A DNA stretch of 64,000 nt, taken from the NCBI GenBank assembly GCA_003131315.1, contig PKUV01000154.1, positions 67,582 to 131,581 on the forward strand, in the 5' to 3' direction. A model generated the notes under the pieces. The model saw only the letters and a list, made by a program, of their open reading frames with translations. It did not search any database and was not told the origin of the DNA. Shown here piece by piece: positions 1 to 64,000 of this stretch. The DNA is from Acidobacteriaceae bacterium (lineage in GTDB: Bacteria > Acidobacteriota > Terriglobia > Terriglobales > Acidobacteriaceae). The position numbers and the translations under genes are program-made. Numbering within the stretch: the first letter of the stretch is position 1; each line of letters starts with the position of its first letter.

Positions 1-2415
1 GTGACGTTCACGCCGCTGACCCAGTACCCGGCCAGCACGCAGATGGGTATGTACATATACGGACTGACAGACGAGGCGGGCAATCCGGCCTATTGCTGCG
101 GATGGACGTTTACGACTACGACCACCGCGGACCACACCGCCCCGACGGTGACCATCACACCCACGAACGGCACCGCCAACGCCGGCCTGAACACGCAAGT
201 CGTGCTGACGTTCTCGAAGTCCATTAACCCGGCGACGATCACTGCCAGCAGCGTCAACCTGCTGAATGGCGACGTGCCGATCAACCCGGCCACCTCCATC
301 TCTCGCGACAACCGCACCGTCGTCCTTAACTACAACGGCGGAACGCTGCCCGCGGGCGCCACCCTCACCGTCACGGCTACACACCTGATTACCGACCTTT
401 CCGGGAACGCGCTGGCCGACACAACCAGCCAGTTCACCACCACGCCGGCGGTTCTGACCTCGGCGCCGACTGTGATCAGCATGCGTCCCGGCAACGGCGC
501 GACCAATGTTCCCACCAGCACGGTCATCACCCTGTTTACCAGCGCTCCCATGAATAGCAGCACGATCAGCGGAGCTCTGCACATTTCACAAAACGGAGTG
601 GTGATCTCAGGCACCACCAATGTAGGCAGCAACGGGCAGAGCATCGAATTCACGCCCAGCTCGGCCCTTAGCGCCGGCACGCCGATTGGGGTCTTCCTCG
701 ACTCGACGGCGCAGGACACTTACGGCAATTACCTGTCGTCCTTCTCCGGGTCGTTCACCACGGCAGGGTCTCCAACGAACACGGCGGCCGTCGTGCAGGC
801 GGTCAACCCGTTCCCGAGCGCCACCAATGTGCCGCTGAACACCATCATCCAGTTGGAGTACAACCAGCCACTGCTGGCCAGCACGATCAACAGCACGAAC
901 GTGGTGCTCTACCAGTACAGCACGGGAACCTACCTGACCCCGACGTTGTCGCTGGTGGGCGGCGGCCAGGTAATTAACATCGCTCCCACGAGCAACCTGG
1001 TTGCCGGATCGCAGTACTTCGCGTACGTCAGTTACGGCGGCAACGTGACCAACACCGACGGCGTGGCGGTGCAGGCCTACGAGTTGAACTTCACGGCGGG
1101 CACGACGACGGATACCGCCGCGCCCACCATTTCGTCGATCGCTCCTCCGGACACGGCCGCCAACATCGGGACCAACGCCGGCGTCAGCGTGAACTTCAAC
1201 AAGGCCATCAACCCGGTGTCGGTCACCGGCAGTTCCATCCAGTTGAGTGGGGGTTCGGTCACTGAGGTGCCGTCGAGCATCAGCTTCACGCCCGATTACA
1301 CCCGCACCATGATTATTCCGCAGGCTCCACTGCCCTCGAGCACGTCGATGACGATCGCCATCAGCGGCGTCACCAGCGAGGCTGGAGTGTCCGTCGCCAG
1401 CAAGACCACCCATTTCACCACCATGTTGGGCGCCGATTTCAGCGCACCCTACGTGATCAATGCCAGCGTGGCCAGCAGCCAGTACGTAGGCACGAACGCT
1501 GCCTTCGCTATGCAGTTCAACAAGCCGATGGATCCGGGCTCCGTCAATCCAGCGGGCGCACAGGACGGGTACCTCTACGACTACACCTTAGGCTACGTGG
1601 CTACCACCATCAGCTTCAGTGCGGATCTAACCACGGTCTTTCTGAAGCCAACGGCCAACCTCACGGCGAGCCATCAGTTCTACCTCTGCAGCTACTACAT
1701 GACGGACCTCTCGGGGAACCCGCAGAACAACTTCTGCGTGTACTTCTACTCGGGTACCGGGACCGACACGACCGGACCGGTCGTGCAGCAGGTCAGTCCG
1801 CCGAGCGGCTTCACGGGCGTGGGCATCAATGCGCCCGTGCAGATCCTGTTCAACGAGCCCATCTCCGGCGCTTCCATCGGAGGCGTGACGTTGAAGCAGG
1901 GCAGCTCGGTCATTCCAACCACCACCACGCTGTACGACGGCGACCAGGGCATCCAACTGCGGCCGTTGGTGCCGCTGGCCACCGGCACGGTGTACACCAT
2001 CAACGTGACGGGAGTCATAGACATTACCGGCAACACTCAGTCCAGCTTCCCGTCCCAGTCGTTCACCACGGGAACGGGAACGGATCTGACCACGGGCACG
2101 GTGGTGTCGACGAACCCGACGAACGGTCAGACGAACGTTCCGGTGGCCACCACGGTCCAAGTGGTGTTCAGCAAAGCGATGGATCCGGCCTCGTTCGACG
2201 TGAACAACAGCTTCACGCTGCGCGATGCCTCGAACAACGTGGTGCCCGCGACCCTCACCTTCTCCGCGGACTTCAAAACCGTCACGCTGCAACCCAAGTC
2301 GAACCTGACCGGAAGCGGCGCAACGTACTACATGGAGATCGGCTACCAGGCCTCCTTGTATGACATCGCTGGAAACGTGCTGAGCTACGGCTACATCTCG
2401 TTCACCACCCACTGA
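1..2415 (+). CDS. Large protein of repeated bacterial Ig-like (SbsA Ig / Big_5-like) domains, 5' end probably outside the window
   Basis: Repeated ~110-aa units with the pattern 'P.NG.TNVP....V...FSK.MDP.S......L......V....SFS.D..TV.L.P...L'; open from base 1; stop at 2415 followed by a strong hairpin. Confidence 0.85.
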   Translation: MTFTPLTQYPASTQMGMYIYGLTDEAGNPAYCCGWTFTTTTTADHTAPTVTITPTNGTANAGLNTQVVLTFSKSINPATITASSVNLLNGDVPINPATSISRDNRTVVLNYNGGTLPAGATLTVTATHLITDLSGNALADTTSQFTTTPAVLTSAPTVISMRPGNGATNVPTSTVITLFTSAPMNSSTISGALHISQNGVVISGTTNVGSNGQSIEFTPSSALSAGTPIGVFLDSTAQDTYGNYLSSFSGSFTTAGSPTNTAAVVQAVNPFPSATNVPLNTIIQLEYNQPLLASTINSTNVVLYQYSTGTYLTPTLSLVGGGQVINIAPTSNLVAGSQYFAYVSYGGNVTNTDGVAVQAYELNFTAGTTTDTAAPTISSIAPPDTAANIGTNAGVSVNFNKAINPVSVTGSSIQLSGGSVTEVPSSISFTPDYTRTMIIPQAPLPSSTSMTIAISGVTSEAGVSVASKTTHFTTMLGADFSAPYVINASVASSQYVGTNAAFAMQFNKPMDPGSVNPAGAQDGYLYDYTLGYVATTISFSADLTTVFLKPTANLTASHQFYLCSYYMTDLSGNPQNNFCVYFYSGTGTDTTGPVVQQVSPPSGFTGVGINAPVQILFNEPISGASIGGVTLKQGSSVIPTTTTLYDGDQGIQLRPLVPLATGTVYTINVTGVIDITGNTQSSFPSQSFTTGTGTDLTTGTVVSTNPTNGQTNVPVATTVQVVFSKAMDPASFDVNNSFTLRDASNNVVPATLTFSADFKTVTLQPKSNLTGSGATYYMEIGYQASLYDIAGNVLSYGYISFTTH

Positions 2416-2461
2416 GGCCGCACGGGGACGTACGCGAGCTGTAACTGACCTGCAAGCTGGA

Positions 2462-2495
2462 GCGGGTTCCGGGATCGACAGATCCCGGAACCCGC
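2462..2495 (+). terminator. Perfect 15-bp stem hairpin (GCGGGTTCCGGGATC-GACA-GATCCCGGAACCCGC) after the Ig-domain gene
   Basis: Direct reading of a perfect inverted repeat with a 4-nt loop. Confidence 0.75.
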
Positions 2496-2577
2496 GATTT
2501 GTCTATGAGCTCGGCCGTTCTGGCGAACGGCGTCCAGCACTCCGGTAACTTTTCGTAACATATTGATAGCAAATAGT

Positions 2578-2674
2578 GGAAGCGCATGCGGTCCGGTGAT
2601 CGTCCCGGTCTTCAAAACCGGCGGGCGGCATCTTCGATGTTGCCGGTGTGTTCGACTCACACACGCTTCCGCCA
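2578..2674 (+). tRNA. selC: tRNA-Sec (anticodon TCA)
   Basis: GGAAGCG...CGCTTCC GCCA acceptor; conserved TCCGGTGA D-arm; CCGGT-CTTCAAA-ACCGG anticodon arm; long variable arm; GTGTG-TTCGACT-CACAC T-arm. Same layout as E. coli selC. Confidence 0.93.
2651..2674 (+). repeat. att-like 24-bp direct repeat, copy 1 (inside the tRNA-Sec 3' end): TTCGACTCACACACGCTTCCGCCA
   Basis: Identical to 11792..11815; adjacent to the integrase gene. Confidence 0.9.
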
Positions 2675-2685
2675 AAACAAAGGAC

Positions 2686-3819
2686 TTAACTAGCCGTGCG
2701 ATCTGTTCGCGATCCGTTAAGAGCTAACCCTGCCACCTTTGAGCTTGCGACGGCCATTTCATCGGTCACAACACCGCCGTAAACATTCATCGTTGTGCGA
2801 ATGTCCGCGTGCCGCATGAGCTTTTGTTGCACGGCTATCGGAGTTCCCACAGCGTCTAGCCATGAACGGTACGTATGCCTCATGCTGTGCGTGCTGACGT
2901 GCACGATTCCAGCGGCAGATGCGGCTTTCTGGTACGCATCGTTAACGCTGTCGGCTGACCAAGGCAGACGACCTAGCTGCGTTGGGGAAGCGAAAATCCA
3001 ATCCTCTCGCGCGAAGAACTGAGTCGTTTGCTTCCATAGCTTGAGCGTGTCGAGCATGGGTTGGCTGACGGTGATCGCCTCGTTTGAGGTTTCGGTTTTC
3101 ACGTCATCTATTCGCTGTCGAACGATACCGCGTTCTATGCCGAGTTTCCCTTCGAGCCAATCCACGTCCGACCACCGCAGTGCAAGGCACTCGCTGATTC
3201 GCAAACCGAAGCACACGCATACGAGGGCAATTGTGCGGAATGGTTCTCCAAGGTGAACGATGAACCGCTGAAACTCATCCACAGTCAAACTGCGTGGTTT
3301 GCTAGTTCGTTTCGACGCTCCTTTGATCGTGACCAGTTCCATCGGGTTTCGCTGAGTCGGCACGTCACCGCGCCACATGGCAAAATCCCACAGGATGCGA
3401 AGCAATCCGCGAACGGCTGCTCTACTCCGGGGTGTCAGTTCGAGAGATTTGAGCCACAATTCAGCAGGACGCGCCTGCACGCCTTTGATCTCAGAACCAC
3501 CCCACTTCGGGATAATGTGATTCTTCAGCCATGATTCATACGATCTTCGCGTGCTGTAGCGTTGCGGCATCTTCTCTGCTCTGTATTGTTCGACCAGCGT
3601 GCCCACTGTAATTACTCCCACGGTGCTCAAGTTCGGTTCCGGCAGTGAGTCTTGGAAAGATTGCGCTACTCGCCAAGCTGCCCCCTTAGTTAGACATTCT
3701 GCCAAGGTGGCGATTTGTTTCGAGCGGCGTTTTCCTTCTTCCCACCACAGGAAATTCCAAGTTTTCCTTCTTTTATCAAAGACCACACTACCCGTTTTGT
3801 GCCGTGCTGCCCTTTTCAT
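2686..3819 (-). CDS. Tyrosine recombinase / phage-type integrase
   Basis: Motifs GLRISECLALRWSDVDW, HSMRHTYRSWL, KLMRHADIRTTMNVY (R...HxxR...H...Y). Start taken at MKRAARHK (3819), ATGA overlap with the upstream HTH gene; the ORF-track start at 4098 is probably spurious. Confidence 0.92.
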   Translation of the reverse strand: MKRAARHKTGSVVFDKRRKTWNFLWWEEGKRRSKQIATLAECLTKGAAWRVAQSFQDSLPEPNLSTVGVITVGTLVEQYRAEKMPQRYSTRRSYESWLKNHIIPKWGGSEIKGVQARPAELWLKSLELTPRSRAAVRGLLRILWDFAMWRGDVPTQRNPMELVTIKGASKRTSKPRSLTVDEFQRFIVHLGEPFRTIALVCVCFGLRISECLALRWSDVDWLEGKLGIERGIVRQRIDDVKTETSNEAITVSQPMLDTLKLWKQTTQFFAREDWIFASPTQLGRLPWSADSVNDAYQKAASAAGIVHVSTHSMRHTYRSWLDAVGTPIAVQQKLMRHADIRTTMNVYGGVVTDEMAVASSKVAGLALNGSRTDRTAS

Positions 3820-4058
3820 TGACCCATCCTTTCCGCAGGGCGCACGGATGGCGGAATGGATGGTAGCACGGAGGATTCCAGAAGGGCAGCATCTAAGTCC
3901 AGTTGACGGAACCGCCACACTCGGCGCTTTGTGCCCGAGAGTGCAAAGGCTTTCATTTTGCCTTGCCTTACCCAGAGCAACAATGTACGAGGTTTGATCT
4001 TCAGGTAGTTCGCTGCCTCCGTTACCGTTAGCCATTCCGATTGAATGATTGTCTTCAT
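3816..4058 (-). CDS. Excisionase / helix-turn-helix DNA-binding protein
   Basis: SEWLTVTEAANYLKIKPRTLLLWVRQGKMKAFALSGTKRRVWRFRQLDLDAAL: MerR/Xis-type HTH_17 pattern; 4-bp overlap with the integrase. Confidence 0.85.
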   Translation of the reverse strand: MKTIIQSEWLTVTEAANYLKIKPRTLLLWVRQGKMKAFALSGTKRRVWRFRQLDLDAALLESSVLPSIPPSVRPAERMGQ

Positions 4059-4228
4059 TGCGTGATGTCGGTCTTATGCGTTCATTCCGTGTTGCCAAAA
4101 TTGATCTTGTTGGGAATCACTGTCCTGCCTGTTATCAAGACCGTTCTTGTCTTCACTTAGGGCAAGGAGCAGAAAAAGGCCTGCCGCTACTCCAAACACG
4201 ACTAGAATTGCTCCTATAACCGTGATTC

Positions 4229-4594
4229 TCATTGTGTCTGCTCCCACGGGACAATTGCGTCGCAGTTCTTCTTCGGACAGCGAAAGCCTTTCAAGCCGCC
4301 GTCGAATACGCTTGTCTTAATGAGCTTCGGTTCGGCCCAAAACTCGTGGCCGCACTGAGGGCACGCGAGGCGATAAAGGCGTTCCATTTCTCGCAGCCGG
4401 GTAAGCAGGCCCTCGTTGTTGGTGTGTTGGAGCAGGCGGCGGAATTCCTCAATTCCCGCAGGCCCTCGCACGAACACTTGCACGCCGCAGGGGTCGCAAA
4501 TCAGATAGGGTTTGTCCTTTTTTGTAATCCTAACTTCCCGCGCCTGCGTACATACGGGACAAGGAAACATCGGCTTGCCGTTGACAGCTACCAT
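4229..4594 (-). CDS. Zinc-ribbon protein of unknown function
   Basis: CPVC...CDPCG, CPQCGHEFW, CPKKNC cysteine pairs; lies inside the island. Confidence 0.7.
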   Translation of the reverse strand: MVAVNGKPMFPCPVCTQAREVRITKKDKPYLICDPCGVQVFVRGPAGIEEFRRLLQHTNNEGLLTRLREMERLYRLACPQCGHEFWAEPKLIKTSVFDGGLKGFRCPKKNCDAIVPWEQTQ

Positions 4595-4680
4595 CGACCT
4601 AACACCTCCGCAATAACCTTCCGCATGACGCAGAAAGTCCGTGTCCGGCTCCCACTATAAGGGCATTTTTCGGTTCCATC

Positions 4681-5340
4681 TTGAATCAGCCTGACGCGAA
4701 CAGCGCACATGGATTGTCACGCTCCGTTGAATTGGGGAGCTTTTGCCGGAAATCTTCCGTAAAATTAAGGTCGGTTTTTCGAATAGCTTCCGCAAAAATG
4801 CAAAAGCGCAACAGAAGCACAAAAAAACTTGCAATTCCTCTTGACAGGTTTTCCCGGAAACGGGGCAGAGGACGCCCGCCAAGAGTGCGCGCTACCGAGA
4901 TTCGAGGCCGTGCGGATAACTACCGATTCATTTTTGGGCAGGTCTGGGACCGTCTCTGGCCTAGACTATCGCTGGCGATGACGGATCAAGAAGTGATCGA
5001 TGCGTTCTTGGAGGGTGCGAGCCCCTACGCCCAAGAGTTTGTACCCGCTTTGGCAAGCCTAATCTCTCGTGTGCTACGCGAGCCAAAGTTTCCAAAACGA
5101 CCGGAAGCGCAGATCAACTTCTTGGCAGATTCTTTAGCTGGGCTCGGCTATGTCGCTCCGCGCAGTTCCCGCGATATTTGCCAAAAAGAAAGAGCGCGTG
5201 AGAAGCGCACCCACCACATTATCCGGTTTGAAGTTTATGTCGAATGTTCCTGCGGATTCAAAGGGCGATCCCGCAATCACACTTGTCCGCATTGCGGAGC
5301 GAAAATCGATTTCGGTTTTCTTGATTTGAGGTCCCTTTGA
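4681..5340 (+). CDS. Hypothetical protein with AT-hook-like RKRGRGRPP motif and C-terminal zinc ribbon
   Basis: RKRGRGRPPRVR segment; CSCGFKGRSRNHTCPHCGAKID C-terminus; divergent from the zinc-ribbon gene at 4594. N-terminal start uncertain. Confidence 0.65.
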   Translation: MNQPDANSAHGLSRSVELGSFCRKSSVKLRSVFRIASAKMQKRNRSTKKLAIPLDRFSRKRGRGRPPRVRATEIRGRADNYRFIFGQVWDRLWPRLSLAMTDQEVIDAFLEGASPYAQEFVPALASLISRVLREPKFPKRPEAQINFLADSLAGLGYVAPRSSRDICQKERAREKRTHHIIRFEVYVECSCGFKGRSRNHTCPHCGAKIDFGFLDLRSL

Positions 5341-5884
5341 ATTGAAGAATCGTAAAATTGCCCTTTATTGACGACTGCGTAACGTACGTGCGTAACGTTA
5401 GGGAAGAGCCCTTCTCGACGGCCTTGGGGTGTTTTTGCGTTTGACAACCTGATTGGGCCCACCAGCGATCATCTCATTTGGCAGGTGAAACGGGCTTGGC
5501 ATTCTAGGGGTGCCAATTCAGAAGGTCATTCGCTTGAGGGGGATAGCTATATAGAAGGGAAACCTGCTACACCGGGGCGAACCATGATCACAGCACTCTT
5601 CGGTGTGATCCTGCATACGTTCGGGTACGACATCGGGTACGTTTGCGGTTGACATCCACAGCGTCAGCAACTACAGTCACGCGTAATCAGCGATTCGGGA
5701 TTCGCCGGGGGGGCGACGGATTCTCAGCTCCGTCAGTGATCCTAATAGCTGCTTCCCTTGAAGTGTGAATGGGTTGCGCCAGCGAGTTGTTGGCGGCAGC
5801 CCGAGTGCGGACAAGTAGTCGCATGGGTAACCCCAGCGCAAGCCGGTGGGAACCAGTCTGTTCATTTCGTCAGGAGGATGCTAA

Positions 5885-8800
5885 ATGCCCTGTCTCATAG
5901 CTTTTTCGTCCCCGCCAAACTCTTCTCGGACCCTCGGCTTGATCTACCGCTATGCCGCGGCACTGTTGCTGCTCGGCTCTACGGTCCTCTGGGGACAAGC
6001 TGGCAGACCAGCGGACATACCGATGGATGACCACGCTTTCGACTCCGTAAACCTTCTAAACCTTAACGTGCTCGTCCATGCCCCGGTGTTCAGGAAGGCG
6101 GGGCCTGTGCCCGTCTCTATCGACTGGTCGGCGAACTCATATTGTACTGGCACGACAGGAACGTGGCAGTGTGGCGCACAATCGCCGACGGTAGCAAACT
6201 TCGGAGCCATCGCTGCTAATAGATTCATGGGCGGCCCAACAAACGTTGGTTGGGCTACCGCTTACCCTTTGGTTGTCAATGTTAGTCAGTGCCCAGATAA
6301 GACCTCTCACTATGTATACAACTCGTGGGTACTAAGAGAAGCCAACGGCACTCTGCACGCGCTCCCACCCAATGACTGGTCTGCCGCTGGTGGAGACGAC
6401 ACGTGTTTAAACCAAGGGTTTACAGACAAGACGATTGACGGATCTGGTTTTACGGTCACTGTAGGCATGGGTATCGGCGCTGTTGGGCCTATTATCAGTG
6501 CAGGCGGAACAAGGATTAATCAAGCGTATCCCTCTGCTACGTTCATTACCAATGCCACTGGAAATAGCGTGTCTATAAACAGCACGCAGTACATCGACAC
6601 GCTGGGGGTTGTTGCGGCAACGGCTTCACCTAACGTGAACGCTCCAACGTCTGTTTCATGGACTGATGTCAATGGCGGGAGTCCGCATGTGACTGTTAAC
6701 ACCAGCAACGTTAAGTTCCAAACTAACTTCGGCTGCACTGGCTTCGGCGGTCCAGTGATTGCCGAAGTGCCAGCCGGGAGTTTAGCCCCGCAGTTCAGCG
6801 GGCTGAGTTACCCTGATGGGTCGAGCCTCAGTGTGACGTATGAGGACACTTATGGGATGACCGGGTACGTGACAGGCCGGATCAAGACGCTGACGATCCC
6901 AACCGGGGGTCAGGTGACGTACACATATGGCGGCGTGAACTGCTTTAACGGGTCGTTCGACACTTTGAGCAGGGTGACGAGCGATGGGACGACGAGCTAC
7001 TCAGTGACGCCCGCTGGGACAGGCTACGGCGCCACCACGACGGTGACGGACCCGGGCGGGAACAAGAGCGTGTACCAGTTCTCCAAGCCGTCAACGAATG
7101 GATATGTCGTGCTGACGATGATGCAGGTGTACAAGGGGACCAGTACGCTTCTAAAGCAAGTCAACTATTGCTACAACAGTGATACCACGCACTGTACGGC
7201 CAGCACGTCACCGTATGCGATCGTGTCGTTTCCGATCACCCAGGAGACTGTCTACACCACGCCGAATGGATCGTCAATGACGCGGGAAAGTGCCTACACG
7301 TTCGATTTCTACGGCAACAAGCTGACGGATGCCGAGTACGACTTTGGAGCTGGGAGCCCGACCAGCACGACAACGATTGCGTATGGGAGCTGGAACGGGT
7401 CGAACTGCATTGCAGTATCCTCGACGATCCAAAACAAGCCCTGCACGACAATCACGACGATGGGGGCGAACAATGTCGCGCAGTCTCGGTTCACTTACGA
7501 CGGGAACGGGAACCTGACTAAGACCTACAAGTGGAACGGCTCGGCTTGGCTGAGTAACACGACGGCAAACACTTATAACACGAACGGGACTATCTCCTCT
7601 TTCTACGACCTTGCCAATAATCCCGCCACCTACGCTTATAACGGTACGGGAGGGTGCAATGGCCTGTTCCCGACTTCCGTCACGTCCGGCGGACTGACAA
7701 CCTACGACACCTGGGACTGCACCGGGGGAGTCATCAAGACGCGGAAGGACGCAAACGGGAACACGACGACGTACGGATATGCGAACATCTCGGGGACTGC
7801 GGAGCCGTTCTGGCGGGTCAGCTCGGTGACTGATCCGTTGAGTAATGAGGCGTGGCAGACCTACACGGCGAACAGTCAGACCGGGCTACTGACGTTCAAC
7901 TCGTCGTTGTCAGTAGCGAATCCGACTGGGCTGGTTGACAGCTACGGCTTTGCAGTTCGGAATCAGGTAAGGGAAGGACCAAGCGCGAGCAATTATGACA
8001 CAGTGTCGAGTGCCTATGGCTGGTCTGGGAATTATCGCCAGATGCAGAGCACGATGCCATGCGCGGTGGCCAGCGGCTCGGATTGCTCGTTCTCTTCGGG
8101 CGTGACGACCAAGTTGCTCGACCCGCTCGGTCGCCCTTACACGATGACGGATGGCGGGGGAGGCGTCGATACCTTCACCTACGCGCAGAATGACGTACTG
8201 AGCGTGCTCGGACCGGCACCGTCGTTTGACGGCGAGAATACGAAGGGAAGCCAGAACGAGTTTGATGGTCTGGGGCGAATCAAGTCGAAGTGTGACATTC
8301 TGTCGAGCGGTGGGACAAATTGCGGGCAGGCGAGTGGCTCGTACTCGGGCGTGCTGACGAGTTACTTGTATTCGTCAGCATCTGGGAGCCAGACGACTAC
8401 GGCGACCAGGGGATCGCAGGTAAGAACAAAAGTGTTCGATGCTCTCGGGCGCGTAACAGCGGTGACGATTCCGGAGGGTGGTACAACACATTACTACTAC
8501 GATTCTTCCTACGGCTCGTGCCCGTCAGGATACACGGGAGCGACCGGGCAGTTGGAGGCCGCAGTCGATCCGAATGGGAACGTTCTGTGCTACAAGTACG
8601 ACTCGCTGAATCGGGTGACGGGAGTGAATGCGAACGGGACGGCCTGCCGGTTGTTTTATTACGATAACTCAACTGGGTTCAGCGGAACCATCCCGGCTGG
8701 CATCACTATCAGCAACAAATACGGAAAAATGGTCGAGGCCGCGACAAGTAACTGCTCGACTACGCTCATAACGGATGAATGGTTCAGCTACGACGCGAAT

Positions 8801-10672
8801 GGCCGTATCGCTGACATGTGGGAGAAGACGCCGAACTCTGGTTCTTCCTACTACCACTCGACGACGACCTACGCCGGGAACGGTGCTGTCGCCTCAGTCA
8901 ATCTGATTGGGCAATACACCGCGACATTCGGGCTGGATGGCGAGGGGCGGCAGAACGCGCTTAACCTCGGCGCTAGTAACACGATCACGGCGTCAACATT
9001 TAACGCGGCGAATCAACTCACGGAGATGGACTTCGGCTCTGGTTCGGACAAGGATAAGTACACCTACGACGGGACCACCGGACGGATGACCGCGTGGGAG
9101 TTCGACGTGGGGACTCAGAGCGAGACGGCTAGCCTGAGCTGGAATCCTATCGGGACCCTCAAGGAGTTATCTATCACCGACGGCTTCAACTCCGGTGGCA
9201 CGCAGGACTGCAAGTACGGGACGACGACCAATAAGGGATACGACGACCTGAATCGGCTGATCTACGACGACTGCGGATCGGGCGGATGGGGTCAGTCGTT
9301 CTCCTACGATCAATACGACAATCTGACGAAGGCTGTCGTCTCCGGCAGGACGGGGGTCGCGTGGAATCCTGGCTACAGCTCCTCGACTAATCACGTAACC
9401 GGGGTAACGTACGACTCGAACGGCGACATCACCAATGATACGTTCCACGCGCACGAGTGGAACGAGTTCGGGAAGCTGAAGAGCGTGGATCGGAGCGGGA
9501 CGGGCTGTGCGACAAGTGGGACGTGTCTGATTTATGACGCACTCGGGCGGGAGGTCGAGTTCGACAGTGGCTTGACCAAGACGGAGATATGGATGACGCC
9601 GTTCGGAGTCGCGTACATGAACGGACCCAGCTATCTCTATGCCTACTGGACGCTCTCGCCGGGGAATAGCACCGTGCTTCACCTCAGCGGCGGAACCATC
9701 CAGTATCACCACAAGGACTGGCTCGGGAGTTCCCGCGTCAGCTCACTCGGCGGCACGACGATTATTGATGATCGAGCATTCGCTCCCTACGGAGAACTCT
9801 ACGACAACTTCGGCACGACCAACGCGAACGAGCTGATCTTCACCGGGAACACGGCGAATACGGTGGGAGGATGGCTCTACGACACGCCGAATCGTAATTT
9901 GAATCCTTCTCAGGGCCGGTGGCTCTCACCTGATCCTGCTGGCTCTGGATGGAACCAGTATGCTTACGGAACTAATCCGAATATTGAAATTGATCCGACA
10001 GGGTTGAACGTGATGCATGGTTGTTTTCCTCCCTGCGATGGAGGCGATGGGGGATTGACTCCAAGCTCAGGGCCACTCAGCTGGGGAGACAATTGGGACG
10101 GGACGATGTACAGTCCTTGGAACATCTCGTGGAGCAGCTCAGGAGACTTAACAGCTGCGTTACAGCAACTAATGGACAGCATTAACGCCGTAATGATGGC
10201 TCCTTTTAGACCAGCCCTGCAAGCGGTACCATGGGAAATGTTGGACAAAATTATAGCCCTAGTGGAGGCAGTGAATCCGGCCCCGTACACCATCGTAGCC
10301 CTCGGTCTGGCGGGCACCGACAGAACCAGTCTGAAGCAAGCTAATTATTGGGGCTATCAAGTGAGGGATTCGGACTGGAATAAAGTAGGCGAGGTCACTA
10401 TCACGGAAAACCTGCTGCAGATCGAAGACCCGATTAATATAACCCCCCCAAAGGGTAACTCATACTATTCACCAAACGGGTATTTCGTCGATACACTTGG
10501 ATTCACAAACAACGATGGGCCACTCCCCTACGGGGCAATGGAGACCCTGCAAACTTTCGACTTAACAGTAAATGGAGCCACTTACACCAATGTTGGTCCC
10601 ATCAACATTCTAACGATTACCGGGCAGAACGGCACGCTGATCGTGGGACAACCGACAGCTGTGAAACCATAG
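5885..10672 (+). CDS. Secreted YD-repeat / RHS-family protein, 1595 aa
   Basis: Signal-peptide-like N-terminus; repeated YD units (YDGNGNLTK, YDSLNRVTGV, YDALGREVEF); RHS-core ending RWLSPDPAGSGWNQYAYGTNPNIEIDPTGL followed by ~225 aa unrecognised C-terminus. Confidence 0.9.
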   Translation: MPCLIAFSSPPNSSRTLGLIYRYAAALLLLGSTVLWGQAGRPADIPMDDHAFDSVNLLNLNVLVHAPVFRKAGPVPVSIDWSANSYCTGTTGTWQCGAQSPTVANFGAIAANRFMGGPTNVGWATAYPLVVNVSQCPDKTSHYVYNSWVLREANGTLHALPPNDWSAAGGDDTCLNQGFTDKTIDGSGFTVTVGMGIGAVGPIISAGGTRINQAYPSATFITNATGNSVSINSTQYIDTLGVVAATASPNVNAPTSVSWTDVNGGSPHVTVNTSNVKFQTNFGCTGFGGPVIAEVPAGSLAPQFSGLSYPDGSSLSVTYEDTYGMTGYVTGRIKTLTIPTGGQVTYTYGGVNCFNGSFDTLSRVTSDGTTSYSVTPAGTGYGATTTVTDPGGNKSVYQFSKPSTNGYVVLTMMQVYKGTSTLLKQVNYCYNSDTTHCTASTSPYAIVSFPITQETVYTTPNGSSMTRESAYTFDFYGNKLTDAEYDFGAGSPTSTTTIAYGSWNGSNCIAVSSTIQNKPCTTITTMGANNVAQSRFTYDGNGNLTKTYKWNGSAWLSNTTANTYNTNGTISSFYDLANNPATYAYNGTGGCNGLFPTSVTSGGLTTYDTWDCTGGVIKTRKDANGNTTTYGYANISGTAEPFWRVSSVTDPLSNEAWQTYTANSQTGLLTFNSSLSVANPTGLVDSYGFAVRNQVREGPSASNYDTVSSAYGWSGNYRQMQSTMPCAVASGSDCSFSSGVTTKLLDPLGRPYTMTDGGGGVDTFTYAQNDVLSVLGPAPSFDGENTKGSQNEFDGLGRIKSKCDILSSGGTNCGQASGSYSGVLTSYLYSSASGSQTTTATRGSQVRTKVFDALGRVTAVTIPEGGTTHYYYDSSYGSCPSGYTGATGQLEAAVDPNGNVLCYKYDSLNRVTGVNANGTACRLFYYDNSTGFSGTIPAGITISNKYGKMVEAATSNCSTTLITDEWFSYDANGRIADMWEKTPNSGSSYYHSTTTYAGNGAVASVNLIGQYTATFGLDGEGRQNALNLGASNTITASTFNAANQLTEMDFGSGSDKDKYTYDGTTGRMTAWEFDVGTQSETASLSWNPIGTLKELSITDGFNSGGTQDCKYGTTTNKGYDDLNRLIYDDCGSGGWGQSFSYDQYDNLTKAVVSGRTGVAWNPGYSSSTNHVTGVTYDSNGDITNDTFHAHEWNEFGKLKSVDRSGTGCATSGTCLIYDALGREVEFDSGLTKTEIWMTPFGVAYMNGPSYLYAYWTLSPGNSTVLHLSGGTIQYHHKDWLGSSRVSSLGGTTIIDDRAFAPYGELYDNFGTTNANELIFTGNTANTVGGWLYDTPNRNLNPSQGRWLSPDPAGSGWNQYAYGTNPNIEIDPTGLNVMHGCFPPCDGGDGGLTPSSGPLSWGDNWDGTMYSPWNISWSSSGDLTAALQQLMDSINAVMMAPFRPALQAVPWEMLDKIIALVEAVNPAPYTIVALGLAGTDRTSLKQANYWGYQVRDSDWNKVGEVTITENLLQIEDPINITPPKGNSYYSPNGYFVDTLGFTNNDGPLPYGAMETLQTFDLTVNGATYTNVGPINILTITGQNGTLIVGQPTAVKP

Positions 10673-10759
10673 CATCGTCGACGGACGACAAAGTAATGGG
10701 CGGGGGCTAGGGAGTTCGCGAAAACGAAAACGCGCGTAGTCACAAGAGAGGAAGTTACG

Positions 10760-11461
10760 ATGGCAAAGCGTCTGTTTATAGCAGCTCTGGTGTTTGTTCT
10801 GAGTGGCGTTTGCTGGGGACAAGAGCGAGGCGGCGGCGATGCAGATGTGGCGGTACCATTGATAATGAATGTTCTACGCAAAGCTAAGGTTTCGGGATCG
10901 CTGGAATACTGGGGCAATTGCAGCAATATGCGCCAGTTCCCCGATTTTCCTAAGCTCAAAGCTCCTCGGAACGACGTTGGGGCGCCGGTTGAAACGTTGC
11001 GTGAAATGTTCGCAGACGACCCGAAGATGCAGGTCACACAAGAACCAGGCGGCATGATTCGCATGGTGGAAACCGACGTTCCTCAAGACCTTCTGGATCT
11101 GACGATCAAACACATCTCATTCGGCGTCGAGTACGAGAAAACGAATCCGCACACTTTTGACAACCCAGGCAGTACGCTTTGGTTTATTTTGGCCGCGCCC
11201 GAGGTGAAGGCGTTCATGAAAGCCGCAGATATCGGCCTACCCTACGATTCCTTGGGACTCTCAATGGAATTTTCGCCACGCTCGCAACGCATCTCGGGAG
11301 ATCTTCACGAAGTGAATCTCTCGCAAGCGCTAGATTATATGCTTAAGACCTTCCCAGGCCTTTGGACTTATGAGAACTGCCCAAGCCAGAAGAGAAAACG
11401 GGTCGTCTTCTTTGCGGTTTATTCTAGTGGTGATCCGGCCGCTAAGACAAGACAGCACTAA
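10760..11461 (+). CDS. Small secreted protein of unknown function downstream of the YD-repeat gene
   Basis: Clear signal peptide MAKRLFIAALVFVLSGVCWGQ; begins 88 bp after the YD gene; same strand. Confidence 0.65.
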   Translation: MAKRLFIAALVFVLSGVCWGQERGGGDADVAVPLIMNVLRKAKVSGSLEYWGNCSNMRQFPDFPKLKAPRNDVGAPVETLREMFADDPKMQVTQEPGGMIRMVETDVPQDLLDLTIKHISFGVEYEKTNPHTFDNPGSTLWFILAAPEVKAFMKAADIGLPYDSLGLSMEFSPRSQRISGDLHEVNLSQALDYMLKTFPGLWTYENCPSQKRKRVVFFAVYSSGDPAAKTRQH

Positions 11462-11791
11462 CTGGCGGGAGATCGAGTTCGACATCGGTAATCAAACCTT
11501 GTAGCGTTCAGGGTTCGAGCCCTCGCAGTTTCCGCAAGACCGAATGGCTCTGCACGCGAGCCCCGAGAATATCCGTGTGCGAAAGCCCACCCTGTAATTG
11601 TTCGATTCGTCTCTGCCGATTCTGTACCAGTTTTTGCCTCGCACTCATGAGTTTCTCCCGGAAGGAGCGATAGAACGACAGCCGAGCTGAAACGAAAACC
11701 TGCAATCCGTTTGTCTTTCTACCAATGCTTTCCATGCACTTAGGTGCCATCCGTGGTCCTGCATGTTGTTGAATTTACGTTTTCCCGTGGA

Positions 11792-11815
11792 TTCGACTCA
11801 CACACGCTTCCGCCA
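11792..11815 (+). repeat. att-like 24-bp direct repeat, copy 2 (orphan tRNA-Sec 3' end)
   Basis: TTCGACTCACACACGCTTCCGCCA, identical to 2651..2674, with no tRNA body upstream. Confidence 0.9.
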
Positions 11816-11839
11816 CTTGTCATCCAAGGAGCAAGCGAC

Positions 11840-12367
11840 ATGAAGACCTCATCACTGCTACTCCTGTTCATCGCGCTTTGGATCGTCATGGTTCCAGTCC
11901 GCTCGGGCGCGCAGGCCGCCGAGTGGCACGACGATCTGGTCGATCGCATGACTGGCGTCTGGAAGTTGGAGGGCCAGGTCATGGGCCGCGACGCGCACCA
12001 CGAAGTCCATGCCGAGTGGGTTCTCAACCATCAGTTCCTTCGCATCCACGAAAAAACGGATGCGGGCGCGCCCGGCTCCGAGCACCGGTACGAGGCGGCC
12101 TGGTTTCTCGGCTACGATCCGGTGAGCGAGCGCTACGTGCTGCATCTGCTCGACGTGTTCGGAGCGCGCTTCTCAGAAACGGTCGGCTACGGCACGCGCG
12201 ACGGTAACGCAATCCGCTTTGTCTTTGAATATCCCGACGGCCCGTTCCACACCACCTATCGCTGGTCACCGGAAAAAGACACCTGGCAATGGCTGATGGA
12301 GCAGAAAAACAAAGACGGCAAGTGGACGAATTTCGCCGACCTCAAGCTCACACGGCTGTCGCGTTAG
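11840..12367 (+). CDS. Secreted DUF1579-like / lipocalin-like hypothetical protein
   Basis: Signal peptide; LVDRMTGVWKLEGQVMGRDAHHEVHAEWVLNHQFLRIHE pattern; start reassigned to MKTSS (11840). Confidence 0.65.
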   Translation: MKTSSLLLLFIALWIVMVPVRSGAQAAEWHDDLVDRMTGVWKLEGQVMGRDAHHEVHAEWVLNHQFLRIHEKTDAGAPGSEHRYEAAWFLGYDPVSERYVLHLLDVFGARFSETVGYGTRDGNAIRFVFEYPDGPFHTTYRWSPEKDTWQWLMEQKNKDGKWTNFADLKLTRLSR

Positions 12368-12471
12368 GTGGGGAGTGGGGAGCAGCGAAAATCGGCATGC
12401 ACTGATGGGCGAGTGATTGTGGCCGGTTTTTCCGATCGGGCGGGGTCGCCCGTCGCCACACGAGCTTCAGC

Positions 12472-12513
12472 AAAAAAAAGCAGTGGGACGCGCGGTTTGC
12501 GCGTCTCACTGCT
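12472..12513 (-). terminator. Rho-independent terminator for the FecR-domain gene
   Basis: Minus strand reads AGCAGTGAGACGCGC-AAACC-GCGCGTCCCACTGCT followed by T8. Confidence 0.8.
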
Positions 12514-12568
12514 GGGGTAGAGTGTTGCTATGCTGCGTTGCTACGCTGGGAAAGAATCCAGCGCAGTG

Positions 12569-14791
12569 TTACCTTCCATGTCTGCCGCCACCGCTACTCC
12601 CGTGCGACGATCCACCGCCACCGTGCGACGATCCGCCACCGCCGTGCGACGATCCGCCGCTCGGCGCCGAATGGCCACCGCTGGGAGCAGAACGTCCGCC
12701 GCCGCCGTAACTCGGGGCCGGGCGTCCGCCGCCGCCGCTGTAGCCGCCGCGATTGCCGCCATAAGAGCCGCCGCCATAAGCACCTCCGCCGGAAGAGCGC
12801 GGAGTGACGATGGGCTGCCTCATATTGAGTGGCGGACGAGAAGATCCGCTGTATCCACGGCCCTCTGAACTATAGCCACGACTTTCTGAACCCGAACTGC
12901 GGGGAGAGCCGTACGAACCGCGGTCTCCTGTGCGGCCCATCGATGGGCCGCCGGACGACTGACCACCCCTGTTTAACCCAGAAGATGAGCGCGGCGCCAT
13001 CGGCGAAAATCTCTGCCAGCCGCCACTGTTGCTGCTGCCACTTCCGCGAGCGGTTGTCGAGCCACCCGAATTGCCTCGCGTTCCCGAACTTTGGTTGAAG
13101 CGCTGGAACCCGCCGTTCGAATTGGTGTTCGAACTGCTATTTCCGGGCCTCGCAACTTCGCGGCTGTTTCCAGTGGACCTGCCATTCGGCGCCGTTGCAG
13201 TGTTACCTCGGGCTGAGAAGAAGTGCTGATTCTGCGACATGTTCCGAGTCGTTGAGGCAGCCGCCGGGCGTCCGCTGGCCGAGAAGCTTCCGCGGCTCGG
13301 ATTCACGGGCAGTTTGCCGGTGGTGAAACGCGCATTCTGGAATGCCGCGTGACTCATCGGCTGAGCGTTCATATGGCCTTTGCCGAACTCGTTGGCCGAG
13401 ACGGTCGTCCCGCCGCGGAAGTTCGCGTCATGCATCGCCAGGTTCACGTTCGAAAATCGCGTGCCGCCGTGCAGCGGAGCAAAGCCGCCGCGGTTGTAAG
13501 CGCCGATACCGGCAACGCCGAAGCGCCCGCCATACCGCCCATACCAGGGATGGAAACGGTCACACGGTCCAAGGGGAAGCCAGCCGATCGAGCCCCAGCC
13601 GCCACCGAAGCCAAATCCGAAACCACCGCCGAAGAACGAAACATAAGCCGGCGCCCATATCGGGCGGTAATAGGGATATCCGTAGGCCGGACCGGGCCAC
13701 CAGGCCCACGATCCGTCGTCCATCATCCAGCGACCGTAGTGATACGGCGCCCAGCCCCAGGGATCATACGAAACCCAAGTCGATCCCCAATAAGGCTCAT
13801 CCACCCAGCGGCCGTCGCGATACGGAGCCCAGCCGGCTTCCACGTTTGGACGCCACACTTGACCGTAATCCGGAACCTCGCTCCAGGTGCCGTGGCCGTC
13901 GAGATCTTCGGCTCCCACGTAGTAGTCGTTGGTGTGTCGCCGCGATACCGCATTGCGGATGACGTTGTCGCGATCGGTGTTCCACTGGTCCCAGTCATCC
14001 CGTGCAGGTGCTTCGCCGATCTTGTATTGTGCCTGATCGCCGGCGCCCTGCACGGTAATGAACTGGCCCTCCCCAACTCGCGTGCCGCCTTGCGGAGTCG
14101 TAATTTCCACTTCGCCTCTGCGGACCAGCACTTCGGTGTGATCGTCGGCAGTCACCAGAACTCGAAAGCTGGATTCGCGGCGACCGGTGCGAATGGCAAC
14201 GTTGGGCGTATCGATTTCGGCGTCTGCATCGCTGTTCTTGAATACGGAGTAGTTCGCCATGCCGCGTCCAAGTTGAATCTGGATTTGCGAGCGCGTGAGC
14301 GAGGTGACGTTGGCCTGCGAATGCTCAGCGAGGCGGAGCATGTTGGCATAGTCGAGCTGAACTTCGGTGCGCGCTTTGTCGCCGGTCGAAACACGGTCAC
14401 CCGCGAGGACGGGAGCATTGATCGCAGCCGCGGACCAGCCGTTGGAGTCGCCACGCTGCGTGGAGACGTCGCCATGAATCAGACTGATGCGCGCCACGCC
14501 GGCGTTTGTTTCAGACGGCGCGCTGGAACTCTGGTTGCCGGGGTATTGGTCGTTGGAGCCTGGTTCCATCGGGCCCTGATTCATCGAACCTTGACTCGTC
14601 GAACCTTGGTCCATCGAATCCTGGTCCATGGAACCCTGGTCGTTGGGACCCTGCATCGGCGCTTGGATGCCCGCCGACGGTTTCGAATATTGATCCGGCG
14701 TCTGGTCGTCCGGGTTCTGCGCGCTGACCGCGCCTGGAATCGCGATCGTCAATCCCAGTCCTAAGATTGCTGCTATTAATTTGAACTTCAT
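12569..14791 (-). CDS. FecR-domain / DUF6600-like protein with Gly/Ser-rich C-terminus
   Basis: Signal peptide, FecR-like VSTGDKARTEVQLDYANMLRLAEHSQANV, WxPYxxGRWV/DPWGWAPYHYGRW repeats, low-complexity GGGGSSHGGGG tail. Confidence 0.8.
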   Translation of the reverse strand: MKFKLIAAILGLGLTIAIPGAVSAQNPDDQTPDQYSKPSAGIQAPMQGPNDQGSMDQDSMDQGSTSQGSMNQGPMEPGSNDQYPGNQSSSAPSETNAGVARISLIHGDVSTQRGDSNGWSAAAINAPVLAGDRVSTGDKARTEVQLDYANMLRLAEHSQANVTSLTRSQIQIQLGRGMANYSVFKNSDADAEIDTPNVAIRTGRRESSFRVLVTADDHTEVLVRRGEVEITTPQGGTRVGEGQFITVQGAGDQAQYKIGEAPARDDWDQWNTDRDNVIRNAVSRRHTNDYYVGAEDLDGHGTWSEVPDYGQVWRPNVEAGWAPYRDGRWVDEPYWGSTWVSYDPWGWAPYHYGRWMMDDGSWAWWPGPAYGYPYYRPIWAPAYVSFFGGGFGFGFGGGWGSIGWLPLGPCDRFHPWYGRYGGRFGVAGIGAYNRGGFAPLHGGTRFSNVNLAMHDANFRGGTTVSANEFGKGHMNAQPMSHAAFQNARFTTGKLPVNPSRGSFSASGRPAAASTTRNMSQNQHFFSARGNTATAPNGRSTGNSREVARPGNSSSNTNSNGGFQRFNQSSGTRGNSGGSTTARGSGSSNSGGWQRFSPMAPRSSSGLNRGGQSSGGPSMGRTGDRGSYGSPRSSGSESRGYSSEGRGYSGSSRPPLNMRQPIVTPRSSGGGAYGGGSYGGNRGGYSGGGGRPAPSYGGGGRSAPSGGHSAPSGGSSHGGGGSSHGGGGSSHGSSGGGRHGR
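14548..14654. repeat. In-frame 15-bp tandem repeats encoding [D/G/S]QGSM-type pentapeptides
   Basis: Protein reads MQGPNDQGSMDQDSMDQGSTSQGSMNQGPMEPGSNDQ. Confidence 0.8.
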
Positions 14792-15040
14792 AGATACCTC
14801 CACCTTGCTCGGGAAAAGAGTTCTGCTTGAAAGAATGCAGGCTGAGTGCCAATGTCGAGCGACCCGCGCAATTTCTTTAATTGCATTGTTTTTAGCAAGT
14901 TAAGAGAGGCAGTGCAACTTGGACAAGCGGCGATTCGCGGGACTCCGGTGGCCCGGTTCCACCAGGGTGGTGGTTTTCGGCCAGGGGCGGTTATTCTAAG
15001 CTGGCGGCGCGTGGGCGGAAACTTGCTGCTTCACGCCGGG

Positions 15041-15445
15041 TCAATCTGTAGGGGCGCAGGAGGTCCAACGCCCCGTACCACACTTGATCTTTATTTCCTT
15101 ACTAAAGAACCCATCCTCGTACTCAAGACACATTTTGGGATTGGTGTTTGCCACGCACGAATAGCACCCTTTGCTCGTATCCTTGCGCTGCGATCCTAGT
15201 GGGCACCCTCGATTGGCGGCAAGGGCGCTCTCATATTTGAGGCAAGCTGACCGTGGTTTAATGATCGAAATTCCAGTGGAGACCCGGGAACCGCAGGGTA
15301 TCGGAACTTGGCAGTCGTCCTGCCAACACATGGGTGCGCAGGAGTCGCCAACCAAGCCTTGCCCTTTAGGGCACTGCGTTTGTGTCTGCCCCAACAAGAG
15401 GCCAGTGGACAGGATGGCTATCAGCAACGCTCTTAGGCATGTCAT
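15041..15445 (-). CDS. Cys-rich small secreted hypothetical protein
   Basis: MTCLRALLIAILSTGLLLGQ signal peptide followed by multiple cysteines. Confidence 0.6.
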   Translation of the reverse strand: MTCLRALLIAILSTGLLLGQTQTQCPKGQGLVGDSCAPMCWQDDCQVPIPCGSRVSTGISIIKPRSACLKYESALAANRGCPLGSQRKDTSKGCYSCVANTNPKMCLEYEDGFFSKEIKIKCGTGRWTSCAPTD

Positions 15446-15541
15446 GGCTTTTCGTTTTCCTTGTTGGTTCAAAGGTAGCAACAAAGCACTTGAGCGGGAA
15501 ATATTCAGCATCCAGGTTTCAGATCGGGCCATTGCTGCCTG

Positions 15542-15961
15542 TCATTTTCCGTTGTCTTTTCCAGGAGAGACTAAAGTCACCAACCCTGATCCAAGCATGG
15601 CGTGCATGAGCGCGACTTGCGCAGGCTTGTTTTCCTCTTCCGGGTGATTATCCAGGTAGAGGGAAAAGACTTTTGCCATTTGAATGGGTGTCACGCCATC
15701 CTCGAAGGTGACGGTTTGCAGGAGGCCTTTGTCATCGGAAACCAGCGTACCCTCCACCCCCATTTGCCAGCCGCCCAGATACCCCGCGCACTTACCCGCC
15801 TGGTAAGATTGAAATGGCGTTTGCTGGGGTATAGGGACTTGGAAGTTGGCGATCCATGCGCTACAGGGAACCTTCAGATCAGCAGCGGTCGTCTTAGCAA
15901 TTGCGATCCCTTGCAGTGTGAGCAAGAGTAACAATGGAGCAAACCTCACGTACGTTTTCAT
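15542..15961 (-). CDS. Rap1a/Tai-like immunity-family protein
   Basis: Signal peptide; CAGYLGGW...GVTPIQMAKVFSLYLDNHPEEENKPAQVALMHAM matches the Rap1a family pattern. Confidence 0.6.
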   Translation of the reverse strand: MKTYVRFAPLLLLLTLQGIAIAKTTAADLKVPCSAWIANFQVPIPQQTPFQSYQAGKCAGYLGGWQMGVEGTLVSDDKGLLQTVTFEDGVTPIQMAKVFSLYLDNHPEEENKPAQVALMHAMLGSGLVTLVSPGKDNGK

Positions 15962-16010
15962 TTTCTTCTCCTTGGTACCTGCCGATCCGTTATGCAGACG
16001 CCGCCCGTGC

Positions 16011-16529
16011 CTATGCTTTCTTGGTGACGGTGAAGCTACGCGTCAGCCGCCTGACGCCGAGGATGAGGCCGAACAGCAACAGCGAACCTCCCACGCCGAT
16101 GCCACCGCCCTGCTGCAAGCCCTTGGTATGCGCGGCACCCTGCGCTTGGAGCAGAGCGGTTGCGTCGTCGGATTTCGCCTGAAGTGCAGCGGTTGCCTCG
16201 GCTTGTATCTGGTCGCTTAGCTTCTTGATCTGACCCTGCTGGTCGGTAACCAGCGTGTTGAGGTCGGCGATCTGCTGTTGCAGCGGAGCTGTGGCCTGTG
16301 AGGACGCTAGTTCCTTCTGGCGATTGACGTACAGTTGTAACTCCTCACGAGTCCGCTGCTGCACAGCCTGGTTGTAGTTTCTCCATAAATCGGCGCACGA
16401 ACCGATCTTGAATATGAGCGTGCAGGTCGGCTTCGGCGGAACCTGGGTGAGTTGAACTGGCGCACTGCCGCTTTGAGCCACGGCACAGGCGGTGAACAGC
16501 AGCACAACGGCGAGTATCAGTCGGTTCAC
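16011..16529 (-). CDS. Secreted/periplasmic coiled-coil protein with C-terminal TM segment
   Basis: Signal peptide, Q/A-rich heptad region, GGGIGVGGSLLLFGLILGVRRL near the C-terminus. Confidence 0.6.
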   Translation of the reverse strand: MNRLILAVVLLFTACAVAQSGSAPVQLTQVPPKPTCTLIFKIGSCADLWRNYNQAVQQRTREELQLYVNRQKELASSQATAPLQQQIADLNTLVTDQQGQIKKLSDQIQAEATAALQAKSDDATALLQAQGAAHTKGLQQGGGIGVGGSLLLFGLILGVRRLTRSFTVTKKA

Positions 16530-16550
16530 GATAGCTCTTTTCTTCTATTG

Positions 16551-16994
16551 TTATTTGTGCTCCACGTACTCCTTGAGATGCTTTGCGACTGCTTCGGCCA
16601 TGGACTGCTGGTTCTTACTGCCAGCCTTTTGCTTGTTAACGGAGTAGGCCCACATCACCTTGGTTGAACTCGTCTCGATGAGCTGCACAGAGACGTTGCC
16701 CTTGTCCTCAATCCCGGCACAATAGGCGAAGAGACATCGCGCAATCTTCCCACCCGTGGATTCCGTTTTGATCTCGACCGGCGCAGCCCTAAGAATATAG
16801 GTCGCCTTGGCCTGGTCAGCAACTACATCAACCGGGACGTTCTTCTTTGAGATCGCGGCAGCGACGTAGGTATCAAACCCATCCTTGGCTTCGATGTAGA
16901 CCGCAGGCCGAACAAGCTGAGCTAGACTGGCAACTGAGCACAGCAACAGGATAACCACCACTCCGATTTTCTTCATTTGGCTTTCGCCCTCCAT
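16551..16994 (-). CDS. Secreted hypothetical protein
   Basis: MKKIGVVVILLLCSVASLAQ signal peptide; coherent 147-aa ORF. Confidence 0.6.
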   Translation of the reverse strand: MEGESQMKKIGVVVILLLCSVASLAQLVRPAVYIEAKDGFDTYVAAAISKKNVPVDVVADQAKATYILRAAPVEIKTESTGGKIARCLFAYCAGIEDKGNVSVQLIETSSTKVMWAYSVNKQKAGSKNQQSMAEAVAKHLKEYVEHK

Positions 16995-17081
16995 TAGCGG
17001 ACGATGTTACAACGGCCCGAAGGTGCCGGGTAGGTCACGAACGTAACGACGCTGGGCTTGTGGTGACCACATAGAATGTCG

Positions 17082-17396
17082 CTATTGTTCTGGTTCCGGT
17101 AGGATCTCTTTGGAAGCAAAGTAACCGCCCCTCGTAGCACTTGTCCAAACCCACACCTGCCCGGTTTTCTTGTCGATGATGGCGCTTGTGGGGGTTGAGC
17201 CATCGTGGAGATCGTGTAGCTCGTAGCGATCAACAGCCGACTCCGCCTTCTTTTCCGTCGAAAGTGGAACTGGCGGGTGGCCCACCCATGATTGACAATT
17301 GCTAATACCATTTTCACCGGGGGGCACCCCAGGTCTCGCGGTTTTCCAGACCTGGGAGCTCATGGTGGCGGCGCCACTTTTGAGGGTTACGAGCAT
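17082..17396 (-). CDS. Hypothetical protein; only the C-terminal half looks convincingly coding
   Basis: ELHDLHDGSTPTSAIIDKKTGQVWVWTSATRGGYFASKEILPEPEQ. Confidence 0.35.
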   Translation of the reverse strand: MLVTLKSGAATMSSQVWKTARPGVPPGENGISNCQSWVGHPPVPLSTEKKAESAVDRYELHDLHDGSTPTSAIIDKKTGQVWVWTSATRGGYFASKEILPEPEQ

Positions 17397-17429
17397 GCGC
17401 CGGGCCCGAGAAATTCGATGCGAGCGGCC

Positions 17430-17825
17430 TCAGCGGTTTGGTAAGACTGTCACCTGGCGGGCCTTGAGCAGGTGTTCATCGGCGGTGACCAGAGTCAGAT
17501 CGAACACGCGCGCCGTGGCCACGAGAAATCGATCGGCAGGGTCGCGATGCGGGAGCTCCACGCGGGCCGTTTCTTGCGCGACTTGGTAAGTGATCGGAGC
17601 TTCCCGCACGGGAACCGCGTCCAGCGCATTTGCGATCCACGCCTGAGGATTCGGATGCAAAGTCAGTCTGTTTTTCTGGCAAAGAGTCAGCACCTCCCAC
17701 AACGAGATGGGGGAAAGCCACAACTCGTTCTTGGGATTCTCCAGTGCGGCCGTCAGGCGGGCGGAAAGACGCGCTCCATCCAGAGCGCTCCACACCCAAA
17801 TGTGAGTATCGAGTAGCAGCTTCAT
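17430..17825 (-). CDS. PIN-domain toxin, VapC-like
   Basis: MKLLLDTHIWVWSALDG...SPISLWEVLTLCQKNRL...DPADRFLVATARVFDLTLVTADEHL; 4-bp overlap with the antitoxin. Confidence 0.9.
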   Translation of the reverse strand: MKLLLDTHIWVWSALDGARLSARLTAALENPKNELWLSPISLWEVLTLCQKNRLTLHPNPQAWIANALDAVPVREAPITYQVAQETARVELPHRDPADRFLVATARVFDLTLVTADEHLLKARQVTVLPNR

Positions 17826-18064
17826 CCGCGCAGCGCTTCCCAATCGTCTTCTTCGCTGGCGGGAGAAACGATGTCGCCGTTGATTTGACCCGTTCCCGCC
17901 AGGGAACCTACCCAACGCTTCCGCTTCCCGGACGCGTGCGGAGGAACGACCTCGGCCACCGGCTCGCCAAAACGCGTCACCAGAACCGTCTTCCCGGTCT
18001 TGCGGACGTTCTCCAGCACGGCCAGGCAGGTGGCCTTGAATTTAGAAATCGCGATTTCTTCCAT
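17822..18064 (-). CDS. Phd/VapB-like antitoxin
   Basis: ISKFKATCLAVLENVRKTGKTVLVTRFGEPVAEVVPP (Phd/YefM pattern), upstream of the PIN toxin. Confidence 0.88.
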   Translation of the reverse strand: MEEIAISKFKATCLAVLENVRKTGKTVLVTRFGEPVAEVVPPHASGKRKRWVGSLAGTGQINGDIVSPASEEDDWEALRG

Positions 18065-18142
18065 AATCAGTCTCTCTTAGAGAGTACTATGGTCAAAGAC
18101 CATGGTCAATCTGATCTTTTGATGACCCGATGACCCGATCTG

Positions 18143-19513
18143 CTACTCCCCATCGTTGTCATCAATTCCAATCTTCGACAAGCGATACCGCAGCGCATTC
18201 CGCGAGAGCCCAAGCAGACGCGCGGCTTGCGATTTGTTGCCGCCAGCGCGCTTCAAAGCTTCGCGGATCATTTCGTCTTCCCACTGGTCAATCGTCATGC
18301 CGTCGGGGAGGAAGCGATCGGACGCGGCGCCGGTGCGATTGCGTGGGGAGTCGAGTTGCATGTCGCCGATTTCCAACTGGTTGCTCGAGGTGAGCGCGCT
18401 GGCGCGTTCGATGACGTTCTGCAGTTCACGCACATTGCCCGGCCAATAATGACCGGCGAGAAGCTGCATGGCGGCGGGCGAAATGCCGGTGATGGTTTCC
18501 GATCTCCCGGAATCCTTGGCGAAGCGCGCGAGGAACAGGTTCGCCAGGCCGGGAATATCTTCTTTGTGTTCGCGCAAGGGCGGGATATCGATCGGGACCA
18601 CGTTGAGCCGGTAGTAGAGGTCTTCGCGAAACGTTCCGTCTTCGAGCGCGGCGCGCAGGTCGCGGTTGGTGGCAGCGACAAGGCGAACGTCGACTTTGAT
18701 GGTGCGCGTGCCGCCCAGGCGCTCGAACTCGCGCTCCTGCAGCACGCGGAGAAGTTTGACCTGGATGGCGGGCGGCACATCTCCGATTTCATCGAGGAAG
18801 AGCGTGCCTTTGTCGGCGAGTTCGAATTTGCCCGGCTTGCTGGTGGCAGCTCCGGTGAAGGCTCCTCTTTCGTAGCCGAAGAGTTCGCTTTCCAACAGAT
18901 TTTCGGGGATGGCGGTGCTGTTGATCTTGATAAAGGGACCGGAAGCGCGGCGCGATTTTTCGTGGATGGCGCGAGCGATGAGGTCTTTGCCAACACCGCT
19001 TTCGCCGCCCAAGAGAACCGTGGAGTTGGTGGGGGCAACGCGTTCGACGGTGGCCAGCACTTCCTGCATTTTGGGGCTGACCGCGACGATGTTGGGGTGG
19101 CTGTACTTCTGTCCGAGGGCTTCGCGAAGCGACCGATTCTCCTCGCGCAGGCGGGAGTTATCGAGCTCCTTGTGCACCACCATCCGCATTTCGGCGAGGG
19201 AGAATGGCTTGAGGACATAGTCGCTGGCGCCGGCCTTCATCGCCTCGACTGCGGTTTCGACGGAGCCGAACGCGGTCATGACGACGACGGGCAACGCGGG
19301 ATTTTGCTGCTTGGCCGTTTGAAGAAATTCGAGCCCGTTGATGCCGGGGAGTTTGAGATCGGTGAGGACGAGGTGAACGGGTTCGGAGGCGAGCAGCTTC
19401 AAACCAGTTTCGGCGTCGCCGGCTGAGAGCGTTTTGAAGCCGTCGTCGCCGAGGTTCAGCTCGAGCAGACGGCGCATCTTGGCTTCGTCTTCGATGATGA
19501 GGATGGTCGGCAT
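18143..19513 (-). CDS. Sigma-54-dependent NtrC-family response regulator
   Basis: REC domain, GESGVGKD Walker A, ELFGYERGAFTGA, LFLDEIGD, C-terminal Fis-type HTH (GGNKSQAARLLGLSRNALRYRLSK). Confidence 0.95.
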   Translation of the reverse strand: MPTILIIEDEAKMRRLLELNLGDDGFKTLSAGDAETGLKLLASEPVHLVLTDLKLPGINGLEFLQTAKQQNPALPVVVMTAFGSVETAVEAMKAGASDYVLKPFSLAEMRMVVHKELDNSRLREENRSLREALGQKYSHPNIVAVSPKMQEVLATVERVAPTNSTVLLGGESGVGKDLIARAIHEKSRRASGPFIKINSTAIPENLLESELFGYERGAFTGAATSKPGKFELADKGTLFLDEIGDVPPAIQVKLLRVLQEREFERLGGTRTIKVDVRLVAATNRDLRAALEDGTFREDLYYRLNVVPIDIPPLREHKEDIPGLANLFLARFAKDSGRSETITGISPAAMQLLAGHYWPGNVRELQNVIERASALTSSNQLEIGDMQLDSPRNRTGAASDRFLPDGMTIDQWEDEMIREALKRAGGNKSQAARLLGLSRNALRYRLSKIGIDDNDGE

Positions 19514-19547
19514 GGTTAGTCGTTAGTCGTTGGTCGTTGGTTGTTAC
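19514..19547. repeat. STRR-like 7-bp tandem array (GTTAGTC/GTTGGTC)
   Basis: TTAGTCGTTAGTCGTTGGTCGTTGGTTGTTACC read directly. Confidence 0.7.
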
Positions 19548-19574
19548 CTTGCGTCTTGATCCTCATCATGATCG

Positions 19575-21128
19575 TTATCCTCCGATTGTAGCGGGCAACG
19601 CGTGCGGCTCGCCGCTTTCGTTTAGAGGGAAAAAGAGCGTGAATACGGCACCGCCCCCCGGGGCGTTCGCGACATGGATCGAGCCATGATGACCGTCCAC
19701 GATCTTCGAAACGATGGAGAGGCCCAGTCCCACACCGGTTTTCTTCGTGGTCACAAACGGGTTGAAAATTTCTTCGCGCAGTTCGTCGGGAACGCCGGGA
19801 CCAGTGTCGGCCAAGCGGAGTTCCACTCCTTCCCGATCATTCTGGGTGGTGAGTTGAACCTCGACACGCAACGTGCCGCCGTGGTCTTCCATGGCTTCGT
19901 AGGCGTTCTGCACAAGATTGAGGAAGGCTTGCTCGCACAGGCTCTCGTCGAGCGGAACGGACGGCAGTCCGCTCGCGTAGTGGCGCTCGACGCGCACGGG
20001 TTTGCCCGTCTCTTGCTTGACAGTAAATTGTTTGCCAGCAAAGCGATCGGCGACAATCTGCAGGACGCGATCGAGAAGGGCGATCAGGTTCGCGGGACGC
20101 GGTTCGGCATGAAGAGGACGAGCGAAGTCCAGAAACTCGGTGACGAGGGCACCGAGCCGATTGACCTCGGTCGAAATGTAGCCGGCTAACTCACGGGCAA
20201 GCTCATCGGAGGCCTGCAATTTCTGGGTCAACATTTCGGCCGAGCCCTTGATGACTCCAAGGGGATTGCGAATTTCATGAGCCAATCCGGCGGAGAGTTG
20301 GCCGAGAGCGGCCAGCCGTTCGGAGCGCCGCGCTTCGGCCTGAGCCTGCTCGAGGCGGCGATTGGTTTCGGCGAGGCGTTCCGCGAGCTCACGGTACAAC
20401 TGGGTTTGATGCTGGCTCTGCTGCGAGAAGCGGTTGACGACCATGGCGGCGAGAAAGAAAAACATGATGCGCAGCGCGAGGTAGCCGAACGCCTCGGGAG
20501 TCAATTCGTATTCCTGCATCGCGGGATAGAGATACGAGCAGTAGGCGGCGGATGCAAGCAGGGTCCAAAGCAGCGTCAGCCACGGGCCGCAGTAGAGTGC
20601 CGCGGTAACGACCGGAAGGTAATAAATCGGATAGTAACTGCTGTTGATTCCGACTTCGCCGGTGTGATCGATGAGGATGGTTGCCAGCAAAATCTTAAGG
20701 AGTACGACGTAGAAGACTCCTCGTTTGGGGAAGCGGGAGATCAACCTTGTCTCCAGCAATTGCACAATGCCGATGGCGAGGAGAATTAACTGCTTGTGCC
20801 ATTCGAGTTGTGGAGGGAGCACGGCCAACCCGGCGAGGAAGAGGAGCCAGATCGTGAGCCAGACTGCGTCGAGGCGGTTAAACCGCCGGGACTCAGCGTC
20901 GAGAATGGGAGGGGCAGGTGCCACGCAGCTTCCATCCAACCGCAGAAAGCCCTCCGGCGTCAATTGGACGGCGGCTTCCTCCGGTGGAGCGCCGGGCGTC
21001 TCCGCCCGTCCCTCCACCGGTGCTAGGTGCGGACATAAGGATTTCCAATCACGAACATAAATAGTTTCGATTTCCGCAAAGGGCGGCTCAGCGGCTATTG
21101 TTATGATGCGGTTGCTTGATCGAGCCAA
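19575..21128 (-). CDS. Membrane sensor histidine kinase (NtrB/AtoS-like)
   Basis: Multiple TM segments, LSAGLAHEIRNPLGVIKGSAEML H-box, HATPase motifs; directly upstream of the NtrC-type gene. Confidence 0.92.
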   Translation of the reverse strand: MARSSNRIITIAAEPPFAEIETIYVRDWKSLCPHLAPVEGRAETPGAPPEEAAVQLTPEGFLRLDGSCVAPAPPILDAESRRFNRLDAVWLTIWLLFLAGLAVLPPQLEWHKQLILLAIGIVQLLETRLISRFPKRGVFYVVLLKILLATILIDHTGEVGINSSYYPIYYLPVVTAALYCGPWLTLLWTLLASAAYCSYLYPAMQEYELTPEAFGYLALRIMFFFLAAMVVNRFSQQSQHQTQLYRELAERLAETNRRLEQAQAEARRSERLAALGQLSAGLAHEIRNPLGVIKGSAEMLTQKLQASDELARELAGYISTEVNRLGALVTEFLDFARPLHAEPRPANLIALLDRVLQIVADRFAGKQFTVKQETGKPVRVERHYASGLPSVPLDESLCEQAFLNLVQNAYEAMEDHGGTLRVEVQLTTQNDREGVELRLADTGPGVPDELREEIFNPFVTTKKTGVGLGLSIVSKIVDGHHGSIHVANAPGGGAVFTLFFPLNESGEPHALPATIGG

Positions 21129-21220
21129 GAGATGGATCGGGCGAAAGGTGAAAAGACGCGAATGAGGATCATCAGCGTGATTGAGTCAGGGCGGACCATG
21201 GTGTCCGGGAACGGACGACA

Positions 21221-21559
21221 ATGACAAAGGTCGAAGCGATTATTCAGGTCTCAAAGCTGGATGCCGTAAAAGACGCATTGCACGAGGTTGGCGTCGAAGG
21301 CATGACCGTTTTTGAAGCCAGAGGACATGGCCGGCAAAAAGGACACACCGAGTTTTATCGGGGACGCGAGTACACCGTGGACTTGATCCCGAAGGTGAAG
21401 ATCGAGATCGTGCTGGCCGATGAAATGGTCGAGAAAGTGGTGCAGGCGATCACCACCGCGGCGCGTACGGGCAAGATCGGCGACGGGAAGATTTTTCTTT
21501 CGCGCATTGACGAAGCGATTCGGATTCGCAACGACGAACGTGGCGATAGCGTGCTGTAA
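21221..21559 (+). CDS. glnB: Nitrogen regulatory protein P-II
   Basis: GMTVFEARGHGRQKGHTEFYRGREYTVDLIPKVKIEIV, TGKIGDGKIF: canonical PII with T-loop Tyr. Confidence 0.95.
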   Translation: MTKVEAIIQVSKLDAVKDALHEVGVEGMTVFEARGHGRQKGHTEFYRGREYTVDLIPKVKIEIVLADEMVEKVVQAITTAARTGKIGDGKIFLSRIDEAIRIRNDERGDSVL

Positions 21560-21637
21560 GCGCACGAATTTCGAATCGACCTCCCCTTTGTCTGCTTATC
21601 TATGAGCAGAGCGGAATAGAGGCTGGAGCAGGGCTAA

Positions 21638-24328
21638 ATGAAAGCCTGCTCCACCCGAGTCACTCAGTTTTTGCACTTCGGGGAGAGTGTCATCGAAATG
21701 ACCACCGGGGCCACCGTGCGCAGTGAGTTGCGGGACCTGTACGTGCGGGAATCCGCTGCCATCGAGCAGGAATTTTCCCTCACCGGCGAGGGGCGCACGG
21801 CGCTCGCACGGCGCACGGCGCTGGTCGATTCGATTGTTCAGCGGCTCTGGAACGAAATCATCGTCGGCCCCAGTCCTGCCGATCCGGACAGCCCGAAAAA
21901 TTTCGCGCTGGTGGCAACCGGCGGGTTCGGGCGCGGCTGGCTTTCCCCCCACTCCGATATTGATCTGCTGTTTCTGCACGCCGGGAGTGACTCCGAGAGT
22001 GAATTCAAAGATCCCATCCGGCGCTTTTCGCAGGAGTTGTGGGACCTGCGGCTGAAGCTCAGTCCAGCCACGCGAAATCTCGCGGAGTGCGAACGGTTGG
22101 ATCCGAACAATGTCGAGTTTACCATCTCGCTGCTGGACTGCCGGTACCTGGCGGGTGATCGCGAGATTTTTTCACGGCTGCGCGAAAAAGTTGTTCCTCG
22201 TCTGGTCGGTCGGGAGTGCCATAACCTGATCCAGAACCTGGGCGAGATTACACGCGCGCGTCATCATAAGTTTGGCAATACCGTCTTTCACCTGGAACCG
22301 AACGTGAAGGATGGGCCGGGCGGTTTGCGCGACTACAACGTCGCCAACTGGCTGGCGCTAATTTCCGCGATGGAAAAGTTGAAGGTGTGGCCGGACACGA
22401 AAACGCTGCTGCCGGTTTCTTCGCGGAGGGCGCTCGACGCGGCGCTGGATTTCCAAATGTCCGTGCGTTGTTTTCTGCACTTCCGGCACGGGCGTCACGA
22501 CAACACGCTCACCTGGGAGGCGCAGGACGAAGCGGCGGCGAGAAAGATCGGCGCCAGCGATTCGGAAATCACGAACGCAGCGGATTGGATGCGCGTCTAC
22601 TTTGGCCACGTGCGCAGCGTGCACCGCGTCTGCAACCAATTGCTGGAGGAAATTCCGGCGGCCTGGTCGTCCTTGTACCGGCAATTCCAGGGCTGGCGGT
22701 CGCGGGTCGCAAGCGCGGACTTTTCAGTGGTGGATGGACTGATCTTCCTGAAGCAACCGCAGCAACCGGGCGGGCTGCGTGATCCGGAAATGCTGTTGCG
22801 GCTTTTTCATTTCATGGCGGAACATGGCCTGAAGCTGAGCACGACCACCGAATATAAAGTCGAGCAGGCGCTGCCAGCACTGGCGGCGACGCCTCCGCGG
22901 GGCGCCGAGTTGTGGCTTTATATGCAGGAAACACTGGTGCAGCCGCATGCGGCCGACGCTCTGCGCGCCATGAACGCGCTTCGCCTGCTGGCGCTTCTGC
23001 TGCCCGAACTGAAGGGGATTGAGGCGCTGGTGGTACGGGATTTTTACCATCGCTACACGGTGGATGAGCACTCGTTCTTGGCGATCGAACATTTGCATCG
23101 TCTGAAAGAGTCGAAGTCGGAATGGGACCAGCGCTTTGCGGAGTTGCAGAGTGAACTCGAACAGCCGGAACTGCTTTACCTGGCGTTGCTGTTGCATGAT
23201 TCCGGCAAAGCCGTGCCCAGCGAGAATCACGTTGAACTCAGCCTGCAACTCACCGACAGTTGCACGGAGCGGCTAGATCTTGATCCGGTGGATCGCGAGG
23301 CAGTGCGATATCTGGTGGCGAGCCATCTGGAAATGTCGGCGGCGATGCGGCGGGACGTATTCGATCCAGCGAACGTGAAGTCGTTCGCGGAAAAAGTGGG
23401 AGTACCCGAGCGCCTGAAGATGCTGTGCCTGCTGACGTATGCCGACATCAAAGCCGTGAACCCGGAGGCCATGACGCCGTGGAAAGCGGATAACTTATGG
23501 CAACTGTATATTGCGTGCGCGAATTACTTGAGCCGGAGCGCGGATGAGCGTGTGCACACCGGCGACGACGGCTCCAGCGTTGCACCGGCAAATATGGCGC
23601 ATCTGCGGTCGCTGGCGCCGGTGGCGGGGAAAAAGATCAACGTTTTTCTGGAAGGATTGCCGCAACGGTATCTGCGGATCCACGGCGCGAGCGACGTTCT
23701 GGCGCATGCCGAAATGGCCGCCCGGTTGGGGCAGGACGGCGTCCAATTAAGTTTGAAGCAAGTTCGTCACTGGTATGAGCTGACGTTGATTACCACCGAC
23801 CGGCCCTTCCTGTTCGCCTCGGTTTCTGGGGCGCTGGCCGCGTGGGGAATGAACATCGTGAAAGCGAACGCGTTTTCGAATGCCGCGGGCATGGTGGTGG
23901 ACACTTTCTATTTCACGGATCGCTTCCGAACATTGGAGCTGAATCTGCAGGAATGGGAGCGTTTGAAAAAGAGCATCGCGGCCGTGGTTAAAGGAGAAGC
24001 CGACGTGGCGCGCATGTTGCGCGACCGCTTGAAATCGGAGAAGGCGGACAGCACGAAGGTCAAGATCGAGACGCAGATTGAGTTCGACGATGGCTGCTCG
24101 GCGCACAGCACGCTGGTGCAGGTGCTGACCCAGGATCGTCCGGGACTGCTTTACCGGATGTGCTCGCTGGTCTCGAAGCATGAGTGCAACATCGAAATTG
24201 CGCTGATCGAGACCGAGGGGCAGATGGCGATTGATGTCCTGTATTTGACCTCAGGCGGGACCAAGTTGAACGCGGATCGGCAGGCTGCGCTGGGAAAAGC
24301 GTTGCGCGAGGAACTTGCGGCAAAATAA
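21638..24328 (+). CDS. glnD: [Protein-PII] uridylyltransferase / uridylyl-removing enzyme
   Basis: NTase GGFGRGWLSPHSDIDLLFLH, HD domain LLLHDSGKA, two C-terminal ACT domains; follows glnB. True start may be 21698. Confidence 0.95.
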   Translation: MKACSTRVTQFLHFGESVIEMTTGATVRSELRDLYVRESAAIEQEFSLTGEGRTALARRTALVDSIVQRLWNEIIVGPSPADPDSPKNFALVATGGFGRGWLSPHSDIDLLFLHAGSDSESEFKDPIRRFSQELWDLRLKLSPATRNLAECERLDPNNVEFTISLLDCRYLAGDREIFSRLREKVVPRLVGRECHNLIQNLGEITRARHHKFGNTVFHLEPNVKDGPGGLRDYNVANWLALISAMEKLKVWPDTKTLLPVSSRRALDAALDFQMSVRCFLHFRHGRHDNTLTWEAQDEAAARKIGASDSEITNAADWMRVYFGHVRSVHRVCNQLLEEIPAAWSSLYRQFQGWRSRVASADFSVVDGLIFLKQPQQPGGLRDPEMLLRLFHFMAEHGLKLSTTTEYKVEQALPALAATPPRGAELWLYMQETLVQPHAADALRAMNALRLLALLLPELKGIEALVVRDFYHRYTVDEHSFLAIEHLHRLKESKSEWDQRFAELQSELEQPELLYLALLLHDSGKAVPSENHVELSLQLTDSCTERLDLDPVDREAVRYLVASHLEMSAAMRRDVFDPANVKSFAEKVGVPERLKMLCLLTYADIKAVNPEAMTPWKADNLWQLYIACANYLSRSADERVHTGDDGSSVAPANMAHLRSLAPVAGKKINVFLEGLPQRYLRIHGASDVLAHAEMAARLGQDGVQLSLKQVRHWYELTLITTDRPFLFASVSGALAAWGMNIVKANAFSNAAGMVVDTFYFTDRFRTLELNLQEWERLKKSIAAVVKGEADVARMLRDRLKSEKADSTKVKIETQIEFDDGCSAHSTLVQVLTQDRPGLLYRMCSLVSKHECNIEIALIETEGQMAIDVLYLTSGGTKLNADRQAALGKALREELAAK

Positions 24329-24399
24329 TTCGGAATTATATACTCAGACTCCGTTTGCGGTTTGTTCTATCGCTGAGTTGCACCCTTTGTAACCAAGAA

Positions 24400-25329
24400 T
24401 CACTTGGATGGCTTTGCGTCGTTATCTTTCGATGTTTCACCCGATGGTATCGCCTCAACGCTGACATCTGTCGCGTTTTTGAAGAGTTTTTTGACTATTT
24501 CATTGAGAAGGCGTAGGGATTCGGCTTTAGGCAGAGGATAGCGAATGTTCAAGGAAGCGATGTTGTCGCCTGGAAGATAGAAGTTCCCGCCTCCGGGGAT
24601 TGGCGTCCAATACTGCTCCTTGTTCTTGACGACGTTCGATTTTCGGTCGTCCTTCAGCTTGTCATATTGAAACCGGTGGGCACCTGTGAGGAGCAGTCCC
24701 GAGAGTTCGCCATTCACCCCCAAGAAGTGGTCAACAATGTTCCCTCGATAGAGAATGTCGTCCTTGCTCAACACGTCCACTGCTACTGATCTATTCTCCC
24801 GTGCCGGGAAGTTAAAGCTAGTGAGGAGAACGTGCCACTCCGACACGGCAGGCAACAAAACCCTGGATGCAAACCAAGCATAGAGCTTGTTGTCCTTCCA
24901 TTCCCCGTAGGAACCGACTAGCCATATGAAAACAAGAGCCTCCAGAAACAAGAGACCGTAGTTCCAGGCGAGAAAATCCGCCTGCCTTTTACACACTCGA
25001 TTAAGGGCCTCCCACGATTCCGCCTGATGATCGGTAAAGTAGTGGTCACTGTACGCGGCAGTGAAAACGGTGTGATAATCACTGACTTTTTGCAGGTGTG
25101 AATCGTTCAGACGGAAAGGAACAAAGGAACCACCGATGCAGCCGCTCCAGAACAAAACGACCGTAAACAAGAAAGGCAGCCCAGCGGCAAAGATACCCTG
25201 CACAATCTCGTCGGTCTTGGTACGCTGGGATTTCTTCAGGCGAACAAAAAGAGAGCAGAAACGCTGGAAGATGATATACGGCGCGAAAACATAAAGCCCC
25301 AGCAGGACTGAGGCTATAAGCGCGATCAT
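24400..25329 (-). CDS. Membrane-anchored hypothetical protein
   Basis: Three hydrophobic segments; coherent 309-aa ORF. Confidence 0.65.
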   Translation of the reverse strand: MIALIASVLLGLYVFAPYIIFQRFCSLFVRLKKSQRTKTDEIVQGIFAAGLPFLFTVVLFWSGCIGGSFVPFRLNDSHLQKVSDYHTVFTAAYSDHYFTDHQAESWEALNRVCKRQADFLAWNYGLLFLEALVFIWLVGSYGEWKDNKLYAWFASRVLLPAVSEWHVLLTSFNFPARENRSVAVDVLSKDDILYRGNIVDHFLGVNGELSGLLLTGAHRFQYDKLKDDRKSNVVKNKEQYWTPIPGGGNFYLPGDNIASLNIRYPLPKAESLRLLNEIVKKLFKNATDVSVEAIPSGETSKDNDAKPSK

Positions 25330-25340
25330 GCGATCCTAAC

Positions 25341-25658
25341 TCAGGCGGGCACTCTTGCCGAGATCCGCACCCCTAGGCTAGCGTCCTCGTAGACCCCGTC
25401 TCGACGAAGAGCCTCTTGGATTTGCTGGGCTTTCTGTTGCAGCTCGCGTTCTGCCAGTTTTTCCGGTGTATCCTCAGAAAGGGCACGGCTCAATTTTTCG
25501 AGATCTCCAACCACGCTTGTTCTCCTTCTCTTCACTACTATTGATGCACGGACCGCGTGCAAAGTCAACATTTCTTTGTTCTGTTCGCGTCCGCTTTTCA
25601 GGTTTCCGCTTCTTTGGCGGCGGATCGCACACTTTATTATCTTGCGGGAGTCATACAT
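25341..25658 (-). CDS. Small hypothetical protein
   Basis: Adjacent same-strand ORF; the C-terminal half looks plausible, the start is uncertain. Confidence 0.4.
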   Translation of the reverse strand: MYDSRKIIKCAIRRQRSGNLKSGREQNKEMLTLHAVRASIVVKRRRTSVVGDLEKLSRALSEDTPEKLAERELQQKAQQIQEALRRDGVYEDASLGVRISARVPA

Positions 25659-25739
25659 GGTGCGGCCTCTTTCAATTGCCCCTTCGGGACAGATACCTCG
25701 CTGTGCACCATTTCGAGAACTGCTGTAGATTTCTGCGAT

Positions 25740-26945
25740 TTAGCGATCAGCGTAATACCCGTCTCTGGTTTGCACCGTCAGGTCTTTTTTCTTCACCTCC
25801 AACTGGACGCGATGGTAACCGGCGGCTGCGCTGTCTTTGTCGGGCGTATAGCCCATGCTGTACTGGGTTCGTAGTTCCTCGACAATGCTGGTGTAGATCT
25901 CGCCGACGGATTCTTTCTTAGAAACCTCAAAGAAACGTCCACCGGTCTCTTTGGAAATCCGTTCGAGAATTTTCTTGCCATCGGTGTGCGGGCTCTCGGC
26001 AGGACGTTGGCCTCCGCCTCGACCACCTCGGCCGCCACCGCCGCCACCCGGCCATCCACCTCCGCCACCGGGCCAGCCGCCGCCACCACCACCTCCGGGC
26101 CAACCGCTGCCGCCCCGCCTTTGGCCTTCGTTACGGTCTTCGTGGTGAGAATCTGCGAAAAAGATGGAGTAAACAACGGTGTCGGCACGTTGGGCGGACT
26201 CGATCGCGCTCTCCAAATAAGTCTTGCTGCCGCGGTCGACGCCGTCCGAGAGAATGATGAGAGCCTTCCGGCCCTGCTGTTTTTTCATTATTTCGTTCGA
26301 CGCCAGAAAAACGGCGTCGTAGAGCTGGCTACCGCCGCCACGGTGCGATCCTGAGCCGGAGCGGGAATCGTCGGAGTCGTTGGGGTCGTTCGATCTTGGG
26401 TCGTTTGATCTCTCGCGGTCGGATGGCGTTTTGAGCAATTCGAGCGCCGATTGCAGCTTTTCACGGGATGAAGTCAAATCCTGCAGCAGTTCTACTTCAC
26501 GATCAAAGTGAATGAGGAAGGCCTTGTCCTTGGCCTGCGCGAGCATCTGATCGAGAAAACTGCGGCTCGCGTTGCGCTCCGCGTCGAGGACGTTGCTTTG
26601 ACTGCGGCTGGTATCGACGAGCAGACCCAGCGTGAGCGGGAGATTCGCTTCCTGCGAAAAATAGCGGATACTTTGCGGGCGGCCGTCTTCCTGAAGCGTG
26701 AAATCGTTCTTGGTGAGGTCGCGCACGATCTTGCCATGCTTGTCGCGAACCGTGACGGGCAGCGTGACTACTTTGACGTCGACGGCGATGGTGGCAGCGG
26801 GTTCCTGAGCCCGCATCAACGGGCCGACTCCGGGAAGAGCGGCCAGCGCGGCGATCAGCGCACAGGTAACCGGCTTCCACACGGGTGAGCGGTTCGCAAT
26901 TGTTTCTCTACTTGGCCGGTTTTTATACGGCCGGGACTCATTCAC
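25740..26945 (-). CDS. VWFA-domain protein with Gly/Trp-rich low-complexity insert
   Basis: LTLGLLVDTSRSQ, ALIILSDGVDRGS (VWA pattern); SGWPGGGGGGGWPGGGGGWPGGGGGGRGGRGGG insert. Confidence 0.85.
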   Translation of the reverse strand: MNESRPYKNRPSRETIANRSPVWKPVTCALIAALAALPGVGPLMRAQEPAATIAVDVKVVTLPVTVRDKHGKIVRDLTKNDFTLQEDGRPQSIRYFSQEANLPLTLGLLVDTSRSQSNVLDAERNASRSFLDQMLAQAKDKAFLIHFDREVELLQDLTSSREKLQSALELLKTPSDRERSNDPRSNDPNDSDDSRSGSGSHRGGGSQLYDAVFLASNEIMKKQQGRKALIILSDGVDRGSKTYLESAIESAQRADTVVYSIFFADSHHEDRNEGQRRGGSGWPGGGGGGGWPGGGGGWPGGGGGGRGGRGGGQRPAESPHTDGKKILERISKETGGRFFEVSKKESVGEIYTSIVEELRTQYSMGYTPDKDSAAAGYHRVQLEVKKKDLTVQTRDGYYADR

Positions 26946-27296
26946 CTTGCGTCCTCCGTTTATCGTTATATTTCAGACGAATCTTAAGAGCGCTGCATCT
27001 GCACAAGAAAATAGAGTACACAGTCAGGATCGCACCCGCCCAACTCGGGAAGGCAACCGTCAACCGGTATAGGAGACCTGCCGCGACCGGCTGGGACTGT
27101 TTTTCGGGGCTGGATTTGTCAGCGGACATTGGCATCCATGCAAGCATGGTTTTTCTCATTTACGAGAACAGTTGTAAGACTGGATGCGCGGCGACGGAGT
27201 TGAAGTTGCCAGCGTCCCTGTAAAAGCAACGTCAATGCCGGGTAAAACTTCGTAAAGGGCTCAATATGGCGCGTTTGGCAATGCTAAAGTGAATAC

Positions 27297-28601
27297 ATGA
27301 GATGTTTCTGGCAGAGGCCGCTGCGGATTTGCCTTTCTACGCCGTGCCTTCTTACGACTTGCCTGCTTACGGCGATGGTAACTCTGATTCTGGCAGGGCC
27401 AGGCTACGTCTGCGCGCAGGACAAGCCAACCGGCAGTTCGGGAGGCGCGCCAGTCGCCAAGGCAGTGGGAACGATCAAGAGTATCCAGGCGGATTCGATC
27501 ACGGTTGCGGCTGAATCCGGTGGCGAGGTCACGGCGAAACTGATTGGCTCGACGAAGATTCTGCGCGTGCCGCCGGGAGAAAAGGATCTGAAGAACGCGA
27601 CTGCTCTGCAGCCGCAAGACTTGCAGCCCGGGGATCGCGTGCTGGTTCGCGGGCAGGCATCGACGGATGGAGACGGGCACACGATCGCCGCGCTGGCGGT
27701 GATTGTGATGAAGCAGGCCGATGTGGCGGCGAAGCAGCAGCACGACCGCGACGACTGGCAGAAGCGAGGAGTGGGCGGGCTCGTCACGAACGTGGACGCT
27801 GCGACGGGCACCATCAGAATTTCATCCAGTGGAATGGGCGCGAACCGGAGTATCGCCGTCCACATTGCGAAGGATACGATCCTGCGCCGCTATGCGCCCG
27901 GCTCGGTGAAGTTCGATGATGCGAAACCGGCGCCCGTCGATCAAATCAAGGCGGGAGATCAGTTGCGCGCGCGCGGCACTCGCACCCCGGATGGCAGCGA
28001 AGTAAGTGCGGAGGAGATTGTCTCCGGCGCATTTCGGAATATTGCGGGAACCATCAAGGCGATTGACGCAGCGAGCAATACGATGACGGTGCAGGATGCG
28101 ATCCGCAAGAGCGCGGTGGTGGTGAAGGTGTCGCCCGACTCGCAAATGAAGAAGCTGCCGGCGGAGATGGCGCAAGGCATCGCGATGCGATTGAAAGGCA
28201 CGGCGGACGGCGGGAGCGGAGATCAACCGGGCGCCAACGGCCAAGGCCAAGTCCAGAGCACGACCGGGCAGGGTGCTGCGCCCGGTGCGGGCGGAGCGCG
28301 GCCAGGGACAGAATCGCAGGCGGCGCGCGGGCAGAACGGCGGGCTTGGCGGAAATGGGCCTCCGGACTTGCAGCGCATGCTGAGCCGCTTGCCTAATAGC
28401 ACGCTGGCGGACTTGCAGAAGGGCGATGCGGTGATGATCGTCTCGACCGACGGCGCGGATTCGGGCGTGGTCACGGCCGTCACGCTGCTGGCGGGAGTGG
28501 ACGCCATCCTGGCGGTGGCGCCGAATCGAAGCGCATCCACACTGCTTTCGCCGTGGTCGCTGGGCACGTCCGCCGGAGAAGGTGAAGCCGCGCAACAGTG
28601 A
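27297..28601 (+). CDS. DUF5666-like secreted protein
   Basis: Repeated 'GTIKSIQADSITV', 'LVTNVDAATGTIRI', 'GTIKAIDAASNTMTVQDA', 'GDQLRARGTRTPDGSEVSAEEIVSG' OB-like units. Confidence 0.8.
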   Translation: MRCFWQRPLRICLSTPCLLTTCLLTAMVTLILAGPGYVCAQDKPTGSSGGAPVAKAVGTIKSIQADSITVAAESGGEVTAKLIGSTKILRVPPGEKDLKNATALQPQDLQPGDRVLVRGQASTDGDGHTIAALAVIVMKQADVAAKQQHDRDDWQKRGVGGLVTNVDAATGTIRISSSGMGANRSIAVHIAKDTILRRYAPGSVKFDDAKPAPVDQIKAGDQLRARGTRTPDGSEVSAEEIVSGAFRNIAGTIKAIDAASNTMTVQDAIRKSAVVVKVSPDSQMKKLPAEMAQGIAMRLKGTADGGSGDQPGANGQGQVQSTTGQGAAPGAGGARPGTESQAARGQNGGLGGNGPPDLQRMLSRLPNSTLADLQKGDAVMIVSTDGADSGVVTAVTLLAGVDAILAVAPNRSASTLLSPWSLGTSAGEGEAAQQ

Positions 28602-28652
28602 AAACAATCCAATCCATGTTGTTGAATTGATCTGCCTGGAAAGAAAAGGTGC

Positions 28653-31580
28653 GTGTTGAAGTTATCAGTATTCATTTTGGCGATTCTGATTCCGGCGACG
28701 CTGATCGGGCTGGCTGCGCCTGCATCGGCGCAGTCGCCGGCGGCAACGGGAACCTTGCGCGGGCAAGTGACGGATCCCTCGGGGGCGGTGGTTACGAACG
28801 CCACGGTGGCGGTCCTGGTATCCGGGGGACAAACGCATTCTGCCACAACCAACCGCAGCGGCGGTTACGAAATCGGAAACCTGGCGCCGGGCAAGTACAC
28901 AGTCACGGCGAATGCACAGGGATTCACGGTTTTTGTGCAGAACGACGTGGACGTGGCGGCGGGCCAAGTCGCGCAATTCAACATTGCGCTCGACATCAAC
29001 GTGCAGCAGGAAAAGGTCAACGTGCAGGAAGAAACTCCGCAGCTCGACACCAACCCCGCGAGCAATGCGGGCGCGATCGTGCTTAGCGGCAAAGATCTGG
29101 AAGCGCTTCCCGACGATCCCGACGAATTGCAGTCTGACCTTGAAGCGCTGGCCGGACCTTCGGCCGGCCCCAACGGCGGGCAGCTCTACATCGATGGATT
29201 TACCGGAGGACAGCTTCCGCCGAAGTCATCGATTCGCGAGATTCGCATCAATCAGAATCCGTTTTCGGCCGAATACGACAGGCTGGGCTATGGACGAATC
29301 GAAGTCTTCACCAAGCCGGGCACGGACAAATTTCATGGACAGGTCTCCGTCGAGGGGAACAGCTCGGGGATGAACAGTCGCAATCCTTTCCTCCACGTCG
29401 ACCCCGTCACTCACGTCGATCCCTTCCAGCCCTACGACTCGGTGATCTACATGGGAAACATCGGCGGCCCGATCAATAAGAAGGCGTCATTTTTCTTCAA
29501 CGTGCAGCGGCGCAACATCGACGAAGTCGCAGTCGTAAACGCTGAGGTCCTGGATTCGAACTTCCAGCCAACTGCGTTCAGTGCGAGCGTGCCCAACCCG
29601 CGCACGCGGACCAACCTCAGTCCGCGCCTCGACTACCAAATCAGCCCCAACAATACGCTGACCGCTCGGTATCAGTATTTCCACGACACGCAGGAGAACG
29701 CGGGTGTGGGAGGGTTTGCGCTCGCCTCCACCGGTTTCGACACCAGCTCTTCCGAACACACCTTGCAGATCAGCGATACGCAGATCCTGGGGGCGAAGGC
29801 CGTGAATGAGACCCGCTTCCAGTACGAGCGCGAAAACAGCCGGCAGACTCCATTGAGCACGGCCTTAGGCATCAACGTGCCAGGGAATTTCATCGGTGGA
29901 GGCAACAGTTCGGGAGCGCAAACGGACCACGCGGACCATTACGAAATGCAGAACTACACTTCAGTATCGCAAGGCAAGCACTTCGTGAAATTCGGGGGAC
30001 GACTGCGGGCAGTTCACGAAATCAACGCGTCGAGCGCTGGTTTCAACGGTACCTATATCTTTCCCGACCTCCAGACTTACAGCAATGCGCAGCAGGGTTT
30101 TCTGAACGGTACTCCTACTCAGTATTCCATCAATGCAACCCCCAGCGGCGCGGCTGCCACCGTGCCCGTCACGATGGTGGACGTGGGGCTGTACCTCCAG
30201 GACGACTGGAAGGTGCGTCCCAACTTCACGCTGAGCGGCGGGCTGCGCTTTGAAACGCAGAACGCAATCCACGATCATGCGGATTGGGCGCCACGAGTCG
30301 GCTTTGCGTGGGGCATCGGCGGAGGGGGAAAGACTGCGCCGAAAACCGTGCTGCGCGGCGGATTCGGCCTGTTTTACGACCGCTTCGCCGAGAACCTCAT
30401 TCTGAATACGGATCGTTTTAACGGCGTGACGCAGCAAAAGTACGTTGTGTCCAGTCCGGCTTATCCGACCCCTCCGCCGGTGAACACATTGCCGCCCAGC
30501 ACGCAGTCGATCTACCAGATCGCTTCAGGATTGCATGCGCCCTATGTCATGCAGACCGCATTCAGCCTGGAGCGGCAGGTCACAAAGATTGCCAACGTTA
30601 CGGTTTCGTATCTGAATGCCCGCGGCGTGCACCAATTCGTTTCGCTGAACGTCAACGCTCCCACTCCGGGCACCCCCGGCTCGAGCGGCCCGCCTCCATT
30701 CTCGGACCAGGGACCGATCAATCGGTATTCGTCGGCCGGAGTGTTCCGCCAAAATCAGCTCATCACGAATTTCAACATCCGGGCGGGCGCCAAGCTGTCG
30801 CTCTTCGGCTTCTACAGTCTGAACTATGCCAACAGCGACTCATCGGGCGCTTCGAGTTTCCCATCCGATCAGTACGATCTCGGCGCCGACTACGGACGCG
30901 CTTCCTTCGATACCCGGCACCGACTGTTCATGGGCGGCACAGTCGGTCTCCCTTATGCGTTCCGCTTGAGCCCGTTCATGATCTTCAATTCGGGATCACC
31001 CTATAACGTCACTGTGGGACAGGACTTGAATAACGACAGCGTGTTCAACGATCGCCCCACCTTCGCGACGAATCCCCCCGGCGTGTGTCTTTCGTTGACG
31101 GCGATCTGCCACTACAATCAATCCCCCACGGCGTCGGATGTGCTGGTCCCCATCAACTACCTGACCGGGCCCGCCAACTTCACTCTCAATCTGCGCCTGG
31201 CAAAAACCTTCGGCTTCGGGCCGGAGAAAGCGAAATCGGCAGACGCAAGTGCCGGTTCCGGCGGCGGCCCTCCCGGTGGCATGGGCGGCGGCGGGCGCGG
31301 TCCGGGCGGTGGCGGCGGCTTTGGACGAGGAGGGCCCGGCGGAGGTCCGGGAGGTGGGGGCATGGGCGCGGCAAGCAACCGACGTTACAGCCTGACCTTC
31401 AGCGTTAATGCGCGGAACATTCTGAACAGGGTGAACGCGGCAACTCCCGTCGGCATCCTGCCCCAGCCCGATTCACCCGATCCCTCCAATTTCGGAAAGT
31501 CCGTTGCTCTGGCGGGTGGGCCGTTCTCAAGCGCGGCGGCGAATCGAAAAATTGAATTGCAGGCGATGTTCAGCTTCTAG
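28653..31580 (+). CDS. TonB-dependent receptor-type outer membrane protein with N-terminal carboxypeptidase-regulatory-like domain
   Basis: GTLRGQVTDPSGAVVTNATVAV...SGGYEIGNLAPGKYTVTANAQGF; plug and barrel; C-terminal aromatic residue (MFSF). Confidence 0.9.
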   Translation: MLKLSVFILAILIPATLIGLAAPASAQSPAATGTLRGQVTDPSGAVVTNATVAVLVSGGQTHSATTNRSGGYEIGNLAPGKYTVTANAQGFTVFVQNDVDVAAGQVAQFNIALDINVQQEKVNVQEETPQLDTNPASNAGAIVLSGKDLEALPDDPDELQSDLEALAGPSAGPNGGQLYIDGFTGGQLPPKSSIREIRINQNPFSAEYDRLGYGRIEVFTKPGTDKFHGQVSVEGNSSGMNSRNPFLHVDPVTHVDPFQPYDSVIYMGNIGGPINKKASFFFNVQRRNIDEVAVVNAEVLDSNFQPTAFSASVPNPRTRTNLSPRLDYQISPNNTLTARYQYFHDTQENAGVGGFALASTGFDTSSSEHTLQISDTQILGAKAVNETRFQYERENSRQTPLSTALGINVPGNFIGGGNSSGAQTDHADHYEMQNYTSVSQGKHFVKFGGRLRAVHEINASSAGFNGTYIFPDLQTYSNAQQGFLNGTPTQYSINATPSGAAATVPVTMVDVGLYLQDDWKVRPNFTLSGGLRFETQNAIHDHADWAPRVGFAWGIGGGGKTAPKTVLRGGFGLFYDRFAENLILNTDRFNGVTQQKYVVSSPAYPTPPPVNTLPPSTQSIYQIASGLHAPYVMQTAFSLERQVTKIANVTVSYLNARGVHQFVSLNVNAPTPGTPGSSGPPPFSDQGPINRYSSAGVFRQNQLITNFNIRAGAKLSLFGFYSLNYANSDSSGASSFPSDQYDLGADYGRASFDTRHRLFMGGTVGLPYAFRLSPFMIFNSGSPYNVTVGQDLNNDSVFNDRPTFATNPPGVCLSLTAICHYNQSPTASDVLVPINYLTGPANFTLNLRLAKTFGFGPEKAKSADASAGSGGGPPGGMGGGGRGPGGGGGFGRGGPGGGPGGGGMGAASNRRYSLTFSVNARNILNRVNAATPVGILPQPDSPDPSNFGKSVALAGGPFSSAAANRKIELQAMFSF

Positions 31581-31658
31581 CGCCGCGATCGCGTGATTGT
31601 GACTGCTGTCGATCCAAGCTTGCTGGTGGAGAGCCGGGCGTCCCCGCCGTATGACTCA

Positions 31659-32876
31659 TCAAGTCGAGTAATCCGCGTTGATCCGCACATACTCGGCGGT
31701 CAGATCGGTGGTGAGGAAGCGCACCGATTGCTGGCCGCGCCGAAGCTGCACACGAATATCGCAAACCGGCTGCGCGAGATTGCGGTGAGCTTGCCGCTCA
31801 TTGAATGCGCAGGCGACTCCGTTACGGCATACTTTCTGCCTACCAATGAAAATCTGGACGCGAGAGGGATCGATGGGCGCGCCGCACCTTCCCACTGCGG
31901 CGAGAATGCGTCCCCAATTTGGATCGGCCCCCGCCCAAGCGGTTTTGACCAGCATTGAGTGAGCAATCGTCCGCGCCACCAGTAACGCCTCTTCCCGGCT
32001 GCGCGCCTGTTCGACGAACAAACGGATCACGTGCTGAACGCCTTCCCCGTCGCTGACGATCTGCTCGGCGAGGGACTGGCAAACTGCGGTCAGAGCCGCG
32101 GACAATTTCTTTCCGGTGCGAACGTCTCTCACCCGAGCACCGCTGGCGCCGCTGGCAAGCAGCAGCACTGTGTCATTGGTGGAGGTGTCGCCGTCAATGG
32201 ACATGCAATTTAACGAATGGTCGCAGGCCTCGCGCAGAAGAGGCTGCAGCTCACGCGGATTGGCGCCCACATCGGTGAGCAAGTACACCAACATGGTCGC
32301 AAGTTGCGGATGGATCATGCCGGCGCCCTTCGCGATCCCCAACACGGTGACTTCCTTCGAGGCCGTTCGGAAGCGCACGGACGCGATCTTCGGCCGCGTG
32401 TCGGTGGTCATGATGGCGTGGGCGAAGGCGAGGACGCCACGCCGGCTGGGCGATCGCGTTGCGATGAGCTCCGGCAACTTCGCGCGGATTTTTTCTGCCG
32501 GCAGTCGCACTCCGATGATGCCGGTCGAGGAAGGAAAGACTTCGGCAGCGGACACTCCGAACAGGTTTCCGGCTTCGCGACAAACCCGTTCGCAGGCTTG
32601 AATGCCGGCGCGTCCGGTGGCGCAGTTGGCGTTTCCGGAGTTCACGACGACGGCTCGAACGCGGCCGCCCGTGGAAAGCAACGACGCGCGGCCAACTTCC
32701 ACGGGGGCGGCGACGACCCGGTTCGTAGTGAACAACGCGGCAGCGGTCGCTCCGTTGGCGGCTTCCACCAGCGCGAGGTCTGGCCGGCCACTGACTTTAA
32801 TGCCGGCAGCGATGGCAGAGAAAGAGAACCCCAGGGGCAAACGAATTTTCTCAGGAGAACGGCGCAGCAAGGTCAT
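31659..32876 (-). CDS. argJ: Glutamate N-acetyltransferase / amino-acid N-acetyltransferase (ArgJ)
   Basis: NSGNANCATG, MSIDGDTSTNDTVLLLASG, WAGADPNWGRI; start at MTLLRRSPEKIRLP gives ATGA overlap with the upstream gene. Confidence 0.95.
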   Translation of the reverse strand: MTLLRRSPEKIRLPLGFSFSAIAAGIKVSGRPDLALVEAANGATAAALFTTNRVVAAPVEVGRASLLSTGGRVRAVVVNSGNANCATGRAGIQACERVCREAGNLFGVSAAEVFPSSTGIIGVRLPAEKIRAKLPELIATRSPSRRGVLAFAHAIMTTDTRPKIASVRFRTASKEVTVLGIAKGAGMIHPQLATMLVYLLTDVGANPRELQPLLREACDHSLNCMSIDGDTSTNDTVLLLASGASGARVRDVRTGKKLSAALTAVCQSLAEQIVSDGEGVQHVIRLFVEQARSREEALLVARTIAHSMLVKTAWAGADPNWGRILAAVGRCGAPIDPSRVQIFIGRQKVCRNGVACAFNERQAHRNLAQPVCDIRVQLRRGQQSVRFLTTDLTAEYVRINADYST

Positions 32877-33379
32877 GCCTGAATCTTTAACCAGTTTTTT
32901 GGCGGCGGCAAAATTGCGAACGTGGGCAGATTTCCACGGACCATCGCAACTTCGTCGCAGCGATAGAGCCTGGGGCACTGATAACAGTCTTTGTGGATCT
33001 TGTCGGGAAGATCCTGGTGATTAGCGGTGGTGAATCCCCTGCGCGAGAAAAATTCCGGAATGCGCGTGAACAGGCACACGCAGGTGACTTTGTGCTTTTC
33101 CGCCTGCGCCAGAAGAGCCTTGACCAGGCGTCTGCCGCCACCGCTGCTTTGGCTTGCGGGATCGACGGTAATCGAACGAATCTCGGCCAGGTGCACGCCA
33201 TAAAGGTGGAGCGCGCCGCATCCGATGATGCGTTCCTCATGCTCGAGGACGACAAAGTCGCGGACATTCTCGCAGATCTCCGCGAGCGTGCGCGGCAGGA
33301 GAGTGCCGTCGCCGGAGTAGGCCGTGATGAGAGCGTGAATCTGCTCGGCATCGGGAAGGATCGCCTCACGCGTGCGCAT
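32873..33379 (-). CDS. GNAT N-acetyltransferase (short ArgA-like)
   Basis: REAILPDAEQIHALITAYSGDGTLLPRTLAEICENVRDFVVLE...AEIRSITVDPASQSSGGGRRLVKALL...FFSRRGF; embedded in the arg operon. Confidence 0.85.
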   Translation of the reverse strand: MRTREAILPDAEQIHALITAYSGDGTLLPRTLAEICENVRDFVVLEHEERIIGCGALHLYGVHLAEIRSITVDPASQSSGGGRRLVKALLAQAEKHKVTCVCLFTRIPEFFSRRGFTTANHQDLPDKIHKDCYQCPRLYRCDEVAMVRGNLPTFAILPPPKNWLKIQA

Positions 33380-34637
33380 GGACCTCCTTGCGCCGCGGCG
33401 GAGCGGATTTCTTTTTCTTGTGCGTGGACTCTTCATTCTTGCGCAACGCCGCGTCCAGGGCCTTGACCACCTGATCCACGTGCTTCTTCTGAATCACGTA
33501 AGGCGGCAGAAAGCGCAGTACGGTTTCGTGCGTACGATTGATGATAATTCCTTCCTGCAGCAGTTGCCCGGCCACCGCCTTCGCCAATTCGGGCGAGTCC
33601 ACTTCCACGGCCTGCATCAGGCCTGCTCCGCGGACGTCCTGAATCGATTTGTGCTTCTTGTCCAGCGCCTCGAGCGCCGCGTGAAAATATTCGCCCAGCG
33701 CGCGCACGTGCTTCAGCAATTGCCGTTCAGCGCGCAGGAACTCGATGGCGACGGCGCAGGCCAGCGGGCCTCCGCCGAACGTGGTTCCGTGCATCCCCGG
33801 GTGCATGCAACTCGCAACCCGTTCGGTGGTGAGGATGGCGCCGAGCGGCAAGCCGCAAGCCAGCGGCTTGGCGACGGTGACCACGTCCGGCAGCACACCA
33901 TAGTGCTGGTAGGCAAAGTGGCGTCCGGTGCGGCCGAGGCCGCATTGAATCTCGTCGAGCAGGAGTAACGCGCCGCTGCGTTTGGTCAGGCGCGAGGCGA
34001 GTTTGAGAAACTCCGGATTGACTGGACAAACCCCGCCCTCTCCCTGAATTGTCTCGATGCACACCGCACAGACGCTGGAATCAAATTTTCGTTGAAGGTC
34101 GTCCACGTCATTGAACTTGACGAAACTCACACCGGGCACAAGAGGAACGAACGGGGCTCGATATTTCGGCTGACCGGTGGTGGCCAGCGCGCCAAAGGTG
34201 CGTCCATGAAAAGAGTTCTCCATGGCAAGAATGCGCCACTTTGGATTAGGCTTGCGGCCGTTCTTATTATTCATTTGCGCAAAGGCGCGGGCGAGCTTGA
34301 GCGCTCCTTCCCAGGCCTCGGTGCCGCTGTTGCAGAAGAAAGCGCGGTCAAGACCGGAGATTTGCGTCAGCAGCCGCGCGAGTTCCGCTTGATACTCGTG
34401 GAAGAACAGATTGGAAACATGAATCAACCGGCCGGCCTGACGCTTGATCGCCGCCTGGATGGCAGGGTGGTTGTGACCGAGCGCATTGACTCCGATTCCA
34501 CTCAGGAAATCCAGATACCGCTTGCCACGAGAATCCCAGAGATACACGCCGCGCCCACGAACAAAAAGGATGGGCTGGCGCTCGTATGTGGGAAGCAAAA
34601 GCTTCCCTTCCATGCGGGAGACGGAGGCGAGGCTCAT
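33366..34637 (-). CDS. argD: Acetylornithine aminotransferase
   Basis: Class-III PLP aminotransferase, LLLLDEIQCGLGRTG, VVTVAKPLACGLPLGA; operon context. Confidence 0.93.
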   Translation of the reverse strand: MSLASVSRMEGKLLLPTYERQPILFVRGRGVYLWDSRGKRYLDFLSGIGVNALGHNHPAIQAAIKRQAGRLIHVSNLFFHEYQAELARLLTQISGLDRAFFCNSGTEAWEGALKLARAFAQMNNKNGRKPNPKWRILAMENSFHGRTFGALATTGQPKYRAPFVPLVPGVSFVKFNDVDDLQRKFDSSVCAVCIETIQGEGGVCPVNPEFLKLASRLTKRSGALLLLDEIQCGLGRTGRHFAYQHYGVLPDVVTVAKPLACGLPLGAILTTERVASCMHPGMHGTTFGGGPLACAVAIEFLRAERQLLKHVRALGEYFHAALEALDKKHKSIQDVRGAGLMQAVEVDSPELAKAVAGQLLQEGIIINRTHETVLRFLPPYVIQKKHVDQVVKALDAALRKNEESTHKKKKSAPPRRKEVHAHA

Positions 34638-35419
34638 GCTCTCAGCACCTCGGTGCCGCATTCCAGCTTGGTGAAATAAAACAGTGGCAGCATTTCGACC
34701 TGCGCTGCTGGCAGGATGCGCACACGGCCCACGCCGCACTTGAGAGCCTGAGTACAGGCTTCGAGCTTGGGCATCATCCCGCCGCTGACTACGGATTCCT
34801 CAATGAGTCCGGCAACTTGCTTGGTATCCAACCGAGGCATCACCGAACCGTCGGCTTGCTTTACGCCGGCCACGTCGGTGAGAAAAATCAGCGCATCGGC
34901 CTCGCAGGCTATGGCGCAAGCGGCCGCCATCTGGTCCGCATTCACGTTGTAATACTGCCCGTCAGCTCCGAGCGCAAGCGAGGAGAGCACAGGAATGCCA
35001 CCTTCCGCCCAGATGGCTTTGAGCCAGCGCGGTTCGGAAAAGCAGATTTCGCCGACAAATCCCAAGTCGTGTTCCGCGTCTTGTTTCTTGCGAGCACGAA
35101 AGACGCCGCCGTCTCCGCCACAAAGACCGATGGCCGGTTGCCCGGCAGCAGCGATCGCCGCCACCAGGCTCTTGTTCACAATGCCGGCGAGCACCATCAG
35201 GGCAACATCGCGCGTCTCAGCGTCGGTAACGCGCAGTCCGTGGACGAAGTCACTTGTCTTTCCGAGGAGTTTCAGGGTCCGCGTCAGCGCGCTGCCACCG
35301 CCGTGCACCACGGTGACCTGGTGTCCGTCGTGGGCGAGCTGCACCACCGCTTTCGCGCATTTCTGAAGAGTCGTTTTATCCTCCAGCGCCGCGCCGCCGA
35401 TCTTGACGACAATTTTCAC
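34634..35419 (-). CDS. argB: Acetylglutamate kinase
   Basis: MKIVVKIGGAALED...VHGGGSALTRTLKLLG...FLTDVAGV. Confidence 0.94.
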   Translation of the reverse strand: MKIVVKIGGAALEDKTTLQKCAKAVVQLAHDGHQVTVVHGGGSALTRTLKLLGKTSDFVHGLRVTDAETRDVALMVLAGIVNKSLVAAIAAAGQPAIGLCGGDGGVFRARKKQDAEHDLGFVGEICFSEPRWLKAIWAEGGIPVLSSLALGADGQYYNVNADQMAAACAIACEADALIFLTDVAGVKQADGSVMPRLDTKQVAGLIEESVVSGGMMPKLEACTQALKCGVGRVRILPAAQVEMLPLFYFTKLECGTEVLRA

Positions 35420-36474
35420 TCCAGGCCCTCCGCCTCGTCCCAGCCATACATGATGTTCATATTCTGCACGGCTTGACCGGCTGCGCCTTTGAGCAGGTTG
35501 TCCAGACAGGAAACCAGGACGAGCCGGCGGCCATCCTGCGCGAGGCAGAAACCGAGGTCACAGTAGTTGGTGTGCACGGAGAATTGGATTTGCGGCAAGC
35601 TCGATGCCGGGAAAATGCGAACCCACCGCTTGCCCTTGTAGAAATCGTGGAAACAACCTTGAATCTCGTCCGACGTCATTTCGCGTTTCAGGTACACATA
35701 AATCGTGGACAGAATCCCACGTGGGATTGGCAAAAGATGAGGAGTGAAGATCAACTGGCAGGAATTGAGCGCCAATTGCTCGAGAATCTCGCCGGTGTGA
35801 CGGTGTCCGAAGACCGAGTAGGCGGAAAAGTTGTCGGCCACCGACACGAAGTGGGTACGCGCCGTGGGTTCCTTGCCGGCGCCGGATACGCCGGACTTCG
35901 AATCGGAGATGATGCCGCGATCGCAATCCACAATGCCGGCCGACAGCAAGGGCGCCAGCGCAAGAATGACTGAAGTCGCATAGCAGCCTGGATTCGCGAC
36001 CAGAGCGGCCGACGGTATCTGGTCCGCATTCAACTCAGGCAGACCGTACACTGCGCGCTCCGTGAGTTCCGCCGCGGTCTGGGCGTTGGCATCTTTGAAG
36101 CCATAGACGGCGCGATGCTGTTCCTGCTTCAGCCGCCACGCGCCGCTGAGATCGACGATCCGCAGCCCGCGTGCAACCGCTTCGGGAACAAGTTCGCGCG
36201 AAACGGCGTGCGGTGTAGCCAGAAACAACAGTTCCACGCCACGCTGCTCCAACGCGGACCACGAAAAGGGCTGGACCGGCGAATTGCCGTTGGCTTTGCT
36301 ATTGCCAAAAATGTGCGGCAATCCGGCAGCGTGCCGGTCGGACTCGCCGGTCTCTGCACTGCGCCGCAAAAGCAAGGGCGCGTCGGTCCGCGGATGCCGG
36401 CCGAGAAGGCGAGCGAGTTCGAGGCCGGAATAGCCGGTCGCGCCGAGAACCGCGGTTTTAAGTTTGGCCGCCAT
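35416..36474 (-). CDS. argC: N-acetyl-gamma-glutamyl-phosphate reductase
   Basis: LGATGYSGLELARLLGRHP, VANPGCYATSVILAL; ATGA coupling to argB. Confidence 0.95.
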   Translation of the reverse strand: MAAKLKTAVLGATGYSGLELARLLGRHPRTDAPLLLRRSAETGESDRHAAGLPHIFGNSKANGNSPVQPFSWSALEQRGVELLFLATPHAVSRELVPEAVARGLRIVDLSGAWRLKQEQHRAVYGFKDANAQTAAELTERAVYGLPELNADQIPSAALVANPGCYATSVILALAPLLSAGIVDCDRGIISDSKSGVSGAGKEPTARTHFVSVADNFSAYSVFGHRHTGEILEQLALNSCQLIFTPHLLPIPRGILSTIYVYLKREMTSDEIQGCFHDFYKGKRWVRIFPASSLPQIQFSVHTNYCDLGFCLAQDGRRLVLVSCLDNLLKGAAGQAVQNMNIMYGWDEAEGLE

Positions 36475-36524
36475 CAGACTTTCTTCAAGTATGCCCGATC
36501 TCTTCGTTTCCTTATTGTTCTCGT

Positions 36525-36564
36525 TGAGGCATATTTATCCATTATGATGCATAAATATTCATAT
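36525..36564 (-). promoter_or_regulatory. Putative tandem ArgR operator (ARG boxes) upstream of argC
   Basis: Two 20-bp half-sites TGAGGCATATTTATCCATTA / TGATGCATAAATATTCATAT in an AT-rich patch 50-90 bp upstream of argC. Confidence 0.6.
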
Positions 36565-36882
36565 ATATTAACTGGTCTCGCCGAACTGTCAAGTCGAAAC
36601 CGCGGTTCGAGACTCTTCGGTTCATGGATGGGCGGTCCAATGGACCGGCAAGATCGAAGGCTCGTCAAAATGAAGGGCGAGTCTTGTTTCGAAAGCTTTT
36701 CTGATGGCTGCAAGAAGAAATATCTATTGGACTCAGTGGATCGGCGCATTTAGTGTGGGGAGCGATTGCAGCACGCGAGTTGGAGACTTGCGAAGACATT
36801 TCATGCCGTATTTCACGCCGTCCTTCCCCACACCGCAACATTCCGTAAGAATTGTCTACCGCATAGAAACAGGAGCAACCCC

Positions 36883-38583
36883 ATGACGAAGCAACCGGAG
36901 AGGCGCTTCCTGCGCCGGTCATCATCAGTATCTGTATCGATTCTGGCCATCCTTCTCGCCGCCGGAATGTTCGCTGCGCTGGCCACGCCTTGCCTTGCGG
37001 ACGAAGGCCCAAAGCCGGATCCATCGGGCACGGCAACTGGCGACCGGACGACTGCCGTGGACGCAGCCGGAAATTCTTTTGCTCTGCCTGAACCGACCGA
37101 CAAAGCAGCGCCAGACTACGGCAAGAACAAGAAAGACTTTGACGACTATCAGGCGCAGGCGGCCAAGGAGCCCCTTGCTGTCAAACTTGCCGATGATGTC
37201 GGCCATCTTCGCGTGGCCACCAATTTCGCCTGGACGCTGAATACCGGCTACCTCGTCCTGTTCATGCAGGCCGGATTCGCCCTGCTGACCTGCGGACTGG
37301 TGCGAAAGAAAAACGCCGCTCATCTGATGATGCTGAACTTTGCGGCATATGTCTTCGCCTTCCTGGCGTACTACGCGGTCGGATACGCATTCCAGTTCGG
37401 CGCGGTGGCCATCAATGCAGCACCGGCGAATCTGGGCGGCATCCCCACGCTCAACAAATTTCTGATTGGACATGGTCAATGGGGATTTCTAGGCGGTCGA
37501 GGCTTCTTCCTGGTTGGGCCCGCTTATGACACGGCCAGCAACTGCTTCGCGCTGTTCGAAGTCGTGTTCATGGAGACAGCCGGGTACATCATCGTGGGGG
37601 CGGTTTGCGAGCGCATCACCTTCTGGGCATTCCTGCTGTGCGAAATGTTCATCGGCGCGATTCTTTATCCCGTATACGGTTGCTGGGTCTGGGGCGGCGG
37701 ATGGCTCTCGCAAATCGGATCGACGTTGAATCTGGGGCACGGCTACGTGGACTTTGCCGGATCGAGTGTGGTCCACGCGGTGGGCGGTTTTTGCGCCATG
37801 GCTCTGGCCATCATTCTGGGGCCGCGACTCGGCAAGTATGGGCCCGGAGGAAAGATCCGAGTCTTCCCCGCTCACAACCTTGTGTTCGTGGTGACGGGCA
37901 CGCTTATTCTGCTTTTCGGGTGGATGGGATTTAATCCGGGCTCGACTCTGGGCGCCACCGACCTTCGCATTTCGGTGATCGCCGTGAATACAAATCTTTC
38001 CGCCGTCGCCGGCGCCGCTGCCGCGATGGTGCTGTGGTACTTCCTGTTCGGGAAACCGGACGTCACCATGGCCTGCAATGGCATGCTGGCTGGGCTGGTC
38101 GCCATAACGGCTCCGTGCGCTTTTGTAACGCCGACTGCCTCGGTTGTGATTGGCGTGCTCGCAGGCCTGTTGGTGTGCGGCGGAGTTCTGTTCAACGACC
38201 GCGTTCTGAAGATCGATGACCCTTGCGGCGCAATTTCCGTCCACGGCTACTGCGGCTGGTTTGGCGCAGTCTGCGTGGGCATCTTTGCGGATGGAACCTA
38301 CGGTGCGGGATGGAACGGCGTCGGCGCGGCGGCGTATCTGGGACACGCGGGCCAAGGCGTGACTGGCCTGCTTCACGGAGACTCACGGCAATTCCTGTGT
38401 CAACTGCTGGGAGCAACTCTGTGTGTGGCCTGGGCGTTTGGTGCCACCTACGTCGTCTTCTGGTCGGTGAACAAAGTGCGCTCGATGCGCGTGACGCCAG
38501 AAGCCGAGACTGAAGGTCTGGATATGCCTGAGTTCGGAATGCCAGCCTATCCCGAAGACGCAGTGGCCCCTGCCTCATACTGA
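36883..38583 (+). CDS. amtB: Ammonium transporter with signal peptide and ~60-aa N-terminal linker
   Basis: Amt signature region DFAGSSVVHAVGG, multiple TM helices; start reassigned to MTKQPERRF (36883). Confidence 0.93.
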   Translation: MTKQPERRFLRRSSSVSVSILAILLAAGMFAALATPCLADEGPKPDPSGTATGDRTTAVDAAGNSFALPEPTDKAAPDYGKNKKDFDDYQAQAAKEPLAVKLADDVGHLRVATNFAWTLNTGYLVLFMQAGFALLTCGLVRKKNAAHLMMLNFAAYVFAFLAYYAVGYAFQFGAVAINAAPANLGGIPTLNKFLIGHGQWGFLGGRGFFLVGPAYDTASNCFALFEVVFMETAGYIIVGAVCERITFWAFLLCEMFIGAILYPVYGCWVWGGGWLSQIGSTLNLGHGYVDFAGSSVVHAVGGFCAMALAIILGPRLGKYGPGGKIRVFPAHNLVFVVTGTLILLFGWMGFNPGSTLGATDLRISVIAVNTNLSAVAGAAAAMVLWYFLFGKPDVTMACNGMLAGLVAITAPCAFVTPTASVVIGVLAGLLVCGGVLFNDRVLKIDDPCGAISVHGYCGWFGAVCVGIFADGTYGAGWNGVGAAAYLGHAGQGVTGLLHGDSRQFLCQLLGATLCVAWAFGATYVVFWSVNKVRSMRVTPEAETEGLDMPEFGMPAYPEDAVAPASY

Positions 38584-38678
38584 ATTGAGAGGCGGGAGGG
38601 GACGCTGCGGTTCCACCAAAAAACGCGGCACGCCGGTTCGCACAGTCCGGCAAGCTGACGGATTCGTGAGCCACTTTC

Positions 38679-41384
38679 TTACACTCGTAGCCGGAGGTCG
38701 CTCGATGTGCCGCCGGCTGCTGGAACGTAGCACTTGGTCGTGTAATCCATCACCATGCGATCTGCGTTGAAGCGCCAGCCGAGGGTGCGGATAGTGCGCT
38801 TCATGCGCTGGATCCAGCCGCGCGGAAGGCCGTCGCGATCGCGCTGATAGTAGAGAGGGATCACTTCATCGCGAAGAACTCGCATCAGGTCTTCCCCGTC
38901 GCGGGTGTCGTGAACATTCATGTCGGAGTGAGTTCTGCCGTTTCCGATGGCGAAGCCGTTCAAGCCGTCGTAAGCTTCCGCCCACCAGCCGTCCAGAACC
39001 GAGAGGTTCAAGCCGCCGTTCAAAACGACTTTCTGGCCGCTGGTTCCGGAGGCTTCCAGCGGACGCCGCGGATTGTTAAGCCAGACATCGACACCCTGCA
39101 CGAAATGGCGGCCGACGTTGATGTCGTAGTCTTCGACGAAGACGAATTTGTCGGAAAACTGCGGGTCGCGCATCAACTGGGCAATCTGCTGCAGGACGCG
39201 CTTGCCGGGTTCGTCGAGAGGATGCGCCTTTCCGGCAAACACGAACTGCACGGGGCGTTTCGGGTCATTGACCATGCTGGCTATTTTTTCGATGTCGGCC
39301 AAAATCAGATTGGCGCGCTTGTAGGTGGCAAAGCGTCGCGCAAAACCGATGGTGAGCGCATCGGGACTGAGCACGCGTTCGAGTTGCTGCAGCACGCCGC
39401 GCGGTTCGTCGCGGCGCGCTGCCTGCTTGACGGCGCGGCGGCGCACAAATTCGATCATTCGCGACTTCAGATTGAAATGAGTCTCCCAGAGCTCGCCGTC
39501 GTCGACGTTGTCAATGCCCTCCCAGATTTTGGCCTCGCTGCTGCGCAGATGCCATCCCGTGCCGAGATGGCGATCATAGAGGCGAAACATCTGCGGAGCC
39601 AACCAGGTGGGGACATGGACGCCGTTGGTAATGTGTCCGATGGGAACCGCGTCTTCCAGTTTGCCCGGAAAAAGTCCGGTCCACATGGCGCGGGAGACTT
39701 CACCGTGCAGAGAGGAAACCGCATTGGCGTGGCGCGACAGCCGCAGGCCGAGCACGGTCATGCAGAAACGTTCGTCGCTTTCGGGATTCTCGCGTCCCAG
39801 TGCCATGAAACTTTCCTTGGAAAGACCGAGAGCCTCGCGGAGAGGTCCGAGGTGCTCTTCGACCAGATCGGCATCGAAGCGATCATGGCCGGCGGGCACG
39901 GGGGTGTGGGTCGTGAAGACCACTTCACGGGCAACACGGGACACGGCCTTCTCGAAGCCGATGCCCTCTTCTTCCATGCGTTGGCGAATCGCTTCGAGGA
40001 CCGCAAATCCGCTGTGTCCTTCGTTCAGGTGAAGAACCCCCGGTGTGATACCGAGCGCTTTCAAAGCGCGCAGGCCGCCCACGCCCAGAAGCAGTTCCTG
40101 ATGCACGCGAACGCGGCCGTCGCCTCCGTACAAACGCGAGGTCATCTCGCGGTCCTCGGGGGTATTGCCTTCCACGTCGGAGTCGAGGAGAAACAAATCG
40201 CAACGACCCACTTTCACGCGCCATACTTTTGCGCGGATCGAACCATGGCGGGTATCGACTTGCACTACGACCGGTCTGCCGTTTTTCCCGATGGCCACTT
40301 CCATTGCAAGTTGGTTGACATCGGTCCCGAGGTACTCCTCGTGCTGCCAGCCGTCGCGATCGAGGCGCTGGCGGAAATAGCCCTGGCCATAAAACAAGCC
40401 CACGCCGACGAGGGGGATCCCGAGATCGGAGGCGCTCTTGATGTGATCGCCGGCCAGAACTCCAAGTCCACCGGAATAGACCGGGAGAGACTCGTGCACG
40501 CCGAATTCGGCGGAGAAATAAGCCACGGGACGGGGCCGCAGCACACCGGCGTGGCGCGCACCCCAGGTTCGCTCCGCATCCTCGTACTCACGCAGGCGAC
40601 GATAAGCGTAGTTGATCCGGCTGTGCAGGACGAGTTCGGCGGCGCGCGCTTCGAGTTTGGCGAGAGGATACTCGTTCAGCAGCGAGACGGGACTGTGATT
40701 GAGCTGACTCCATCGCAGAGGATCGAGATCGTGGAATAAGCCGGAAGAATCGTGATCCCAGCTCCACCACATGTTGCGAGCCAGAGCCCAGAGCCGCTCC
40801 TGGGCAGGCGCGATGAAACGATCGAGCGTGCGGGCTTCGCTCACCACGTGCGCAACCCGGTTCGCGGCTTCCGTGAGCAGACGAATCTCATTTCCCGGAA
40901 AGACTCGCGCCTCCACGGTTTGCACCACTAAAACACCTTGCAGTACGCCGCGATCGATGAGGGGAACTCCCAGGAAAGATTGGTAAGCGTCCTCGCCGGC
41001 TTCGCTGTAGTACTTGAAGCGAGGATGATTCCTGACCTGTTCAACGGCCACCGGGCGGACCTGTTCCGCGACCAGGCCGACGAGTCCTTCATTGACTGCC
41101 ATGCGAAGCTTGCCGACGCATTCACGGCGAAGCCCGAGCGTCGCTGCCAGAACGAGGTGGGCGCGGTCGGGCTCCAGCAGGTAGGCGGAGCAAACATCGC
41201 TACCAAACCGTCTGGCAATCAATGCGACAACGTTCATCAGGGTCTCGGCTGGCTTGCCGGGATCCGCCGCTAAGTTCGCGATTTCCTCCCACGTCAGCAC
41301 AAAGCTGGCATCGAGAGAACAGGCAGCGTGCTCCTGATCCTGATCCTGAACTAGTTCATTCGGGCGATCCAATCTTGTCTCCAT
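38679..41384 (-). CDS. GAF domain fused to alpha-glucan (glycogen/maltodextrin) phosphorylase
   Basis: N-terminal DVCSAYLLEPDRAHLVLAATLGLRRE...EGLVGLVAEQVRPV...FLGVPLIDRGVLQGVLVVQ (NifA/PtsP-type GAF); then GT35 phosphorylase with AYFSAEFGVHESLPVYSGGLGVLAGDH and PLEASGTSGQKVVLNGGLNLSVLDGWW. Confidence 0.9.
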   Translation of the reverse strand: METRLDRPNELVQDQDQEHAACSLDASFVLTWEEIANLAADPGKPAETLMNVVALIARRFGSDVCSAYLLEPDRAHLVLAATLGLRRECVGKLRMAVNEGLVGLVAEQVRPVAVEQVRNHPRFKYYSEAGEDAYQSFLGVPLIDRGVLQGVLVVQTVEARVFPGNEIRLLTEAANRVAHVVSEARTLDRFIAPAQERLWALARNMWWSWDHDSSGLFHDLDPLRWSQLNHSPVSLLNEYPLAKLEARAAELVLHSRINYAYRRLREYEDAERTWGARHAGVLRPRPVAYFSAEFGVHESLPVYSGGLGVLAGDHIKSASDLGIPLVGVGLFYGQGYFRQRLDRDGWQHEEYLGTDVNQLAMEVAIGKNGRPVVVQVDTRHGSIRAKVWRVKVGRCDLFLLDSDVEGNTPEDREMTSRLYGGDGRVRVHQELLLGVGGLRALKALGITPGVLHLNEGHSGFAVLEAIRQRMEEEGIGFEKAVSRVAREVVFTTHTPVPAGHDRFDADLVEEHLGPLREALGLSKESFMALGRENPESDERFCMTVLGLRLSRHANAVSSLHGEVSRAMWTGLFPGKLEDAVPIGHITNGVHVPTWLAPQMFRLYDRHLGTGWHLRSSEAKIWEGIDNVDDGELWETHFNLKSRMIEFVRRRAVKQAARRDEPRGVLQQLERVLSPDALTIGFARRFATYKRANLILADIEKIASMVNDPKRPVQFVFAGKAHPLDEPGKRVLQQIAQLMRDPQFSDKFVFVEDYDINVGRHFVQGVDVWLNNPRRPLEASGTSGQKVVLNGGLNLSVLDGWWAEAYDGLNGFAIGNGRTHSDMNVHDTRDGEDLMRVLRDEVIPLYYQRDRDGLPRGWIQRMKRTIRTLGWRFNADRMVMDYTTKCYVPAAGGTSSDLRLRV

Positions 41385-41400
41385 TGCTTAAATTCCTTAG

Positions 41401-41519
41401 CAGGCTGCGGAAAAACTTGGGTTTCGTATCAGGGCATCGCTTTAGCGATGCCGTACGTTCTTCGAAACCAGATGCCCCTTTAGGGGCTGGGCATCGATGA
41501 GCGACTTTTCCGCAGCCTG
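41401..41519. mobile_element. MITE-like element, 14-bp perfect TIRs (CAGGCTGCGGAAAA), flanked by TTAG direct repeats
   Basis: TTAG(41397-41400) CAGGCTGCGGAAAA...TTTTCCGCAGCCTG TTAG(41520-41523), with internal nested hairpins; no ORF. Confidence 0.7.
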
Positions 41520-41906
41520 TTAGGTCTTGCCACCGGTCACCCAGTCACCAGCCCAGTGACCTGAAGACGGTTAGAAAAACCATCCCCTCTAGCCATTCTA
41601 TCGGGTGAACGGAACTGGTCCACATCAGGCTGCGGAATTGTTGATTACCACGGTGCGCATCGGATGGCCAAATTATGTGTTGGGCTTGCGCTATTCCCCC
41701 TATGTACCCGAATCTACAACTCTAATATCCGGTTCGCGCTGAGTCCAATTCGAATTGTTCATGGAGTGCATTCGCGGGCGATGACGGCTACTGGTTCTGA
41801 TCGGCGCCTCCTACTCTCAGCTACACTCTAGGAGTCACACTTCCGTGTCGTGCTTCCGCGTCGAGAGCGGAACCCGATCTGTTCTTCAGAGGGGAAGAAG
41901 GGAACG

Positions 41907-42902
41907 ATGCAATACCGTCAACTTGGACGCACTCCTTGGAAGGTTTCAGAAATCAGCTTTGGCGCGTGGGCCATCGGCGGCGCATGGGGCAGCGTTTCGG
42001 ACGACGAATCTCTCACCGCGCTGCACCAGGCCGTCGACTGCGGAGTGAATTTTATCGACACCGCCGACGTGTATGGCGATGGCCGCAGCGAACGCCTGAT
42101 TGCTCAACTGATTGCCCAACTGAAGAAGGGCCAAAAGAGCGAGATTGTGGTTGCCACGAAAGCTGGCCGCCGTCTGCCGCGCCAGACGGTGGAAGGATAC
42201 AGCCGCCAGAACCTGACGATGTGGGTCGAAGACAGTCTGCGGAATCTTTCGACCGACAGCCTTGATCTGGTGCAACTTCATTGCCCGCCGGGCGCGCTGT
42301 ATGACCGGCCTGAAGTCTTCGGGATACTGGATGACCTGGTGCGCGAGGGCAAGATTCGCTACTACGGGGTGAGCGTCGAGAAGATTGAAGAAGCGCTCAA
42401 GGCGGTCGAGTTCCCCAACGTCCAGACGGTGCAAATCATTTTCAACTGTTTCCGCCAGCGTCCGGCGGAGCAGTTTTTCGCCCGAGCCAAAGAAAAACGG
42501 GTAGGCATCCTCGCCCGTGTGCCGCTCGCCAGCGGCCTCCTCACGGGTAAATTCCGTCGCGATTCCATCTTCGCGGCAGACGACCACCGGAATTTCAATC
42601 GTCAGGGGCAAGCCTTTGATATGGGAGAAACATTTTCCGGTGTGGATTACAACGTCGGCCTTGAAGCGGTAGAGGAGATGCGAGCGCTCTTGCCCGCCGG
42701 CATCTCGATGAGTCAGTTCGCTCTGCGCTGGATCCTCATGTTCGACGCCGTGACCTGCGCCATTCCCGGTGGCAAGCGGGCGGACCAGGTTGCGGACAAC
42801 TGCCAGGCTTCGGACCTTCCGCCCCTTACCGACGAGGCAATGACAGCGGTGCGGCGCATCTATGACGAAAAGATTCGTCCGCTGGTGCAAAATCGCTGGT
42901 AG
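41907..42902 (+). CDS. Aldo/keto reductase
   Basis: MQYRQLGRTPWKVSEISFGAWAIGG...NFIDTADVYGDGRSE; AKR fold motifs. Confidence 0.92.
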   Translation: MQYRQLGRTPWKVSEISFGAWAIGGAWGSVSDDESLTALHQAVDCGVNFIDTADVYGDGRSERLIAQLIAQLKKGQKSEIVVATKAGRRLPRQTVEGYSRQNLTMWVEDSLRNLSTDSLDLVQLHCPPGALYDRPEVFGILDDLVREGKIRYYGVSVEKIEEALKAVEFPNVQTVQIIFNCFRQRPAEQFFARAKEKRVGILARVPLASGLLTGKFRRDSIFAADDHRNFNRQGQAFDMGETFSGVDYNVGLEAVEEMRALLPAGISMSQFALRWILMFDAVTCAIPGGKRADQVADNCQASDLPPLTDEAMTAVRRIYDEKIRPLVQNRW

Positions 42903-43034
42903 CCCGAAACCAAAGTTGGTAGCAGAGTCACCAACAAAGGCGCGGCGTGAGGAAGGAAATGCGCGCTGCGTCCCACCCAACTCGATGCCGGGGGGAACAC
43001 AGCGCGCAAATGATCCGCGCTAACCCTGGGCGCG

Positions 43035-44558
43035 CTAGCCCTGGGAAGGATGCAACACGCGGAATGTGCTGCCCCCGTTCGACCACACCAGCACCAGCGC
43101 ATCCTGACCGTTGGGCACGCCCGAGAGCGCCTGTGCCACTTCGGACGCCGATTTCACCGCGTGCCGGTTTACTTCCATGATCACGTCCCCACGCTGCAAG
43201 CCCGCGTTATCCGCCGGGCTGCCGGGTTGAACCTCTTCCACGATGGCGCCGTGGACCGACTCCTGCGTTTGCAGTTCATTGCGAACCTCCGGAGTCAACT
43301 CCGCGAGCTTTATCCCCCAGCGGCCCTTGTGTTCGCCGCCGGCGGTCTCTGTGCCTTTATCGCCGCCCAGCACTTCGAGCGTCACTGGAACGCTCGTCAC
43401 CTTGCTGTCCCGCATCACCTCCAGATGGATGGTCTCACCCGGCCGCTTCTGTCCGACTAACATTTGCAACTGACCAGCGTCCGTAACAGGTTTCCCGTCG
43501 AGTTTGGTGATCACGTCTCCGGTGCGCAGGCCCGCTTTCGCTCCGGGCGCGTCCGGCTGAACGTCGCTGACCAGCGCTCCCTCAGCTTTGTTCATCTGGA
43601 AAAACTTGGCGTTGTCGGGAGTCACATCGGCGATCTGAATTCCGATGAACGCGTGCGTCACTTTTCCGTCCCGGATCAGCGTCTCCACCGTAGGCTGGAC
43701 AATCTGGGAAGGAATCGCAAAGCCCATTCCCGAGAATGATCCGGAGGATGAAATCAGGAAGGTATTGATTCCGATAAGTTCGCCGCGCGCGTCAACTAAG
43801 GCTCCGCCGGAGTTGCCGGGATTGATGGCAGCGTCGGTCTGGATGAACTCGCCCGGCTTGCGTCGATCGTTTGCGTCAGGATTGGGACGGTTCAGCGCGC
43901 TGATGATGCCGCGCGTCACCGTGAAGCGGAATCCGTACGGATTCCCGAAGGCGAGCACCGTCTGTCCGGGGTGCAAGCCGGCAGAGTTACCCCAAGGCAC
44001 GCTCGGCAGGTTGGTTGCATTGACCTTGATGACCGCGAGGTCCGTCAGCGGGTCGGCGCCCACCAACTTCGCGGGCAGCACCTCCCGGTTGCTCATGGTG
44101 ACGCGAATATCGACCGCTCCGTCGATCACGTGATTGTTGGTGACGATATATCCGTCGGGAGAGATGATCACGCCGCTGCCCAGGCCGTGTTCCATTCTGT
44201 TCTGAGGCTGCGACGGCATGTTGAACTGACGACCGAAAGGGTTGCCGGGACCGAAGAATTGCTGCATGTCGGGCATACCTTCCGGACCGCTCTGCTGCGC
44301 GTTCGCTTTCGACACGACTGTGACATTCACGACCGCCGGTGTAACTCGTGCCGCCAGCGTTTCCATTGCGCGGTCGAGCGTGAGCAACGCTCCGACACTG
44401 TTGTCATCAAGCGGCGCCGCGGCCGGAGCCGCTGCCGCTGCGGTTGCAGACTTCGTAAAGTTGAAGGTCGCCACTGACCCAACTGCCACTAGGGCAACTA
44501 GAGCCACCACCAGACGCCTCGTCACCACTGCCTTACAGCGTTCTATCCACATCTTCAT
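43035..44558 (-). CDS. DegP/HtrA-family serine protease with two PDZ domains
   Basis: LGSGVIISPDGYIVTNNHVIDGA, TDLAVIKV, TDAAINPGNSGGALVD catalytic triad; PDZ repeats. Confidence 0.95.
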   Translation of the reverse strand: MKMWIERCKAVVTRRLVVALVALVAVGSVATFNFTKSATAAAAAPAAAPLDDNSVGALLTLDRAMETLAARVTPAVVNVTVVSKANAQQSGPEGMPDMQQFFGPGNPFGRQFNMPSQPQNRMEHGLGSGVIISPDGYIVTNNHVIDGAVDIRVTMSNREVLPAKLVGADPLTDLAVIKVNATNLPSVPWGNSAGLHPGQTVLAFGNPYGFRFTVTRGIISALNRPNPDANDRRKPGEFIQTDAAINPGNSGGALVDARGELIGINTFLISSSGSFSGMGFAIPSQIVQPTVETLIRDGKVTHAFIGIQIADVTPDNAKFFQMNKAEGALVSDVQPDAPGAKAGLRTGDVITKLDGKPVTDAGQLQMLVGQKRPGETIHLEVMRDSKVTSVPVTLEVLGGDKGTETAGGEHKGRWGIKLAELTPEVRNELQTQESVHGAIVEEVQPGSPADNAGLQRGDVIMEVNRHAVKSASEVAQALSGVPNGQDALVLVWSNGGSTFRVLHPSQG

Positions 44559-44575
44559 TTTCTTTTCTCCTTGTA

Positions 44576-44593
44576 CAACTAATTATCTAGTTG
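44576..44593. promoter_or_regulatory. Putative BlaI-type operator upstream of htrA: CAACTAATTATCTAGTTG
   Basis: Palindrome closely matching the one upstream of blaI. Confidence 0.6.
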
Positions 44594-44614
44594 TTAGTTG
44601 CAAAAAAAATTAGG

Positions 44615-46078
44615 CTAAATTGAATTGGCTACAGGCACTCCCGACAACCGGTCGCGAACTGGGCTCACCCACGTCACTCGCCACACCTGTACGCTCCACA
44701 CCGACGAATCGGAGGTCGTGTACTGCGTGGCTTCAATAAAGACCAGCGTTCGGATTTGAGGCACGATTTCCTGATCCGCACCTGCGCTTGCCTCGACTAC
44801 TCGGTCGCGCGGCGGTGCGGCGTTCAATCGGGCAGCAAGTACGTGAGCCGGAGCAAGCTGGCGCCCCGCCGCAGCGTGCGCATGAACAACTTTGGCTGTC
44901 GTCCCCACCGATGACGACTCGCCCGTCCGCAACGCGGCGGGAATCACCGCCGTCGTTCGGAATGAAGACTGGACCGAAGACTGGAACGAAGCCGGGCTGA
45001 CCGCAGCCGAGTACCCGTGATCGGAGTTGCTTGCCAGCACGCCGCGATCAAACGCGACGAACTGGGGTGCGTGCGGCAGCACCACCAGGCAGATCATGGA
45101 AAAAGCGCCGACCATGCCCAGCGCCGGCTTCCAGACTCGCGTGGCCACTGGCCGGTTTGTGTCGAGAATCTGCGCGAGCCGCAGTGAAGCCTCGCGGGCT
45201 CGGTGCACAGCCGCCTGGGCCATCGACCATCGCCTGTGCGAAAGACGATGCGCCAGACTCTTTTCCAGCAGCGAGACCAGACAACTGGCGTATCCGCGCG
45301 GGTTGGCGGTTTCGGCCAGCACGGCATCGTCACAAGCCATCTCGCGTTCCACCGAAAGCCGATTCTCAATCCACCACACCGCGGGATGAAAGAAGAACAG
45401 AGCGCGCACGAGCTTCTGAATGAGATTGGTCCAGTCGTCCCAACGCCGCAGGTGTGCGAATTCGTGCAGCAGGACGACGTTGAGATCGTTGGGCGGCAGT
45501 TCTCGCAACGCCCAGGCTGGCAGGATAATTGTCTGCTTCCAGAAACCAATCGCGGCAGGTACGCGCACGCACTCAGACGTGGCGATCGTTATTGACTTAG
45601 AGGCGACTGACCTTGACGCGCCGATTGCATCCACCGTTTTTCGCACGACCGGATCGAGATCCGCTGCGACGATCGGAGTGCAACTCCGGCGCAATTGCCG
45701 CAGGCGCCAAAGCCCAGCCGCCAAACGCACCATCGCCGCGCCCGCCCCCAGAGCCCAGGCGAGGAAAACAAAAAGCGCCCACCGGCCGGGTATGGTGATC
45801 GCCGGCCGCAGGCTTCTCCCTGACATCGCCGACGACATAAACGACGACACCCCTGCCGCCATCGGCGCCCGCCCTTCGCCGAAACCACCCAGCACAGGAA
45901 GCGCGGCGACCGTCAGCAGGGCCAGAAACCAGACGGCAAATCGGGTTCCCGAATTCTGCCTGCGCAAAACACGGAGCAACGCCCAGGCAAAAAGCGCGAT
46001 CAGGAATCCTTCGGGAAGCGCGTTGAGAATGCGCTCGACCGAGATCTGTGCAACTGTCTGCAACGGAAGCCAGCTCAT
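44615..46078 (-). CDS. BlaR1/MecR1-type M56 family sensor metallopeptidase
   Basis: VVLLHEFAHLRRWDDWTNLIQKLVRALFFFHPAVWWIENRLSVEREMACDDAV; adjacent to blaI. Confidence 0.92.
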   Translation of the reverse strand: MSWLPLQTVAQISVERILNALPEGFLIALFAWALLRVLRRQNSGTRFAVWFLALLTVAALPVLGGFGEGRAPMAAGVSSFMSSAMSGRSLRPAITIPGRWALFVFLAWALGAGAAMVRLAAGLWRLRQLRRSCTPIVAADLDPVVRKTVDAIGASRSVASKSITIATSECVRVPAAIGFWKQTIILPAWALRELPPNDLNVVLLHEFAHLRRWDDWTNLIQKLVRALFFFHPAVWWIENRLSVEREMACDDAVLAETANPRGYASCLVSLLEKSLAHRLSHRRWSMAQAAVHRAREASLRLAQILDTNRPVATRVWKPALGMVGAFSMICLVVLPHAPQFVAFDRGVLASNSDHGYSAAVSPASFQSSVQSSFRTTAVIPAALRTGESSSVGTTAKVVHAHAAAGRQLAPAHVLAARLNAAPPRDRVVEASAGADQEIVPQIRTLVFIEATQYTTSDSSVWSVQVWRVTWVSPVRDRLSGVPVANSI

Positions 46079-46458
46079 TTCGCGTCGCTCCGATCCAGCA
46101 TCTCCCGGAGGCGAGCAAGTTCCTCCGGCCCGATGCCCTGGTCCTCGAGGAGGTTCAAGACGAGTTGCTCGTGAGAGTTCTTGAAAAAGCGACTCACGAG
46201 ATGCCGGATTTCCGAGCGCGTCGCCTCTTTCTGCCCCACCAGCGGCGTGTACACGTGCGCCCGTCCATCCTTTAGGTGTTTCAAATAGCCTTTTCTTTCC
46301 AGGACACGGATGGTGGTCAAGACAGAGTTATAGGCCAGGGCAGGCTTTTGAGTAATAGAATCAAGCACTTGCTGGACCGTGCCTGATCCCTTCAGCCAGA
46401 GCACGTTCATGATCCGCAGCTCGGCTTCGGTCAAAGTTCCCGATTGTCTCGGCGGCAC
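46075..46458 (-). CDS. BlaI/MecI/CopY-family transcriptional repressor
   Basis: LTEAELRIMNVLWLKGSGTVQQVLDSITQKPALAYNSVLTTIRVLERKGYLKH; GTG start at 46458 preceded by GAGGAGG. Confidence 0.92.
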   Translation of the reverse strand: MPPRQSGTLTEAELRIMNVLWLKGSGTVQQVLDSITQKPALAYNSVLTTIRVLERKGYLKHLKDGRAHVYTPLVGQKEATRSEIRHLVSRFFKNSHEQLVLNLLEDQGIGPEELARLREMLDRSDAK

Positions 46459-46502
46459 CGGATGCCCCTCCTCGGACCTTAGACGCTGCACGCAGCGAAA
46501 GG

Positions 46503-46520
46503 TAACTAATTCTTTAGTTG
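46503..46520. promoter_or_regulatory. Putative autoregulatory BlaI-type operator: TAACTAATTCTTTAGTTG
   Basis: Palindrome AACTAA-TTCT-TTAGTT ~45 bp upstream of the blaI start; matches the htrA-upstream site. Confidence 0.6.
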
Positions 46521-46765
46521 CAAGGGAAAAGCCGAGGGTTGCTTCCCGGCTCTGGAGGCATTTCCGCTGGAGCAGTGCCTGCCTCAATTCAACAATCGAA
46601 CTTAGCCCCAAGCGGTAACGTGTTTGGGAGAACTCTCATTCTAGGTGGTCCCGTTTTCGGGGGCTACGTCAGACCCATGCTCAGGCGAAGGGATTTGTCG
46701 ACCACGCCGAAAGCAGCCTCCAGATCGGAACTACTTCGGCCGCGCCGCCACTCGCAGATAGGGCT

Positions 46766-47128
46766 TCAGAGTCTTCCAGCCGCTGGGATATTTTTGTTTG
46801 GCCTGCTCTTCCGAAACCGACGTTGGATCGAGGGATGGCCAGCGCGTTTAAACCCTACTACATTAGTAGAGAATAGAATATCCAGCGGCTGCCAGCTCGT
46901 CAACCGGGGCCAAGCCGGTTCCGGCAGGATGATGGTATCGCATCGGGCCGCTGAGCGATCGCCAGCCTCGAAGTGCACCGTCCCAGCTGCATTTTTGTTC
47001 GCGCCACAAAGCAGGACAATCGGCGTGATAACCATGTCGTCAATGTGCGCGTCGGTGGAAATTGTGTGGAAGTTCTCCGCGGCGAAGTTACGCTCGCCAT
47101 CTAGCGGATCAAAACGCTGCGACAGTCG
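46766..47128 (-). pseudogene. Open frame without a clear start, possible gene remnant
   Basis: Frame reads PRLSQRFDPLDGERNFAAENFHTISTDAHIDDMVITPIVLLCGANKNAAGTVHFEAGDRSAARCDTIILPEPAW; immediate upstream stop. Confidence 0.3.
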
Positions 47129-47303
47129 CGGCTTTCAGCCCGATGGCACGATCTTGCCTTACACCAGAGTGCCATTGGCGAGCGCGCTACTTTACCGGCG
47201 CTGCGTTTCTGTTTAGCATTCAACCTCGCTCGCGGTTCTCAAAAAAAGAAATCAGGTATCGAATTCAGAAAACATTTGTGACGACAGTCTCCCGGTCAGG
47301 CCA

Positions 47304-47732
47304 ATGAAGCCCAAGAAAACGATTCTTTGTGTGGACGATAACGAACAGTCACTCTCCATCCGCAAAATCATGCTTGAAACGCGGGGCTACCGCGTGCTCG
47401 CGTGCAACAGTGGCGAACTGGCACTCGAAGCCTTCCGCCGCGGCGGGGTTGACCTGGTGCTCACCGACCTGATCATGCCCGGTGTGGATGGTTCGCGGCT
47501 GATCGAAGAAATCAAAAGTCTTTCTCCGCAGACTCCGGCTGTGCTGATCTCCGGCCGGACCAAAATCTACGAGCGTGAAACGCTCGCCGATGTTTTTCTC
47601 TCCAAGGGAATGTACGAACCCGCGGATCTACTGGAACGCATTCGCCTGTTGTTGGTGCGCAAGCGCGGCCCCAAGCGTCAGGTTGAACTCCGCGCCCGTG
47701 CGATGGACGTGGAGCATGCGACCGTGGCGTGA
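47304..47732 (+). CDS. Stand-alone response regulator receiver-domain protein
   Basis: ILCVDDNEQSLSIRKIMLETRGYRV...VDLVLTDLIMPGVDG. Confidence 0.88.
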   Translation: MKPKKTILCVDDNEQSLSIRKIMLETRGYRVLACNSGELALEAFRRGGVDLVLTDLIMPGVDGSRLIEEIKSLSPQTPAVLISGRTKIYERETLADVFLSKGMYEPADLLERIRLLLVRKRGPKRQVELRARAMDVEHATVA

Positions 47733-47735
47733 GCA

Positions 47736-47850
47736 GAATCATTGAGGCATTTAGTCATTGAATCATTGAGTCATTGAAACCATGAAGCAATGGGTCGATG
47801 ACTAAATGTCTCAAGGATTCAATGCCTCAATGATTCAATGACTCAATCAC
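47736..47850. repeat. Inverted pair of 8-bp degenerate repeat arrays (NNTCAATG family), ~115 bp
   Basis: AATCATTG AGGCATTT AGTCATTG AATCATTG AGTCATTG ... ATTCAATG CCTCAATG ATTCAATG ACTCAATC. Confidence 0.85.
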
Positions 47851-47879
47851 GCTTCTCCGTGTGATATCGTTTTCACTGG

Positions 47880-48605
47880 ATGTCGGCCTTCATCGAAGCC
47901 AGGGAACTGTGCAAAACCTACCGGGTTGGCAAAGTTGATGTGCCAGCCCTGCGCGGTATCTCCTTCAGCGTGCAAAAGGGAGAGTTCGTCACGGTCGTGG
48001 GCCCTTCGGGCAGCGGCAAGTCCACGCTCTTCTATCTGCTCGGCGGATTGACCCGCGCCGACTCGGGAAGCGTTACCATCGACGGCGTGGATTTCGCCAC
48101 CCTTTCCGACGGCGAGCGCACCCGGTTGCGCAAAAGCAAGATCGGATTCGTCTTCCAGAAATTCAATCTTCTGCCTACGCTCAGCGCGCGCTCGAATATC
48201 GAGATTGCCGCCGACATCGCCGGCAAGGCCATGCCCGATCCCGAGTTCCTGAAGAAGATCACCGGGATGCTCGGCATCGCCCAACGTCTGGCGCATCGCC
48301 CCAACGAGCTTTCCGGCGGCGAGCAGCAGAGAGTCGCGCTCGCACGGGCTCTCATCAACCGCCCCGCCATCGTGCTCGCCGACGAGCCCACCGGCAACCT
48401 CGATTCGAAAAGCTCGGGCGTCGTCCTCAACATGCTGCGCCAGTCGAACAAGGATTTGGGGCAGACCGTGCTCATGATTACGCACAATCCCGAGGCCGCC
48501 GAGTATGGCGACCGCATCGTCCACATGCGCGACGGCCAGATCGTAACGCCCGACGAAGACCCGCAGTGGGCGCCGCATCATCCAGCCGAACACTTGCAGC
48601 CCTGA
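47880..48605 (+). CDS. ABC transporter ATP-binding protein (LolD/MacB-like)
   Basis: GPSGSGKST Walker A, LSGGEQQRVALARAL signature, VLADEPTGNLD Walker B. Confidence 0.93.
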   Translation: MSAFIEARELCKTYRVGKVDVPALRGISFSVQKGEFVTVVGPSGSGKSTLFYLLGGLTRADSGSVTIDGVDFATLSDGERTRLRKSKIGFVFQKFNLLPTLSARSNIEIAADIAGKAMPDPEFLKKITGMLGIAQRLAHRPNELSGGEQQRVALARALINRPAIVLADEPTGNLDSKSSGVVLNMLRQSNKDLGQTVLMITHNPEAAEYGDRIVHMRDGQIVTPDEDPQWAPHHPAEHLQP

Positions 48606-48623
48606 TCGCGCATAGGCGCCCTC

Positions 48624-49468
48624 TCAGAACAGCATTCGCGCCGTGAGCACAAGTCCGTGATTGTAAGTATGGAATTGTGTGGTTGCGATCTGCATCCCTC
48701 CGCCAAAAACTAAGGCGAGGCGGTTGCGAGGATCGCGCTCCAACTTAAACTTACTGAGCATCAGTCCCGGCGTGACGAAGTCCTGCACGCGGCCGTCGTT
48801 GGCGCCGCCATGATAGAACGTCGCGTTGTTCTCGATCTCCGGCCAAAAAACTTGCCGAGGTGGTACTGCGTTGCTGCGTTCCACACCACGACGCGGCCCA
48901 GTTTCGCCGTGTCGCCCGCGGGCAGGATTCCGCCCAGAGTCGATTGCACATCGAACTTTCCGAAGCCCTTTCCTGCGCAAAGGGTGGGTGCAATCGTGGC
49001 GTCGAGACTTCCATTCTTGTAGCTGCCGGTCGGCAACGTGCCCGTCAGGGAAAAACTTAACGAATAGTTGCCGTGGGCTTGGTTGCCTGCCGCCAGACGG
49101 TACTTCAGCAGCATGGAAAAATCGCCAGAGCCATCTTTCGCCTTCGAGTTGTGCTGGATATAGGGCGGAGCCAGAACATCGAATTCGACTTTGTACCAGG
49201 GCACAAAGCTGATGCCTTTGCCGTTGTCATAGTTTCAGGTATCGGTCCGAGCGGGCGCGACCTGGCGGACGAAATCGGTGCGGGCCACCTGCAACAGCCC
49301 CGACGACGCCGTGACCACCGGAATGGGCCAGGACGGCTGCTGCGCCAGCGTATCGCGCACCCGGTCTTCCCAGCTTGCGAAGAATCCCCCGCTCTGCACA
49401 GCACACAGGGCGCTGCCGCCAACCATCACCATTGCGCACACGAAGACCACCAGCCTCTTGGAGATCAC
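48624..49468 (-). pseudogene. Secreted / outer-membrane-type hypothetical protein, disrupted by one in-frame TGA and one +/-1 frameshift
   Basis: 49468-49235 (signal peptide to ...ARTDT-TGA), same frame resumes NYDNGKGISFVPWYKVEFD... to ~48850, then other frame WPEIENNATFYHGGANDGRVQDFVTPGLML...ARMLF. Confidence 0.75.
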
Positions 49469-49743
49469 AATACCTCCCGGTTGAAATTCAAGCTCTCAAG
49501 CTTGACTTGTTTTTGTCAGAACTCAGGTCGATTCCCCACGCGAACAGTTGCCAAGTTTTTTAGCCGTTATGCCGGGACGTGCCCATAGTCCGAATCGATT
49601 AGAGCTGGTCCACGTGAATGGTTCCGAGTAGGGCGCGAGTTCAGAGGCTGCCGAAAAAGTCTTGATTCACGCGAGTTTTGGGAAGGCACGACTTCACAGG
49701 CGGCGGAAATAACTCGGGCTTCGTCTCAGCTCTAGCGACACCA

Positions 49744-49816
49744 GGTTTCGTATCAGGGCATCGCTTTAGCGATGCCGAAGTTCTTCGAAATTCGACGCCC
49801 CTTTAGGGGCTGGGCG
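49744..49816. repeat. Second copy of the core of the 41.4 kb MITE-like repeat
   Basis: GGTTTCGTATCAGGGCATCGCTTTAGCGATGCCG identical over 34 nt to 41420..41453, then TTCTTCGAAA...GCCCCTTTAGGGGCTGGGC. Confidence 0.85.
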
Positions 49817-49937
49817 CCGACATTTAACAGCCGTGGCGCTCAGACCCACAAAAAATGCGGGCTTTAGAGCAGCGCGACGATCAGCGGGTGCGGTGATTTG
49901 GCACCGAATGCGCAAGTGCTGTAAAATAGGCCAGCGA

Positions 49938-50012
49938 GCGGGAGTAACTCAGCGGTAGAGTGCGACCTTGCCAAGGTCGAAGTCGCGGGTTCAATCCCCG
50001 TCTCCCGCTCCA
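49938..50012 (+). tRNA. tRNA-Gly (GCC)
   Basis: GCGGGAG...CTCCCGC TCCA cloverleaf; anticodon loop CTTGCCAAG; GCGGG-TTCAATC-CCCGT T-arm. Confidence 0.95.
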
Positions 50013-50077
50013 GTTTTTTTGAAGCCCTGCCCCGGCGAGGGCTTTTCGTTTTAGCGTGTCGTCTTAGTGAACGATCC

Positions 50078-50151
50078 GGCGCGGTAGCCAAGTGGTAAGG
50101 CCGAGGTCTGCAAAACCTCCATCGTGAGTTCGATTCTCACCCGCGCCTCCA
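50078..50151 (+). tRNA. tRNA-Cys (GCA)
   Basis: GGCGCGG...CCGCGCC TCCA; anticodon arm GAGGTCTGCAAAACCTC; TTCGATT T-loop. Confidence 0.95.
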
Positions 50152-50319
50152 ACATCTTCCTGAGCCCTCGAACCACTACCGGCAGTGATGCCGCCGCCTT
50201 TCCGCTTCAGCCTATGTTCAGGTTCCCTGTAAACTATCGTTCTAACCTATCGTTCGAAATAATCGTTCGGAGCCGCGGAACACAGCCTGCGGCCAGCAAC
50301 GCAAACCAGGAACAGGAGA

Positions 50320-50694
50320 ATGAAAATGAGGACGTCAATATTGTTAGGAATTCTGCTTGTGCTGCTCACCTTGGCAGCGTGGGGCAGCGACCAGAGCAAG
50401 GCCAGCCATGCGGCTCTGAGCAAAGAAGCGAAGATCACCATGGAACAGGCGCAAAAGGCTGCCTTGGCCAGGGAGGCCGGCAAGATTCAGGAGAAGGAGC
50501 TTGAACGGGAAAAAGGACGCCTGATCTATTCCTTCGACATCAAGATGGCGGACGGCATTCACGAAGTCAACATCGATGCCATGACGGGCGAGGTCGTGGA
50601 AGACACGGTCGAAAGCGCCGCCGCCGAAGCCAAAGAGAAAGCGACTGATAAGAAGCAAAAAAAGAACGACAAGAGCACGCCACCAAACAACTAA
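50320..50694 (+). CDS. PepSY-domain secreted protein
   Basis: Signal peptide; ITMEQAQKAALAREAGKIQEKELEREKGRLIYSFDIKMADGIHEVNIDAMTGEVVED. Confidence 0.88.
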   Translation: MKMRTSILLGILLVLLTLAAWGSDQSKASHAALSKEAKITMEQAQKAALAREAGKIQEKELEREKGRLIYSFDIKMADGIHEVNIDAMTGEVVEDTVESAAAEAKEKATDKKQKKNDKSTPPNN

Positions 50695-50720
50695 CCGCTG
50701 CGCCCGGCGGTGGGGGAAAG

Positions 50721-50763
50721 CCCCACTTTTTCGCGTGCTTCGTTCTTCGCGAAAGAGTGGGGG
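50721..50763. terminator. Bidirectional terminator-like hairpin between convergent genes
   Basis: CCCCACTTTTTCGCG ... CGCGAAAGAGTGGGG inverted repeat between gene ends at 50694(+) and 50773(-). Confidence 0.7.
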
Positions 50764-50772
50764 AAGAGCACA

Positions 50773-52278
50773 CTACAGCCGCGCGCACACCGCCTTGGTC
50801 TGCGTGTAGAGTTCGAGCGCGTCTTTGCCCATCTCGCGTCCCCAACCGGACTGTTTGTAGCCGCCAAACGGCAGCGCCGCGTCGAAGATGTTGTAGCAGT
50901 TGATCCAGACGGTTCCGGCGCGCAGTGCGGCCGCCAGCCGGTGCGCCTTCGAAATGTCCTTCGTCCAGATGCCAGCCGCCAAGCCGTACACCGTGCCGTT
51001 GGCGCGCGGCATGAGTTCTTCCGGATCGTCGAACGGAATCGCCGTCACCACCGGCCCAAAAATTTCTTCCTGCACCACCCTCATGTTGTCTTTCGTATTC
51101 ACCAGCACGGTCGGCTCGACAAAATATCCCTTGTCGCCCACCTTCTTTCCGCCCGCCAGCGCGGTCGCGCCTTCCGACAAGCCAATCTCCAGGTAGTTGC
51201 ACACCCGCTGCAACTGCTCCTCGGAGACGAGCGGTCCCATCGATGTGTCCGGTTCCAGGCCCGATCCAACCTTGATCTTCTTTGCCTTTGCCGCCACTCC
51301 CTCGACCACGCGATCGAAGACCGGCCGCTCCACGAACAGACGCGAACCGGCACAGCAGCATTGTCCGTGATTGAAGAAAATGGCGCTCGCGGAACCGGCG
51401 ATCGCCACATCCAGATCCGCATCCTGGAACACGATGTTCGGCGACTTGCCGCCGAGTTCGAGCGAAACTTTTTTCAGATTTCCCGTGGCCGCGTGCACAA
51501 TTAGCCGGCCCACTTCCGTCGATCCGGTAAACGCAATTTTATCGACCTGGTCGTGCGCTGCCAGAGCCGCGCCCGCCGTCTCGCCATATCCAGGGACGAT
51601 GTTGACCACACCATCCGGAAATCCGGCTTCCATAATCAGCTCGCCCAGACGCAGCGCGGAGAGCGGCGTCTGCTCGGCCGGCTTCAACACCACCGTGCAT
51701 CCCGAGGCCAGCGCCGGCGCCAGCTTCCACGCCGCCATCAGCAGAGGAAAATTCCACGGGATAATCTGCCCCACGACCCCGACCGGCTCGCGGAGCGTGT
51801 ACGCGTGGTAGTTTGCGCCGGGCGTGTACGGCACCGAGAGCGGGATGGTTGTGCCTTCGAGCTTGGTCGCCCATCCCGCCATGTAGCGGAACATATCGAC
51901 GGCGAGCGGAACATCGGCGGCGCGCGCCACGGTGAGCGGCTTGCCGTTATCGAGGGTTTCGAGCGTGGCGAATTCCTCGATGTGCTCTTCCAGCAGGTCG
52001 GCCAGTTTCCACACCAGCTTGCCGCGCTCGGAGGCAGTCAGACGCGACCAGGGACCGCTGTCGAACGCCTTGCGCGCGGCCTTCACGGCAGCGTCAATGT
52101 CCTGCCGATCGCCTTCCGCGACCTGCGCCAGAACTTCGCCGGTGGCCGGGTTGTAGGTTGGGAAAGTCTTGCCCGACGCGGCATTCACCCACTTGCCGTC
52201 GATCAGCATTTTGCGCGGCTTACCAATGAAGTCGCTGACCCGCGAATCAATCTGGATTGGGGAAACTGCAATTCCCAT
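50773..52278 (-). CDS. Aldehyde dehydrogenase family protein
   Basis: ALDH motifs: FTGSTEVGRLI, LELGGKSPNIVFQDADLD, FFNHGQCCCAGSRLFVE. Confidence 0.95.
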   Translation of the reverse strand: MGIAVSPIQIDSRVSDFIGKPRKMLIDGKWVNAASGKTFPTYNPATGEVLAQVAEGDRQDIDAAVKAARKAFDSGPWSRLTASERGKLVWKLADLLEEHIEEFATLETLDNGKPLTVARAADVPLAVDMFRYMAGWATKLEGTTIPLSVPYTPGANYHAYTLREPVGVVGQIIPWNFPLLMAAWKLAPALASGCTVVLKPAEQTPLSALRLGELIMEAGFPDGVVNIVPGYGETAGAALAAHDQVDKIAFTGSTEVGRLIVHAATGNLKKVSLELGGKSPNIVFQDADLDVAIAGSASAIFFNHGQCCCAGSRLFVERPVFDRVVEGVAAKAKKIKVGSGLEPDTSMGPLVSEEQLQRVCNYLEIGLSEGATALAGGKKVGDKGYFVEPTVLVNTKDNMRVVQEEIFGPVVTAIPFDDPEELMPRANGTVYGLAAGIWTKDISKAHRLAAALRAGTVWINCYNIFDAALPFGGYKQSGWGREMGKDALELYTQTKAVCARL

Positions 52279-52376
52279 ACATCCTCCTTCTTAGAACGAG
52301 ATCGAGTGAGAGAAATCCGTTGAGGTGAAATGAATTGGGAAAATAGTAATCCCGCGGGACGGGGAAGGCAACTGCG

Positions 52377-52493
52377 ATTGAGACATTGAGGCATTGAGGC
52401 ATTGAGTCATTGAAAACTTTTAAGCCACGTTAGCCTCTGACTTTCAATGATTCAATGCCTCAATGCCTCAATGACTTAATGCCTCAATGATTC
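52377..52493. repeat. Inverted pair of 8-bp degenerate repeat arrays, same family as 47736..47850
   Basis: AGACATTG AGGCATTG AGGCATTG AGTCATTG ... TTTCAATG ATTCAATG CCTCAATG CCTCAATG ACTTAATG CCTCAATG ATTC. Confidence 0.87.
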
Positions 52494-53534
52494 TTACTTG
52501 ATCTCCTTCATCGCCATGAGCGAACCGTAGTCGCGGCCGGAGGCCTCCACTGCTCGCGCTACCACTCCGGCAAAAGCTTCGCGAAATTCGGGAAACTTCG
52601 CCACCAGGGCCTTGATCACGGCCGTATTTTCCTGAAACGCGCGCGCGGTATTCGATACATCGGCGGCCTGGTACTTGACGACCACGTCAAGATCGTCGCC
52701 CACGGCCAGCGGAAAGATTTCGGTCAAATGATAGATCTTGCCGCCGGCGCTCATATCCACGGTGTTCCCGTTCGCGGGCACATCGGCGGGTTGCGTTGCC
52801 TGGGTCTCGTCGTAGAGTTTGTCGGTGGCGAGAGTGCTCATGAAGTCCACTGGAGCGGACAGAGCGATCGCCTCGCGGTAATACAGCCAGGAGTTGTGAT
52901 TCTGCGCCTTAGTCTTGAAATCGCGGGCGCGCTGGGTGAACCATGCGGCATCGTGTCCGGACGCCTGCGAGGATTTGGCGTAAAAACCTGCCAGTTTCCA
53001 GTCAACGCCTGCCTGCTGCAGGACGAAAGTCAGCGTCCTGGCATCATGGCCGCCGTTCACGTCGAGAATGGTCACGCCGTACTTACCGGGCGGCAGATTA
53101 TTCAGGACAAATACCGCGCTATCCTTCGTTTGTCCCGACTTCCCAAATACTCCGCACAGAAATTCAGCGCGTGCGAGCGGTTCCGGGCCATCGGCGGTCA
53201 GCAAAAAGGGCGGCCGAACCGTTGCTTTTGCCGCGGCGAACGCGGCCTGGTTCTCTTTGACTGCCGCTTCGATTCCGCCAAAACTGGCTGCCACGGAGGC
53301 AATGGAGTTCTGCTTCAGGCCAGCCACATCGCCGCGCGCCGACATGTCGAAATAGCGCGTCGCTGCGGCTTCGATCGCCGTTCGCACCGAGGCATCCATG
53401 TCCGCGGCGCTCTGGCAGCTCTGGGCGTGGGCCGATGCTCCCAGAAGCAGCAGCCACAGCCATCGCTGGCAGCGCCGTCGAATCGGGAGCGTGGGTTTCG
53501 AAGCAATACCCAAAGGGAAAGCCTCCGCTGGCAT
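52494..53534 (-). CDS. Secreted hypothetical protein
   Basis: Start set at MPAEAFPLG; hydrophobic leader WLWLLLLGASAHAQS; coherent ORF. Confidence 0.65.
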   Translation of the reverse strand: MPAEAFPLGIASKPTLPIRRRCQRWLWLLLLGASAHAQSCQSAADMDASVRTAIEAAATRYFDMSARGDVAGLKQNSIASVAASFGGIEAAVKENQAAFAAAKATVRPPFLLTADGPEPLARAEFLCGVFGKSGQTKDSAVFVLNNLPPGKYGVTILDVNGGHDARTLTFVLQQAGVDWKLAGFYAKSSQASGHDAAWFTQRARDFKTKAQNHNSWLYYREAIALSAPVDFMSTLATDKLYDETQATQPADVPANGNTVDMSAGGKIYHLTEIFPLAVGDDLDVVVKYQAADVSNTARAFQENTAVIKALVAKFPEFREAFAGVVARAVEASGRDYGSLMAMKEIK

Positions 53535-53714
53535 TTTACTTGCTGTTAGATCAGAGGATAGTCTAAATGCTTGCAAAGGCTGTACCTGCAATGGGTCGTT
53601 CGTAATCAATACGCAAGAAATAAGGCCCTCCAGCGTTCTACAGGCGGTGGTAAAATCAGGCAGGGCGCAGTGGCTGCGGAACGCTTGGCCGCTCGCGAAA
53701 AAGGGGAGATTCTG

Positions 53715-54608
53715 ATGCCGCGCACACGCAAATGGATTGCTTTGGGGCTCTTGCTGGCAGCTCCGGTCCTTCTTGCGCAGACTGCTCTTGTGCAGACACC
53801 TGCCCAGGCCGCCGCGCCGACCACCACCCGGCACCACAAGTCCCATAAGACCCAGAAGCAACTCGTGCTCCCGCCGTTGCCAAGCGGCCCGCTGAGTCAG
53901 TTGCCGATGGACCAGATTCCGGCAACGCCAGCGAAAGTCAGCTATCAAGGCGGGTTGCTGACAATCTCGGCTCAGAATTCGACTTTGGGCGAAATCCTGC
54001 GCGATGTGCGCAAGCTCACGGGTGCTTCGATTGAAATTCCTCAGGGCTCAGGCGCGAACGAGCGAGTGGTCACTCACCTCGGCCCGGGAGCGCCACGGGA
54101 TGTCCTGGCGGGATTGCTCAACGGCTCGGCGTTCAATTACGTGATGCTGGGTTCAAGCTCGGATCCCACGGCTATTGCGAGCGTGATCCTTACGGCAAAG
54201 CCATCGTCGTCGGGAGACACCCAGACCGCCGCGAACGTGTATCAGAACAATCCGGGGGCGATGCCTCCGAACCGCTTTCCCCCGCCTCAGCCGTTCAACC
54301 AGCAGCTCATCGTCCCGCAACCGGGGAACGGACAACCTGGGGTTGGACAACCGGCGAATGCCGAAGGCGACGACAGCAAAGATGATGAGGATAACGCCGA
54401 CGACAACGCCGACGATCAGGCCCAGGCTCAGCCCGGACAACCTGGACAGCCCGACATGACTGGCGCAAATGTCCAGGACCAGCAGCAGCAACCGGACCCA
54501 AACCAGCCCAACGCGGGGCCGAAGACCCCCGAGCAGATTCTGGAGATGCTCCGCAGACAACAACCGGGGGCGTCCGTCATGACTCCCCCGCCGCCGCCCC
54601 AGCAGTAG
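53715..54608 (+). CDS. Secreted protein with STN/secretin-like N-domain and acidic/Pro/Gln-rich tail
   Basis: Signal peptide; LTISAQNSTLGEILRDVRKLTGASIEIPQGSGANERVVTHLGPGAPRDVLAGLLNGSAFNYVMLGS. Confidence 0.75.
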   Translation: MPRTRKWIALGLLLAAPVLLAQTALVQTPAQAAAPTTTRHHKSHKTQKQLVLPPLPSGPLSQLPMDQIPATPAKVSYQGGLLTISAQNSTLGEILRDVRKLTGASIEIPQGSGANERVVTHLGPGAPRDVLAGLLNGSAFNYVMLGSSSDPTAIASVILTAKPSSSGDTQTAANVYQNNPGAMPPNRFPPPQPFNQQLIVPQPGNGQPGVGQPANAEGDDSKDDEDNADDNADDQAQAQPGQPGQPDMTGANVQDQQQQPDPNQPNAGPKTPEQILEMLRRQQPGASVMTPPPPPQQ

Positions 54609-55035
54609 CCCCGTATCTCTGGGCGTCCAGTGGGCACACTATTCCATAGGACTCAACGGAAAGATTGCGGGCGCGCTTAGTCGCCGCTCACGTGGCTTTG
54701 ATGGGGTACCAATGCCGAAAGGATATTGGACGGTCGAGAGGGGTTGACGGCGGCCAATACACCGCTAATTGCGCAATACGCGCCGAAGACACCCAAAACC
54801 ACACTCAAGATTGCGGTGCTGCCGATCAAAAATGCTGCGGAAAGTCCGTTCACGTTACTGGCCCTTGCTGGCAGCCACCCTGCGAAGCGCGCGGCTGCAA
54901 ATGTTTTACTCTATCCGCATTTGACCCCCGCCGCTGTTAACAACTAAGATACGAGAATCGAAACTGCGTATCTCCACTCTCCAACATTTCCCAGGACCCG
55001 TCCACGTTACGGAAGTCCATATAGCTTTGTGTTAA

Positions 55036-57870
55036 ATGGCCATCACCAGGATTTCGGTGCGCGGCGCGCGCCAGCACAACCTGAAGAATATTGACGTCGA
55101 AATTCCTCGCAATACTTTGACGGTCATAACGGGCCTGAGCGGCTCCGGAAAATCCTCGCTCGCTTTCGATACGATTTACGCCGAAGGCCAGCGCCGCTAC
55201 GTCGAAACGCTTTCCGCCTATGCCCGCCAGTTTCTCGACCAGATGGAGCGCCCCGACGTCGACTCGATCGACGGCCTCAGTCCAGCGATTTCCATCGAGC
55301 AGAAAACCACCAGCCGCAGTCCGCGCTCCACCGTCGGCACCATCACCGAGATCTACGATTACCTGCGCCTGCTCTACTCTTCGATCGGTGTGCCCCATTG
55401 CCCGACTTGCGGCAAGCCCATCACCCGCCAGTCTGCCGAGCAGATCGTGCAGCGCGTTATGGCACTCACGCCCGACGACCGCGTCATGATCATGGCGCCC
55501 ATCGTTCGCGGCCGCAAAGGCGAATTCAAAAAAGAAATGGAGAAACTTGTCCAGCACGGTTTCTCCCGCGCCCGCGTCGATGGCGAACTGGTGAACCTTG
55601 AGGACGACCTCTCCCTCGACAAGCGCAAGAACCACACCATCGAAGTCGTCGTGGATCGCCTGCTGGTCAAGCCCGGAATCGAACACCGCCTCGAACTCTC
55701 CGTCGGGCTGGCCATGAAACTCGGCGGCGGTCTCGTCCTGGTCGCCGTCGTCAACGGAGACGAAACGCTCTATTCCGCGCGCCTCGCCTGCCCTGACTGT
55801 GGCATTAGCGTTCCGCAACTTGAGCCGCGGTCGTTCTCGTTCAACAGTTCCTATGGAGCCTGTCCCGAGTGTCACGGCCTCGGAAGCCGCTACGATCTGG
55901 ATCCTGGCAAGGTGATTGTCGATTGGTCGAAGCCGCTGCTCGATGGCGGACTGGGCCCCGGTTCGTCATCGCAGAACCTTATTCGCAGCCTGCAGTTGGT
56001 TGTCCAAGCCTACGGTTTCGACTTGACGACGCCCTTCGAGAAATTTCCCGACAAGATTCAGAACCTCCTGCTGTACGGCGAACCGCAGCGCGGGGGCAAG
56101 ACTGGTTTTCTGGGGATTCTTGGCCACCTCAAGCAGAATCTCGAGGCCTCGACTTCCGATACCTATCGCGAATATCTGCTCGATTTCATGTCGGCCACCG
56201 AATGTTCCGTGTGCCACGGCAAGCGTCTGCGTCCGGAAAGCCTGGCAGTGAAAGTGAACGGCATGTCTATTGCCGATTTCACCAGCCTCCCGATTGCGCG
56301 CGCTCTCGACGCCGCGCGCAGGATCAAACTGACCGGCAGGGAACTGACCATCGCCGGGCGCATCGCGCACGAAATCACCGAGCGCCTCGAATTCCTGCAC
56401 AACGTCGGACTCGGCTACCTCTCGCTCGGCCGCTCCGCCGCCACACTCTCGGGTGGAGAAGGCCAGCGCATCCGCCTCGCGACTCAGATCGGATCCAAGC
56501 TGCGCGGCGTCCTCTATGTTCTCGACGAACCTTCCATCGGCCTCCACCACCGCGACAACGGGCGCCTTTTGGCCGCGCTAGAAAACTTGCGCGACCTCGG
56601 CAATACCGTCCTCGTCGTCGAGCACGATGAAGAAACCATCCGGCGCGCCGACTATGTCATCGACCTTGGCCCCGGCGCCGGTCGTCATGGAGGCGAGTTG
56701 GTCGCCGCCGGAACGCCCGCCGAAATCATGAACTCGCCCGCCTCCCTCACCGGCGCCTACATCTCCGGACGCCAGCAGATCGCCATGCTCCCCCAGCGTC
56801 GCAGCCCGAATGGGAAAGCCATCACCATCCTCGGCGCGCGCGCGAACAACCTCAAGAATCTCGACGTAGTTTTTCCGCTCGGCGTGATGACGGTTGTGAC
56901 CGGTGTTTCCGGCTCCGGCAAATCGACCCTGGTCAACGACATCCTGTACCGCGCGCTCGCCAAGCAGCTCTATCGGTCCCGCGAGGAACCCGGCACTCAC
57001 AAAGCCATCACCGGAACGGAGCTGATCGACAAGGTCATTCGCATCGACCAGTCTCCCATCGGCCGCACCCCGCGCTCCAATCCCGCAACCTATACCGGTA
57101 TCTTCGCCCAGGTTCGCGACCTCTACGCCATGCTGCCCGAATCCCGCGAGCGCGGATACAAACCCGGACGCTTCTCCTTCAACGTTCCCGGCGGACGCTG
57201 CGAGGCCTGCCAGGGCGGAGGCCAGCGCCGCATCGAAATGAACTTCCTGCCCGACGTCTACGTGCAGTGCGAAGTCTGCGGCGGTCGCCGCTACAACCAC
57301 GAAACGCTGTCGGTTCACTACAACGGCTCTTCCATCGCCGACCTGCTCGAAACCCCCGTATCGGACGTGCTCCAGATTCTCGAAAACATCCCGCAGGTCA
57401 AGCAAAAGTTGCAAACGCTGGTCGACGTTGGCCTCGGATACATTCACCTCGGTCAATCTGCCGTCACTCTCTCCGGCGGCGAAGCCCAGCGCATCAAGCT
57501 CGCCCGCGAACTCGGCAAGCGCCAGACCGGGAAAACTCTTTATCTGCTGGATGAGCCGACAACCGGATTGCACTTCGACGATGTGCGCAAGTTGCTCGAC
57601 GTCCTCCACCGACTCACCGATCTCGGAAACACGGTCATCATCATCGAACACAATCTCGACGTAATCCGCAACGCCGACTGGATCCTCGATCTCGGCCCCG
57701 AAGGCGGAGAAGAAGGTGGCCGCATCGTTGCCCAAGGCACGCCAGAACAAATCGCGCGCGTGAAGAAGTCCTACACAGGCCAGGCGCTGACTGAGTATTT
57801 CAATGGGTCGGTAAGAAATGGATCGGCAAAAAGCGTGCTCGCGCCCACTGGAACGGGGGATCTCGCGTGA
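55036..57870 (+). CDS. uvrA: Excinuclease ABC subunit A
   Basis: [17 protein letters not shown], two ABC ATPase modules, CXXC zinc sites, [12 protein letters not shown]. Confidence 0.98.
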
Positions 57871-58808
57871 ACTTTTCTCCTGACGATCTCCCCGAGAGTC
57901 CAACGCCAACGCAAACTCCACAGCCCGCAGATGCGCTTGTGGAGGGACGGGCGCCCTCGCCCGTCCAAGCCGAGCGCAGCTCGGCAGATGCCGGTGGTCA
58001 TAGCGATGCTGGATTCGCTTTAGCCGCCAGTCACCTTTCTGACGGCCAACCCGCCGAACTCATCCCCGCCGCGCCAGCGGATCCCGCGTGGAATGGCTGG
58101 GATGTTCTCCGCCTGGTATTCCTCACGATCGTTGCGCTCTTCGTCGGTGTGTTTGCCGTGCTGCTCATCGCCCGCTGGAGGGTGTATCCGCACACGGCCC
58201 TCGGCGAAATCGCTCGCGTCCCGCTGGTCGTCATCGCGGGACAATCCCTGGCGTACCTTCTCATCCTCGCCTACATGTACGTTCTCGTTACGCGCGAGCG
58301 CCGCCGTCCCGATTTTCTCGCGGCCATCCACTGGAACTGGCCTTCCAGCATTGCCGTTTACGTGTTGGCGGGCTTCGCGCTTTCGCTGGCTCTGCAAGGT
58401 CTGGCCCATTTTTTGCCGATGCCGAAAGAACTGCCGATCGACAGCTTTTTCCGCACCCCCGCCGAAGCCTGGGCGCTCAGCATCCTCAGCGTCACCCTCG
58501 CGCCGCTGATGGAAGAGCTTTTTTTTCGCGCCTTTCTTTATCCTGTGCTCGCGCGCCGCCTCGGTTTGCCGGTTGCCGTTTTCCTGACCGCGCTAGGTTT
58601 CGCCCTGCTCCACGGCGCGCAACTGATGTTCTCCTGGGGACCGGTGCTCGTGATCTTCCTCGTCGGCCTCGTCCTGACGATGGTGCGAGCCAAACAAAAT
58701 TCCGTCTCCGCCAGCCTGCTCATCCACACGGCCTACAACGCAACCATCACCGTAGCGATGTTCGCCGCCACCGACGGCTTTCGCCATCTGGAGAAACTCA
58801 ATCAATAG
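57867..58808 (+). CDS. CPBP-family intramembrane metalloprotease (CAAX protease / Abi type)
   Basis: Multi-[23 protein letters not shown] (EExxxR) and later conserved H motif; overlaps the uvrA end. Confidence 0.88.
57938..57986. repeat. GC-rich dispersed palindromic repeat inside the CPBP coding region
   Basis: GTGGAGGGACGGGCGCCCTCGCCCGTCCAAGCCGAGCGCAGCTCGGC; related sequences at 60656..60683 and 61430..61520. Confidence 0.7.
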
Positions 58809-58812
58809 AGTT

Positions 58813-58873
58813 CCCAGTTCTCAGTTCTCAGAAAAGGCACCCGCGCTGGAACACTGAGAACTGAGAACTTGGG
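58813..58873. repeat. Inverted 7-bp repeat arrays (AGTTCTC / CTGAGAA)
   Basis: CCCAGTTCTCAGTTCTCAG ... CTGAGAACTGAGAACTTGGG. Confidence 0.85.
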
Positions 58874-58900
58874 CCTCAGCCCATGCTATCGTAGAAATCA

Positions 58901-59467
58901 ATGTCCACCGCACGACAAGAGCTGTTGGAAATGCTGGCGCACAAATCATTTCGCCTGGGTGAATTCAAGTTGTCCTCCGGCGGCACCAGTGACTATTACA
59001 TCGACTGCCGCGCCACTACGCTCGACGCCCGTGGCGCGCAACTAGTCGGCCAAGTATTCCTCGATGAAATGCGCGGCCAAGGCTGGCACGCCGACGCCAT
59101 CGGCGGACTGACTATGGGCGCCGACCCCATCGTCGTAGCCGCCGCCGTCACCAGCGGCACTCTGCACGGCTTCCTCGTGCGTAAGGCCGAGAAGCAGCAC
59201 GGCACCGCCCAGCGCATCGAAGGCTTCCGCGAAAAAGGCGCGCGCGTGGTCATCGTGGACGACGTTTGCACCACCGGCTCCTCCACCGTGCAAGCCATCG
59301 AAGCAGCCCGCGACTTCGGCTTCGAAGTGGTCGGCGTGATGTGCCTGGTCGAGCGCCAGGACGCGCACGGCCGTCCCAGTGTAGAAAAAGCCGCAGCGCC
59401 CGCAAACTTCATCTCGATCTTTACGGCAACTGATGTGAGGAAACAACATTTGGAGATCAGTGAATAG
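58901..59467 (+). CDS. pyrE: Orotate phosphoribosyltransferase
   Basis: FKLSSGGTSDYYIDCR, VVIVDDVCTTGSST PRPP-binding motif. Confidence 0.95.
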   Translation: MSTARQELLEMLAHKSFRLGEFKLSSGGTSDYYIDCRATTLDARGAQLVGQVFLDEMRGQGWHADAIGGLTMGADPIVVAAAVTSGTLHGFLVRKAEKQHGTAQRIEGFREKGARVVIVDDVCTTGSSTVQAIEAARDFGFEVVGVMCLVERQDAHGRPSVEKAAAPANFISIFTATDVRKQHLEISE

Positions 59468-59616
59468 TGATCAGTGGATAGTGGATAGTGAATAGTGATT
59501 GCGGGGCGAGCGAAAACGCAATTGCGACAAAAGGTTCGATCTATCCACTATCCACTATCCACTATCAACTATCCACTAGCTCTGCGAACGGCGAACGACG
59601 AACAGCGAACGACGAC
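59456..59616. repeat. Inverted 7-bp arrays (AGTGGAT / CTATCCA) followed by a GCGAACR heptamer array
   Basis: AGTGAATAGTGATCAGTGGATAGTGGATAGTGAATAGTG ... CTATCCACTATCCACTATCCACTATCAACTATCCACT then GCGAACGGCGAACGACGAACAGCGAACGACGAC. Confidence 0.9.
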
Positions 59617-59617
59617 A

Positions 59618-60661
59618 ATGATCCAAACTCTCGAATGGACCCCCCACGGCGTAGTCTTCATCGATCAGACGAAGCTGCCCACCGAAGAAGTCTACGTAAC
59701 CTGCACCACGCACCAGCAGGTCGCCGACGTGATCCGGAACATGGTGGTGCGCGGCGCACCCGCCATTGGCGTTGCCGCCGCCATGGGCATCGCGTTGGGC
59801 GTGAAAAATTCCAAAGCGGAGACCCTCGCCGATCTCAAGAAAGAGTTCGACCAGATTTGCGAAACCATCCGCCAGACGCGCCCCACCGCCGTCAACCTGT
59901 TTTGGGCGATTCGCCGCATGACGGAGAAATTTGAATCTCTCCGCATCCGCCCCATCGCGCAGATCCAGCAGGCGTTGATCGAAGAATCCCAGCGCATGCA
60001 TGCCGAAGATATCGCCGCCAACCAGGCCATGGGACGCCACGGCGCCACCCTCATGCCGTCGAGCGGCGGCGTGCTCACCCACTGCAATGCCGGAGCGCTC
60101 GCCACCGCCGGCTACGGCACCGCGCTCGGCGTCATCCGCGCGGCCGTCGAACAAGGCAAGAAGATTCACGTTTACGCCGACGAAACGCGTCCCTTCCTGC
60201 AAGGCTCGCGCCTCACCGCCTGGGAGCTGATGAAAGACGGCATTCCCACCACCGTCATCTCCGACAACATGGCGGGAGCCATGATGCAGCAAGGCAAAAT
60301 CGGAGCCATCGTCGTAGGTGCCGACCGCATTGCCGCCAACGGAGACGTGGCCAACAAAATCGGCACCTACACCGTAGCCGTCCTCGCCAAAGAGCACGGC
60401 ATTCCGTTCTACGTCGCGGCGCCGATTTCAACCGTCGATCTCGAAACGCCCGACGGCAGTAAAATACCAATCGAGCAGCGCCCCGCAAGAGAAGTCACGC
60501 ACATCGCCGGCAAGCAGATGGTCCCCGACGGAGTCCAGGTCGAAAACCCCGCCTTCGACGTAACCCCCGCAAAATACGTAGCCGCCATCATTACCGAACG
60601 AGGCATAGCCCGCGCGCCGTATGTCGAATCGCTAAGGAAACTGTCGGAGGCGTCTACGTAG
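59618..60661 (+). CDS. mtnA: S-methyl-5-thioribose-1-phosphate isomerase
   Basis: [57 protein letters not shown]; start at MIQTLEW (59618), not the upstream ORF-track ATG. Confidence 0.95.
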
Positions 60662-60706
60662 GGACAGCCGAGCGCAGCTCGGCAGTTCCTCTCGAACCTA
60701 TCCCAG

Positions 60707-61414
60707 ATGCCCACCATCGCCCAGTCCGAACTCACATTCCAGAGCGGCGGCAAGGCTATCCGCCTGGACGCCTACTTACCCGAGACACTCGACGGTCCAA
60801 TTCCCGCGGTGATCGCGCTCCACGGCGCAGGAGGCAACGTCATCGGCATGGAGCAATACGCCAGCACGCTCGCGGCCCAGGGGTTCGCAGTTTACCTGCT
60901 CCATTACTTTGATCGTACCTGCAATGACCGCGCCGGCACCGAATCCGCCGACAAGCAGACGATCTTCCGCAATTTTCCGCTGTGGATGAAAACGCTCTGG
61001 GACGCAATCAGTTTTGTCGAAACGCAGCCGCAAGTCGATGGCGAGCGTATAGCTCTGTTGGGCTTCTCGCTCGGAGCCTACCTCTCGCTCGCCAACTCCG
61101 CCATCGACCATCGCGTGAAAGCCGTCGTCGAGTTCTTCGGAGGCATGCCCAAAGAAATGAACCTCTTCATGAGACGCCTCTGCCCCGTGCTCATCCTGCA
61201 CGGCGAGGCCGACCCGACTGTCCCGGTCGACGAAGCCTACCAGCTACAGAAGTTGCTGGAGAAGAAGGGAATCCCCTACGAAATCAAAATCTATCCCGGA
61301 GCTGGCCACGGTTTCGAGTCCGAAATCTGGCGCGACGCAGGTCTGAGGAGCCTGCAATTTCTGCAGAAGTACCTGGCCGCGCCGGAAACCTCCAAACCGA
61401 CTCGCGAACCCTGA
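60707..61414 (+). CDS. Dienelactone hydrolase-family alpha/beta hydrolase
   Basis: ALHGAGGN, LLGFSLGAYLSL nucleophile elbow, LHGEADPTVPVDEAY, GAGHGF. Confidence 0.9.
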   Translation: MPTIAQSELTFQSGGKAIRLDAYLPETLDGPIPAVIALHGAGGNVIGMEQYASTLAAQGFAVYLLHYFDRTCNDRAGTESADKQTIFRNFPLWMKTLWDAISFVETQPQVDGERIALLGFSLGAYLSLANSAIDHRVKAVVEFFGGMPKEMNLFMRRLCPVLILHGEADPTVPVDEAYQLQKLLEKKGIPYEIKIYPGAGHGFESEIWRDAGLRSLQFLQKYLAAPETSKPTREP

Positions 61415-61519
61415 CACCTGAGAAGCTCACGTAGGGACGGACGCCCTCGTCCGTCCAGCCGAGCAAAGCTCGCCATCGGCGGTTCTCATTCGTGGCTCGG
61501 CGAGGGGGCGACCCCGCTT

Positions 61520-61858
61520 TCAAATTCGGGAAAGACGAAACGGAGCGCTGAGCAAGCGCGCAGGGAGCATCACCGCGGCCCAGACCAGGGCGAGGGCGCC
61601 GTGGACGGCGATCCCAACCAGCCGGAAGGGCAGCAACAGCAGCCACACGATCGGATAGAGGATCAGCGCCAGCAGTGCCACGGGCCAGCACAGCACGAAG
61701 AGAAAGCACCACAGCACGAAGGCGATCATGGGGACATTTCCTCCTGAATATGATACGCAAGCCAAGGGGAAAAAGTTCGCGGGGATGACCGGTTCGGAGC
61801 GTCGGGTTCTGAAGCTCTGATTGCCGGGCTTTGCCCAGCTGGGCGGGTCCGCTCTCAC
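61520..61858 (-). CDS. Small hydrophobic membrane protein
   Basis: MIAFVLWCFLFVLCWPVALLALILYPIVWLLLLPFRLVG; likely start at this internal Met. Confidence 0.6.
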   Translation of the reverse strand: MRADPPSWAKPGNQSFRTRRSEPVIPANFFPLACVSYSGGNVPMIAFVLWCFLFVLCWPVALLALILYPIVWLLLLPFRLVGIAVHGALALVWAAVMLPARLLSAPFRLSRI

Positions 61859-61900
61859 ACTGAACTGAGAACTGACAGCTGAGAACTGAGAACTGAACTT
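61858..61900. repeat. 7-bp array CTGAGAA, same family as 58813..58873
   Basis: CACTGAACTGAGAACTGACAGCTGAGAACTGAGAACTGAAC. Confidence 0.8.
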
Positions 61901-62577
61901 TACATCGTCTTCAGTTCAGCGCTAACCCGCAACGTCGCTTCGGTGGCTCGCTGCACGTCCTCAACCGTCAGCCCAGGAGCAATCTCTTCGAGCAGCAAGC
62001 CTTCCGGTGTCACTCGGATGTAAGCCATCTCGGTGACGATCGTGTCCACGACCTTCACGCCGGTCAGGGGCAGCGTGCATTTCTTCAGGATCTTCGGCTG
62101 ACCAGCTTTGGTCGCATGTTCCATGGCGACGATCACGCGCCGCGCTCCCGCAACCAGGTCCATGGCGCCGCCCATGCCTTTGACCATTTTGCCGGGAATC
62201 ATCCAGTTCGCGAGGTTGCCGAGTTCGTCGACTTCCATCGCGCCCAGCACGCTGAGGTCAACATGCCCGCCGCGAATCATCGCGAAAGAATCGGCGCTCG
62301 AAAAGTACGCGGTGCCCGCCATCTCGCTGACCGTTTCTTTTCCCGCGTTGATCAGGTCCGCGTCTTCCGAGCCTTCGAGTGGATACGGCCCGATGCCAAG
62401 CATCCCGTTTTCGGATTGAAGGATAACGTCCATGCCCGGCGGAACATAATTGGCAATCAGCGTGGGCAACCCGATGCCGAGGTTGACGTAGAATCCGTCG
62501 CGCAATTCGCGGGCAATGCGCTTCACGATGCGTTCGCGTTTGTCGGTGTCTTTCGAGGATTTTGGCAAAGTTGACAT
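61900..62577 (-). CDS. 3-oxoacid CoA-transferase subunit B
   Basis: [39 protein letters not shown]; paired with subunit A. Confidence 0.95.
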
Positions 62578-62613
62578 GGTTCCTTCGAGTCAGGTCCGGT
62601 GATAGGGAGAAAC

Positions 62614-62678
62614 GCTGTTCGTCGTTCGCTGTCAGCGAGATTTTGGCGAACAGCGAACGACGAACAGCGAACGACGTG
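62614..62678. repeat. Inverted 7-bp arrays (CTGTTCG/TCGTTCG ... GCGAACA/GCGAACG)
   Basis: CGCTGTTCGTCGTTCGCTGTCAGCGAG ... GGCGAACAGCGAACGACGAACAGCGAACGACG; same unit family as 59582..59616. Confidence 0.85.
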
Positions 62679-62684
62679 TACCAG

Positions 62685-63389
62685 CTATCCCGCTGCGGCT
62701 TTCACTACGGTCCTTTTTTCGATCCTTTTCTCGAACAGCTCCCCCTGGAAGATTCGTTTTACGTACACGCTTGGCGTATGCACCATGTCAGGATCCAGTT
62801 CGCCCGGTTCGACCAGATGTTCGACTTCGGCGATAGTGATCTTGGCCGCGGTTGCCATCATCGGATTGAAATTGCGCGCGGTTTTGCGATAGACGAGGTT
62901 GCCCCAGCGGTCGCCCTTCCAGGCCTTGACGAAGGCGAAGTCGGCTTTCAGCGCACGCTCCATGATGTAGGTACGCCCGTCGAACTCGCGTGCCTCTTTG
63001 CCTTCCGCGACCACCGTTCCGACGCCGGTAGGCGTAAAGAACGCGGGGATTCCAGCGCCCCCCGCGCGAATCCGCTCGGAAAACGTTCCTTGCGGAACGA
63101 GGTCGAGTTCCACAGTGCCGTTCAGCACCATCTGTTCGAGCAGTTTGTTTTCGCCGACGTAGGTTCCGATGTGCCGACGGATTTGGCCGTTGGCGAGCAG
63201 CAATCCCATGCCGAGGCCATCGACGCCGACGTTGTTGCTGATGGTCGTGAGGTTCTTGACGCCCTTGCGGGCGAGAGCGCGGATCAGGTTCTCGGGCATC
63301 CCGCACAAACCGAATCCGCCAACCATGACGGTGGCTCCGTCAAACACGTCCTGGATCGCCTCTTCAGCGCTCGCGACAACCTTGTGCAT
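62685..63389 (-). CDS. 3-oxoacid CoA-transferase subunit A
   Basis: MVGGFGLCGMPENLIRALARKGVKNLTTISNNVG. Confidence 0.95.
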   Translation of the reverse strand: MHKVVASAEEAIQDVFDGATVMVGGFGLCGMPENLIRALARKGVKNLTTISNNVGVDGLGMGLLLANGQIRRHIGTYVGENKLLEQMVLNGTVELDLVPQGTFSERIRAGGAGIPAFFTPTGVGTVVAEGKEAREFDGRTYIMERALKADFAFVKAWKGDRWGNLVYRKTARNFNPMMATAAKITIAEVEHLVEPGELDPDMVHTPSVYVKRIFQGELFEKRIEKRTVVKAAAG

Positions 63390-63440
63390 AGCAGGAGAAT
63401 TCTATAGCAAATTGCAGAGCGGGGGAGAGGGGTCAAAAGC

Positions 63441-63597
63441 AACACCCACCACGGAGGCACGGAGACACGGAGGAATGCACAAGTCAAACTGCAGAAGTGC
63501 CGTGGAGCAGGCTTTGACTTCCGCATCTGACTTCCTACTTCTGACTTCATTTCTTGCCTTTCTCCGTGCCTCCGTGTCTCCGTGGTGGGTTCTTCCT
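63441..63597. repeat. Inverted 8-bp arrays (CACGGAGG/CACGGAGA ... TCCGTGCC/TCCGTGTC)
   Basis: CCCACCACGGAGGCACGGAGACACGGAGGAA ... TCTCCGTGCCTCCGTGTCTCCGTGGTGGG. Confidence 0.9.
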
Positions 63598-64000
63598 TAG
63601 CTGGTGCGCACGCTCGAATTCCGCTGCCAGTTCTCGCGAGTCCAGATTCTCGCGGATGTGCGCCAGGCGCTGCTCCAACTTCTGCAGCGCGTCGCTCAGG
63701 TTCTTGCGATTGGTGATGGCGATGTCGCGCCACATCGAATAAGGACTGCCGGAGATGCGGGTCATCTCACGCAGGGCTCGTCCGCCGATGTCGAGCACCG
63801 GCGCGTCGGGGCCGAATTCGTCGACCAGCGTGGCTGCCAGAGCGGTCGAGATCATCTGCGGCAGATGGCTAATCCAGGCGCAGAAGCGATCATGATCGGA
63901 GGGATCGAGGACGGCTATTTTGGCGCCCATCTTTTCCGCGCAGTGGATAAATTCTCCGCATTGTCCGGCGTGAACGTTCTGGCCGGGGAGCGGCGTGAAG
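63547..64000 (-). CDS. tyrA: Prephenate dehydrogenase, C-terminal part (gene continues beyond the window)
   Basis: FTPLPGQNVHAGQCGEF...MGAKIAVLDPSDHDRFCAWISHLPQMISTALAATLVDEF...RISGSPYSMWRDIAITNRKNL; open to the window end. Confidence 0.85.
   Translation of the reverse strand, partial: FTPLPGQNVHAGQCGEFIHCAEKMGAKIAVLDPSDHDRFCAWISHLPQMISTALAATLVDEFGPDAPVLDIGGRALREMTRISGSPYSMWRDIAITNRKNLSDALQKLEQRLAHIRENLDSRELAAEFERAHQLRKNPPRRHGGTEKGKK

What the first reader, a model, noticed from the sequence alone, without database searches (positions are those of the whole stretch)
2578..11815. Compact ~9.1 kb integrative element in the 3' end of tRNA-Sec (selC)
The sequence shows an intact tRNA-Sec (2578..2674), an integrase ending 12 bp downstream, and an orphan identical 24-bp copy of the tRNA 3' end (TTCGACTCACACACGCTTCCGCCA) at 11792..11815, 23 bp before the next backbone gene's start codon. 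selC is a classical island target in enterobacteria (established). A tidy att-bounded selC island in what looks like an acidobacterial genome, carrying only integrase/Xis, two Zn-ribbon proteins and a giant YD-repeat protein, may be undescribed. The integrase retains its R...HxxR...H...Y catalytic set, so the element could still be mobile.
Basis: partly seen in the sequence, partly recalled or inferred. Interest (0 to 1): 0.75.

Follow-up and report, generated by a model that had tools for sequence, protein, structure and literature searches.

The report
Mobile DNA island in selenocysteine-tRNA gene
A 9.1-kb mobile DNA island has inserted itself into the end of the selenocysteine-tRNA gene of a soil acidobacterium; it is an ordinary kind of element at a known type of target, but it belongs to an apparently undescribed family of acidobacterial islands that swap tRNA targets and repeatedly carry giant Rhs/YD-repeat proteins.

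Summary
An intact tRNA-Sec (2578-2674) and an exact orphan copy of its last 24 bp (11792-11815) bound a 9,141-bp island. It carries a tyrosine integrase (2686-3819), an excisionase-like protein, two probable Zn-ribbon proteins, a 1,595-aa Rhs/YD-repeat protein and a 233-aa protein, at 54.5% G+C against 59.4% around it. The best proof that 11791/11792 is a real end: a search with the 102 bp to its left, core excluded, hit 13 places in 10 congeners, and every hit runs into an orphan tRNA 3' end (Sec, Ser, Asn, Lys, Val, others). A congener has a sister island at selC (integrase 82%, Xis 90%, ZnA 88%, ZnB 68%, YD 32%). All seven selC integrases form one clade (98/98) inside a family that also uses Ser, Asn, Lys, Val and His tRNA genes. 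One member, on an IMG/VR contig, carries phage packaging and capsid genes. Rhs genes lie next to these integrases more often than chance (3 against 0.18 expected). No strict empty site was found, excision was not tested, and Rhs function is inferred. New member of a known kind (tRNA-targeted genomic island); selC in Acidobacteriota was not found in the held literature.

The parts
2578..2674 (+). tRNA-Sec (selC), intact; the target gene
   Evidence: ARAGORN; Rfam RF01852
2651..2674 (+). attL core: 24-bp tRNA 3' end, T loop to encoded CCA
   Evidence: exact repeat
2675..2730 (.). integrase-side attP arm (AAACAAAGGACTTAACTAGCC...), conserved after selC in integrase-carrying congeners
2686..3819 (-). 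tyrosine integrase, 377 aa (ATG at 3819; the ORF listing over-extends to 4098)
   Evidence: PF00589; phrog_1; alignment A1; tree
3816..4058 (-). HTH_17 excisionase-like protein (Xis/RDF), stop overlaps the integrase start (ATGA)
   Evidence: PF12728; TIGR01764 over its cut-off; phrog_66/2907
4229..4594 (-). ZnA: 121-aa protein with two CxxC pairs (probable Zn ribbons), recurrent gene of these islands
   Evidence: (weak)
4798..5340 (+). ZnB: helical protein with C-terminal CxCG...CxxCG, divergently transcribed from ZnA (ATG about 4798)
5885..10672 (+). Rhs/YD-repeat protein, 1595 aa, Rhs core at 1300-1374 and a 226-aa tail without family match; cargo
   Evidence: PF05593; TIGR03696
10760..11461 (+). 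233-aa protein of unknown function directly downstream of the YD gene; possible immunity or accessory cargo
   Evidence: no family; homologues in 3 congeners, no Rhs seen beside them
11690..11791 (.). distal attP arm; the conserved right end of the element family
11792..11815 (+). attR: displaced 24-bp copy of the selC 3' end
11840..12367 (+). DUF1579 protein, first gene outside the island
   Evidence: PF07617; G002 orthologue preceded by a degenerate selC end
12569..14803 (-). FecR/DUF6600 protein; conserved backbone beyond the island

Best explanation
This is a site-specific genomic island. A circular element with an attP site (distal arm, 24-bp core, integrase-side arm) recombined with the identical 24 bp at the 3' end of selC, through its tyrosine integrase, leaving selC intact (attL) and a displaced 24-bp copy (attR) 9.1 kb away. 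The Xis-like protein, coupled to the integrase gene, probably directs excision. The island belongs to an acidobacterial family whose integrase lineages have each adapted to one tRNA gene while keeping related arms and, in part, a ZnA/ZnB gene pair; the cargo is exchangeable, and here it is a giant Rhs/YD-repeat protein plus a 233-aa companion. Shown by sequence: both ends, family membership, shared target of the sister integrases, sister island, atypical composition. Inferred: circular intermediate, present-day mobility, role of Xis, and any function of the Rhs cargo (most likely a contact-dependent or secreted effector of competition between bacteria).
For: Exact 24-bp repeat, chance about 0. 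The core-free distal arm found 13 places in 10 congeners (own genome included); each continues into an orphan tRNA 3' end: Sec, Ser, Asn, Lys, Val and others. Conserved integrase-side arm after selC. Sister island at selC in G020, about 13.1 kb across two contigs that share exactly 141 bp, ending at an att copy 3.3 kb from the same FecR backbone gene. The seven selC integrases are one clade, support 98/98; all targets need 6 changes on the tree against 13.9 shuffled. G015 tRNA-Ser(gct) island of about 12.2 kb with the same layout. G+C 54.5%, below every other 9.1-kb stretch scanned (minimum 57.4%). Intact integrase and excisionase-type Xis. selB in the genome, so selC is probably in use.
Against: No strict empty site: no congener joins selC directly to DUF1579. 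The bases right after the 24-bp copy match no congener's selC flank. Upstream of selC this genome differs from its congeners, apparently through an inversion, so the left flank is not comparable. No read data for the excised circle. The genome is a draft in 194 contigs.
Confidence: 0.93

Rival explanations
1. Satellite relic: the island is a phage satellite (PICI-like) that lost its replication and packaging genes and now serves as a carrier for Rhs cargo, moved only when a helper phage or sister element supplies functions.
For: Same-target kin carry satellite-type genes: an IMG/VR contig with tRNA-Sec and a 65% integrase has terminase small subunit, head protease and major capsid; the G017 selC island has a CHC2 primase and a terminase-like protein; G015 has Prim-Pol. 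Size and int-xis layout fit.
Against: No primase, terminase or capsid gene in the window island. The direction of change, loss or acquisition, is not shown.
Confidence: 0.35
2. Decayed, immobile island: the element inserted long ago and is fixed; the cargo is now ordinary host DNA.
For: Several relatives keep only integrase fragments beside selC (G002, G003, G009, G014, G032), so decay is common in this family.
Against: Integrase and Xis are full length, catalytic residues are invariant, and both 24-bp copies are identical.
Confidence: 0.25
3. Two stacked events: the integrase module (2675 to about 5400) and the Rhs region (about 5500-11800) arrived separately, the outer att copies being shared.
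For: G020 shares 80% DNA identity only up to about window 5,400, then differs until the right arm; YD proteins are only 32% identical; the selC region seems to accumulate elements in tandem elsewhere (G017).
Against: Conserved right arm and integrase-side arm bound one unit; only two att copies are present; Rhs genes recur in sister islands at other tRNAs.
Confidence: 0.2
4. Not an island: the 24-bp repeat is a chance or gene-conversion copy within native backbone.
For: No strict empty site was found.
Against: The arm search, the sister island and composition all speak against it.
Confidence: 0.02

Closest known systems
tRNA-gene genomic islands as catalogued by Islander/TIGER (PMC4383910, PMC12424338)
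   Same: Intact tRNA at one end, displaced 3' fragment at the other, tyrosine integrase inside, about 10 kb (one of the two size peaks reported)
   Different: No entry for this locus could be looked up here; selC in Acidobacteriota not found in the papers searched
selC islands and prophages of enterobacteria (e.g. selC-site islands of STEC, PMC6174562)
   Same: Same target gene; 3'-end attachment (the latter from general knowledge)
   Different: Integrase shows no match to the arm-binding domain that P4-type integrases carry (that trait from memory; one search shows only PF00589); cargo and host phylum unrelated
PICIs, including those at tRNA-Sec (PMC10111431)
   Same: Int plus AlpA/Xis-like gene, small size, integrase clades unified by attB, tRNA targets including selenocysteine
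   Different: No primase or packaging gene in the window island; att fragment undamaged (24/24), whereas that paper reports damaged fragments for PICIs at selenocysteine tRNA
Rhs/YD-repeat polymorphic toxins (PMC3482391, PMC2935791)
   Same: YD repeats, Rhs-core domain, DPxG motif followed by a variable tail, small gene downstream
   Different: Tail has no recognised toxin domain; immunity function of the downstream gene is not shown

Membership tests
tRNA-targeted genomic island | Intact tRNA gene at one end | tested here: met
tRNA-targeted genomic island | Displaced tRNA 3' fragment at the other end | tested here: met
tRNA-targeted genomic island | Integrase gene inside | tested here: met
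tRNA-targeted genomic island | Sporadic presence with an empty site in relatives | tested here: inconclusive
   Sporadic: yes. Direct selC-DUF1579 join not found; proxy in G002
tRNA-targeted genomic island | Excision and re-integration by its integrase | not testable with these tools
   no reads, no bench
PICI / phage satellite | Primase or replication gene | tested here: not met
   none among window ORFs in Pfam, PHROGs or NCBIfam
PICI / phage satellite | Packaging or capsid-interference gene | tested here: not met
   present only in kin
ICE or IME | Relaxase or conjugation genes | tested here: not met
   no such family among island ORFs
P4-type integrase islands of enterobacteria | Integrase with the P4-type arm-binding domain | tested here: not met
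   only PF00589 matched
Rhs polymorphic toxin | Rhs repeats and Rhs core | tested here: met
   PF05593 31 bits, TIGR03696 45 bits, both over cut-off
Rhs polymorphic toxin | C-terminal toxin domain after DPxG | tested here: inconclusive
   variable 180-228-aa tails in three islands, no family match
Rhs polymorphic toxin | Cognate immunity gene | tested here: inconclusive
   a gene follows directly in three islands (window, G015, G000:C18) but none matches an immunity family

The most novel reading that the evidence does not exclude
A distinct, undescribed family of acidobacterial mobile islands, built on one integrase lineage that keeps its arms while switching the core among tRNA-Sec, Ser, Asn, Lys, Val and His genes, in which satellite-type members with capsid genes and Rhs-carrying members share one attachment site, so that Rhs effector cargo may be spread by phage-satellite machinery.
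Probability: 0.35. Interest if true: 0.6.

Novelty: new member of a known kind. Interest (0 to 1): 0.45.

Why it matters
It extends the selC hotspot, known from enterobacteria, to soil Acidobacteriota, and gives a well-sampled natural series in which one integrase family changes tRNA target while its element ends stay recognisable: a ready data set for the question of how tyrosine integrases switch attachment sites. It also suggests a route by which giant Rhs/YD-repeat genes spread in these abundant but poorly cultured soil bacteria.

Tried and rejected
Empty-site reading of the G017 orphan flank: its match to the selC flanks of G002, G003 and G004 looked like an empty site, but integrase remnants lie beside selC in G002 and G003 and beside the G017 orphan itself, so the shared flank is more likely the integrase-side arm of a second, decayed element; withdrawn. 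Search for a direct selC-DUF1579 join among congeners: none. Single-sequence fold of the 233-aa protein: pLDDT 38, useless; ZnB fold: pLDDT 58, helices only, so no fold search was run. PADLOC: no defence family among the island proteins scanned. Phage and plasmid records: only integrases below 30% identity among the listed matches. Solved structures: YD protein only marginally like an Rhs protein. Literature: no paper on selC islands in Acidobacteria in the held library, which lacks most subscription journals; the large acidobacterial genome comparison PMC5900883 does not mention selC.

Full report
What is there. ARAGORN and Rfam both place tRNA-Sec at 2578-2674. Its last 24 bases recur exactly at 11792-11815; at up to 3 mismatches there is no third copy in the window and none is expected by chance, and a search with the tRNA against the whole 6.0-Mb genome finds only these two places. 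Between the copies lie an integrase (PF00589), an HTH_17/TIGR01764 excisionase-like protein, two CxxC-rich proteins, a 1,595-aa Rhs/YD-repeat protein and a 233-aa protein without family. The island has 54.5% G+C, against 59.4% for the rest and a minimum of 57.4% in other stretches of equal length.

Corrections to the gene calls. Relatives align to the integrase from the ATG at 3819, not the TTG at 4098. That ATG overlaps the Xis stop (ATGA), so the two genes are probably translationally coupled. Int is 377 aa and stops 11 bp from selC; ATG 11840 of DUF1579 is 24 bp past the orphan copy.

Is it an element end? Congeners with orphan copies of the selC 3' end mostly show the same sequence to its left. 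The cleaner test used only window 11690-11791, without the core: 13 matches in 10 of 24 genomes of the genus, own genome included, and in all 13 the matched stretch runs into an orphan tRNA 3' end, of Sec, Ser, Asn, Lys, Val and further tRNAs (tRNA identities of the orphan ends read by eye). The same arm therefore abuts different tRNA ends, as expected of an attP arm whose core was adapted to each target.

Sister islands. In G020 the integrase, Xis, ZnA and ZnB next to selC are 82, 90, 88 and 68% identical. The contig end shares exactly 141 bp with another contig that carries a YD protein (32%), the right arm and the 24-bp copy, with the FecR backbone gene 3.3 kb beyond; joining them gives about 13.1 kb, although an IS3-type transposase gene near the join makes it less than certain. 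In G015 a tRNA-Ser(gct) island of about 12.2 kb has Int, Xis, ZnA, an Rhs protein and the same right arm. In the window's own genome further integrases of the family sit at tRNA-Ser(gct), tRNA-Ser(gga) and a broken tRNA-Asn, and contig C18 carries an Rhs gene and a 90% ZnA copy; its last 22 bp equal the first 22 bp of the two integrase contigs C80 and C2.

Targets and the tree. Twenty-nine integrases with a readable target were put on a maximum-likelihood tree. The seven at selC are one side of a branch with support 98/98; all targets together need 6 changes, one more than the minimum, against 13.9 for shuffled labels. Target choice is thus inherited and switches rarely. Integrases of the wider family occur in 21 of 121 genomes of the bacterial family. 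Named kin are Acidobacteriaceae, Terriglobia and Candidatus Sulfotelmatobacter MAGs, which supports the acidobacterial host.

Links to satellites. An IMG/VR contig with tRNA-Sec and a 65% identical integrase of the same clade encodes a terminase small subunit, a head maturation protease and an HK97-type capsid protein. The G017 selC island has a CHC2 primase and a terminase-like protein, and G015 a Prim-Pol protein near its integrase. The window island has none of these, so it is not filed as a satellite.

Rhs as recurrent cargo. The own genome has only three Rhs-core genes, two of them with ZnA nearby. Across 22 family integrases, 0.18 Rhs genes within 10 kb are expected if placed at random; three are seen on single contigs (window, G015:C12, and a fragment at G010:C243), P about 0.0009; two further cases need contig joins. 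The count was made after the pattern was noticed, so the P value is a guide only. The Rhs tails after DPxG differ fully between islands, as in polymorphic toxins, but no toxin or immunity domain was recognised, so this remains an inference.

Empty site. None was found in the strict sense. FecR and the genes behind it are conserved in the genus, while the stretch between selC or att and FecR varies. In G002 the DUF1579 orthologue is preceded by a degenerate selC end (19/24) with the same 24-nt spacing; matches of 18 or more occurred once in about 510 kb of both-strand background. I first read the G017 flank as an empty site and withdrew that: integrase remnants lie beside the G017 orphan and beside selC in G002 and G003, so it is more likely a second, decayed element in tandem.

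Verdict. An ordinary kind of element, well supported, in an under-studied phylum, belonging to a family that seems undescribed and that is useful for studying integrase target switching.

Noticed in passing
window 2400-2577 and 46518-47732: Genes at 46.5-47.7 kb (and on to 59 kb) lie directly upstream of selC in most congeners, so this genome probably carries an inversion of about 44 kb with one end just upstream of selC.
   Followed up: partly
L180:280-7933: IMG/VR contig 3300036786_000095: capsid-encoding, satellite-like element beside tRNA-Sec with the same integrase clade.
   Followed up: partly
L070/L071 (G004:C82:2677-2715 and 21303-21399), L076 (G011:C8), L080/L081 (G027:C8): Partial selC copies that begin or end near the anticodon (positions 26-39) suggest a second class of selC islands with the anticodon-loop attachment site.
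   Followed up: partly
L165/L227 (G000:C56) and L218 (G017:C267): Distal arm, tRNA 3'-end core and integrase C-terminus lie in a row (attP-like junction); the integrases are partial, so tandem decayed elements are more likely than excised circles.
   Followed up: partly
L207, L208, L209: ZnA homologues, in L207 with ZnB, occur beside more distant integrases at tRNA-Ala and tRNA-Phe, so these genes are not tied to one integrase lineage.
   Followed up: partly
window 15542-15961: A Rap1a-type immunity-like protein (PF18602) lies outside the island between conserved backbone genes.
   Followed up: no
L061, L064, L068, L069, L078: Integrase C-terminal fragments next to selC in five further genomes: repeated colonisation and decay at this site.
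   Followed up: partly
L073/L089 (G015:C18 and C10): The two contig starts share exactly 141 bp, implying a selC element of about 43 kb with Prim-Pol.
   Followed up: partly
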